Virus record (IMG/VR): IMGVR_UViG_3300046460_000428
Coordinates: 1 to 35,758 of that record
Strand: one strand, 5' to 3'
Source: a virus
Length of the DNA stretch: 35,758 bases
Positions 1-35,758 of the stretch are shown piece by piece. Every line of letters begins with the position of its first letter. Position 1 is the first letter of the stretch. A program made the position numbers and the translations under genes. Below the pieces are notes generated by a model. It made no database searches and had not been told where the DNA came from. It saw nothing but the letters and a program-made list of their open reading frames with translations.

Positions 1-336
1 ATGTCTCAAGGCATTTTTTACGTCAAGTTCAAGGCCAACACTGGCGACTACGGTGATGGGATCGTGGTTGTGAAGGATGGCTCAGCGAATGGTGGCGATG
101 CTCACTATCTGTACCGGGGCAAGGTGCCTACTCGTTCAGGCGACTTTCAATCTCAGTTCACGATCTCTAAATGGAAGTCAGGCAACACCAATGTCGTTGG
201 CATTGACAACTACGTACTGGAGGCCAAAGGCGTAGTGGACTATGAAGGAGGGAAGTTGCAGCTAGAAGGCGCGGTGGTCGGACAACCCCAATTGACAATG
301 ACCATCGTCGGCCAAAAAATTGCCGACACGGAGTAA
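1..336 (+). CDS. GrlR-like regulatory protein (T3SS negative regulator GrlR family)
   Basis: A 111-residue soluble protein. The N-terminal half has the GrlR family pattern: a start like GIFYVKFKANTGDYGDGIVVV, then a glycine/asparagine turn (SANGGDAHY) and LYRGKV. This is a small lipocalin-like beta-barrel. In enteropathogenic E. coli GrlR binds and inhibits the activator GrlA, but homologues are widespread in bacteria without a LEE-type T3SS, so only the family is assigned here, not the pathway. It has no signal peptide or membrane segment. The ATG is the first base of the window, so its promoter and ribosome site cannot be seen. The gene ends just before a strong terminator and is transcribed towards the prophage late operon, so it may be a host gene or a moron at the prophage edge. 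Confidence 0.7.
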   Translation: MSQGIFYVKFKANTGDYGDGIVVVKDGSANGGDAHYLYRGKVPTRSGDFQSQFTISKWKSGNTNVVGIDNYVLEAKGVVDYEGGKLQLEGAVVGQPQLTMTIVGQKIADTE

Positions 337-364
337 CACGCCGATTGTGCTGGAGTACTAACGC

Positions 365-410
365 AAAAAAGCCCGCCAGCCCCTGAGTACAAGGGCTGGC
401 GGGCTTTTTT
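365..410. terminator. strong bidirectional intrinsic terminator
   Basis: A 12-bp perfect G+C stem (GCCCGCCAGCCC at 371-382 with its complement at 393-404) is flanked by six A on the left and six T on the right. It can therefore stop transcription in both directions. It lies about 30 bases after the stop codon of the GrlR-like gene, and would also stop leftward late transcription running out of the prophage. Confidence 0.9.
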
Positions 411-535
411 GACAGGTCTGATCAGATGAGCGTTTGGCGCTGATTGGCATTGGTTGGCGTATGGTTTGCCCCATTTTTGCCCCACGACACAGCAGTTCGT
501 CACCTAGCAGTGGCTCAAAAACCATGACTCAACTA

Positions 536-551
536 CTGTATATGCAAACAG
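536..551 (+). promoter_or_regulatory. LexA (SOS) box
   Basis: CTGTATATGCAAACAG has the LexA form CTG-N10-CAG and matches the palindromic consensus CTGTATATATATACAG at 13 of 16 positions. It ends 3 bases before the first ATG of the coiled-coil gene (555) and 12 bases before the second (564). Bound LexA would cover the start region of that gene, so SOS-induced expression is the natural inference. Confidence 0.7.
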
Positions 552-554
552 CAT

Positions 555-935
555 ATGCGAGACATGATCGTGGATCCGTACGAAATCGAAGACACCTCCG
601 ACTGGCTTGGCTCGCCCACCGAACTCGAAACCTGCAAGCAGTACATGCTCATGCTGGAGAACGAAGTCCAGGAGCTGACACTGCAACTGCGCAAAGCCAG
701 GGAGGACATCTTCGGCTTGGTGCAGATGAACGGCCAGCTATCCAATGAGAAGTCGAAGCTAAAGAGCGAGCTCGGGAACACCAACGCGCAGATCGAACAC
801 CTTCGCGCCAAAACCTCAGAGCTGGACAGTCAAGTCCGAAGCCTCCTGCTCATCAAAGACCAGCGCGACTACTTGCTGCGGCAGATGGGAATCCACAACG
901 ACGTCAGGACAACCGAAATGCTTCCCTCGGCGTAG
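555..935 (+). CDS. SOS-box-linked coiled-coil protein
   Basis: I do not recognise the family of this 126-residue protein. An acidic N-terminus (residues 1-20) is followed by a long heptad-like stretch (about residues 24-115) rich in L, E, K and Q, which predicts a long coiled coil and a dimeric or oligomeric rod. There are no membrane segments. The ATG at 555 is only 3 bases after a LexA box and has no Shine-Dalgarno site. The ATG at 564 is an alternative start (123 residues, MIVDPYEIED). The 3' end overlaps the end of the convergent DUF1353 gene by 32 bases, which is unusual and means mutual antisense transcripts. It is probably a moron or flank gene induced on DNA damage, perhaps together with prophage induction; function unknown. 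Confidence 0.6.
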   Translation: MRDMIVDPYEIEDTSDWLGSPTELETCKQYMLMLENEVQELTLQLRKAREDIFGLVQMNGQLSNEKSKLKSELGNTNAQIEHLRAKTSELDSQVRSLLLIKDQRDYLLRQMGIHNDVRTTEMLPSA

Positions 936-1392
936 CCGGCCAGGCCGCTTCGAGCTTTCGCTTCAGCGGAATGGTGGAAGGCTTTTCGATGCGAGCCAGC
1001 TTCCGGTACGTGCTCACCCCCTGATAGATAGCCCAGCGCTCCCATTCGGGCACTCCAAGCACACCCATGGACTCGCAGAAGATCTCATCGCAGCGCTCAC
1101 GGGTGATGCTCACCAGCTCGCCGGCGACCACGATCGCCAGGTATTCGCACAGCAGGTCGTGCACAACGGCAGCCTGGCCGTAGCTCCCCCACGGTGGAAT
1201 CAGGTTCCATAGCAACTGCGGCACGCTGGCCCCGTCGGTGAGATAGCCCGCCTGCACAGTGACCCATTGCTCGCTGTACTTTTCGCCCAGGTAGTACCGA
1301 AATGGTGTGATGACTCGCCAATGATCGGCACCGAGGGTCTTGCTGGCTTGCGCGTCGTAGCGAATATCCAGAGGGGCGGTGAATGACTCCAT
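904..1392 (-). CDS. DUF1353 family phage protein
   Basis: A 162-residue protein with the DUF1353 signature: YLTDGASVPQLLWNLIPPWGSYGQAAVVHDLLCEY, where the DGAS and VHD motifs are the conserved core (about residues 50-85). The start was placed at ATG 1392 because GGGAGG lies 5 bases upstream; a GTG at 1398 would sit on the ribosome site itself. It is the last gene of the leftward late operon, 10 bases after the endolysin. Family members are common in tailed-phage late regions, often next to lysis genes, and no biochemical role is established. The VHD motif has been read by some as a possible catalytic or metal site, but that is inference. No signal peptide is evident. Confidence 0.8.
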   Translation of the reverse strand: MESFTAPLDIRYDAQASKTLGADHWRVITPFRYYLGEKYSEQWVTVQAGYLTDGASVPQLLWNLIPPWGSYGQAAVVHDLLCEYLAIVVAGELVSITRERCDEIFCESMGVLGVPEWERWAIYQGVSTYRKLARIEKPSTIPLKRKLEAAWPATPREAFRLS

Positions 1393-1402
1393 GACCACCT
1401 CC

Positions 1403-1912
1403 CTATGACAGAGTCCCGCCTGCCAGGCGGAACTGCTTGATCAAGTCCTCGAGCCGGTGCTCGCGCTGGCCATACCCTGCCCCGGGCAAGCTGGCCCAGA
1501 TGTTCCGGCACTTCTTGATGGCGGTTTCGATTCGACCTGCATGCACGTCCGGCAGCGCCCGGCATTCGCGGATATGCTGTAGGGCCAGCAGGTCCTGGCT
1601 GATCGGGCTGAAGTCCGGCAACTTGAGCAAGGCCCGGTAATGCGGCCAATCCTTGAGCATCTGCTGGTAGCGGCCAGAGGCGTTCGATGTCAGGCCCTTG
1701 CTGTTGATGACCTTGGACTTCCGCCCCCGGGCAAAGGGGTGATCGGTGAAGTCCCTGAACACCTCCGGCTTCCCATCGATGCCGGTGACGATCACGTCGT
1801 AGCCATCCATGGCCGTGGCCGACGAGGTGCCGGTGCCCTCTGCCCAAGCCAACATATCGAGGAAGGCGAGCGCATTGCGGCTACCCGCTCGGTTTTCTGA
1901 AAGTCTTGCCAT
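1403..1912 (-). CDS. endolysin, lambda R-type lytic transglycosylase
   Basis: A 169-residue enzyme closely matching the lambda gpR family (GH104), which cuts the MurNAc-GlcNAc bond and forms 1,6-anhydro ends. Visible motifs are LDMLAWAEGT with the catalytic Glu at residue 25 (equivalent to lambda R Glu19), GYDVIVTG, NASGRYQ, FSPISQDLLALQHI and IWASLPGAGYGQ. The start was chosen at ATG 1912 because CTGGAG lies just upstream; in-frame codons further upstream lie inside the terminator hairpin. It has no signal peptide or SAR domain, so it needs a holin to reach the periplasm. The only holin candidate is about 22 kb upstream in the same operon. A terminator-like hairpin lies in its leader. Confidence 0.93.
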   Translation of the reverse strand: MARLSENRAGSRNALAFLDMLAWAEGTGTSSATAMDGYDVIVTGIDGKPEVFRDFTDHPFARGRKSKVINSKGLTSNASGRYQQMLKDWPHYRALLKLPDFSPISQDLLALQHIRECRALPDVHAGRIETAIKKCRNIWASLPGAGYGQREHRLEDLIKQFRLAGGTLS

Positions 1913-1928
1913 TACATTTCTCCAGGCG

Positions 1929-1954
1929 AAAAAAAGCCCGCGCAGTGGCGGGCT
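1929..1954 (-). terminator. terminator-like hairpin in the endolysin leader
   Basis: AGCCCGC (1935-1941) pairs with GCGGGCT (1948-1954) around a 6-base loop. It is followed, in the leftward direction, by seven T (1935-1929). It lies 16 bases upstream of the endolysin start codon. Confidence 0.8.
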
Positions 1955-1968
1955 CAAAATTCAGGCAT

Positions 1969-1988
1969 AAAAAAACCGCTCGAGGCGG
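1969..1988 (-). terminator. second, shorter terminator hairpin after the lectin-like gene
   Basis: A short G+C stem (CCGC 1976-1979 with GCGG 1985-1988, 5-base loop) is followed leftward by seven T (1975-1969). With the hairpin at 1929-1954 it forms a tandem terminator pair between the last tail gene and the endolysin. Confidence 0.6.
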
Positions 1989-2008
1989 CCGGCGGATTAT
2001 GCAAGTTG

Positions 2009-2755
2009 TCAGACAGCGATGCCTTGGCGTAAGACATATGCCTTCAGGTCAGCATACACGGCCTGAATTTCCGCCTCGGTGAGCACAGCGCTGTGATACT
2101 GAAACGCGGCAACATCGCATACACCAGGATACGAACTGTAGCCACTACCAATCCGCAGGCGATCAGGCGAGACCCGACGAATGAATGGCATTGCGGTTGT
2201 AGTACTGTAGGGGACCGTCAAGTTCCGGTTAACCAACTGACTGTCGCTGAAAGTCATGACCGACATTGACCAACTGGTCAGCGGTGTCACTTGGGTTGTA
2301 GACACTACAACAGTAGAAACGTCGCCGTCTGTTGCAGCACATGCCGCCACGCCGTTTACCCGAGAGACTGCAGAACCTGCATAGAAGCCTACACCGCTAG
2401 CCCCCGGAAGAGCTGCACCACTGGAGCGGTAATTGCCTGCTGGCATGCTTTTATTTCCGTTCGCACCGTCATCAACCGCGTTTCGGAAAACCACGAACAG
2501 GGTGCCGTTGCGGCTGTCGGCCAAACCGGTCTGAATGAAATTCAACAGACCGGTGCATTTCAGAAAGCCGGCGCCGATAACTGGCGTGCCCACTACGGAG
2601 CCTTGCGCTTTATTACCAGGCGCGAAGTTGCGGGCAGCCTTTTCAAGCGACCCATTGAGGAAGTGAATACCTTCCAGCGCACGGCGAACCGGGCTGGCAT
2701 ATTCGGTTGCGTAAGGCTCGGCATTTACGCCCTTTGCCACAATACGAACACCCAT
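2009..2755 (-). CDS. tail-tip protein with concanavalin/LamG-like C-terminus
   Basis: A 248-residue protein. The start at ATG 2755 is set by CAGGAG 7 bases upstream. Residues about 45-245 form a beta-rich, Ser/Gly/Ala/Val-rich body with the outline of a concanavalin-like lectin (LamG) domain. It includes NGTLFVVFRNA near the start, and a characteristic end DVAAFQYHSAVLTEAEIQAVYADLKAYVLRQ, in which the domain closes with a helix after 'LTEAEIQAVYADLKAY'. Such domains bind carbohydrate on the cell surface. It follows the acetylesterase-like spike directly (the spike stop codon is 14 bases upstream), so it may be a spike-associated receptor-binding or capping subunit. No enzymatic motif is seen. 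Confidence 0.6.
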   Translation of the reverse strand: MGVRIVAKGVNAEPYATEYASPVRRALEGIHFLNGSLEKAARNFAPGNKAQGSVVGTPVIGAGFLKCTGLLNFIQTGLADSRNGTLFVVFRNAVDDGANGNKSMPAGNYRSSGAALPGASGVGFYAGSAVSRVNGVAACAATDGDVSTVVVSTTQVTPLTSWSMSVMTFSDSQLVNRNLTVPYSTTTAMPFIRRVSPDRLRIGSGYSSYPGVCDVAAFQYHSAVLTEAEIQAVYADLKAYVLRQGIAV

Positions 2756-2769
2756 TTTGTTTCTCCTGT

Positions 2770-4755
2770 TTAGAAGCCGAGCTTGCGGCTGTATTCGAAC
2801 ATCACGCACGCATTGTGCAGTGCATAAGACTGACCAGAGGGAGACTGAACAATATCCACTAGGCCGTGCGTATCGCGAAGGTTGCCACGGGCACCAATGA
2901 CTGGACCGCCAGCATTAGGATCACCCACACGCCCACGTCCATAACTGATAGACGCATTCAGTGCAGTGGGTCGAGAGAGCGTGAGGCGAATAGTTTTCTT
3001 ATTCAAAACGGCGACGTTGGTAAGGATATCGACCACCAGATCATTTTCTCGTACGTCAAATCCAAAGTTAGCCGTGGTCGCGGCCAGGGTATTATCTAGA
3101 ACCAACTCGCCACAGGGCACATGAAACTCAACATCGATATAGGTAGTGGTCCACTCCACCGATACAGGCTCCAGAGGACGCCACTTCTGACCGCGCTTTA
3201 GCAGGGTCTCAAACATGGCACGGCTACGGTACTCACCCATTAGCCATGACCCCTCATTGGTCAAGTGAATGTTGTCGGTGTGAGTCGGGAAGATGTAGGC
3301 CGGAGACGACAGGGACACATCGGCCCGCTCACGCGAAATGCGCCACTGAGCCTTGGCAATTTCCATCTTGTCCGAATGGTAGGCGCGGTGGGCGGCCACC
3401 TGGTAGGTGAACAAGTGAGGCCTTGAGGGTTGACGGGTGATTTCGACAATTTCGCGAGTCAGGCTGTCGAAAAGTTCGAGCTGGTACTGGGCGTACTGGT
3501 ACGGGGAGCGAGTTGTGTCTACCGCGTGATTTGCTTCCCCCTGATCCCAGGTGTAGGCCCACACTGAATAGGTCTTGCTCATGCTGTCAGCCAGCGCCTT
3601 GCTGTCCCTGACAATTCGAATAAGCCCCTGATACTCCGGACTACCAGCCATCAGCTCCTCAACAGCGCGGCCGCCTCGACCGGCCGCCGTACCAACCAAT
3701 GTCCAGTCGGACTGACGCTCGCCAAACTCAATGGCCCGCCGGACGAATCCGTTGCATTGAGCGCTCACCGGGGTCTCACCCTCCACGCCACGAATGGTCT
3801 CAATGAGGGGAACGAAAGAAGAGGCGTTATACCCAGGTTCACCTGGGCGGGTGCTTAAGCCACCCTGCAGCATAAGGTTGCCATATGGCTGGGAAGTTGA
3901 GAGTAACGGGGTAGAGAACGCGCCAAGACTCAGCGACTGGCCGTAACCAATGATATGAACAAGGTCAGTACGCCGCTGCTGGCCCAACGTTGCAATGACC
4001 TGGGCCGCCTCTTGAGGCGCTGTTTGAGCTGTGCCAAAGAATGCGCCGGTGTCATCGATACGCCCAACAATAAACCCACTCTCATCGACGAACTCGATCC
4101 CTGTATTTTCGGTTGCAACAATACGCAGGCCGTTGATATCGCTACTGGCACCCCCTATCCGGGAGCTGATAAAGCCATCATCACCACTAATCTCCAGCCC
4201 GTTGCCATCGCTGTTTTTCAGCATGCTATTGAGCATGTCGATAGAACCATCCATCAGGACTTTCAGTAGGACAAAGCGCCACTCATCTTCGACCTGAAGC
4301 GCCACCTCAGAGCTGTTCAAATCGTTGACTTTTTCTGCCACACCATTGGCGGTTTCACCGATTTTTGCCACTGACGCCGCGCTAGCATCATCAACAATAT
4401 GGATTGAAGATTCTGCGCTTATACGTTTAAACAACGAACGGCTGAACAGCAAAGGATTGGTTGGCTTAACGTAAAAATATTGACCATCCCCAACTTTACT
4501 CCGGCCTTCCTCTTCGCTGTCGTGAATCTTCCCGTCAGTCATTTGCGCGCTTAGCTCGGTCACAGCGTCAGGAATTGCTTCACTGTACAAGCGCGCCTGC
4601 TTGGCTAGCGTTGGGACCGGGCCGGACTCGGTCAGAACATCCGTCTGCGCATCACCGTGCATGATTTGGTGCTGCAAACCCGAGGCGGCTTTAGATCGCT
4701 GCGCCGATTCAGAAAGTGTTCCCGCGTAGCCCTCCAGCGCTGATACATCAGTCAT
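2770..4755 (-). CDS. tail spike with SGNH/acetylesterase-like domain
   Basis: A 661-residue protein. Residues 1-250 look like a trimeric spike stem: alanine-rich helices, then short beta repeats ending in GFIVGRIDDTGAFFG. Residues about 265-530 form an SGNH-hydrolase domain of the sialate O-acetylesterase (SASA) kind: GYGQS with nucleophile Ser274, TAAGRGG (355-362, possible oxyanion Gly), WDQGEAN (403-409), and DNIHLT (Asp494, His497 as the catalytic pair). The last about 130 residues are beta-rich. Phage enzymes of this kind deacetylate surface polysaccharide during adsorption, so the O-antigen or a capsule is the likely substrate (inference). It follows the tail fibre, with a terminator-like hairpin in its leader, and GGAG precedes its ATG. 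Confidence 0.75.
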   Translation of the reverse strand: MTDVSALEGYAGTLSESAQRSKAASGLQHQIMHGDAQTDVLTESGPVPTLAKQARLYSEAIPDAVTELSAQMTDGKIHDSEEEGRSKVGDGQYFYVKPTNPLLFSRSLFKRISAESSIHIVDDASAASVAKIGETANGVAEKVNDLNSSEVALQVEDEWRFVLLKVLMDGSIDMLNSMLKNSDGNGLEISGDDGFISSRIGGASSDINGLRIVATENTGIEFVDESGFIVGRIDDTGAFFGTAQTAPQEAAQVIATLGQQRRTDLVHIIGYGQSLSLGAFSTPLLSTSQPYGNLMLQGGLSTRPGEPGYNASSFVPLIETIRGVEGETPVSAQCNGFVRRAIEFGERQSDWTLVGTAAGRGGRAVEELMAGSPEYQGLIRIVRDSKALADSMSKTYSVWAYTWDQGEANHAVDTTRSPYQYAQYQLELFDSLTREIVEITRQPSRPHLFTYQVAAHRAYHSDKMEIAKAQWRISRERADVSLSSPAYIFPTHTDNIHLTNEGSWLMGEYRSRAMFETLLKRGQKWRPLEPVSVEWTTTYIDVEFHVPCGELVLDNTLAATTANFGFDVRENDLVVDILTNVAVLNKKTIRLTLSRPTALNASISYGRGRVGDPNAGGPVIGARGNLRDTHGLVDIVQSPSGQSYALHNACVMFEYSRKLGF

Positions 4756-4775
4756 TCCATTTTTCTCCAGGCAAT

Positions 4776-4798
4776 AAAAAACCCGCTGTGGCGGGTTT
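4776..4798 (-). terminator. terminator-like hairpin in the spike leader
   Basis: AAACCCGC (4779-4786) pairs with GCGGGTTT (4791-4798) around a 4-base loop. It is followed leftward by a T run (4781-4776). It lies between the tail fibre stop and the spike ribosome site. Confidence 0.75.
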
Positions 4799-4820
4799 AT
4801 CTGAACTTGATTAGTTGCGT

Positions 4821-5561
4821 TTAATAACCGGGCGCTTTACCAATCGCGCGCCAATGAACCGTTGCACCAAAACTCTGCGTGTCATTAAACAACTGGTATT
4901 GCGTAGCACTAACCGCCCGGGCACCAGCCGCGTTGGCATCACCGTCCGAACTGTTCGGCGTGATCTTGTTGCCAAAGCAGTTGTAGACCTCCGCAAACGG
5001 CGTTGGGAAGTCGATAGGAACACTTACCGAGTCGGGGCCTACATCCCCGCTACCCCACTGCTCCAGGCGGCCCGTGGCCTTGCACAGGTGCCAGCCAGTT
5101 GGGGCTAACAGCGCGGTGCTTTTGTCTTGCTTGGTCGCGGCCAACCCGTCGATCAGATCCTTGTGAATCGACAGCAAGTAGTGAATTGCTTCCTTGGTGT
5201 ACGCATCACCGATTCCATAGCCAGCCAAGGTGATGGCATTGTTGGCTTTCATCGATAGAAGCCAGTCGGCTTCAGGCTTGGTATAAGCATCCCCAATGCC
5301 ATATCCCGCCAAGGTGGTTGCCTTGAGCGCGTAATTCTCCAGGCTCAGCTGTAGTGCTTTCTGGAGTGCCTTGAGCATTTGCGCATTGTCGGCCGCGTCC
5401 AAGGCTGGCAGATAGGCCAACACTAGGCTGACCATCTCCTCCTGAACCATGTTCAACCACTCGGCCTTCAACGGCGTTGGGGGGACGCCGCCCGTCAGGG
5501 AGCCATATCGAAATCGACCAAGAGCCGCTACCAGGTCGGTCCACCATGAAATTCTTTGCAT
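4821..5561 (-). CDS. phage tail fibre protein
   Basis: A 246-residue protein starting at ATG 5561 (GAGGA upstream), 2 bases after the gp48-like gene. The N-terminus (MQRISWWTDL ... LKAEWLNMVQEEMVSLVLA) is the baseplate-attachment segment typical of Pseudomonas prophage fibres. Residues about 80-140 contain two copies of the stalk repeat LAGYGIGDAYTK, a motif shared by trimeric fibres of many Gram-negative phages. The C-terminus (TALLAPTGWHLCKATGRLEQWGSG onward) resembles the receptor-binding domain fold that begins with a 'GW...GL..QWG' strand. It is short for a whole fibre, so the spike and lectin-like protein downstream probably share the job of host recognition. Confidence 0.85.
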   Translation of the reverse strand: MQRISWWTDLVAALGRFRYGSLTGGVPPTPLKAEWLNMVQEEMVSLVLAYLPALDAADNAQMLKALQKALQLSLENYALKATTLAGYGIGDAYTKPEADWLLSMKANNAITLAGYGIGDAYTKEAIHYLLSIHKDLIDGLAATKQDKSTALLAPTGWHLCKATGRLEQWGSGDVGPDSVSVPIDFPTPFAEVYNCFGNKITPNSSDGDANAAGARAVSATQYQLFNDTQSFGATVHWRAIGKAPGY

Positions 5562-5563
5562 GT

Positions 5564-6214
5564 TTACAGGTCCTCGATCCCCGCGACCGCCGCCGGCATC
5601 ACGTAATGAATGGCGTGAAACAACTCGTCCACCTTGAGTGCGATCCCGTCGACCCGCTCCCGACCAAAGCCCAGCACCACGTCGGTGTACTCCGGGGCGT
5701 CTCGCTGTAGCCGGCAATTGAGCGTGGCCGCCTCGGGCGTGTCATAAGCCTCAAGCGGCGCCGCCGCGATCCAGCACCAGGGCCAGGCATCCCCATACAA
5801 AAAGTCGCCGGCATTGGTCGGGCCAACCCGGGCCGGGCGAAATTCCTCAATGTCGAGCGGGATACCGCTTTGCCGGCCAAGCCGGCGGTAGTAACCCAAC
5901 TGAGGCGCGCCCGTGGCGGTAAGCTTGTCGATCACCGCGGCGCGGCGCTCTTCCAGAGTCTGCGACCCCGGCACCACGCATACATCCGGCAGGCCTAGAT
6001 ATCCCTCCCAAACCGGCAGTAGCACGGTCGCGGTAGCCGGATTCAGCTCCAGCAACAGCGCCTCGCTATTGCCGTCGACCCTTGCCAACTCAGGAGCCAG
6101 CGCGGCCAGCAACTGCTCAAGGTCCGGCTGTTGCTCCAGGTCGAATGCCGGACCCGGCGGCAGCAACTGGCGAAGCTGCTGAAAATAGCCCGCCTCGGTG
6201 TCGATCAATCCCAT
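5564..6214 (-). CDS. Mu gp48-like baseplate protein (DUF2313/YmfQ family)
   Basis: A 216-residue protein of the YmfQ/DUF2313 family. Typical features are the N-terminal YFQQLRQLLPPGPAF, the helical stretch with 'LDELLAALAPELARV'-like spacing, and the central SQTLEERRAAVIDKLTATGAPQLGYYRRLGRQSGIPLDIEEF. In Mu, gp48 joins the baseplate wedge (gp47) to the tail fibre, and the gene order gp47-gp48-fibre is preserved here. It overlaps the gp47-like gene by 10 bases. Confidence 0.9.
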   Translation of the reverse strand: MGLIDTEAGYFQQLRQLLPPGPAFDLEQQPDLEQLLAALAPELARVDGNSEALLLELNPATATVLLPVWEGYLGLPDVCVVPGSQTLEERRAAVIDKLTATGAPQLGYYRRLGRQSGIPLDIEEFRPARVGPTNAGDFLYGDAWPWCWIAAAPLEAYDTPEAATLNCRLQRDAPEYTDVVLGFGRERVDGIALKVDELFHAIHYVMPAAVAGIEDL

Positions 6215-7248
6215 GTGAACACCCCCGGCACCGCCACTTCATTGGCACCCATCACCACATCCCCCACCGGCGCAATCAACGTGTGATCGTCTTCCCCGGC
6301 GGTATTGCTGATCGCCGCATGAATGTGGGTACTCAACAGGGTTTGTCCCGGCCCGCCTTCGTCGTCCACCAGCCGGCGCAACGATTTGGCCACATCAGCG
6401 CGCAACGTCGTGCTGTCAGGCTTGAGCCGCACATTGAAATTCTGCGCACGCGGCACAGCAGCCAGGGCGTACACCTCAGAAGAAACCGGGCGTTTTTTGT
6501 CCAGATAGGCTTGAACATCGGCTACCTGTTCAGCCGTAGGGATAATGTCAGGATCACCATCACGCACGAACACCAGGCCAAAAGTGCCCGGCCCCATCCA
6601 GCGCGGCAGCGCCCACGCCCGGGTAACGCCTGGGACTTCCTTGGCCCATCCCACAAAGTCATCACCATTGCCGACCTTGCTGGGGTTCTTGAAAGCGTCT
6701 TGCACCCTTACGCGAAGCGCTTCAATGCTCTCCAGATCCGTACCACCCACGATCCCATCGGCCCCGATGGTGGCTGTAGAGCTGACCCCCGTCACCGGTG
6801 TGACCGCCTCCAGAGTGCCGCCCTGGACGTTGCCAGAAACGCCGGTGTCCTCCGCCTCCAGCTTCAGCGTGGCCAATCCACCCACCAGTTTTGCGGCTTC
6901 CTTGACCACATAGCGGCGGCCATCGGAATACCGATAGAGCTGGCCAACGTCGACCAGGTAGCCGTCACCCCCGACAACCGTAGCCGTCCCCTTGGCTGAT
7001 ACAGCCAGGTTGCGGCCGCCTTCCAGGCGCCAGGCAGCCCATCGCAACAACATCGCCTCATCACAGGTCGCCGGGCTGGACTGCTTGGCAATCCAGTCCT
7101 GATAGCCATACAGCCCATAGGCCGCACCACCCAGCGCCCGAGAAGTCACCTTGGCATCACCACGGCGCAGCGCGTCCGGCGCGTTACGTTCAAAGTCCGC
7201 CTCAATGCGCTTGATCAGCGCCGGCAGCGTTGGGGTTTCATATTGCAT
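6205..7248 (-). CDS. baseplate J / Mu gp47-like protein
   Basis: A 347-residue baseplate wedge protein, equivalent to P2 gpJ and Mu gp47. Visible family segments are the N-terminal PTLPALIKRIEADFERNAPDALRRGD, GTDLESIEALRVRVQDAFKNPSKVGNGDDFVGWAKEVPGVTRAWALPRWMGPGTFGLVFVRD, and the C-terminal AISNTAGEDDHTL. It lies between the gp46-like and gp48-like genes and overlaps both (by 11 and 10 bases), as expected for a coupled baseplate operon. Confidence 0.95.
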   Translation of the reverse strand: MQYETPTLPALIKRIEADFERNAPDALRRGDAKVTSRALGGAAYGLYGYQDWIAKQSSPATCDEAMLLRWAAWRLEGGRNLAVSAKGTATVVGGDGYLVDVGQLYRYSDGRRYVVKEAAKLVGGLATLKLEAEDTGVSGNVQGGTLEAVTPVTGVSSTATIGADGIVGGTDLESIEALRVRVQDAFKNPSKVGNGDDFVGWAKEVPGVTRAWALPRWMGPGTFGLVFVRDGDPDIIPTAEQVADVQAYLDKKRPVSSEVYALAAVPRAQNFNVRLKPDSTTLRADVAKSLRRLVDDEGGPGQTLLSTHIHAAISNTAGEDDHTLIAPVGDVVMGANEVAVPGVFTWD

Positions 7249-7624
7249 TGATCAAGCTCCAGGCATCTTCAAAGGCCAGCTGCAGCGTCTCGCCGTTTTG
7301 CTCGGTCAGCTCAACCCGCAAGTTCATCCGGTCATTCCCCAGGCGCTCCGCCGTTACCGTAACGGCGGTGACAACCGTGTCTTCGATCATCCAGGCCAAG
7401 GCCTCTTCGGCGTAGGCCTTGGCGTCCTTGAACGTGTCGGCCACCAGCGTGCGCCGGCGCAACAACCACAACCGCGAACCGAGCTTGTCCCCAGCCACGG
7501 GGGGCACGCTGTCGCCCCACCACCCTTGGCGGTCAGCATCGTCTAACGCGTCATCGGGACCGGCGCGGCACCAGGTAAACAGGGAGACGGTCACGGCACG
7601 ACGCAACAGAGCCTCGCGACTCAT
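7238..7624 (-). CDS. Mu gp46-like baseplate protein (GP46 family)
   Basis: A 128-residue protein of the phage GP46 family, equivalent in position to T4 gp25 and P2 gpW. The family pattern DRQGWWGDSVPPVAGDKLGSRLWLLRRR is clear near residue 33, followed by a helix (DAKAYAEEALAWMIED) and beta strands typical of the gp25 lysozyme-like fold without lysozyme activity. Its ATG overlaps the upstream stop codon by ATGA. Confidence 0.92.
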   Translation of the reverse strand: MSREALLRRAVTVSLFTWCRAGPDDALDDADRQGWWGDSVPPVAGDKLGSRLWLLRRRTLVADTFKDAKAYAEEALAWMIEDTVVTAVTVTAERLGNDRMNLRVELTEQNGETLQLAFEDAWSLINAI

Positions 7625-8136
7625 GCTTCACCTCTGATCGGCGGCCCGCTTTGACCGTTGCCAGGCTGAACATCAGCATGAGGGTGATCAATCTGACTGA
7701 CTCCGGCCGCGACCTGATCACCCTGGGACTCGATGCGCCCGGTGGCGGTGATACGCGGCGTATCGAAGTTCACCGAGTCGCTGGCCTTGACGTTCAGCGT
7801 CACGGTTTGAATATCGAGCACGCGGCCGCGCCTGAACACGATGCAATCCCCTTCATCGCTGTACAGGGCCACCTCGCCCGGCTTCAGTCCCTGGAGCCGA
7901 AAGCGGCGATCTGACACAACGATCACCACCCCATGGCTGCGGTCACCACCAAAGAACCCGGCCAGCGCCTCGGCGCCCGGCAGGGGGCTGGCCGTGAAGC
8001 CATAAGGCTCCAGGTGTTCCATGTTGTCTTTGACTTCACCCGCCAACAGCCGCAGCTGTAGGCTTTGCAGCTTGCTGGCTGAGTTGCCCAGGGCAACCAC
8101 GCCACGCGCCAAAAGGTTCGCTATGCCGTGTTTCAT
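7621..8136 (-). CDS. baseplate spike, Mu gp45 / gpV-like
   Basis: A 171-residue cell-piercing spike protein. The N-terminal half is the OB-fold of Mu gp45 (QSLQLRLLAGEVKDNMEHLEPYGFTASPLPGAEALAGFFGGDRSHGVVIVVSDRRFR). The C-terminus is beta-helical and ends with IDHPHADVQPGNGQSGPP; the HPH pair is the His-x-His motif that binds iron at the trimer tip in P2 gpV and related spikes. It joins both neighbours by ATGA overlaps. Confidence 0.93.
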   Translation of the reverse strand: MKHGIANLLARGVVALGNSASKLQSLQLRLLAGEVKDNMEHLEPYGFTASPLPGAEALAGFFGGDRSHGVVIVVSDRRFRLQGLKPGEVALYSDEGDCIVFRRGRVLDIQTVTLNVKASDSVNFDTPRITATGRIESQGDQVAAGVSQIDHPHADVQPGNGQSGPPIRGEA

Positions 8137-9245
8137 GATGGCTTGTAGTCCGCTGGTATGAGGTATTCGAAGTTGTCGGTCTTTTTGCCTTTCTGCAGCT
8201 TTCGCTTTTCGTAGGCATCGTTCGGTTCGGGCAGGAACGTTTCCGGCGGCGCCACAGTGATTTTTGCCGTGGTCCCCGCCTCGCCCAGCTCGTACTCAAT
8301 GGCGCTGATCAACATGTCGCGATCTAACCCAATCAACGGATCAACCACTCGGGCAATCATGTTGTGGCGCCACAGCGCACCGTTGCTCTGTCGCCAGCCC
8401 TGGACGATGTAGTTGACCTCTAGGGCTTTGCCGATCGCGTGCGCCCGCTCCCACTCAACCCGCTGCTGGGCAATGGCCTCTGTCATCTGCCCGGATTGCT
8501 GAATGATCTTCACGCGCCGGCGGGTGATTCGCTCGTCAACAATCGAGGCCTGTACCTCGCTCGCCTCGATTCCAAAGCTGTCGTCGGTACCGCTACGCTG
8601 GCCCTTGCTGATGTACTCGGAAAACACGTTGGAAAAGTCGAGATTGGCATCACCTGATTTCAGGTTCTTGCCCAGCTCCAGCGTGTCCACCGCACGCCCG
8701 GCACTGCCCGGCTTGGCGATTACCAGACGGCCCAGGCCATCGTCCGTGCTAAACAACCTGGAAATGGTCAACAGTCGATCGATGCTTTCAAAGGCCGTTT
8801 CCCCCGGCTCAATGGTGTGATCTTCAAGGCCTGGGGTGACGCCGGCATCGTTCACCACCGTGATGCCGTACTCTCCGGCAAGCGCGGCAATGATGGTTTG
8901 CACACTTTGCCCACGCCATTGCCCGGGCTGATTGACCGCCGCGCAGTCCACCAGGTCCCCCGTAAGCGAGCGACCGGAAATACTCAGGGTGATGTTTTCA
9001 CTGTCATATCGAATCGGCGTTGCGTCGACGTGCCCAGTCAACAGCAGATCCTGCCCGATGCGCAGCTCCACCCGTTCACCCTGGCGTATCCTGACTGGCA
9101 CCGGGCCACCGCCCGGCCACTGCCAGGTGATGCCCAGATTAAAGTCCCGGGCCTGCCGCTCAAGGCCGGCGCCGAGACTGACGCTTTTCCATCCGGCATA
9201 GTCGTGCCCCCCCACGCTCAGGGTGACTTTGTTCAGCTCGCTCAT
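8133..9245 (-). CDS. baseplate hub, Mu gp44 / gpD-like
   Basis: A 370-residue hub protein. The N-terminal segment VTLSVGGHDYAGWKSVSLGAGLERQARDFNLGITW and the ERVELRIGQDLLLTGHVDATPIRYDSENITLSISGRSLTGDLVDCAA block are characteristic of Mu gp44 (gpP). It forms the trimeric hub on which the spike sits. It lies directly before the spike gene, and starts 2 bases after the DNA-circularization-type gene. Confidence 0.92.
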   Translation of the reverse strand: MSELNKVTLSVGGHDYAGWKSVSLGAGLERQARDFNLGITWQWPGGGPVPVRIRQGERVELRIGQDLLLTGHVDATPIRYDSENITLSISGRSLTGDLVDCAAVNQPGQWRGQSVQTIIAALAGEYGITVVNDAGVTPGLEDHTIEPGETAFESIDRLLTISRLFSTDDGLGRLVIAKPGSAGRAVDTLELGKNLKSGDANLDFSNVFSEYISKGQRSGTDDSFGIEASEVQASIVDERITRRRVKIIQQSGQMTEAIAQQRVEWERAHAIGKALEVNYIVQGWRQSNGALWRHNMIARVVDPLIGLDRDMLISAIEYELGEAGTTAKITVAPPETFLPEPNDAYEKRKLQKGKKTDNFEYLIPADYKPS

Positions 9246-9247
9246 GG

Positions 9248-10507
9248 TTAGGTTTTCGCTACTTGAAGTTCAGTGGCAGGAACAAAGCCCGGGTGACGCA
9301 CGCCGTTGCGCGTAACGATTTCGCCGCCGCGCAGCGCATCACCGTACAGCGCATAGCCCAGCACCAACGCCGGCACGGCTTCCGGTGGTGAATAGGTGCG
9401 CAGCCCCACACCGCTGCGCGCCACTTCGGTCAAGTGTCGATCAAGGGCTGTACGGGCTTCGCTCAGCGTGCCGAAGTGTTCCGCAGGGCTTTCCCCGGCA
9501 ACAACCCATAGCGCCTCGCTGATCGCATCACGGATAGCCAGTACGTCATCCGCTATCGGAACCGCTGAGGTGACCGAGCTTCCCGCCTCGACTGTCGCCC
9601 CCTGCTGCGCCAGTTGCACGTCCAGGTCCGCCGGCGCGCTGACGCCCGGGGCAATCGCTACCGGGACTTCAGCCATGTCCAGCAGCAAATCCAACAACGC
9701 CATGTCCTGAATAAGCCCAATCACAGCGGCCTGAATCACCACCACGTCAGGGTCATCGGGCACCGGCGCCGACGTTTGCAACGAGGACACCGCCGACGCC
9801 TTGGCGCTGGTACCCGTAAACGAGCCGCCAGAGCCGTAGCCGCTGAAGGTTCGCTCGAGGCTGGCAATGTCACTCCCCAGGCTGGCCGCGAAGGCCTCCG
9901 GCGCGGTGATGATCGAATACACCAAGGAATCAAGATCCGACGCCAGGGAAGTGACCGGCTTTAGGAAGTTGATCGCAAAGGCATACACTCCAGACACTGC
10001 CGAACGAACCGCGTTAACCCGCTGCCGGGCCAGGTCAACCGTGGCCATCGCCTCGCGGAATCGACTCTTGATCGAATCCAGCAAGCTTGGGGTCTGGGCT
10101 GCCAACAGCCGGCGGGTGTTCGGTGACTGGACAGGAAAAGCCAGCATCCCGTCAATGAACACCAGGTTAAAGCGAACCATGCCCATTTCATTGCGCGCAT
10201 GGGAAACCTCACAGTCACCGGCAGTGACCGTCAGGCGCCCAAACCACGGATGCACCAGCTCGCCCGGCCCCTGCGTATCCAGAGCCGTTAGCAGCTTGTC
10301 ACGCTGTGACAGGCAGTCATCGCCCACCACAAAACCATTGAACTTGTACTGACGCGTACGCCTGCCCAGGTCTTCAACGAAGGGCTGGTCCCGCTGGGGG
10401 AACTCATGCAGCTGTGTGCGCCGGCCGACGTTTACGCTGTCAGCATCCAACCAGAACGGCACCCCCCGAAAGGAGGCGCCTTGCTTTCGTTCGCGCCATT
10501 CACTCAT
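9248..10507 (-). CDS. DNA circularization N-terminal domain protein (Mu gp43-like)
   Basis: A 419-residue protein with an N-terminal 'DNA circulation' domain: ERKQGASFRGVPFWLDADSVNVGRRTQLHEFPQRDQPFVEDLGRRTRQYKFNGFVVGDDCLSQRDKLLTALDTQGPGELVHPWFG. Despite the old name, in Mu this gene product is a tail/baseplate component; the rest is Ala-rich helix. The start at ATG 10507 fits the family N-terminus and overlaps the tape-measure stop codon by 8 bases. Confidence 0.9.
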   Translation of the reverse strand: MSEWRERKQGASFRGVPFWLDADSVNVGRRTQLHEFPQRDQPFVEDLGRRTRQYKFNGFVVGDDCLSQRDKLLTALDTQGPGELVHPWFGRLTVTAGDCEVSHARNEMGMVRFNLVFIDGMLAFPVQSPNTRRLLAAQTPSLLDSIKSRFREAMATVDLARQRVNAVRSAVSGVYAFAINFLKPVTSLASDLDSLVYSIITAPEAFAASLGSDIASLERTFSGYGSGGSFTGTSAKASAVSSLQTSAPVPDDPDVVVIQAAVIGLIQDMALLDLLLDMAEVPVAIAPGVSAPADLDVQLAQQGATVEAGSSVTSAVPIADDVLAIRDAISEALWVVAGESPAEHFGTLSEARTALDRHLTEVARSGVGLRTYSPPEAVPALVLGYALYGDALRGGEIVTRNGVRHPGFVPATELQVAKT

Positions 10508-12365
10508 TACGGTTTGCTCCGCCCAAACTGCGATAGCCAACATGCGGCGTGATAGACAAGCCGGGCTGATTGCTGCTGCCAGGATTAGCCCGCATGCCTG
10601 CCGGCGCATTTTCAAACCGGACCACCAACGAACCATCCAAATTGGCGCGACTACTGGCCGCCGCCTGGGCCAGCAATGAACTGCCCGGAGCCTGCCCTCC
10701 CGCTGACACTAACGGACTTCGACCGCCCGCTAATGCTCCGCCCGGACGCACCAGCGGGCTAGGCGCGCCAGACATACCGCCGCGCCCTCCCCCTTCGCTG
10801 GTGGTCACGATCCCCAGCTTCCCACCGACCCACTCGCCCATCTGCAGAAGTGGCTCAAGGTATGGCCTGATCCGCTCATACATCCCCTTGAACCACGCCA
10901 CAATCGGCTCCCAGTTCGCGACTATCATTCCCATGGGTGTGAAGCCGAACACGGTTTTAACAAGCTCCCACAGGGTTTCCAGCGGCCCGCGGATCTTTTC
11001 CCAGACCACCTCGAAGTACGGCGCCACGGTCGACCAGTTTGCAATCAACAGGCCAGCCGCCAGCGCAATACCGCGCACGATCAAACCAATGGGACTCATC
11101 CCCACGACCGCGCTGAACAGCTTCATCGCAATCATGGAAGCCATGACAGCCACGCGCAGAATGGTGAAGCCGACTGCGGCACCCAACAGCCCCTTAACCA
11201 ACCATGGGTTGGCCGCTGCCAGGTCTCCCACCAGGCTGATCATGGGGCCAAGTGTTGCGATGGCCTCATTCAGTGGCGGCAAGAAAATGGCCCCAAGAGA
11301 AATACCCGCGCTGGTCAGTCGATTGCGCAGCAACTGAATCGCGTTGGCCGTCGTGGCGGATCTCGATGCATACTCGTTCTGCATCGATCCGGTGTACTTC
11401 GCTTCATCGCCGGCATTTTTGAAGTTCTGCTCAAGCAACTTGAGGTTGGTCAGCATTGGCGCGATTGCACCCACCGACTCAGTACCAAACATCTCCGTCA
11501 ACAACCCGGCCTGCTTGGTCTTATCAACTTTTGAGATCCGCGTCAGTACATCAAGCATGGTGCCCTGAGCGTCTTTCTGCATGCCCTGGGCCAATTGTTT
11601 GGCGTCGAGTCGCAGCGCCTTAAATGCCGCTTTCTGCGCCTTGGTCGCTGACGCGCCCTTGGTCAGTGCCAGCATGAAATTCTTCATACCTGTCGCGGCT
11701 ACTTCACTCGGGACACCCACCCCCGCCAAGGTCGCCCCCATGGCCGCAATCTGGCCGGAAGCCAAACCCGCGATTTCACCCAGAGGGCCGATACGCGTGA
11801 CGATGTCGGAAATTTGCTGCGCGTTCGCCGGGCCGGTGTTGCTCAAGTAGTTGATCTTGTCGGCCAGCGCTACCACTTCCGGTTGCGTCAACTTAAACGA
11901 GGTTCGCCACTTGGCCATCATGTCGCCCGACTGCTCGGCAGTCTGATCGAAGGCAATGCCCATCTTGACCGCATCCGTCGCAAACGCCTTCAGCTCGGCG
12001 CGGGGGATCGATGCTTGGCCGCCGGCGGCAACAATCTGCGCGATACCCTCCGCGCTCATCGGCAGCGCTTCAGACAGGTCCAGCACGTCCTGGCTCATCT
12101 GCTTGAACTGGGCCGGCGTGTCGAAGTTAACCACCTTCTTCACATCGGCCATGGCCGACTCAAACTTGATCGCCTCATTCACGCCGGCGATAAACGGGGC
12201 GGCAAACGCTCCGCCCTGGGCAATGTCAGCAAAGCCGATATTGCCCAGACCAGTTTTCTGCAACTGCTTACGAAACCCGGCGACGTTCTTGCGAATACCG
12301 GCGAGCGTAGGCGACAGCTTGTCGACGCCGGTAATCAACGCCTTGAGCTGAAACTTATCTGCCAT
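10500..12365 (-). CDS. tape measure protein (TP901/Mu gp42-like)
   Basis: A 621-residue tail length-determining protein. The N-terminal 350 residues contain the TP901 tape-measure core (ESAMADVKKVVNFDTPAQFKQMSQDVLDLSEALPMSAEGIAQIVAAGGQASIPRAEL). Residues about 355-450 hold hydrophobic helices (IFLPPLNEAIATLGPMISLVGDLA; LLGAAVGFTILRVAVMASMIAMKLFSAVVG; GIALAAGLLIANW) that may insert in the host inner membrane during DNA ejection. The C-terminus is Gly/Ser/Pro-rich. The length suggests a relatively short contractile tail. The gene follows the frameshifting chaperone pair, its standard place. Confidence 0.93.
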   Translation of the reverse strand: MADKFQLKALITGVDKLSPTLAGIRKNVAGFRKQLQKTGLGNIGFADIAQGGAFAAPFIAGVNEAIKFESAMADVKKVVNFDTPAQFKQMSQDVLDLSEALPMSAEGIAQIVAAGGQASIPRAELKAFATDAVKMGIAFDQTAEQSGDMMAKWRTSFKLTQPEVVALADKINYLSNTGPANAQQISDIVTRIGPLGEIAGLASGQIAAMGATLAGVGVPSEVAATGMKNFMLALTKGASATKAQKAAFKALRLDAKQLAQGMQKDAQGTMLDVLTRISKVDKTKQAGLLTEMFGTESVGAIAPMLTNLKLLEQNFKNAGDEAKYTGSMQNEYASRSATTANAIQLLRNRLTSAGISLGAIFLPPLNEAIATLGPMISLVGDLAAANPWLVKGLLGAAVGFTILRVAVMASMIAMKLFSAVVGMSPIGLIVRGIALAAGLLIANWSTVAPYFEVVWEKIRGPLETLWELVKTVFGFTPMGMIVANWEPIVAWFKGMYERIRPYLEPLLQMGEWVGGKLGIVTTSEGGGRGGMSGAPSPLVRPGGALAGGRSPLVSAGGQAPGSSLLAQAAASSRANLDGSLVVRFENAPAGMRANPGSSNQPGLSITPHVGYRSLGGANRNE

Positions 12366-12367
12366 GA

Positions 12368-12553
12368 CTACCCCGTCGAGACGGCCGCGCTGATGCGCTG
12401 CGCGTGCTGCAAGCTCTCCTGCAACACATCAAGCGGTCGACTCATCATCAGTTCAGGATCGACCTTCCAGAAGTAGGCAAGGTCATACACGGTGCCCGCC
12501 AACTGCTCTAGTTCGGCGCCGTCACCGGCGGGGTCGGTGAAGCCGGCGACAAG
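12368..12553 (-). CDS. frameshift extension of tail assembly chaperone (gp41')
   Basis: This open frame has no start codon with a ribosome site and is joined to the preceding chaperone by a -1 slip at TTTTTTC (12559-12553). After the slip it continues LVAGFTDPAGDGAELEQLAG and ends with TVYDLAYFWKVDPELMMSRPLDVLQESLQHAQRI, giving a fused protein of about 145 residues. The aromatic 'YFW..DPE.M...PLD.L...LQHA' tail resembles P2 gpE' and other G-T type extensions. The long form binds the tape measure protein during tail assembly. A TTG at 12574 could be read as a start but has no ribosome site. Confidence 0.85.
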   Translation of the reverse strand, partial: LVAGFTDPAGDGAELEQLAGTVYDLAYFWKVDPELMMSRPLDVLQESLQHAQRISAAVSTG

Positions 12554-12804
12554 AAAAAACCCACCACCTCCCAAGCCAGGCTATTCAGGTCGTTCAGATC
12601 CAACTCATTGACCGACGACGCCGGAATGGCACCACAGACCGCTATGTACTTGGCGGCCACGTCCAGGTTCAGCGTGACCGCTTCTTCCTTGTCGATGGCA
12701 TAGGGCAGCATCTTGATTGCCCGGCACTCGGGAACAGTTGGACGGCGCAGCGTAATGCTGCTGACTTCCTCGCCATGTGCCTGAATCGTTTTCACCAGTT
12801 TCAT
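12508..12804 (-). CDS. tail assembly chaperone (Mu gp41 / gpG-like)
   Basis: A 98-residue protein starting at ATG 12804 (AAGGAG upstream), with MKLVKTIQAHGEEVSSITLRRPTVPECRAIKMLP, the phage tail assembly chaperone pattern of Mu gp41 and P2 gpE. It lies between the tube and the tape measure genes. The frame ends shortly after the slippery site (at 12508), so the short form carries a 14-residue tail (LSPASPTPPVTAPN) and the long form is made by -1 frameshifting. It overlaps the tube gene by 4 bases (ATGA). Confidence 0.88.
   Translation of the reverse strand: MKLVKTIQAHGEEVSSITLRRPTVPECRAIKMLPYAIDKEEAVTLNLDVAAKYIAVCGAIPASSVNELDLNDLNSLAWEVVGFFLSPASPTPPVTAPN
12553..12559 (-). other. programmed -1 ribosomal frameshift site
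   Basis: On the coding strand the heptamer T TTT TTC fits X-XXY-YYZ with codons GGT-TTT-TTC in the chaperone frame. A -1 slip leads straight into the extension frame (CTT GTC GCC). It lies inside the 67-base overlap of the two open frames, as in the conserved tail frameshift of dsDNA phages. Confidence 0.85.
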
Positions 12805-13145
12805 TGCCAAACTCCTTTTGTACCGTTCCATTCAAAGTCAATCGTGCCGTCTTCCTTGGTGGCCGGCTCGCCCACCAGGTAGGCGCCCGACAGGACGTAA
12901 ACCCGACCATTGCCCAGCTCGGCCGTGATGGTCGAGTTGGTGGAATTGACGATGTTCTTGATCTCCAGATCAGGGTCATCGATACAGCTCAACTTCACAT
13001 ACGGCGCCAGGTCCTCTTCCTTGAAGAATCCCGGGGCCACGGTTTCACGCTTCTTATCCATCAGCGGACATTCCACACCGCCCATGGCCGTGACCTGCCC
13101 ACCGTCGACCTTGACGTAGACGGTGCCGGCTACTTTTTTGCCCAT
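12801..13145 (-). CDS. tail tube protein (Mu gpM / gp40-like)
   Basis: A 114-residue protein starting at ATG 13145 with GGGAG upstream. MGKKVAGTVYVKVDGGQVTAMGGVECPLMDKKRETVAPGFFKEEDLAPYVKLSCIDDPDLEIKNI is the Mu-type tail tube pattern (phage tail tube family PF10618). Identical subunits stack in rings inside the sheath. It is separated from the sheath gene by an intrinsic-terminator-like hairpin, which could set the tube to sheath ratio. Confidence 0.9.
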   Translation of the reverse strand: MGKKVAGTVYVKVDGGQVTAMGGVECPLMDKKRETVAPGFFKEEDLAPYVKLSCIDDPDLEIKNIVNSTNSTITAELGNGRVYVLSGAYLVGEPATKEDGTIDFEWNGTKGVWQ

Positions 13146-13158
13146 TGCGTTCTCCCAC

Positions 13159-13184
13159 AAAAAAACCCGCACTCGGCGGGTTTT
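13159..13184 (-). terminator. terminator-like hairpin between sheath and tube genes
   Basis: AAAACCCGC (13162-13170) pairs with GCGGGTTTT (13176-13184) around a 5-base loop. It is followed leftward by a T run reaching 13159. It is a typical rho-independent terminator in the leftward direction, just before the tube ribosome site. Confidence 0.85.
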
Positions 13185-13198
13185 CAACGTTCGTTATG

Positions 13199-14677
13199 TC
13201 AGGCTGCGTATTGCAGACGGAATTGATACTGCAGCGCGAAAATCCGCAACTGGTTCACCAGATCCGGTGGGAACAGGATGTTCAGCCGGTTCGGGTTCTC
13301 GCGTGAACGCTCGACAATCAAGTGCGCGGCGAAGGCGTCCGCGTTCTCGACAATGCCCAGGTACTCAAGCGCGTAGTAAGCCCCGATCAGCTCCCCGCGA
13401 ATCACGATAGGCGTGACGATGGCCTGGCCTGCACCAAACCGCGTGCCGTCGTCGGCCAACTTGTGGCGGCCATACTTGCTGGTGATCAACCCTTTCAAGT
13501 ACTTGATCACATAGGCCGACTGGTGCAGCGTCTCGCTGTCCAGGTATGAATCATCCGGTTGATCGAATGCGTTCACCCGATAGCTGGTGATGCCGCGCTC
13601 GATGCGTACCGCGCCGCCGCTGTAACTTGCGGTGGCGACGCCATGGGTCAGCAGCGACTGACGCTCAGGAAACGTGAAGCGCGCACCAGCCGGCGCCGGC
13701 GTGCTGCCGTTCAGCTCGCCGGATTGGGTCGGCCGGGCCGGATCAGCGGAAATAAACACCGCGGTGCGCGCCGCGAAAGCTGCCGCCTCGCGCCAGAACG
13801 GACCAGGGCAACCGACTTCGAAGCCGTAGTTGGTCACGTGCTGATCGTTACGCGTAACGCCGAACGCAACCAACTGCCCGAGCGTACCGCGCTTGGCGGT
13901 GTACACATGGCCATAGAGTTGCTTGGCCCAGCTCCAGCGCCCCGTTGAGTCGTCCATAAACTCTTTCCAGGCATCGAGCGTCGTGGCGTCCGTCCAGGGC
14001 GAGCAAATGAACTCAAACGGCTCATCCCCCAAGGCGGCCAGCACCTCAGCCACTTCCGGCGAGCCGGCACCTGTGGCCATGGCCGTCAGTGCTACCCCCA
14101 GCCCGGCCGGTGTGGTCTCACCATTGTTGCGCCCGAGGCGGTTCATCTGGAGTGAAATGTCATTGCCGCTATCGCCGGACCATTTGCAGGTCAGCGTGAC
14201 CACCCCGGACACTGCAACAGCCGACACCGAAAGCCCTGCCGTGTTGATGGCAGCCGCCAACGCGGCAGCCGCCACGGTAGGAGTTGCGCCGCTGGGCACG
14301 ACTGCCCGCACGCGGAAACCCGCCACGTACAGGTTCAGCAAGCCGGACTCCGTCGCGGCGCCGGTGATGGTGATTTTCCCGATGGCCTTCACCCCCGTGC
14401 CCTTGACCGGCAAGCACCAGATTTCGCCAGCGGGATCGATGCGCCGCCAAGTGTCGTACATCTGCTCGAGCATCGAGCCAACACCGCCAATGCTCTTGGC
14501 CAGGCCGAGGCTCGACACCAGCGTCAGTTGCCCAATTTCTTGGGCGGTCGAATCATCATTAACCTGGGCAACGATCAGGCGCGGCATGCTGGACGTCGCG
14601 CTGTTGGCCTGGCTGTTATCCACCTCGGCATAAAACAGCGGTACCCGGAGATCACCGGGAATAGTGTTGAAGTTCAT
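13199..14677 (-). CDS. tail sheath protein (Mu gpL-like)
   Basis: A 492-residue contractile sheath subunit. The family features are MNFNTIPGDLRVPLFYAEVDNSQA at the N-terminus, the domain around PLIVAQVN...IGQLTLVSSL, the central insertion (residues about 110-190), and the conserved C-terminal AFDQPDDSYLDSETLHQSAYVIKYLKGLITSKYGRHKLADDGTRFGAGQAIVTPIVIRGELI. This makes the particle a myovirus. Its ATG overlaps the DUF2635 gene stop codon by ATGA. Confidence 0.95.
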   Translation of the reverse strand: MNFNTIPGDLRVPLFYAEVDNSQANSATSSMPRLIVAQVNDDSTAQEIGQLTLVSSLGLAKSIGGVGSMLEQMYDTWRRIDPAGEIWCLPVKGTGVKAIGKITITGAATESGLLNLYVAGFRVRAVVPSGATPTVAAAALAAAINTAGLSVSAVAVSGVVTLTCKWSGDSGNDISLQMNRLGRNNGETTPAGLGVALTAMATGAGSPEVAEVLAALGDEPFEFICSPWTDATTLDAWKEFMDDSTGRWSWAKQLYGHVYTAKRGTLGQLVAFGVTRNDQHVTNYGFEVGCPGPFWREAAAFAARTAVFISADPARPTQSGELNGSTPAPAGARFTFPERQSLLTHGVATASYSGGAVRIERGITSYRVNAFDQPDDSYLDSETLHQSAYVIKYLKGLITSKYGRHKLADDGTRFGAGQAIVTPIVIRGELIGAYYALEYLGIVENADAFAAHLIVERSRENPNRLNILFPPDLVNQLRIFALQYQFRLQYAA

Positions 14678-14910
14678 TTAGCAGCACCCCGCTGAGCGGT
14701 CTTGGGTTCTGCCGGCGTCTGGTCCGGCGAATCCACAGGCTCAAGCATTTCCACCGGTGGGTCGGCCAGGACCACGTCTTGATCTTTCAACCGCCGTTGC
14801 CAATAGGCCGTGTTCGGCACTGCACGGCCTTCAGCCGGCAGCAGCTCGCCGCCGTGCTCCGGGTCGGGCACTGCCCGCCCATCGCCCGGCTTCACATAGA
14901 GTCGTGTCAT
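14674..14910 (-). CDS. DUF2635 protein (Mu gp38-like)
   Basis: A 78-residue acidic protein with RLYVKPGDGRAVPDPEHGGELLPAEGRAVPNTAYWQRRLKDQDV, the DUF2635 pattern seen at this place in Mu-type tail clusters (directly before the sheath gene). The C-terminus is Pro/Glu-rich and unstructured. Its function is not established. It is joined to both neighbours by ATGA overlaps. Confidence 0.88.
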   Translation of the reverse strand: MTRLYVKPGDGRAVPDPEHGGELLPAEGRAVPNTAYWQRRLKDQDVVLADPPVEMLEPVDSPDQTPAEPKTAQRGAAK

Positions 14911-15479
14911 TGGGGTAAATCCTCGCGTGATTGGAACTCGATACGACCGTCAGGGCCGCCGTTGCAGGTGATAAAGTCGTACTTGATGTCCAGCCCCTGC
15001 AGTGGGGGCAGGCCGTCCAGTTCGCGCTCCTGCCAGGTTTCCGGCGGATCTGCCTTGGAGTTGCGCCCCAACTGAAACTCGGCGATGAAGTTGAACTGGT
15101 ACACCACCCGAGCTCGGCTGATGTGCAGCAGCGCACCTTTTCCATATTCGATCGGGCTGTATTCGGGGCCAGGCTCCCACCCCACCAGTGCGCGCCAAAG
15201 CTCGGCGCGCAGATCGTGCAGTAGGTCATTGGCATCCTGCCCGCGCTCATCGGTGGGCTCGAGGACGATGACCACGCTGAACTGGTCGGTGATGTCCTGA
15301 ACGGTGACGCTCGAAGACTTGCTCGGCGCGGCAACATCTGCCGAGGCAATCACATACGCCGCCGGCAGCGCGAGCTTTGCACTCTCCACGACAGCGTCCC
15401 AATCAATGCCGCCTGAGATTCGTTCGGCAAAGGTTGGGCATGTCGCTCGAAGGTGAGCAACGATAGGATTCAGTTTCAT
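14907..15479 (-). CDS. tail terminator-like protein (Mu gp37 position)
   Basis: A 190-residue protein. MKLNPIVAHLRATCPTFAERISGGIDWDAVVESAKLALPAAYVI, followed by SVTVQDITDQFSVVIVLE and HDLRAELWRALVGWEP, has the fold pattern of phage tail terminators (a small alpha/beta protein that caps the tail tube). It lies just before gp38/sheath, the right place. The family is recognised by pattern and position only, so the role is a strong inference. Confidence 0.75.
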   Translation of the reverse strand: MKLNPIVAHLRATCPTFAERISGGIDWDAVVESAKLALPAAYVIASADVAAPSKSSSVTVQDITDQFSVVIVLEPTDERGQDANDLLHDLRAELWRALVGWEPGPEYSPIEYGKGALLHISRARVVYQFNFIAEFQLGRNSKADPPETWQERELDGLPPLQGLDIKYDFITCNGGPDGRIEFQSREDLPQ

Positions 15480-15503
15480 TGAAGTATCCAGTTGGTTGAA
15501 CGA

Positions 15504-16025
15504 TCAACCCAGGGCAGCAGCAAACGCAGCAGACAGGATTGACTGAACTTGCGGCGCAGAATCCTGCAGGGCGTCGGCCATGTAGTTGTTACGCGGGGCG
15601 ATACGCCATTCGCCGGCGGCACGCTCGGCAACTAAGCGAGCGCGAGCTCCAGCGGCGCGACGGTTGGACTTTCCCTTCCCTTTGCCCGGTGCAAGCTTTC
15701 CGGGCCTACGCCCCTGCTTCACACCGTAGTGCAGGTAAGCCGGGTAAAACTCCTCCATCCCTGCCGTTTTGGTTGGAGCGATCCGAACAAGGAACCCCGA
15801 GCGGGATACCTTGAAACTGATCGAGTGGACCGTCTCGCCCGTGCGGTTGATCGGGTAGCCGTCCTGGTCTTTACCCAGCACCAGGTTCATTTGCGCTTTT
15901 TGGGTGACCAGCAAGCCAGCCTTGCGCATGCCTGCGCGGATCTTGCGTTTATCGAACGCATCTCGCTGGAAGCTATCGAAGCCCTCCATATGCAGATACG
16001 TTTCAACTGAAGCCGAGTTAGACAT
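15504..16025 (-). CDS. HK97 gp10-like neck/tail completion protein
   Basis: A 173-residue basic protein. FDKRKIRAGMRKAGLLVTQKAQMNLV is the helical segment of the HK97-gp10 family, followed by GETVHSISFKVSRSGFLVRIAP. Residues about 105-135 are very basic (GKLAPGKGKGKSNRRAAGARARLVAER), possibly contacting the DNA or portal. It lies between the head closure gene and the tail terminator gene and overlaps the former by 8 bases. This fits a head-tail joining or tail completion role. Confidence 0.65.
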   Translation of the reverse strand: MSNSASVETYLHMEGFDSFQRDAFDKRKIRAGMRKAGLLVTQKAQMNLVLGKDQDGYPINRTGETVHSISFKVSRSGFLVRIAPTKTAGMEEFYPAYLHYGVKQGRRPGKLAPGKGKGKSNRRAAGARARLVAERAAGEWRIAPRNNYMADALQDSAPQVQSILSAAFAAALG

Positions 16026-16380
16026 AGATCCCTCCCCCAGCTTGTTGTGGGCCGAGTTCTTCCACCTCCAACTGGGTGAACCGGTGATCGCCGTTCATGT
16101 CCGCGACCCGGCGCACCCGGTAGACCGTGGAACCGTGCACAACTTCGTGCGACTCGCTCATCCCCTTCAGGTAGTAGAGGGTAATCCTGTGCGTGAGCTT
16201 CGCATCGGTTTGAACACCCGCCGCGTATACAGCGGTACCAACAGGCTCAATCTTTGCCCACCGTTTTTTCTGTTCGGTGAACAACGAGTCAAGTCCTTGA
16301 TCTGAGGCCGGAACGTCTGCCCGCAGTCTCAACGTGATACGCCGATTCAGCTCACCCGCACTCGGTTCAAGTAGGGCCAT
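16018..16380 (-). CDS. phage head closure / head-tail adaptor protein
   Basis: A 120-residue protein: SAGELNRRITLRLRADVPASDQGLDSLFTEQKKRWAKIEPVGTAVYAAG...THRITLYYLKGMSESHEVVHGSTVYRVRRVADMNGDHRFTQLEVEE. This is the head-tail joining family (PF05521; SPP1 gp16/HK97 type), a beta-barrel ring below the connector that closes the DNA-filled head. It is 2 bases from the connector gene. Confidence 0.85.
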   Translation of the reverse strand: MALLEPSAGELNRRITLRLRADVPASDQGLDSLFTEQKKRWAKIEPVGTAVYAAGVQTDAKLTHRITLYYLKGMSESHEVVHGSTVYRVRRVADMNGDHRFTQLEVEELGPQQAGGGIYV

Positions 16381-16382
16381 GG

Positions 16383-16931
16383 TCAGAACCTCGGAGGGAC
16401 TGTGACATCCGCCACCAGGTGATCAAGAAACGCCGACGGCAGCTCAGCCAGGGAGTGACCTACCAAGAACACTTCCGGGTGACGGTAGATGGTTGCAGCC
16501 GCCATCAGCAGCCAGTTGCGGACACCTGGGTTGAGATCAATGTCGAGCTCCGCCTTGTATCGAATCCGCAACGGGCCAGATGGGCGCCCTGACGGGAAGT
16601 GCAGGAAGCTTTCCCGCTGCCCTTGCTGAAGGTCAAACGGTCCTGACGCCGCGATCCAGCCCCCTTGCGATTGCTGCATCACTGAAACAATCTCGTTGGC
16701 CTGACCCACATCCAAAGCATGGCCCGACGGAAAGTGTGCGGGCCAGTCTTCTTCGTACACTGCACCGCGGATCCCGGCCCCCGTCTTGGACTCACATTGA
16801 GTCGTCACGCCGGGAATGATGATTTGCTCAATCATCTCCGGCTCGATGTCTTCCGGCTCGACCCGGCACTGAAACGCTACCTGCGCCAGGGTCAGAACAG
16901 GATCACCGAAGTACTCGATTCGACGGGCCAT
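16383..16931 (-). CDS. head-tail connector protein (HK97 gp6-like)
   Basis: A 182-residue protein. The N-terminal FGDPVLTLAQVAFQCRVEPEDIEPEMIEQIIIPGVTTQCESKTGAGI and C-terminal LDIDLNPGVRNWLLMAAATIYRHPEVF are the helices of the gp6/SPP1 gp15 connector family, here with a longer beta insert between them (residues about 60-125). It forms the ring under the portal. It starts 3 bases after the upstream Q/E-repeat gene. Confidence 0.75.
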   Translation of the reverse strand: MARRIEYFGDPVLTLAQVAFQCRVEPEDIEPEMIEQIIIPGVTTQCESKTGAGIRGAVYEEDWPAHFPSGHALDVGQANEIVSVMQQSQGGWIAASGPFDLQQGQRESFLHFPSGRPSGPLRIRYKAELDIDLNPGVRNWLLMAAATIYRHPEVFLVGHSLAELPSAFLDHLVADVTVPPRF

Positions 16932-16934
16932 GGC

Positions 16935-17279
16935 TTACGGCTTCTCGTCGTGTTCTTCGTTTTCCTGTTCCTGCCCTTCCTGCTGTTCCTGTTCCTGTTC
17001 CTGTTCCTCTTCCTGCTCCTGCTCCTGCTGGAGTTGCTGCTCTTGTTGCTGCAGCAGGGTTTGAGCATCTGCATTTTGCGCAGCCACCGGGTTTTTTCCG
17101 GCTCTGGATTTCGCTGCAGGAGCTCTGGCTGGCTTCTCAGAAGTTGCTTTTTCAACGTAAGGCTTGGCACGACCCGACTCGATCAAAGCATCAGCGGCTA
17201 CAGGATCAAATCCAGCCGTTTCCCCAATGGCATAACCGCGCCATTCCTTTTTGAAGGTGACGATTTTCATATCGCTCAT
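16935..17279 (-). CDS. head-region protein with glutamine/glutamate repeat tail
   Basis: A 114-residue protein. The first about 40 residues (MKIVTFKKEWRGYAIGETAGFDPVAADALIESGRAKPYV) look like the small SH3-like domain often encoded right after the capsid gene. A Lys/Ala-rich linker follows, then residues about 73-114 are almost only Q and E, coded by tandem CAGGAA/CAGGAG-type hexamers, ending in DEKP. No catalytic motif is seen. It could be a decoration or connector-associated protein, with the acidic tail as a DNA mimic or assembly arm (inference). The hexamers could vary in number by slippage. Confidence 0.7.
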   Translation of the reverse strand: MSDMKIVTFKKEWRGYAIGETAGFDPVAADALIESGRAKPYVEKATSEKPARAPAAKSRAGKNPVAAQNADAQTLLQQQEQQLQQEQEQEEEQEQEQEQQEGQEQENEEHDEKP

Positions 17280-17330
17280 TTTGCTACCTGCTCAAATGGT
17301 TGGCCCTGCCAACTGGCAAGGCCAAGGGGA

Positions 17331-18641
17331 TTACATACCGGCGCCCCAGGTGATGGCGGTACCCACGGAAATAGACTCGACGTGACGCGGGCCGAAGTCG
17401 TGCTTGCTGATCACGCGGATCAACGTCTGGTCGCGCTGGAACGCGCTGACGGTGTTGCCGGCGCCATCCTTGTAAGACGCTTCAGTGCTGATAGCGATAG
17501 CCAGGGTCGTGTCTTCACCGATGTAGCAGTCGGCGAAGTTCACGAAGTAGATTTCGGACTCGTTACCACCCACACCCAGGTTGGTAGGCACTTGCGTGGT
17601 AAGTGCCACCGAATAGCCTTTCAGCATGCCGGCATCAATTTCCGGGTAGGCCTTATTGCCGTTGCCATCGCGCAGTGACTGCAGCCAGCGAATGGTGCGC
17701 GGTGCCATGATCCAGCCGCAGCCACCCAGATCTACGTTCGCCGTCTCGAGGCGCAGCATCAGGCTGCCCAGGTACAGGTCAACAATGGCCAGTGTCGCAC
17801 CAGCCGGCGCGCCCAGGACGTTCCCTGGCAGCGCCCAGTAACGCAACCCCTTCGGCAGTGAGCCTGTCCCGGCGCCGCGAATAAAGTGCAGATCCTCGGA
17901 CAGGCCCATGCTGACTGCCAGATCGCTGCTGACCTGAGCATCAATGCGGGGGTTCACGCCAGCGTACGCCAGCAGGTCATTGGAAATTGGGACAATCGCT
18001 GCAGCCTTCTTAGCGGAAAGCTTCAGGTCACCGAACTGCATTTCGGTGATCGCGATATCTTCCTCGGTACCCAGGTAGGTCACTTGAGTGTTGCCGAGGA
18101 CACGCGGCATGGTCAGGTTGCCGTTGTTCAGTGGCAGGCTGACGGCACCCATCTTCCGCACCACCGACTTTGGTCGAAGCGACTCGATGACGCTGGTGCT
18201 GAAGTTTTCAGGCACCAACACACCACCCGCGCCAGCGGTGACGGTAGAGAGGGCCATGTGTACATCGGCACCGTACCCACCGGACTTTGCCATTTCTGCA
18301 GCCACTTGCTGGTTGCCACCTGCCTGGACCATCAAGCGCACCATCTGCGCCATTGCAACACCAGGTTTAGTGGGTTCGCTGTGCGTGGATATACGAGTGG
18401 GCGGGCTATTGATGCCCTGTGCGCTCTCATCGACTGGTACCGCAGCAGCCGCAGTGACACGCTCGGCTGTTTCAGCCCGGGTGATTTTGGCAGTGAGGTC
18501 ATTGATCTGGGTTTCCAGTTGCGTGAACTGCGCCAACTGCTCGACGGAGAGGTTCACGCCGCCCGCCTCGATTTTGGCAAGCGCCTGAACCTGAGTAACC
18601 AGCTGGGCGCGTTCGCTACGCATTTGAAGTACAAGGGACAT
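17331..18641 (-). CDS. major capsid protein, HK97 family
   Basis: A 436-residue protein starting at ATG 18641 with AGGAGG 5 bases upstream. Residues 1-75 form a coiled coil (scaffolding delta domain, QMRSERAQLVTQVQALAKIEAGG...ETQINDLTAKITRAETAERV), expected to be removed by the upstream S49 protease. The HK97 fold starts near residue 130 (MALSTVTAGAGGVLVPENFSTSVIESLRPKSVVRKMGAVSLPL) and ends with QTLIRVISKHDFGPRHVESISVGTAITWG. A terminator-like hairpin precedes it, which may raise or tune its own expression. Confidence 0.95.
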   Translation of the reverse strand: MSLVLQMRSERAQLVTQVQALAKIEAGGVNLSVEQLAQFTQLETQINDLTAKITRAETAERVTAAAAVPVDESAQGINSPPTRISTHSEPTKPGVAMAQMVRLMVQAGGNQQVAAEMAKSGGYGADVHMALSTVTAGAGGVLVPENFSTSVIESLRPKSVVRKMGAVSLPLNNGNLTMPRVLGNTQVTYLGTEEDIAITEMQFGDLKLSAKKAAAIVPISNDLLAYAGVNPRIDAQVSSDLAVSMGLSEDLHFIRGAGTGSLPKGLRYWALPGNVLGAPAGATLAIVDLYLGSLMLRLETANVDLGGCGWIMAPRTIRWLQSLRDGNGNKAYPEIDAGMLKGYSVALTTQVPTNLGVGGNESEIYFVNFADCYIGEDTTLAIAISTEASYKDGAGNTVSAFQRDQTLIRVISKHDFGPRHVESISVGTAITWGAGM

Positions 18642-18658
18642 GGTGCCTCCTGGGCATG

Positions 18659-18682
18659 AAAAAGCCCGCACAAGGCGGGCTT
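18659..18682 (-). terminator. terminator-like hairpin between protease and capsid genes
   Basis: AAGCCCGC (18662-18669) pairs with GCGGGCTT (18675-18682) around a 5-base loop. It is followed leftward by T's to 18659. It lies between the S49 protease stop and the capsid ribosome site. Confidence 0.75.
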
Positions 18683-18703
18683 CGGTGACTGCCGCGAACG
18701 CGG

Positions 18704-19648
18704 TCAGATCAGTTCTTGAAAATTAAGTGCAGCTGCACGGACCGCAAGACGGCCGGGCTGGCGGTTAGCTCTACTGGTTGCCACCGAATGAGACAAATCA
18801 TCGACGGCCTGTTGCGGGCTCTGCATACGATCGGCAAGGCCGGCATTGATACCTTGCTGGCCCCGGAACAGGCCTGCCTCTGTGGCCATCACCTGTTGAA
18901 CCGATAGCCCGCGATACTCGGCCACGGCGCCGACGAACAGTTGGTAACTCTCCTGGACAACGTCGTTCAGATACTTCAACGATTGTTCGCTCAACGGCTC
19001 ATGGGGGCTCATGTCATTTTTATGCGCGCCGGCGTAGACCGTAGTCACCTTGACGCCCATGCCCTCTTCCATCTTGGAGCGGTCCATGTGGCTGGCAATA
19101 ACGCCGATGGAGCCGATGCCACTGGTCAGACTCACCACCAACTCACTACACGCAGCGCCGATCAGGTAGCCGCCGCTGTAGGCCATGAAGTTGACGATGC
19201 CGGTGATGGGCTTCTGCTGGGCCATGGCGCGGATATCGGCCGCCAGCTCGAAGGCCCCAACGGCAGAGCCACCAGGACTGTCGATGTCCAGCACGATGCG
19301 CTCGACCATCGGATCCGCAACCGCATTGCGAAGCTGAGCCCGCAGCGTTTCATAGCTGGTCATCGTCTCGCACATGCTGACGTGACTGCCACGGCTGACC
19401 AGCACACCGCTGACCGGAATCACCTCGATACCGGTACGTGCAATTGTCGTGCGGCGCTCTTCCTCGCGCTGAGCGATGCGATCCATGCCGTCATCCGACC
19501 ACAGCCCAGCACCCTCCCGGGCGCCGATATTGACGATGTTCAAGCTCATTGCCTGGTTGGCCCAGCGCACGCCGAGGTCCAGCATGTCAGGCGTCACCAG
19601 CAGCGGCTGATTGAATAGCAGGCTGGAGGCTCGTAAGTAATGTTTCAT
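18704..19648 (-). CDS. prohead protease, S49 (SppA-like) family
   Basis: A 314-residue serine protease for capsid maturation, of the lambda gpC/SppA type. Motifs are RIVLDIDSPGGSAVGAFELA (residues 117-136), VNFMAYSGGYLIGAACSEL with the likely nucleophile Ser158, then GIGSIGVIASHMDRSKMEEGMGVKVTTVYAGAHKND with the likely general base Lys210. The 52-residue Ser to Lys spacing matches the S49 family. It is joined to the portal gene by ATGA and followed by the capsid gene. No separate scaffold gene is seen; the capsid N-terminal coiled coil probably does that job. Confidence 0.93.
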   Translation of the reverse strand: MKHYLRASSLLFNQPLLVTPDMLDLGVRWANQAMSLNIVNIGAREGAGLWSDDGMDRIAQREEERRTTIARTGIEVIPVSGVLVSRGSHVSMCETMTSYETLRAQLRNAVADPMVERIVLDIDSPGGSAVGAFELAADIRAMAQQKPITGIVNFMAYSGGYLIGAACSELVVSLTSGIGSIGVIASHMDRSKMEEGMGVKVTTVYAGAHKNDMSPHEPLSEQSLKYLNDVVQESYQLFVGAVAEYRGLSVQQVMATEAGLFRGQQGINAGLADRMQSPQQAVDDLSHSVATSRANRQPGRLAVRAAALNFQELI

Positions 19649-20916
19649 TGGGCAAGCATCCTTTCGATTTCGTGCTGTTGCAGCTCCAGCTGCGCCCGCA
19701 CCTTGGGATCTTTCAGGTCGGGCGGGCCCTTGCCCGCGTCCACCATGTTCAGGGGTTGCAGGTAGATCTCACCGCCTGGTACTGGCGGCATGTTCTCCAG
19801 CCGGCGGATATCGTTGACACTGAGCCACCCCCATTGCCGGCCGATGGCATACGCTTCGTAGCGACTCTTCTGGTCGCCACGCAGCAAACCAGACAGATTG
19901 AACTCAATGAAGTAGTTGCGCCGATCAGCAGGCAACAGAAAATCACGCATCATCGACTGCTCGTGACGCTTGACCCAGGGCAACAGGGCGAACACCACGA
20001 ACTGGATCATCAGTTGCTCTAGGGTGTTGTAGTTGGACTTCTCCAGGTCGTTGACCATGGGCAGCGGGATCTTGTAGATCCGGGCAATGTCGGTGCCGGT
20101 TGTTTTGAGGATGCCCAGGACTTCGGCGTCCACGTTGTTCATGGATACGGGCTTGAAGGTCATGCCCTCCTGCAGCATCGCGACCTTCTTGGTGTTGTCT
20201 ATACCGCTGAACTTCTGCCCCCACTGGTCAACGATCTTGTCGATGCTGCCCTGATCCTTGATCGCCGGGGCTTCACGTGGTCGCTCAATCACCCCGGAGA
20301 CGGTCACGCCGTTGGCGAAGCTTTTCCCGGTGTATTGCCGCACGGCCTGGGCCAAGCCCAGTGATTCGGCATGCACCTCAATCGGCGACAACCCCATGTA
20401 GTGGTTGGTGCTGACCCAGCGCACGTGGTGAATCATGCGCATGGGCAGCGCTTCGCCTGCACCAATCTTGTAGTACGGCAGCAAGTCGCCGCCCTTCAGC
20501 ACTTGCACCTTGTCATTGCACAGCGGCCAGAGAGCGCTGATGTTGCCGTCCTCCCGCCGCTCGATGAAGCTAAAACCGTTGCCACGCAACCCCGCCGCGA
20601 GTTGGGTGCATTCCCGGTACTCATAGGGCGTCTGGAAGCCGTTGGGTTGATACCGCAGCACGTCGTACGCAGGATGGTCGATAGCTGCCTCCCGCTGCCC
20701 GTTGGCCTGGCGCTTGTACATCTCACAAGGTAGTTGCCCCATGGTCTCAGCCAACAACGTGACGCAGTTCTGCAGGATCGGCATACCAAAGGCTGACTCT
20801 GGGGTGACCTTCACACCGGAGCTGTTGCGGCCACTTCCGATCAGGCTGCGCCAAAAACCACCGCCCGTTTCCGTCAGGCTTCCGCGCCCCTCGCCGAGCA
20901 CGCTTGAAAAGAACAT
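19645..20916 (-). CDS. portal protein, HK97 family
   Basis: A 423-residue protein starting at ATG 20916, 6 bases after AGGAGG (a TTG at 20922 overlaps the site and is rejected). HK97-type portal motifs are VTPESAFGMPILQNCVTLLAETMGQLPCEMYKR, MIHHVRWVSTNHYMGLSPIEVHAESLGLAQAV, KPVSMNNVDAEVLGILKTTGTDIARIYKIPLPMV, and NYNTLEQLMIQFVVFALLPWVKRHEQ. It forms the dodecameric ring at one capsid vertex through which DNA is packaged. It is followed by the protease gene with an ATGA overlap. Confidence 0.95.
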   Translation of the reverse strand: MFFSSVLGEGRGSLTETGGGFWRSLIGSGRNSSGVKVTPESAFGMPILQNCVTLLAETMGQLPCEMYKRQANGQREAAIDHPAYDVLRYQPNGFQTPYEYRECTQLAAGLRGNGFSFIERREDGNISALWPLCNDKVQVLKGGDLLPYYKIGAGEALPMRMIHHVRWVSTNHYMGLSPIEVHAESLGLAQAVRQYTGKSFANGVTVSGVIERPREAPAIKDQGSIDKIVDQWGQKFSGIDNTKKVAMLQEGMTFKPVSMNNVDAEVLGILKTTGTDIARIYKIPLPMVNDLEKSNYNTLEQLMIQFVVFALLPWVKRHEQSMMRDFLLPADRRNYFIEFNLSGLLRGDQKSRYEAYAIGRQWGWLSVNDIRRLENMPPVPGGEIYLQPLNMVDAGKGPPDLKDPKVRAQLELQQHEIERMLAQ

Positions 20917-20918
20917 GC

Positions 20919-21098
20919 TCAACCTCCTGTGGGTTTGGGTTTCATTGCAGCGGCTGCCCGATCAGCTAGCCGGGCCCAGGCCAACAGCCCGACGCCCGCA
21001 ACGATGCAGGCGGCAGGGACATGGACCATCGCCACGCCGCCGACCAGCAAGCCAAAGCCCAACAGACCGGCCAACCAGGACAGGATGCCCAAACTCAT
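20919..21098 (-). CDS. 59-residue small membrane protein between terminase and portal
   Basis: The ATG at 21098 overlaps the terminase stop codon as ATGA, and the stop codon lies 2 bases before the portal ATG. The protein begins MSLGILSWLAGLLGFGLL and has two hydrophobic segments (about residues 5-24 and 27-42, VPAACIVAGVGLLAW), then a short basic tail (RLADRAAAAMKPKPTGG). The portal ribosome site AGGAGG lies in its last codons, so its translation should open that site. A small gene at this place is common in HK97-type head clusters, and its function is unknown. Confidence 0.75.
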   Translation of the reverse strand: MSLGILSWLAGLLGFGLLVGGVAMVHVPAACIVAGVGLLAWARLADRAAAAMKPKPTGG

Positions 21099-22906
21099 AT
21101 ACCGACCCCTTCGTCATAGACAGATGTGCCACTCGGGCCACCAGCTTTAGTGCTGGTGCCGATGGCAATGATGGAGGCGACAATGCCGTCAATCCGGCCC
21201 GTCGCCTTGGCCTTGTCGGCCTTGCGGTTGTTGGCCGGATCCGAAACGATCACCGCGTTACCGGCGCACCAGGTCATGACCGGGTTACCGTCATGACGCA
21301 GGGTTTCCACTGTTTCGTTATCAATGACCTGGTAGTCAGCCGGATCAAGGTCGATCACATCCTGCTCAGGCAAGCGACCCAGCAGGCGGCGCTCGAACTC
21401 GTCGACTGCCGGGGCCATGTCCTTGAAGCCCTGACCGAAGCCCACCATTTCCGGCAGCGTGATGTCTTCGTCGGCCATCAGTTGCAGCAAGTCCTCGACG
21501 CGCCAGCGGTCGTAGCCAATGCGCTCAACGTCGAAGTACGCGCAGATTTTCACCAGCCGCAACAACACGTGCCTCTTGCTGATAGCCCGGCCGGGGGTGG
21601 TTTCCAGATGGCCGTCCTTGATCCACAACGCATAGGGCACCTTGTCGCGATCCTCACGCTCTTGGAGGTCGGCGTCCGGAATCCAGAAGTACGGCAGTAA
21701 CCGCCAGTGAGGATCATGCTTGGTCGGCCAGAAGATCAGGACAAATGCTGTCAAGTCCGTGGTGCTGGATAGGTCGAGCCCGCCGACACAGCGACGGTTG
21801 CGCAGTAGCCGCATGGGCACGCGCTCTTCGGCTTGCTTCCAGATTTCCCAGGATATCCATGGGGCATCTGCCGAGGTCCATTCACAGAAGTTCAGACGAC
21901 GGATCACCGACTCTTGTGCTGGGAGTCCTCGGGCCGACTGGACCTGCTCGCGCAGGTACTTACGGCCGGGGATACCATCGCTCTGGCCTTCGGCGATGTG
22001 ATCCAGTGACGGGTTGACCTTCGCCCAGCAGCTTTCGTCCTTGAGTGGTTCATCCCCTTCATCCAGGGAGCAAATGAAAGCAAAAAAACTATCGTTGTCC
22101 TCGATCTGCGCGCAGATACGCACGCCCAGGTCATGGTACTGACCGCAGACTGTTTTCTTGTCAGAACCACTATTGGTGATCATCACCACCATGGCTTTGC
22201 GGCGGTTCTTGGTACCGGCGCGCATCATGTTCACGGTGGCGGCGGTTTTGTGTTCGTGCAACTCATCGAGCAGACCGATGTGCGGACGCGGACCGGACTT
22301 GCCTTCATCGGCGCTGATAGGCCGGAAAAACGAGTTGGTACGCTGGTAGAACAGGTTCCAGACTTTGTCATCACGACCCGACTGAATCAGGCGCGAGCAA
22401 AGCTTCTGCGACATGTCGACCATCGACACCGCATCGCGAAACAGGATCATCGCCTGGTCACGTTTAGTGGCAGCGGCATAGATCTCGGCACGCTGCTCGC
22501 CATCTGCCACCAGGCCATAAAGACCGATGCCGGCCATCAAGGGGCTTTTTCCCGAGCCTTTGCCGGTTTCGATGTAGCCTAGTCGGAAGCGCCGGAAACC
22601 ATCTTCGGTCATCCAGCCAAACAAGCTACCGACTACAAATGCTTGCCAGGGTGCGAGCAAGAAGGGCATGCCTTCGTAGTCGCCACCGTTGAGGCACAAC
22701 ACGTCCTCGAAAAAACCGATGGCACGGTTGGCACTTTCAAGATTCCAGATCAGCCCACGCGCCGGGCCGTGCTCCAGGTCGCGCAGATGACGCTTGCCGG
22801 CGTTGCGCACGTTGGGACCGGCGACGATGTCCCCCGCCAGTACGGCATGGGCAAAGTCGGTAACGCGATCAGCTGAAGTATTGGTCTGCGGCGTCTCGTT
22901 GTTCAT
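21095..22906 (-). CDS. terminase large subunit
   Basis: A 603-residue packaging motor and nuclease. Walker A is GKGSGKS (residues 115-121), and Walker B is IGLLDE (210-215) followed by LHEH. The nuclease domain starts at GGLDLSSTTDL (Asp378) and includes DRWRVEDLL and the late acidic IDGIVASIIAI. The N-terminal block (RLIWNLESANRAIGFFEDVLCLNGGDYEGMPFLLAPWQAFVVGSLFGW-like) is typical of the HK97/phage-type terminases that pair with P27 small subunits. The start was placed at ATG 22906 (AGGTGAT 10 bases upstream); a GTG at 22921 is an alternative. It overlaps the small subunit gene. Confidence 0.93.
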   Translation of the reverse strand: MNNETPQTNTSADRVTDFAHAVLAGDIVAGPNVRNAGKRHLRDLEHGPARGLIWNLESANRAIGFFEDVLCLNGGDYEGMPFLLAPWQAFVVGSLFGWMTEDGFRRFRLGYIETGKGSGKSPLMAGIGLYGLVADGEQRAEIYAAATKRDQAMILFRDAVSMVDMSQKLCSRLIQSGRDDKVWNLFYQRTNSFFRPISADEGKSGPRPHIGLLDELHEHKTAATVNMMRAGTKNRRKAMVVMITNSGSDKKTVCGQYHDLGVRICAQIEDNDSFFAFICSLDEGDEPLKDESCWAKVNPSLDHIAEGQSDGIPGRKYLREQVQSARGLPAQESVIRRLNFCEWTSADAPWISWEIWKQAEERVPMRLLRNRRCVGGLDLSSTTDLTAFVLIFWPTKHDPHWRLLPYFWIPDADLQEREDRDKVPYALWIKDGHLETTPGRAISKRHVLLRLVKICAYFDVERIGYDRWRVEDLLQLMADEDITLPEMVGFGQGFKDMAPAVDEFERRLLGRLPEQDVIDLDPADYQVIDNETVETLRHDGNPVMTWCAGNAVIVSDPANNRKADKAKATGRIDGIVASIIAIGTSTKAGGPSGTSVYDEGVGI

Positions 22907-23402
22907 TGGGGAATAGATCACCTTGCGGGGCAGGTGCAGTTTTCAGGTTGCGCCGGGACATAGGCGACATGCCGAACTGGGCACCGGCAGCATTGGCGCG
23001 CTTCTCAGCGTCGTTCGCGAGCTGGCGCAGGACGTGCATCTGCTGCGCGCCGGTTTTGAAGGTCTGGACGTCGCCGCCCAGATCATCAGTTGAATCGGCA
23101 TTCCGCTTGCTGATCAGCCGTTGATAACGGCGCCAATCAGCCACGGCCTGGCAGTAAGTCGCCAGCGCCATCGAGTCCAGCTGCGAAACGATTCCGAGGG
23201 AGATCAGCGCGGGGATCAATTGTTCCCACTCGGCGACAGCCTCTGCTGAGAGCACATCCGGCATTGGTGGAGCGCCCACCGGCACCGCTGGGTTCGCGAC
23301 CTCCGCAAGCAGGTCTTTGCGATTCTCCCGCCCCCGGTTTCCGTGCAAAAGTTTGAGCGCCGCCGGCATTGCGGGGCGACCCGAGTTTCCATTTCCGGCC
23401 AT
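22869..23402 (-). CDS. terminase small subunit, P27 family
   Basis: A 177-residue DNA-recognition subunit. AGNGNSGRPAMPAALKLLHGNRGRENRK is the P27 N-terminus, and VLSAEAVAEWEQLIPALISLGIVSQLDSMALATYCQAVADWRRYQRL is its conserved helical core. The C-terminus ends FGMSPMSRRNLKTAPAPQGDLF, the usual family close. It binds the packaging site, likely the G+C-rich inverted-repeat region directly upstream, and pairs with the large subunit. Confidence 0.92.
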   Translation of the reverse strand: MAGNGNSGRPAMPAALKLLHGNRGRENRKDLLAEVANPAVPVGAPPMPDVLSAEAVAEWEQLIPALISLGIVSQLDSMALATYCQAVADWRRYQRLISKRNADSTDDLGGDVQTFKTGAQQMHVLRQLANDAEKRANAAGAQFGMSPMSRRNLKTAPAPQGDLFPNEQRDAADQYFS

Positions 23403-23559
23403 AAAAACAACCCCTTACCAGTTGATACCCCCCCTCCCTCATTTTTCCCGACTTTGCGAAGAGAGGGGGGCGAGCGGTCTAGAACGAAGTCCGAAAGAAG
23501 TTTTTCACCCCCCCTACCCTCAGGGTGGTGCATTTTTTTGGTGCGCCGCTGACGCCTGA
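23403..23559 (-). other. gap between HNH and terminase genes: candidate cos/packaging region
   Basis: A 157-base gap without a supported gene. It holds an inverted repeat of C- and G-runs (CCCCCCTC near 23431 with GAGGGGGG near 23461, about 20-base loop) and a second C-run with ACCCTCAGGGT (23515-23525). Its place between the HNH nuclease and small terminase genes is where HK97-type phages carry cos. No 10-base cohesive end can be proved from one prophage sequence. Confidence 0.35.
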
Positions 23560-23919
23560 TCACCGGTTCCAGTGGTGACCCGGATCGGCCGGCCTGCCAT
23601 CAGCACCGCACCCGGGGAGCCGGCCGCTCTTCTCCATTCGTTGCTTGGTGGAGTCGTGGCAGAACTTGCACAGGCTCGCCCAGTTCTTCGGGTTCCAGAA
23701 CAACTTCCAGGCGGCCTTGATGCGAACCGGATCACCACTGTCCTTGGCGTCCTTCAACTTGGGTGCAATCTTGTGGTCGACGATGGTCGCGGCCACCGGC
23801 CTTTGATCCGTCGAGCACATGGTGCAATAGGGATGTTCACGCAGATGGCCATCGCGAGACTTTTGCCACTTGTAACCATAACCCCGTTCAGTGCTGCTGC
23901 CCCGCCGATCACTGCTCAT
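23560..23919 (-). CDS. HNH endonuclease (packaging-associated)
   Basis: A 119-residue nuclease. Zinc ligands CTMC (Cys32, Cys35) and CKFC (Cys84, Cys87) frame the HNH core: TIVDHKIAP (Asp48-His49), FWNPKNWASLC (Asn76/Asn79) and His88. Phage HNH proteins encoded next to terminase are known in HK97 and others to be needed for cos cleavage with terminase. The start at ATG 23919 is chosen because it fits the family N-terminus (SSDRRGSSTERGYGYKWQKSRDGHLREHPYC); its ribosome site is weak. It overlaps the holin stop codon by 11 bases. Confidence 0.9.
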   Translation of the reverse strand: MSSDRRGSSTERGYGYKWQKSRDGHLREHPYCTMCSTDQRPVAATIVDHKIAPKLKDAKDSGDPVRIKAAWKLFWNPKNWASLCKFCHDSTKQRMEKSGRLPGCGADGRPADPGHHWNR

Positions 23920-24259
23920 GCTGACTACCCGGCGGCACCTCGCAGATCCCAGCCTTTTTCGCCAGCCAACGTGCGTACAAGCCGCTAGCAACATCAGCAC
24001 CGAGGCAAGCAACAACGCTACCTATCGCAGCCGCTGTCATCAGGCTCCAGCCAAGCGCCGTGATAAGCATCACGGTAGCCAGACCAAACACCGCCGAAGC
24101 ACCGAAGCGCAACAGCACCCGCTTTACCAACACCGGTACCGCCATCCCTGCCGCATCAGCGCGCCACATCTCCCCGGTTAAACCTGCGAGCGCCACTAGA
24201 ATCAGTAGCCAGGTTGGAAGATCGGCCAGCGACTGCTGGACCTCCTGTTCAGTCGACAT
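23909..24259 (-). CDS. phage holin (LydA/holin 3 type)
   Basis: A 116-residue membrane protein starting at ATG 24259 with GAGGAGG upstream. It has a short amphipathic N-terminus (STEQEVQQSLADLP), then hydrophobic segments at about residues 17-32 (WLLILVALAGLTGEMW), 48-68 (VLLRFGASAVFGLATVMLITA) and 73-93 (LMTAAAIGSVVACLGADVASGL), and a charged C-terminus. This is the pattern of P1 LydA-like holins. It should form the lesions that release the cytoplasmic endolysin. It is the first gene of the late operon, far from the endolysin. Confidence 0.8.
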   Translation of the reverse strand: MSTEQEVQQSLADLPTWLLILVALAGLTGEMWRADAAGMAVPVLVKRVLLRFGASAVFGLATVMLITALGWSLMTAAAIGSVVACLGADVASGLYARWLAKKAGICEVPPGSQHEQ

Positions 24260-24435
24260 GCGTTGCCTCCTCGGCATTGGAATGAAAAACCCCGCCGAAG
24301 CGGGGTTAGGTGACCGGCTCAGGGAGGGCCGGGTGAAGCTGCACATCACGTGCGAGGTCAGCGCCAAGGCGCAGATTCCAGATCGTGGGGACTTTTTACC
24401 CTCGTCCGGAAAAACCGAAAAGGGGTCATTTTCGG
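24260..24435 (-). promoter_or_regulatory. late control region between Q-like gene and holin
   Basis: This 176-base gap follows the Q-like stop codon. Leftward it holds a small A+T-rich hairpin (CCGAAAA 24415-24421 with TTTTCGG 24429-24435) followed by five T, then a stretch in which a late promoter could lie (a weak -10-like TAAAAA near 24394), then the strong terminator at 24285-24307. The order Q gene, promoter region, terminator, lysis gene matches the lambdoid pR'-tR' plan. The promoter itself is not proved. Confidence 0.45.
24285..24307 (-). terminator. intrinsic terminator with UUCG tetraloop before the holin
   Basis: AACCCCGC (24288-24295) pairs with GCGGGGTT (24300-24307). On the leftward RNA the loop is C(UUCG)G, an extra-stable tetraloop, followed by five U. 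It is the best candidate for the tR'-like terminator acted on by the Q-like protein. Confidence 0.88.
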
Positions 24436-24912
24436 TCATTCGCCTCGACGCGACTTTGACGCAACTTTGACGCAGGCTTGAGGTAAGTTACCCCGACGAA
24501 CGGGATGGGCACGGGCGACCCCCATGCGCGCCATCAAGATCACCATCACTTGCTGATGTAGTGCATGCACCCAATTGCGATAGGTGCGGTCGGCGCCTTC
24601 CGCCAAGCCAATCTCCTGCATCTGTTGGCGCACCGGTACGCTATGGCCATAACGCAGTCGAGCTAGGCTCGCTAACTTCAGCCCACGTTCGTCGCGGTGC
24701 TCAAGCTCCATGATGGCTGCGTCTACCTGGGCGGCGGCGTAGTCCATCCCTGAACCGCCACCGATGAGCGGCCGAGTCCCAGGCGTTCCACGTGGTGCGC
24801 TGCCTTTCCAATCCATGATTGTGCCCATCTGGCTGCCCAAGCTGGCCTCATGGCCGTACTGGCCCAACTGCTCGCCCCAATGCCGCATCAAGCTCTCGAT
24901 ATCGTCAATCAT
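24436..24912 (-). CDS. Q-like late antitermination protein
   Basis: A 158-residue protein. IDDIESLMRHWGEQLG at the N-terminus, MDYAAAQVDAAIMELE in the middle, and RYGHSVPVRQQMQEIGLAEGADRTYRNWVHALHQQVM (a helix-turn-helix-like segment) follow the pattern of phage antitermination protein Q (the 82/21-like type). The start is ATG 24912, with a GGGGGA site upstream. Its position, last in the early operon and directly before the late terminator and holin, is the classic Q position. It overlaps the upstream 111-residue ORF as ATGA, so translation of that ORF probably controls it. Confidence 0.7.
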   Translation of the reverse strand: MIDDIESLMRHWGEQLGQYGHEASLGSQMGTIMDWKGSAPRGTPGTRPLIGGGSGMDYAAAQVDAAIMELEHRDERGLKLASLARLRYGHSVPVRQQMQEIGLAEGADRTYRNWVHALHQQVMVILMARMGVARAHPVRRGNLPQACVKVASKSRRGE

Positions 24913-25244
24913 CCCTGAATCCCCCCGGAAACCGAACCCAACACAAAAAACACCCAGCCCAACACAAACCAAACACAAACAAAACCCTTTAAAATCAATA
25001 GCTTCAATCGATCTGTGTTTAGTGTGTTGGGTTTGTTGGGTATTTCTGTCCTCGCATGAAGAAAATAAATAGCCATCAGAAACCGACTCTCTAACGTCAC
25101 GCATGCGCGCACGCGTAGCGAAACCCAACACACCCGACACAAAGCCGGCAAACCGCTGAAAAATAAGGCTCCAGTCTGTGTGGGGTATCTGAAATCAACC
25201 CAACACACACCCGACACACCCAACACACTTTTAGTTGTAGTCAT
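24909..25244 (-). CDS. unrecognised 111-residue ORF with VLG/CWV repeats, coupled to primase and Q
   Basis: The ATG at 25244 overlaps the primase stop codon as ATGA and the TGA at 24909-24911 overlaps the Q-like ATG, so the frame fits exactly between its neighbours. The protein starts MTTTKSVLGVSGVCWVDF, repeats RVCWVSL near residue 37, and ends with hydrophobic LKGFVCVWFVLGWVFFVLGSVSGG. The VLG/CWV segments are the translation of the DNA nonamer TGTGTYGGG, read in more than one frame, so the DNA or RNA repeat may be the conserved part. I do not recognise a family. There is no independent ribosome site. It may be a real small protein or a translated leader that couples and regulates Q. Confidence 0.5.
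   Translation of the reverse strand: MTTTKSVLGVSGVCWVDFRYPTQTGALFFSGLPALCRVCWVSLRVRACVTLESRFLMAIYFLHARTEIPNKPNTLNTDRLKLLILKGFVCVWFVLGWVFFVLGSVSGGIQG
24937..25227. repeat. eight CCCRACACA nonamers (iteron-like)
   Basis: Copies read on the + strand: 24937-24945, 24958-24966, 25124-25132, 25133-25141, 25199-25207, 25210-25218, 25219-25227; one inverted copy (TGTGTTGGG) at 25023-25031. Two pairs are directly abutted with no spacer (25124-25141 and 25210-25227). Six have A and two have G at the fourth base. The array lies immediately after the primase-helicase gene, so replication iterons are possible; RNA structure is the alternative. Confidence 0.8.
24958..25031 (-). promoter_or_regulatory. long stem-loop upstream of the Q-like gene
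   Basis: In leftward RNA, 25031-25014 (CCCAACACA then CUAAACACA) pairs with 24977-24958 (UGUGUUUGG, two unpaired U, UGUGUUGGG): two 9-bp helices with one G-U pair and a 2-base bulge, around a 36-base loop. The 5' arm could equally pair with the upstream UGUGUYGGG copies, so mutually exclusive structures are possible 46 bases before the Q-like start codon. Confidence 0.6.
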
Positions 25245-27943
25245 GCGGCTGCCGCCTTGATGTGGTCCCAGCTGTCCACATGCCAACCCGCAAGCTTCGC
25301 TTTGGCCCGCCAGTTTTCGACCTGCTTGCCCAGCTCGGCCGCCTTCAGTGATGGGGGCGGGGAAGCGTCCTGATCAACGGGAAAGAAGAACGCACCAAAG
25401 CGCCGGTTGTTGCCATCGGTCCAGGGAATGGCACGCGTCTTATCGACCTCGGAGCTGATGAACAGAGAGAACTTCGTCTGACTCATCACATGCTCTTTAT
25501 TGCGCTGGCACCATTCGAGGAACAGCGAATAGAGGTCGGTTGACAGACACGGCCCCCAAAGTCCGTGACCCAATTCGCTGTACTTCCACAGATGCAAGAA
25601 CGTCTGCCACCCGGCCCGACTCAAGGCCACCAAGCGCTCACGCGCATCCGTCGACGGCGGTCGCGTCCTCTGGTTGAAGTCACCCAGATCGACCGACAAC
25701 AACCAGCCGTACAGCGCCGCGACCCCGCCCTGCTCCAGCTCTCTACCGATCGCCTTTTGCCGCTCGACTGGCAAAGTCTCCATAGGCCACATCACCAGCA
25801 TCCGCCGGTCACTTTCGCTGATTGGCCACGGCAAGATTTCGTTGCTCAGGAACACCGCGTTCATGTGGTTGGCTTCCTCCCAACCGTTGATGAACTTCGA
25901 TTCCATCCGCACCGTCTTGCCGGTGATCAGGTGCTTGATCTTGCCCACCTGGTTGTATCGCTGATCGCGGCTGACAACCTCTTCGAACACGGACCACAAC
26001 TTGCGGCTTTGCCAGGCGTTGAAGTTGCTCTCCAACTGCGTCTGGCCAACCGTGGCAGCGTACTGGCCATACAGCATGCCCAACGCATCGGCGAACAGCA
26101 GGCTTTTACCCGAGCCCTCCATGATCGAGTGCATCAGCACGGCGGTGTCCATCTTGGCGCCCAGGTGCTGCAACGGGTACGCCAACCAACGGATCAGCCA
26201 TTGAGCCGCCGCTTCGTCGTGGTTGCACAAAAAGGAAATCAGCCAACGCAGATTGGTGCAGGCTTCGTCATCCCGGATTGGCTCGAGCGGCAGACCATCA
26301 AAGGTATTGATGTACACGGCAGGGTCTTTGCTCATGGTCGGATCAAACACGATGTGTTCGACATCCACTGTGCGCCGCTCACTACTGTTGAGCCACAGCG
26401 GATAGGTGTCGCCGAGCGCCATCTTCACCGCGCCTTCGGCAATACGCCGCTTTTTCTCCCGATCCCAAACATCCTTGGTCCCGTCGATGTACACATAACG
26501 GTCGGTCGGTGGCATACCCAACGCCCCGCCCTTCTTGCTCGCCATCCGCCGTGCTTGCTCGATATCGCGGACGTGATCATCCGCAATCAACCGTTTGTCC
26601 ATGTCATCCAGCCACGCTTTGGCCAGAGGCTTGCCCACACGCGCTTCAAATGCGGCCTTCTTCATCACCCGTGACTGGTCGCAATCCCACACTTGCGTGG
26701 TGCCCTCGACCAGCGCAAAGCGACGCAGCACCTGGTCAAGCGTCAATGCCTCCCCCGCGCCCCCGTCAGTAGCCGGAGCAGCCTCACTGAGCGCGCCAGA
26801 ACCAACTCGGCTTGGCCCGCTCGGCTCAGCAGATGGGGTTGGGGGAAGATCACGCGCGTCTGGAGCCGATGAATGCTGCATACCCAACATACGCGCCGCA
26901 GCCTTGACCGCTTGGGACTGATCACCGCCGTGCTCGAGTAAGCAGAACACCTCAAAGGCATCGTTCTGATGCCCGTTGGCCAGCGGATCAGCTCCGTGGT
27001 GCGAATATACCCTCCCCTCGTCGCTCACCGTGATGCCCGGTAAGCCCGTACTGCTTTGAGGATAAAGCCACTTGCTACCGCGTTTGATATAGCCATGGCT
27101 GCGCAGCAGCTCTTGCACATCATGGCCGCGATTGAACTCATCGATCACTGAGGGCTGCTTGCCCTTCACCGGCGCCGGCCGAATGATCGGCTTGCCCGGC
27201 GCGAGAGCCAGTTTCGGCGCCCACGGGCAAGCGGCCTCGGCGTCACGCTTGAAGGCGTCCCAGTTGTTCCAGATTGCCAGCAGTTCGGGAGTGAGCTCTG
27301 GCAACCCATCAGCAGCACTTGGTGGCGTGCGCCAGGTGTACGGTTTCCCTGTACCTGGGTGAATCGAAGGTGGTAACACGTCCTGAACCAAGCCGCCGCG
27401 CAGTTCAAACACTGTGATGCGCTGGTACTCCTCAGCCTCGGCACGCGCCTCAGCTTCGCCAGCTACATCACCCGCGTCCTTGGCTGCTTTGATCTTGGCA
27501 GTCAGCGCCTTGTGGATCGAACCGTCGGGATCCTTCTCGTTGGGCCACGCCAATGAGTGGCGGGTCAGCTCAACGCCCTCTGGAACTCGAAACATGATGC
27601 GGAATCGCGCCGGGTTGCCGACCACAGTCGGGAACACCAGCGCCATAGCATCCAGATCGATTTCCAGCTGGTCATAAAGAACATGCCGAGTCCACTGCAC
27701 ATCATCGACGTCCAGAGAGCAGATTCGACTAGGGCCAAGCACCACCCCGAGGTTGTGCTCAGGCTTCTTTTGCCAGAGCTCAACCGCCTTCGCCGCGTCC
27801 GTGATGTATCCTCCGGGCTTGTTCCAACCCCTGCCCTTCGGCCCCTTCTCCCCAGGCTCGATTGGAACCAGGGCCAAGCCGAAGGTATCTATGTAGCGTC
27901 TTGCCCACTCAGCAGTGGGCATTCCATTGCTCGGATCACTCAT
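25241..27943 (-). CDS. replicative primase-helicase (prim-pol + DUF5906 helicase)
   Basis: A 900-residue protein. The N-terminus (residues 10-210) is a bifunctional primase/polymerase (AEP) domain: ARRYIDTFGLALVPIEPGEKGPKGRGW, then GVVLGPSRICSLDVDD with the metal-binding acids at 78-80, and later VFELRGG. The C-terminal half is a D5/DUF5906-like superfamily 3 helicase: IRWLAYPLQHLGAKMDTAVLMHSIMEGSGKS (Walker A 610-614), LWSVFEEVVSRDQ (Walker B), FINGWEEANHMNAVFLSNEILPWPISESDRRMLVM (sensor segment). It should unwind and prime the phage origin. The start at ATG 27943 overlaps the DksA-like stop codon as ATGA; in-frame residues upstream are unlike the family. Confidence 0.92.
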   Translation of the reverse strand: MSDPSNGMPTAEWARRYIDTFGLALVPIEPGEKGPKGRGWNKPGGYITDAAKAVELWQKKPEHNLGVVLGPSRICSLDVDDVQWTRHVLYDQLEIDLDAMALVFPTVVGNPARFRIMFRVPEGVELTRHSLAWPNEKDPDGSIHKALTAKIKAAKDAGDVAGEAEARAEAEEYQRITVFELRGGLVQDVLPPSIHPGTGKPYTWRTPPSAADGLPELTPELLAIWNNWDAFKRDAEAACPWAPKLALAPGKPIIRPAPVKGKQPSVIDEFNRGHDVQELLRSHGYIKRGSKWLYPQSSTGLPGITVSDEGRVYSHHGADPLANGHQNDAFEVFCLLEHGGDQSQAVKAAARMLGMQHSSAPDARDLPPTPSAEPSGPSRVGSGALSEAAPATDGGAGEALTLDQVLRRFALVEGTTQVWDCDQSRVMKKAAFEARVGKPLAKAWLDDMDKRLIADDHVRDIEQARRMASKKGGALGMPPTDRYVYIDGTKDVWDREKKRRIAEGAVKMALGDTYPLWLNSSERRTVDVEHIVFDPTMSKDPAVYINTFDGLPLEPIRDDEACTNLRWLISFLCNHDEAAAQWLIRWLAYPLQHLGAKMDTAVLMHSIMEGSGKSLLFADALGMLYGQYAATVGQTQLESNFNAWQSRKLWSVFEEVVSRDQRYNQVGKIKHLITGKTVRMESKFINGWEEANHMNAVFLSNEILPWPISESDRRMLVMWPMETLPVERQKAIGRELEQGGVAALYGWLLSVDLGDFNQRTRPPSTDARERLVALSRAGWQTFLHLWKYSELGHGLWGPCLSTDLYSLFLEWCQRNKEHVMSQTKFSLFISSEVDKTRAIPWTDGNNRRFGAFFFPVDQDASPPPSLKAAELGKQVENWRAKAKLAGWHVDSWDHIKAAAA

Positions 27944-28146
27944 CTGCGCCGCTCCCGCAACTCCTGGCAGCTGACACAGGTTTCGCAACCTGAAATGGTC
28001 TGCTGGCGAAGCAACGGGATGGGCTCATCGCAATCATCACAGAACTGCGCACTAACTCGATTCGTCGGCACCTGCCGACTCCGATGGATAGCCATGTCGA
28101 GTAAGTATTGCGCCTGGTCGTTGGCGCGGTCGATTTCATCAGCCAT
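27940..28146 (-). CDS. TraR/DksA-type C4 zinc finger protein
   Basis: A 68-residue protein with CDDC (Cys36, Cys39) and CVSC (Cys57, Cys60), a 17-residue spacer, an extra Cys54, and the helix ADEIDRANDQAQYLLDMAIHRSRQ at the start. This is the short TraR-like form of DksA without the long coiled coil. Such proteins bind in the RNA polymerase secondary channel and can shift promoter choice. It overlaps the CII-like gene by 8 bases and the primase by 4. Confidence 0.88.
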   Translation of the reverse strand: MADEIDRANDQAQYLLDMAIHRSRQVPTNRVSAQFCDDCDEPIPLLRQQTISGCETCVSCQELRERRR

Positions 28147-28627
28147 GGAGACGGTCCTCCATTGCCAAACGGGCGCCTGCCATGATGCCCAGAACGGCGC
28201 GAATCACGTCTGCACCATGCTTTTCAAGCAACTGGACTTCGGACAGCTCCCAGATATTGTCGGCAGCGCCTTCATGCATGCTGGAAACGAACAGACCGGT
28301 TTCATGCAGCACCTTGCTGACCGCAAGCAATGCATCTTTTGTCGGTGCCGCTGCTACGGGCTTGTACCAGACCATCCCGGCAGGCCGGACAAGCGCGTCC
28401 AGCAGTAAAGGGTTTGCCGTCAGACGGATCAGTTCCTCTAACTCATCAGGATCCAGCCAGCGCTGTTCGAAGTCGTGCTTGACCTTCTTTTGCAGACCGT
28501 CGTAATCCATGACCATATCGAGCGCCAAGGCAGTCACACCACCTTTATAGTCATGGGCAGCACGGTAGATTGCCTTGCGAAGGGAAAGAACCGGCGCAGA
28601 GGCCGGTGATTGATTGATGCGACTCAT
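28139..28627 (-). CDS. CII-like phage regulatory protein (Phage_CP76 family)
   Basis: A 162-residue protein. APVLSLRKAIYRAAHDYKGGVTALALDMVMDYDGLQKKVKHDFEQRWLDPDELEELIRLTANPLLLDALVRPAGMVWY is the DNA-binding part of the Phage_CP76/CII family, with the helix-turn-helix at about residues 15-45. The C-terminal half is helical (oligomerisation). The start at ATG 28627 is chosen by family fit; the ribosome site is poor and an operator-like palindrome (28629-28651) abuts the start codon, so its expression may be repressed directly. It follows the cro-like gene in the early operon. Confidence 0.82.
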   Translation of the reverse strand: MSRINQSPASAPVLSLRKAIYRAAHDYKGGVTALALDMVMDYDGLQKKVKHDFEQRWLDPDELEELIRLTANPLLLDALVRPAGMVWYKPVAAAPTKDALLAVSKVLHETGLFVSSMHEGAADNIWELSEVQLLEKHGADVIRAVLGIMAGARLAMEDRLHG

Positions 28628-28628
28628 A

Positions 28629-28651
28629 ACCGTAAATACCCCGTTTACGGT
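28629..28651 (-). promoter_or_regulatory. operator-like palindrome at the CII-like start
   Basis: ACCGTAAA (28629-28636) and TTTACGGT (28644-28651) form a perfect 8-base inverted repeat with a 7-base centre, ending one base from the CII-like start codon. A protein bound here, or the RNA hairpin, would cover the ribosome site. Its sequence differs from the cro-promoter palindrome, so it may serve a different regulator. Confidence 0.6.
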
Positions 28652-28730
28652 GTAGCCATAGGCCAGGGCAAACCCTATCCTACGACCACGACCGATGTGC
28701 ATGTGCTGTGTGTCGTCGTAGCTGGGCTGG

Positions 28731-28750
28731 GGGATCTTTGGTGAGAGGCC
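28731..28750 (-). repeat. leader motif copy 1 (leftward)
   Basis: Reads GGCCTCTCACCAAAGATCCC leftward, between the cro-like stop and the CII-like start. It is 19/20 identical to a copy at 32231-32250 (rightward) and shares 14 bases with one at 30698-30711. The 92-base gap (28703-28794) holds no other clear signal. Confidence 0.7.
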
Positions 28751-28794
28751 CCGGCCCGGCGTCTTTGTTAGTCAACCTGATTGGGGTTTACCAC

Positions 28795-29013
28795 CTACGC
28801 CGCATTTGAGACGTCGGGAGGAAAAACATCATCTAATCCGCACTCGATGCCCAGGCAATTCAACGCGGCAACGATTGCCCGACTATCCATCAAGCTTGGA
28901 ACCCTACGATCCGACTCATAATTACTCAGGCGTCCTTGGGACCACCCCAAGGCATCTGCAAGCACGACTTGAGATAACTGGCCCTTCGCACGGGTCTGAG
29001 CGATTCGATTCAT
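28795..29013 (-). CDS. Cro-like helix-turn-helix repressor
   Basis: A 72-residue protein. IAQTRAKGQLSQVVLADALGWSQGRLSNYESDRRVPSL is an HTH_XRE domain (recognition helix around SQGRLSNYE), and the rest is a short dimerisation tail. GGAG lies 8 bases before ATG 29013. It is divergent from the CI-like gene across a shared operator region, the usual cro position, and starts the leftward early operon. Confidence 0.88.
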   Translation of the reverse strand: MNRIAQTRAKGQLSQVVLADALGWSQGRLSNYESDRRVPSLMDSRAIVAALNCLGIECGLDDVFPPDVSNAA

Positions 29014-29042
29014 AGGATGACTCCAAGATTGCTAACGCCCAC

Positions 29043-29071
29043 AAAATAACAACGTTTCGTTGTTTTAACAA
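29043..29071 (-). promoter_or_regulatory. cro promoter with operator palindrome in the spacer
   Basis: Leftward -35 TTGTTA (29071-29066), 17-base spacer, -10 TATTTT (29048-29043). The spacer contains the 17-base palindrome AACAACGTTTCGTTGTT (29048-29064), perfect about its centre, a natural CI/Cro operator. A related half (AACAACACGTTT) begins at 29067. Confidence 0.75.
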
Positions 29072-29118
29072 CACGTTTAGTCGCCAGAAAAGTAAACGGA
29101 GCGTGATATTTTTTGCTA

Positions 29119-29802
29119 ATGGAATCATTAGGTCAGCGCATCGCCCGCTTACGGCGACAAAAAGGGCTTTCCCAAGGTGCATTGGGCGATCTGTGTGGAT
29201 GGGAAAAAGGCCAGGCTCGTATCGGAAATTACGAGCGAGACCTGCGAGAGCCGAACATCACAGACCTTCGCCTCCTAGCAAAAGCCCTGGGAGTAACTCT
29301 GATGGAAGTGATCGAAGGCTCGAATGGCGAGCCCGATCCCGGCGCGTCTCCATCGGGCTACGCGCCATCAGATGATGAATACGCGCTGATCCCTCAGTAC
29401 ACTGCTCTTGGCTCAGCGGGCAACGGTCACCTGAATGAGCACGTTGAAATCAAAGGGGGTTTGGTTTTCAAACGCGCTTGGCTAGCTCGAATGGCACTAC
29501 GCGAGCAAAACCTACATGTCATCTATGCTCGCGGCATAAGCATGGAGCCAACCATCTGCGATGGCGACGTAGTTCTGATGGACCAAAGCCAAATGGAGCC
29601 CAGAGATGGGCGCATTTACGTGATCCGGATGTTCGGCGGAGAGCTAATAATCAAACGCTTGATTCAAGCTTTCACCGGTGGCTGGATTATCCGCAGTGAT
29701 AACGATGACAAACGGTCCTTTCCCGACCAGCCAATCAACGAGTCTGAGATAGAACTTCTCCAGATTATTGGCCGTGTTGTCTGGCATGCAGGGGCTCTAT
29801 AG
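29119..29802 (+). CDS. CI-type repressor, XRE HTH + S24 peptidase
   Basis: A 227-residue lysogeny repressor. The N-terminal HTH is LGQRIARLRRQKGLSQGALGDLCGWEKGQARIGNYERDLREP (residues 4-45). The C-terminal LexA-like domain has a likely cleavage site Ala100-Gly101 (in GSAGNG), ARGISMEPTICDGD with nucleophile Ser141, and GGELIIKRL with Lys179, 38 residues later. RecA filaments should stimulate self-cleavage after DNA damage. ATG 29119 fits the family; a TTG at 29113 has better spacing to GGAG (29098-29101) and would add two residues. It is divergent from cro. Confidence 0.93.
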   Translation: MESLGQRIARLRRQKGLSQGALGDLCGWEKGQARIGNYERDLREPNITDLRLLAKALGVTLMEVIEGSNGEPDPGASPSGYAPSDDEYALIPQYTALGSAGNGHLNEHVEIKGGLVFKRAWLARMALREQNLHVIYARGISMEPTICDGDVVLMDQSQMEPRDGRIYVIRMFGGELIIKRLIQAFTGGWIIRSDNDDKRSFPDQPINESEIELLQIIGRVVWHAGAL

Positions 29803-29812
29803 GAATCAAAGC

Positions 29813-30646
29813 ATGGATGCTCCAAAGCAACGCACCTCCCTTTCGAAAAAACAACTCCAGACCAATACCGGGCTGGAGCTGCTCAATATTTGCCAATCGA
29901 TCACTGGCGACGGCCAAATTGCCGATGAAGAGATTCAGGCACTAAATAACTGGATGATGCAGAACCAGGATAGCGAACTGCCTGCAATAAAATTCATGAC
30001 AGCAACGTTGTCCCAAGTACTGGCCGACGGAGTCATCACTGACGCGGAGCGACTGAGCGTTGCAGAAGCAATTGAGACAATCCTGCCTATCTCAGATCGT
30101 AAATATGCCAAAGGACTCAGAAAGCAAGTAGAGCAAGAGGCGGTCAATGAATCCAAAGCAGCATCGGCTCTTGCCAAACAGCATGCTAAAGAGAAGAAGG
30201 AACGTGAACGCCCAATAGAGTTTATGGATTTCATGGTGGCGGGCACACGTCATGACGACCGAGACCTTACGATTAGCCACGAAATTAGCTCAGCGTCCCC
30301 TGTCTTTTTGAGAAGAGACCCGGGGAATCGGCACAGCCGCTTCGCAATCAGAGTTTTGACTGAGCGCGGCAATATGATTGGCTTCGTTCCAGACGATGAC
30401 GCTCGACACATAGCCCCATTGCTTGACGCCGGAGCCACCCATGTCGCGCAAGTGAAAAAAGTGCTGGACTATGATTCCGGGCCGGTACCAGTTGTAGTCG
30501 CAAGAATTTTCGAGGCAGGCACGCAGCCTTCCACGGTTTCTAAAGTACGCGATGTTTCGGAACGCAAACCACCCTCAAAAAAACGATGGCCGATCATTTT
30601 GGCGATCGCGATCATACTTTTCGTTGTGCTCGCGAAAACAAAATAA
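29813..30646 (+). CDS. TerB-like + HIRAN domain protein with C-terminal membrane anchor
   Basis: A 277-residue protein starting at ATG 29813 (AGGA upstream), 10 bases after the repressor gene and so probably made in the lysogen. Residues about 15-100 resemble TerB: paired acidic helices GLELLNICQSITGDGQIADEEIQAL and TATLSQVLADGVITDAERLSVAEAI. A charged helix (115-135) follows. Residues about 140-225 are a HIRAN domain (EFMDFMVAGTRHDDRD...FLRRDPGNRHSRFAIRVLTERGNMIGFVPDDDARHIAPLLDAGA), a fold that binds DNA 3' ends in HLTF/Rad5. The end (KKRWPIILAIAIILFVVLAKTK) is one membrane helix, so the rest faces the cytoplasm. The combination suggests a membrane-tethered sensor of DNA ends (inference). 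Confidence 0.75.
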   Translation: MDAPKQRTSLSKKQLQTNTGLELLNICQSITGDGQIADEEIQALNNWMMQNQDSELPAIKFMTATLSQVLADGVITDAERLSVAEAIETILPISDRKYAKGLRKQVEQEAVNESKAASALAKQHAKEKKERERPIEFMDFMVAGTRHDDRDLTISHEISSASPVFLRRDPGNRHSRFAIRVLTERGNMIGFVPDDDARHIAPLLDAGATHVAQVKKVLDYDSGPVPVVVARIFEAGTQPSTVSKVRDVSERKPPSKKRWPIILAIAIILFVVLAKTK

Positions 30647-30653
30647 AACGATA

Positions 30654-30686
30654 CGTGTTGACACGAAAACAACAATGCGTTTTATT
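30654..30686 (+). promoter_or_regulatory. promoter of the rightward int operon
   Basis: Consensus -35 TTGACA (30658-30663), 17-base spacer, -10 TTTATT (30681-30686). The -35 lies inside the palindrome CGTGTTGACACG (30654-30665), a probable operator. Confidence 0.7.
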
Positions 30687-30687
30687 T

Positions 30688-30720
30688 GGCTCGTAAACCT
30701 CTCACCAAAGAGTACGAGCC
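30688..30720 (+). promoter_or_regulatory. leader hairpin with motif copy 2, ending at the start codon
   Basis: GGCTCGTA (30688-30695) pairs with TACGAGCC (30713-30720), directly before ATG 30721; an inner CTCT/AGAG can add pairs. The loop contains the 14-base core CCTCTCACCAAAGA (30698-30711) shared with the leader motifs at 28731-28750 and 32231-32250. There is no good ribosome site, so the hairpin may control translation. Confidence 0.6.
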
Positions 30721-30921
30721 ATGCAAACCACACAGCACAGCAACACCCGCTGCCCGGTGTACTTACACCCGGCAGCCATCACCAACCCCGCAGCCGTAGA
30801 AGCCATTCAAAAGCGCACCGGGCTATTGGTGATCATCAACATCGGTCGCCCTGCTACCGCCCTTCCTGCTCGCCCTGACGCTACCGGCGAAACCGACTCT
30901 TGGGGAGGTGACGCAGCATGA
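30721..30921 (+). CDS. small phage protein of unknown function
   Basis: A 66-residue protein, first of the rightward operon. HPAAITNPAAVEAIQKRTGLLVIINIGRPATAL has a beta-alpha-beta look, followed by a short polar tail. The family is not recognised. It is joined to the next gene by ATGA. Confidence 0.7.
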   Translation: MQTTQHSNTRCPVYLHPAAITNPAAVEAIQKRTGLLVIINIGRPATALPARPDATGETDSWGGDAA

Positions 30922-31292
30922 GCTCCTATCTAATCCCCCTCGCAAAACAAGACCTGTTGAATCACATGCTTCAGGTTGGCGGTGTAGCCGTGTGTCCTCT
31001 TCAACGGCCAGAGCAGACCATCCACGCAAGCTTTGAAGTGGAGCTCACCGACGACAGCGCTGTCATCAGCGTGGACTTCGGCGGCCACACAGGCGAACTG
31101 ACCCTCAAGCGTTCAGATCGAGCCAATCACCTGCACCTCCGGGATTTCATCCAGGACATTGCAAACGGTCGCATTGAGTCGGCAGAGCCGGCGCCGCCGC
31201 CAGAACAACTCACTCGCACGGCGCAAATTCAGCAAATGCTGGCCGAGTCGGAAGCACTGCTGAACAACGTTCGAGAACTGCTCGCAGCCTGA
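30918..31292 (+). CDS. hypothetical phage protein
   Basis: A 124-residue soluble protein: beta-rich N-terminal two thirds (ASFEVELTDDSAVISVDFGGHTGELTLKRSD) and a C-terminal helix (TAQIQQMLAESEALLNNVRELL) likely to form a coiled coil. No family is recognised. Its position in the int operon suggests an early phage function. Confidence 0.7.
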   Translation: MSSYLIPLAKQDLLNHMLQVGGVAVCPLQRPEQTIHASFEVELTDDSAVISVDFGGHTGELTLKRSDRANHLHLRDFIQDIANGRIESAEPAPPPEQLTRTAQIQQMLAESEALLNNVRELLAA

Positions 31293-31302
31293 GGACAGCG
31301 CC

Positions 31303-31578
31303 ATGAACCGCACCTTGGATCAAACGGCCGCCGTGCTCGGCCTCAAGCCCCGCGCCTTCCGCACCAGGTTGCGGGAACTGCGCATCCTAACCAATGACGG
31401 GGACCTGGCCAGCCATCACCGCGACCGGGGCTACCTGTTCTCGGATCCACGCAGCGTCCAGATCGGAAAAACCAATCGCTATCGGTACTACGTCGTAGTG
31501 ATGGTGAAGGAAGAAGGCGTCAAGTGGATCGCAAAAAAACTGAACATCACCATCACGCACAAGGACGCCGCAGCATGA
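31303..31578 (+). CDS. KilA-C-like antirepressor domain protein
   Basis: A 91-residue protein matching the KilAC antirepressor C-terminal domain: LDQTAAVLGLKPRAFRTRLRELRILTNDGDLASHHRDRGYLFSDPRSVQIGKTNRYRYYVVVMVKEEGVKWIAKKL. A helix-turn-helix lies at residues 5-30. It stands alone, without the N-terminal BRO/ANT domain of full antirepressors. It has GAGGA before its ATG and overlaps the next gene by ATGA. Confidence 0.8.
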   Translation: MNRTLDQTAAVLGLKPRAFRTRLRELRILTNDGDLASHHRDRGYLFSDPRSVQIGKTNRYRYYVVVMVKEEGVKWIAKKLNITITHKDAAA

Positions 31579-31949
31579 GCCAGAACGCTATCACCCAAGC
31601 CATCGGTGCACTGAAGCTGGTTCCGATGTTTCTCAATCATCCAACTGTCATCAGTCGCGCCACGCTGATTGGCGCATCCGCCGAAGCAGTCCAGTTGCTC
31701 GAGGCGTTACCAGCAGTCAGCGCTGAACTGGCCGAGGTGTTCCGCTGCGTCGATGCGGTCATAGGAGAGGGCCAAATCGCCTATGTCACCCCAACCAAAT
31801 CGCCTGAGTACCCCTACGGCGCCGTTGTTGCAGATCAACAGGGTCGCGTCTGCGCAGCCGCCATGGGTAAAAGCAAAGAAGGCCTTGCTGAGCTGATCCG
31901 CATGAAGTTGCTGCCCCCTTCGGAGGGATTCGGGGAGGTCGCGGTATGA
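31575..31949 (+). CDS. hypothetical phage protein
   Basis: A 124-residue soluble protein starting at ATG 31575, coupled to the KilA-C-like gene. It is helical in the first half (AIGALKLVPMFLNHPTVISRATLIGASAEAVQLLEALPAVSAELAEVF), then beta (YPYGAVVADQQGRVCAAAMG), and its end overlaps the PrtN-like gene as ATGA. No family is recognised. Confidence 0.65.
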   Translation: MSQNAITQAIGALKLVPMFLNHPTVISRATLIGASAEAVQLLEALPAVSAELAEVFRCVDAVIGEGQIAYVTPTKSPEYPYGAVVADQQGRVCAAAMGKSKEGLAELIRMKLLPPSEGFGEVAV

Positions 31950-32188
31950 ACAACACCCTCGACCAACTTCGGCGTCAGTTCGCAACTCCGTGCCCGACGC
32001 TTGCAGCAGTTCGTGAGCAATACTTCTCGCACATCCGCACCGATCGTCACCTGCTGACCGAAATCAAGAAGGGCCGCATCAAGCTTACGGTCAAGCGCCT
32101 GCACGGCTCGACCCGAGCCAAGCCGGTGGTCTACCTGCACGACCTTGCCGACTACCTCGACGCCCAAGCGTTGACGGCAGCAGCCTGA
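31946..32188 (+). CDS. PrtN-like pyocin activator family protein
   Basis: An 80-residue protein of the Pyocin_activ family. The pattern PTLAAVREQYFSHIRTDRHLLTEIKKGRIKLTVKRLHGSTRAKPVVYLHDLADYLDA matches PrtN's core (V..[DE]YF.H......L..I..G.I.L...R......A....L.DLA..[IL]D). In P. aeruginosa PrtN activates the pyocin genes and is repressed by PrtR. Here it sits in the int operon of an apparently complete phage, so it may regulate this phage or a resident pyocin. Confidence 0.8.
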   Translation: MNNTLDQLRRQFATPCPTLAAVREQYFSHIRTDRHLLTEIKKGRIKLTVKRLHGSTRAKPVVYLHDLADYLDAQALTAAA

Positions 32189-32230
32189 CTTCACCGGCAG
32201 CCATCTAACCATCACAGCCCCCCCGTCACC

Positions 32231-32250
32231 GGCCTCTCACCAATGATCCC
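32231..32250 (+). repeat. leader motif copy 3 (rightward)
   Basis: Reads GGCCTCTCACCAATGATCCC, one base different from the leftward copy at 28750-28731. It lies 30 bases before the start of the next gene, which has its own strong GAGGAG site. The 92-base gap 32189-32280 has no other feature I can name. Confidence 0.7.
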
Positions 32251-32280
32251 GGCGGCGGGTTCTACCGAGGAGCACAGCAT

Positions 32281-32661
32281 ATGCAAACGCAACACCTGAT
32301 CATCATCGCCGCCTGCTCAGCCATTGGGCTGTTGCTAATGGCCTACTTCATCCGTCAAGCAGTCCTGCGCGCCGTAGCGAGGGGTGTTGCGGCTCAATCC
32401 AAATACCACCGGGAGCGAGTCGCCGCACTGACGAGCGACATCATCCGTCTCAGCCAAACACCCAAAGCCGAATCGATACTCACCTGGGCTGACTATCAAA
32501 CACTGCTGCAGGCGCGCGCCACACTGATTCTCGCCCAGATGACTTGGCGGGCAATGCCAGGCACCGAATCGACCCAATTGAAGGCGGAGAAGCAAGCTCT
32601 GAGTCTCCTGGACCTAGCCAATCGCATCAGTACCACCGCTAAACCGCGAGCTGCCGCATGA
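32281..32661 (+). CDS. hypothetical protein with N-terminal membrane helix
   Basis: A 126-residue protein. One membrane helix (residues 6-24, LIIIAACSAIGLLLMAYFI) is followed by a basic, helical cytoplasmic domain (RQAVLRAVARGVAAQSKYHRERVAALTSDIIRLSQTP...). GAGGAG lies 8 bases upstream. Its function is unknown. It overlaps the next small frame as ATGA. Confidence 0.7.
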   Translation: MQTQHLIIIAACSAIGLLLMAYFIRQAVLRAVARGVAAQSKYHRERVAALTSDIIRLSQTPKAESILTWADYQTLLQARATLILAQMTWRAMPGTESTQLKAEKQALSLLDLANRISTTAKPRAAA

Positions 32662-32726
32662 CCACCCACAACTTTGTCAGTGTAAGCCGCGGTATCGCCC
32701 GGCGCGCAGGGGAGAAACCACAATGA
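32658..32726 (+). CDS. possible 22-residue mini-gene coupled on both sides
   Basis: The open frame MTTHNFVSVSRGIARRAGEKPQ starts on the ATGA of the upstream gene and ends on the ATGA of the excisionase gene. The GGGGAG in its last codons is the excisionase ribosome site. It may be a real basic micro-protein or just a coupling device. Confidence 0.45.
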   Translation: MTTHNFVSVSRGIARRAGEKPQ

Positions 32727-32938
32727 GCGCAGCAGAGAAACTCGACCTCCACATCACTCCCGGCGCCTGGTTCCGCCAAGACCTACTGTACCCAGTATTC
32801 GGATTGAGTACCGAAGCCGTACGCAAATACCGCTCTCGAGGGCTATGGCTCGAGGGTAAGCATTACCGTACCGACCCGGCCAATGTGCTGGTCTACAACA
32901 AGGACGCTATTGAGAAGTGGATGGCTGGCCAACCATGA
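32723..32938 (+). CDS. excisionase (Xis)
   Basis: A 71-residue winged-helix protein: ITPGAWFRQDLLYPVFGLSTEAVRKYRSRGLWLEGKHYRTDPANVLVYNKDAIEKWM, the excisionase-like pattern (DUF1233 type). It bends DNA at the prophage end to direct excision by the integrase. Its end overlaps the integrase start as ATGA, so both are made together. Confidence 0.88.
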   Translation: MSAAEKLDLHITPGAWFRQDLLYPVFGLSTEAVRKYRSRGLWLEGKHYRTDPANVLVYNKDAIEKWMAGQP

Positions 32939-34155
32939 AGGAGAAGATGCCGACAGGCGTTGAAATGAATGGCAAGCAGTTGCGCATCTGGTTCATTTTC
33001 AGCGGCCAACGTTGCCGGGAGCCACTAGAAGGGATTTCGAAAGTAAACAAGGCCGCGATCGCTTATGCAGACAATAAGCGCCGCACCATCCTCGCGGAAA
33101 TCAAAGAGGGCCGTTTCGACTACGCGGCCCACTTTCCGAACTCGCCCAGGGCTGCCATGTTCACGGGAACTGGCGGCCCCTCGCTAAAGCGAACCGTGAA
33201 GGAAGGCATTGATCGCTGGCTGGAGGTTCAGCGCGCCCTCAAAGCATCGAGCACGGTAGTCAACTACGTGAGCAAGTCCGGGCACGTCGAGAATAAATTC
33301 GGCAAACGTCGAATCGTTGATATCAGCAAAAGCGACATCGAGCTGTTTCAGGCGCAATTGCTCAAGCAAGGCTTGGCCCCAAAGACAGTGAACGACATCT
33401 TCACCGTCGTTCGCGGGGTCTGGGCTGACGCCTTCGGCGACGGTATTTTAAAAGCCAACCCGCTCGACAGGATAAGCAATGTCGGATCGGACGTAGACCT
33501 GGAGCATGCCGATCCATTCAGCCGCACCGAGATCGAGTTGCTTGGCAAAGCGGATCCCGTCCGACGGAGTGATGCGCGAATGATCGAGTTCAACTGCTGG
33601 ACAGGTCTGTCGTTGTCCGAACTCATTGCGCTTGCCGTAGAGGATGTAGACCTTGAGACCGGAACCGTTCGCGTCCGAAGAGCCTTGGTCGTAGGCGAGT
33701 TTAAGGTGCCCAAGGAACGATCAAGGATCCGAACTGTAGAATTGGTAGACCCCGCCCTTGCCCTAATGCGCGAAATCGCCGCAGCTGCAAATAATGCGCC
33801 CAGCGTTGAAATTGAAGTTATCCAGCGCGATAACATTACTGCTAAGAAGCAACACGTTCGGTTTCTGTTTCGCAGCTCAACCAGCGGTCTACTCTGGAAC
33901 AGTAAAACCTTAAGTAATTGGTTTACCGGTCATTTGAAAAAAGCGCAAGTTCGACATAGAGGAGTTAACCAATGCCGCCATACCTTCGCCAGCCAGATGC
34001 TATCCAGTTATGTCCCTGTTGAATGGGTTGCCCGACAACTTGGTCACACCGACACAACAATGGTTAGAAAGCACTATGGACGCTGGATACAAAGCGATAC
34101 AAAAAGCATGGCTGGCTTGGTCTCCCAATTGCTGGGATTTCGCAGACATGAATAG
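32935..34155 (+). CDS. tyrosine integrase (with an unusual box I)
   Basis: A 406-residue phage integrase. The N-terminal arm-binding domain (MPTGVEMNGKQLRIWFIFSGQRCREPL ... RRTILAEIKEGRFDYAAHFPNS) is of the DUF3596 type. A SAM-like core-binding domain (95-180) and the catalytic domain follow. Catalytic residues seen: Arg348 in NQCRHTFAS (box II; Asn345 instead of the usual His), His371 in LGHTDT, Tyr381 in KHYGRW. The box I position is Ser226 (WTGLSLSEL) where tyrosine recombinases normally have Arg. It should still be an integrase by architecture, but activity is open. It starts at ATG 32935 on the Xis stop codon and ends 11 bases from the convergent gene. Confidence 0.9.
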   Translation: MKEKMPTGVEMNGKQLRIWFIFSGQRCREPLEGISKVNKAAIAYADNKRRTILAEIKEGRFDYAAHFPNSPRAAMFTGTGGPSLKRTVKEGIDRWLEVQRALKASSTVVNYVSKSGHVENKFGKRRIVDISKSDIELFQAQLLKQGLAPKTVNDIFTVVRGVWADAFGDGILKANPLDRISNVGSDVDLEHADPFSRTEIELLGKADPVRRSDARMIEFNCWTGLSLSELIALAVEDVDLETGTVRVRRALVVGEFKVPKERSRIRTVELVDPALALMREIAAAANNAPSVEIEVIQRDNITAKKQHVRFLFRSSTSGLLWNSKTLSNWFTGHLKKAQVRHRGVNQCRHTFASQMLSSYVPVEWVARQLGHTDTTMVRKHYGRWIQSDTKSMAGLVSQLLGFRRHE

Positions 34156-34166
34156 TCAACAAACCA

Positions 34167-34787
34167 CTAAGGCTGAATTGCCTTCCAACGAATAGCAGTC
34201 ATAACAGTATGATAAACATTATATATAAATGACTTCAACTGCATAAGCAAAAAGAACATTCCTGTATAAAGAAACACGTATGCTGCCCCAACCAGCCATT
34301 CGGTGATCTTCCATGAAATCGGGGATAGCTGAACCACCTTATGGATCAGCCCCCCCTTCACCGCAAACACTATGACCATCAAGCAAAAAACGGTATAAAG
34401 GAGATAGTAAATAAATACACGCATAAAAATGAAAAAATTATTCTTAAGATAAGATAGCTGGGATTCTTCATGCCGATACTTCGACATTGCAACTAGCATA
34501 TCAGGCTGGCTGATTGTGGCAAAAATAGTAAACCCAGCCAGAATAAAACCTAGAACTGAAACCACTACTCCCATCGCCATCGTACTAAATTCACGTACGA
34601 TTTTTAGCTTGTCATCCAACGAGATATCAAGCATGCAATATTGAAGTGCGACCAACACAAAAACGATGAGCGTCGTCCAGGAGTTGAAGGTGCTAAAGGG
34701 AATCCTTCTCGCCTTGACGTAAATCGCCCACAAGCTCTTTTCGTCCATCAACGCCTTGGGAGACAGATCATCGTTCACCTGGTTCAC
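34167..34787 (-). CDS. four-helix membrane protein (effector candidate of a two-gene module)
   Basis: A 206-residue protein starting at GTG 34787, whose first bases overlap the upstream stop codon (GTGA). Four membrane segments are predicted at about residues 36-52, 71-92, 119-143 and 163-185, with a 25-residue loop between helices 2 and 3 that is charged (SQPDMLVAMSKYRHEESQLSYLKNN), and both termini likely cytoplasmic. I do not recognise a family. The layout, a soluble partner first and a four-helix membrane protein second, is that of RexA/RexB-like exclusion systems, but there is no sequence match that I can claim. Codon use is visibly more A+T-rich than the phage genes. Confidence 0.7.
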   Translation of the reverse strand: MNQVNDDLSPKALMDEKSLWAIYVKARRIPFSTFNSWTTLIVFVLVALQYCMLDISLDDKLKIVREFSTMAMGVVVSVLGFILAGFTIFATISQPDMLVAMSKYRHEESQLSYLKNNFFIFMRVFIYYLLYTVFCLMVIVFAVKGGLIHKVVQLSPISWKITEWLVGAAYVFLYTGMFFLLMQLKSFIYNVYHTVMTAIRWKAIQP

Positions 34788-35758
34788 CTACGATAAGGAG
34801 TGAGTTTGGCAATTGCTGCTCGGGTAGGAGCTGCAACCTGGATCATACCATCGCCTACCAATTGAATAAATTTCTGAAATAACGTCGGTGCAGCTTGCGA
34901 AGGTGAGTTTGTTGTTAACTCAACGTAACTCTTGAGTTGAAAATGTTCATTATCACCACGCAGCTCGGTGCCTGAGCTATCTTTTCCAACGAGCGTTACT
35001 TTCTGATTCCCCTGAACAGTGGCTGCTTGCACCTCTTCGATTACACTTTCTTTATCCAACCCTTCAGAGTTTGAGTGACGAATTATTGTTGTCTTACTAT
35101 TAACCTCATCCTTCTGACGTTGAACAGCCTCGAAAAAGCCTTCGTTGTCATGCTCATCATTTCTATCAGAAAATTTATATGTAACCGAACTCAAAACCTC
35201 ATACTGCCGAACAAACGAGTCGATGCTCTGTGCGGAAGTTAGCGGAATCAATTCCAAGGTAGGAGGAAAGGTATCAACCATCAACTGTTTCTTTGTTACT
35301 TTTTCGCCACGCTCTTTACGCTCATCATATGTAGCATCGATGTAAGCTTTATGGTTACGCTTCAAAAAGCTCTCAAGTGTCGACTTGAAATTATCCAGCG
35401 TTGGAGCGAACTTTGTTTCCTTAAGGAAGATAAGCCGATGGATATCAAGAACCAAAACAAACATACAAGAAGGTGAGGATTGCATTTCCTCATGATCTTC
35501 TACCAATCCCGACTTCGTATAAATTTGCTCTCGCTCTAAAACCATATCCTTAATAAATCGACCAACGAGTAATACCCGGCCATCAACTGTAACTAATTCA
35601 ACGTTTTCGAAGAAAAATTGCGTCGTTCCATAAACCCTTTTGAGATCAGGATTAGAAAAGGACGGAAGCACTATTTCTGCAAAATAATCGAGAAGGTTTT
35701 GATTCCCAAATTTGCAAACGAGATTCGCCATTTCAACCGGGTATTGGCGGTTAGACAT
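34784..35758 (-). CDS. soluble partner of the two-gene module
   Basis: A 324-residue cytoplasmic protein whose ATG is the last three bases of the window, so upstream signals are not visible. The N-terminal half is alpha/beta (YFAEIVLPSFSNPDLKRVYGTTQFFFENVELVTVDGRVLLVGRFIKDMVL; SCMFVLVLDIHRLIFLKETKFAPTLDNFKSTLESFLKRNHKAY). A mixed C-terminal half follows (FPPTLELIPLTSAQSIDSFVRQYEVLSSVTYKF...). No membrane helix or nuclease motif is seen. I do not recognise the family. It is coupled to the membrane protein by a GTGA overlap, which points to one two-component system. A DNA- or stress-sensing role (RexA-like) is inference only. Confidence 0.65.
   Translation of the reverse strand: MSNRQYPVEMANLVCKFGNQNLLDYFAEIVLPSFSNPDLKRVYGTTQFFFENVELVTVDGRVLLVGRFIKDMVLEREQIYTKSGLVEDHEEMQSSPSCMFVLVLDIHRLIFLKETKFAPTLDNFKSTLESFLKRNHKAYIDATYDERKERGEKVTKKQLMVDTFPPTLELIPLTSAQSIDSFVRQYEVLSSVTYKFSDRNDEHDNEGFFEAVQRQKDEVNSKTTIIRHSNSEGLDKESVIEEVQAATVQGNQKVTLVGKDSSGTELRGDNEHFQLKSYVELTTNSPSQAAPTLFQKFIQLVGDGMIQVAAPTRAAIAKLTPYRR

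Follow-up and report, generated by a model that had tools for sequence, protein, structure and literature searches.

A stop-free reading frame laid over a putative iteron origin beside a phage Prim-Pol/DUF5906 primase gene

Immediately 3' of its replication primase gene this phage carries a 336-nt minus-strand open frame that is packed with short repeats and tied to both neighbouring genes by ATGA overlaps, which raises the question of what the repeats are for and why the DNA that holds them should be open to translation. The window, that is, the whole stretch of DNA that was analysed, is 35.8 kb long (35,758 nucleotides) and is the entire virus record. The original prediction, made from the letters alone, offered two answers: the repeats are iterons of a phage origin lying next to the primase, or the frame is a translated leader on which ribosome movement selects RNA structures and so times a Q-like gene. 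The frame and its surroundings are laid out as follows.

25241..27988, minus strand: 915-aa Prim-Pol/DUF5906 (SF3-type helicase) primase for replication; candidate for binding the iterons
25241..25244, minus strand: ATGA join of the primase stop and the gap-frame start (seen in relatives)
24909..25244, minus strand: stop-free, amino-acid-neutral bridge frame of 111 codons over the putative origin (from stops, shuffle and omega)
24909..24912, minus strand: ATGA join of the gap-frame stop and the next gene's start (seen in relatives)
24436..24912, minus strand: downstream gene called Q-like, 158 aa, phrog_4300 (function unknown; match at 5e-46)

Counting bears out the repeats as first described. 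The nonamer TGTGTYGGG occurs eight times in the window, seven times on the minus strand and once inverted, and all eight copies fall within 24937-25227; shuffled windows hold 0.94 copies on average and at most 3. At least three near copies (24969-24977, 25032-25040 and 25177-25185) lie among them. The two ATGA joins of the 111-aa frame (25244..24909), at the primase stop and at the next start, stood up equally well. The boxes, numbered by their position in the gap that follows the primase, and the other elements of the array are these.

25219..25227, minus strand: iteron box 18, TGTGTTGGG (motif count and conserved position in relatives)
25210..25218, minus strand: iteron box 27, TGTGTCGGG (motif count and conserved position)
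25199..25207, minus strand: iteron box 38, TGTGTTGGG (motif count and conserved position)
25177..25185, plus strand: inverted variant box 60, TGTGTGGGG, in relatives CCCNACACA (near copy and relatives)
25133..25141, minus strand: iteron box 104, TGTGTCGGG (motif count and conserved position)
25124..25132, minus strand: iteron box 113, TGTGTTGGG, almost invariant (motif count and conserved position)
25098..25117, no strand: alternating purine-pyrimidine tract of 20 nt, TACGCGTGCGCGCATGCGTG (longest alternating run in relatives)
25046..25057, minus strand: conserved non-iteron motif ATGCGAGGACAG (alignment of relatives)
25032..25040, plus strand: inverted variant box 205, TTTGTTGGG (near copy and alignment)
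25023..25031, plus strand: inverted iteron box 214, TGTGTTGGG (motif count and conserved position)
25014..25022, plus strand: degenerate inverted box 223, TGTGTTTAG (alignment)
24945..25104, no strand: AT-rich island at gap positions 141-300, where the DNA may melt (AT in 20-nt bins)
24969..24977, minus strand: iteron box 268, TGTGTTTGG here and TGTGTTGGG in most relatives (near copy and relatives)
24958..24966, minus strand: iteron box 279, TGTGTTGGG (motif count and conserved position)
24937..24945, minus strand: iteron box 300, TGTGTTGGG (motif count and conserved position)

Whether this arrangement matters to the phage can be read from its relatives. Searches with the primase gave 80 viral loci and 71 loci in bacterial genomes, and in nearly all of them 325-345 nt, most commonly exactly 328, separate the primase stop from the next gene. 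Across 131 distinct gaps the boxes keep fixed positions at 18, 27, 38, 60 (inverted), 104, 113, 205 (inverted), 214 (inverted), 268, 279 and 300, and their spacing and orientation are conserved as well (about 130 distinct relatives). In the alignment the boxes, the alternating tract (CGCGCATGCG / CGCGCGCGCATGCG) and the ATGCGAGGACAG motif stand out as conserved islands amid variable sequence. The longest alternating run of the gap falls at the tract in 130/131 relatives, with a median length of 18 nt against a mean of 8.8 in composition shuffles; at 18-20 nt in relatives, the tract is also of a kind prone to form Z-DNA. The array shows two features of an iteron-type origin, namely multiple short repeats at fixed spacing and, alongside them, an AT-rich region that could melt, whose 20-nt bins average 56-71% AT over 75 relatives, the flanks having mostly 24-53%. 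GC skew, tried as a further origin signal, was uninformative because gene direction confounds it.

Distant relatives retain the same geometry with different iterons, among them CTAGGGT in Azotobacter, GTGCAGGG in Marinobacter, TGTGCAGGG in Hahella, GGCCTAGGG in Oceanobacter, GTGCGGG in Stenotrophomonas phage S1 and TGTCTGA in a Halomonas phage, besides GGCCTAGG, TCCGGCC, TATACAGGG, TGACCGGG and more. An alternating tract adjoins the core boxes in most of these other iteron lineages too. Among the distant relatives examined, Moraxella phage Mcat7 showed no clear iteron array. The ATGCGAGGACAG-type motif is recognisable in several lineages despite wholly changed iterons, usually after a run of T, and a CGCGAGG-like form of it lies downstream of the primase in four loci (L147, L149, L150 and L151).

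If the iterons can be exchanged while the layout stays, something that reads them may be expected to change with them, and the primase is a candidate. It matches Pfam PF09250 (7e-20) and PF19263 (1e-17) as well as the DNA primase family phrog_1156 (8e-134), and its residues 556-733 match the NrS-1 primase chains 6k9c/6k9e (E 1e-9). An AlphaFold2 (AF2) model of its C-terminal 190 residues, with a mean pLDDT of 84, contains a helix-helix-strand-strand element of winged-helix type, entered here as follows.

25373..25573, minus strand: predicted winged-helix-like domain, primase residues ~806-872, probable iteron reader (AF2 and co-divergence)

Foldseek searches with this model gave a best E of 0.2 and thus none that is significant, the top matches including the Cdc6/Orc1 winged helix and the RFX DNA-binding domain; a Pox_D5 match, itself sub-threshold, appears in 61/71 members, and the window's own primase falls below the cut-off. 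When pairs of primases of matched overall identity are compared, those with different iterons are more divergent over most of residues 766-885. Over residues 806-872 identity is below expectation in 11/11 comparisons between different-iteron groups, and in a window scan of the primase residues 831-870 are negative in 25/25 such comparisons, the sequence pairs in both counts not being independent of one another. The deficit over residues 806-872 is smallest where the iterons are nearly equal (-0.02 for TGTGTYGGG vs TGTGTCAGG, -0.01 for GACTAGGGT vs TGTCTAGGG) and amounts to -0.31 for GTGCAGGG vs TACAGGG. Fold and co-divergence together are suggestive, and not proof, of a C-terminal winged helix that reads the iterons. 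Residues 551-590, which directly precede the helicase core, form a second region whose divergence follows the iteron (22/22 comparisons) and which may touch the core of the origin. The box set is unchanged beside primases whose N-terminal half is different and whose match covers only residues 368-915; it therefore goes with the helicase and the C-terminal half. In Pseudomonas phage Turba (L153, 2977-5705) the annotation splits the primase into two overlapping genes, one for the Prim-Pol half and one for the helicase half. The ~79-kb records PQ533662 and PQ533659 (phages Presto and Meadow), which may be larger phages or doubled assemblies, carry a primase close to that of the 42-45-kb relatives. 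A search for plasmids with a close relative of the primase returned only matches of 23-38% identity.

These observations also bear on a different reading of the boxes, namely that they serve a regulator of the operon's transcription as operators and are not an origin. Repeats clustered between genes can indeed have that role, and genes for CII-like and HTH regulators lie nearby. However, the array stays with the C-terminal half of the primase and changes as its C-terminal domain changes, a search of the region found no promoter-like site, and the size of the array, the AT island and the facing pairs of boxes resemble the origins of PrimPol replicons, PICIs and satellites (PMC6092414, PMC4234260). 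We regard operators as quite improbable. The iteron hypothesis, in turn, gains support from the conserved box geometry, from the same layout built with other iterons and from the co-divergence of the primase C-terminus.

An iteron origin could lie in DNA that is closed to translation, and the second half of the question is therefore why this one is open. In the relatives frame 0 has no stop in 79/79 distinct gaps of equal length, while the other five frames have ~2.5 to 7 stops per sequence. One could suppose that the frame is open by chance, owing to base composition or to repeats poor in stops, as the repeats contain no stop in frame 0. When each alignment column was permuted among the 77 sequences with ATGA or GTGA ends, which keeps the boxes and the composition of every column, frame 0 acquired 60-94 stops (77 expected) against 0 observed, and frames 1 and 2 showed no depletion; a second family of loci, described below, has 0 stops where 10-27 would occur. 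An accident is exceedingly unlikely. The stop argument is made from the tips of the tree and the column shuffles because parsimony counts of nonsense changes include artefacts of site-by-site ancestral states.

The frame is thus free of stops, as a protein-coding gene would be, and its amino acids appear free to vary. Outside the boxes, variation is equal at codon positions 1, 2 and 3 (0.33, 0.34 and 0.32), and tree-based omega is 1.10 for the gap frame, whereas on the same tree the final 333 nt of the primase give 0.25 and the beginning of the next gene 0.32, so that purifying selection on amino acids is not seen. If the frame encoded a small functional protein indifferent to most substitutions, for example a hydrophobic peptide, with the repeats incidental to it, this would account for the avoided stops and for the two ATGA joins, and the peptide of the TGTGTYGGG-type (Pseudomonas) loci is mildly hydrophobic (GRAVY 0.34). 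Against this stand the omega of ~1.1 and the equal variation at the three codon positions outside the boxes; the peptide has no recognisable protein or family match among Pfam, PHROG and NCBIfam profiles, the frame of the second family differs from it in both sequence and hydropathy, and shifts of frame at the 3' end are tolerated provided that the stop still meets the next start. We hold a small protein to be unlikely. With no stops and neutral amino acids, the frame appears to be selected for the passage of ribosomes rather than for the peptide.

What selection does seem to watch over is the two ends. The primase-side ATGA is present in 198/199 distinct TGTGTYGGG-type loci, and in this group the final primase codon always ends in CA (GCA, rarely ACA), by which the ATGA is formed, with the preceding alanine codon varying freely. 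At the other end the frame overlaps or abuts the start of a frame of at least 90 aa in 181/181 open distinct relatives, compared with 5.7% at random positions in the gap. Where the gap length is 2 modulo 3, the next gene carries ATTGA in 20/22 cases vs 18/95 (p 3e-10), and the one-base shift in length is thereby met by a stop at +8. Repeats, inverted copy and ATGA joins are accordingly all conserved in the relatives, as the original prediction would have it, and the avoidance of stops upholds its idea that translation of the frame matters.

A second, independent case at the level of sequence is the bridge of the Stenotrophomonas phage S1 type. Here the primase is only ~35% identical to that of the window, the iteron is GTGCGGG, and the gene after the gap in the S1 record is that for the terminase small subunit. 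The gaps are open in 61/61 distinct loci, with 0 stops vs 18 expected (range 10-27); omega is 0.97 for the gap frame vs 0.16 for the primase, and the frame's end overlaps a start in 60/60. The peptide, which the S1 record annotates as gp2, a hypothetical protein, is unlike the TGTGTYGGG-type peptide in sequence and has a mean hydropathy of -0.14.

Exceptions occur. Ten of the 199 distinct TGTGTYGGG-type loci are not open across 300 nt, and two related species with variant boxes (L115 and L136) have an early stop in common, so the bridge can be lost. In two interrupted loci (L054 and L097) a frame beginning at an alternative start, position 17, runs precisely up to the next gene, and in two others (L004 and L025) the gap frame reads through into the next gene. 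One-base shifts in the latter pair put the bridge in frame with the downstream gene, giving a long fusion frame of 813-816 nt that may be real or an assembly error, and in phage Turba the bridge ends at a stop at 255 nt. Neither the open frame nor the ATGA is present in most other iteron lineages that share the origin geometry, which makes the frame an addition that the origin does not need.

The other answer first offered was an attenuator: ribosome movement on the leader would pick between alternative RNA hairpins and so time the Q-like gene downstream. In its favour, copies on either side offer pairing partners to the inverted ones, and the frame is selected to stay open. The downstream stem put forward (25019-25040/24958-24979) exists and lies 46 nt before the next start, but it is only 73% complementary over 22 nt, and stronger pairings exist in the gap. 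Covariation was scored for three pairings on 41 relatives. The proposed stem forms in 62% of cells, with covariation no higher than in shuffles, and 11 of its 22 pairs depart solely by unpaired cells, so that half of them are mostly unpaired. The upstream pairing is a stronger stem, paired in 91% because both of its arms are iterons, and its covariation is likewise not above shuffles; an alternative downstream pairing of 19 pairs owes its excess to a single pair. Opposite the invariant A of box 214 there is a C in 25/73 cases at box 279 and in 27/69 at box 300, and this T/C switch is uncompensated. A search of the gap found neither an intrinsic terminator nor an Rfam match, mir-375 at E 0.14 being below gathering and taken as chance. 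Conserved alternative base pairing, which an attenuator or leader peptide would call for, is therefore not seen, and the substitutions show neither constraint on the protein (omega 1.10) nor compensatory support for the base pairs. We consider the attenuator very improbable. Nor do neutral amino acids suit a leader peptide that times Q; the signature fits ribosome transit and coupling instead.

The name of the gene to be timed is an unproven guess. Its best assignment is phrog_4300; it has no Pfam match, and its match to the PA0613 family (NF051483, 3.9e-5) is below the cut-off of that model. The label is helped only by a Halomonas relative that is annotated as an antitermination protein. A TraR/DksA-like zinc finger (27940-28146) and the PA0613-like protein (24436-24912) flank the primase-origin cassette. 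The R/F pyocin locus of P. aeruginosa has ptrB, PA0613 and a holin in a row with no known primase among them, much as though it lacked the replication cassette.

Taken together, the evidence from sequence makes it probable that the gap is the replication origin of the Prim-Pol/DUF5906 module and that ribosomes cross it. The nonamer iterons would be bound by the winged helix predicted in the C-terminal part of the primase-helicase. The facing pairs 104/113 and 205/214 flank a core that holds the alternating CG tract, and they adjoin the AT-rich island. By analogy with described systems (PMC6092414, PMC4234260, PMC8718748, PMC7102993), the bound primase would load helicase rings, two of them set head to head at the core, melt the AT island and prime. 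Ribosomes that finish the primase would restart at the overlapping ATG, make a peptide of indifferent sequence, stop atop the next start codon and restart there, and in this way 330 nt of origin RNA that otherwise codes for nothing would be bridged, and the next gene's expression tied to that of the primase. Translation may guard the origin RNA against Rho-dependent termination, R-loops or hairpins. The benefit may lie in equal dosage, in shielding from Rho or in keeping the G-rich transcript out of R-loops, and the sequence does not distinguish among these. We hold it more likely than not, with somewhat less assurance than for this explanation as a whole, that the frame is a kind of 'ghost gene' over a phage origin, selected only for a restart codon, for the absence of internal stops and for a stop on the next start, and that it arose at least twice, over different origin types and before different downstream genes.

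The Prim-Pol/DUF5906 phages would thereby gain a recognisable origin of constant layout and interchangeable iterons, and the family with swapped iterons is a natural set in which to study the joint change of an initiator and its DNA site. The frame would be one maintained for translation itself and not for its product. Gene finders label such frames hypothetical proteins, in Stenotrophomonas phage S1 as gp2, and dN/dS, the usual test of coding potential, would class them as non-coding; neither captures the point. Whether translation protects or regulates a replication origin becomes a directly testable question. A search of open-licence full texts found no earlier description of this origin family or of the frame, and earlier descriptions may exist elsewhere.

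Several known systems share parts of this design. In the P4 alpha and crr system a primase-helicase binds short iterons through its C-terminal domain, as is proposed here for the candidate reader; the match of the window's primase to NCBIfam TIGR01613 is sub-threshold, however, and the sequence and layout of the iterons differ. In bacteriophage lambda the origin lies inside gene O. Its iterons too are found in transcribed, translated DNA (PMC3985674) beside an initiator function. They lie in a real protein gene, whereas the frame that overlies the array described here shows no protein constraint. The NrS-1 PrimPol, the closest solved relative of the helicase region of the window's primase (6k9c/6k9e), is a phage enzyme that primes sequence-specifically at TTTGGTTA or GTG; the NrS-1 genome has just two 8-nt sites and no such array, and the Tail domain of the enzyme is described as a novel fold (PMC8718748, PMC7102993).

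The replicon of pRN1 ORF904 also combines a PrimPol, an SF3 helicase and a winged helix (a predicted one in the phage) with an essential cis region just downstream of orf904, and similar stem-loops have been reported for some phages (PMC4234260). Its origin, however, is a roughly 100-nt stem-loop and not an iteron array, no overlying reading frame is described, and a large conserved stem-loop 3' of the phage primase gene finds no compensatory support. The closest likeness in layout is to the rep-ori of PICI/SaPI elements, in which the origin lies directly 3' of the primase/initiator gene (pri-rep), two sets of iterons flank an AT-rich region and iteron sequences vary between elements (PMC6092414), all of which the putative origin in the gap shares. 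Those elements are satellites without virion genes of their own, while the window belongs to an ordinary temperate phage with a Prim-Pol/DUF5906 protein: inspection of the frames in the 35.8-kb record finds portal- and terminase-like genes downstream, and related records annotate terminase and capsid genes. The gap differs further in its extra conserved parts, the alternating CG tract and the distal boxes, and in the stop-free frame over the origin. An iteron origin beside an initiator gene is of a known kind; the new element is a frame that appears to be kept open over the origin for translation alone, and that in two separate families.
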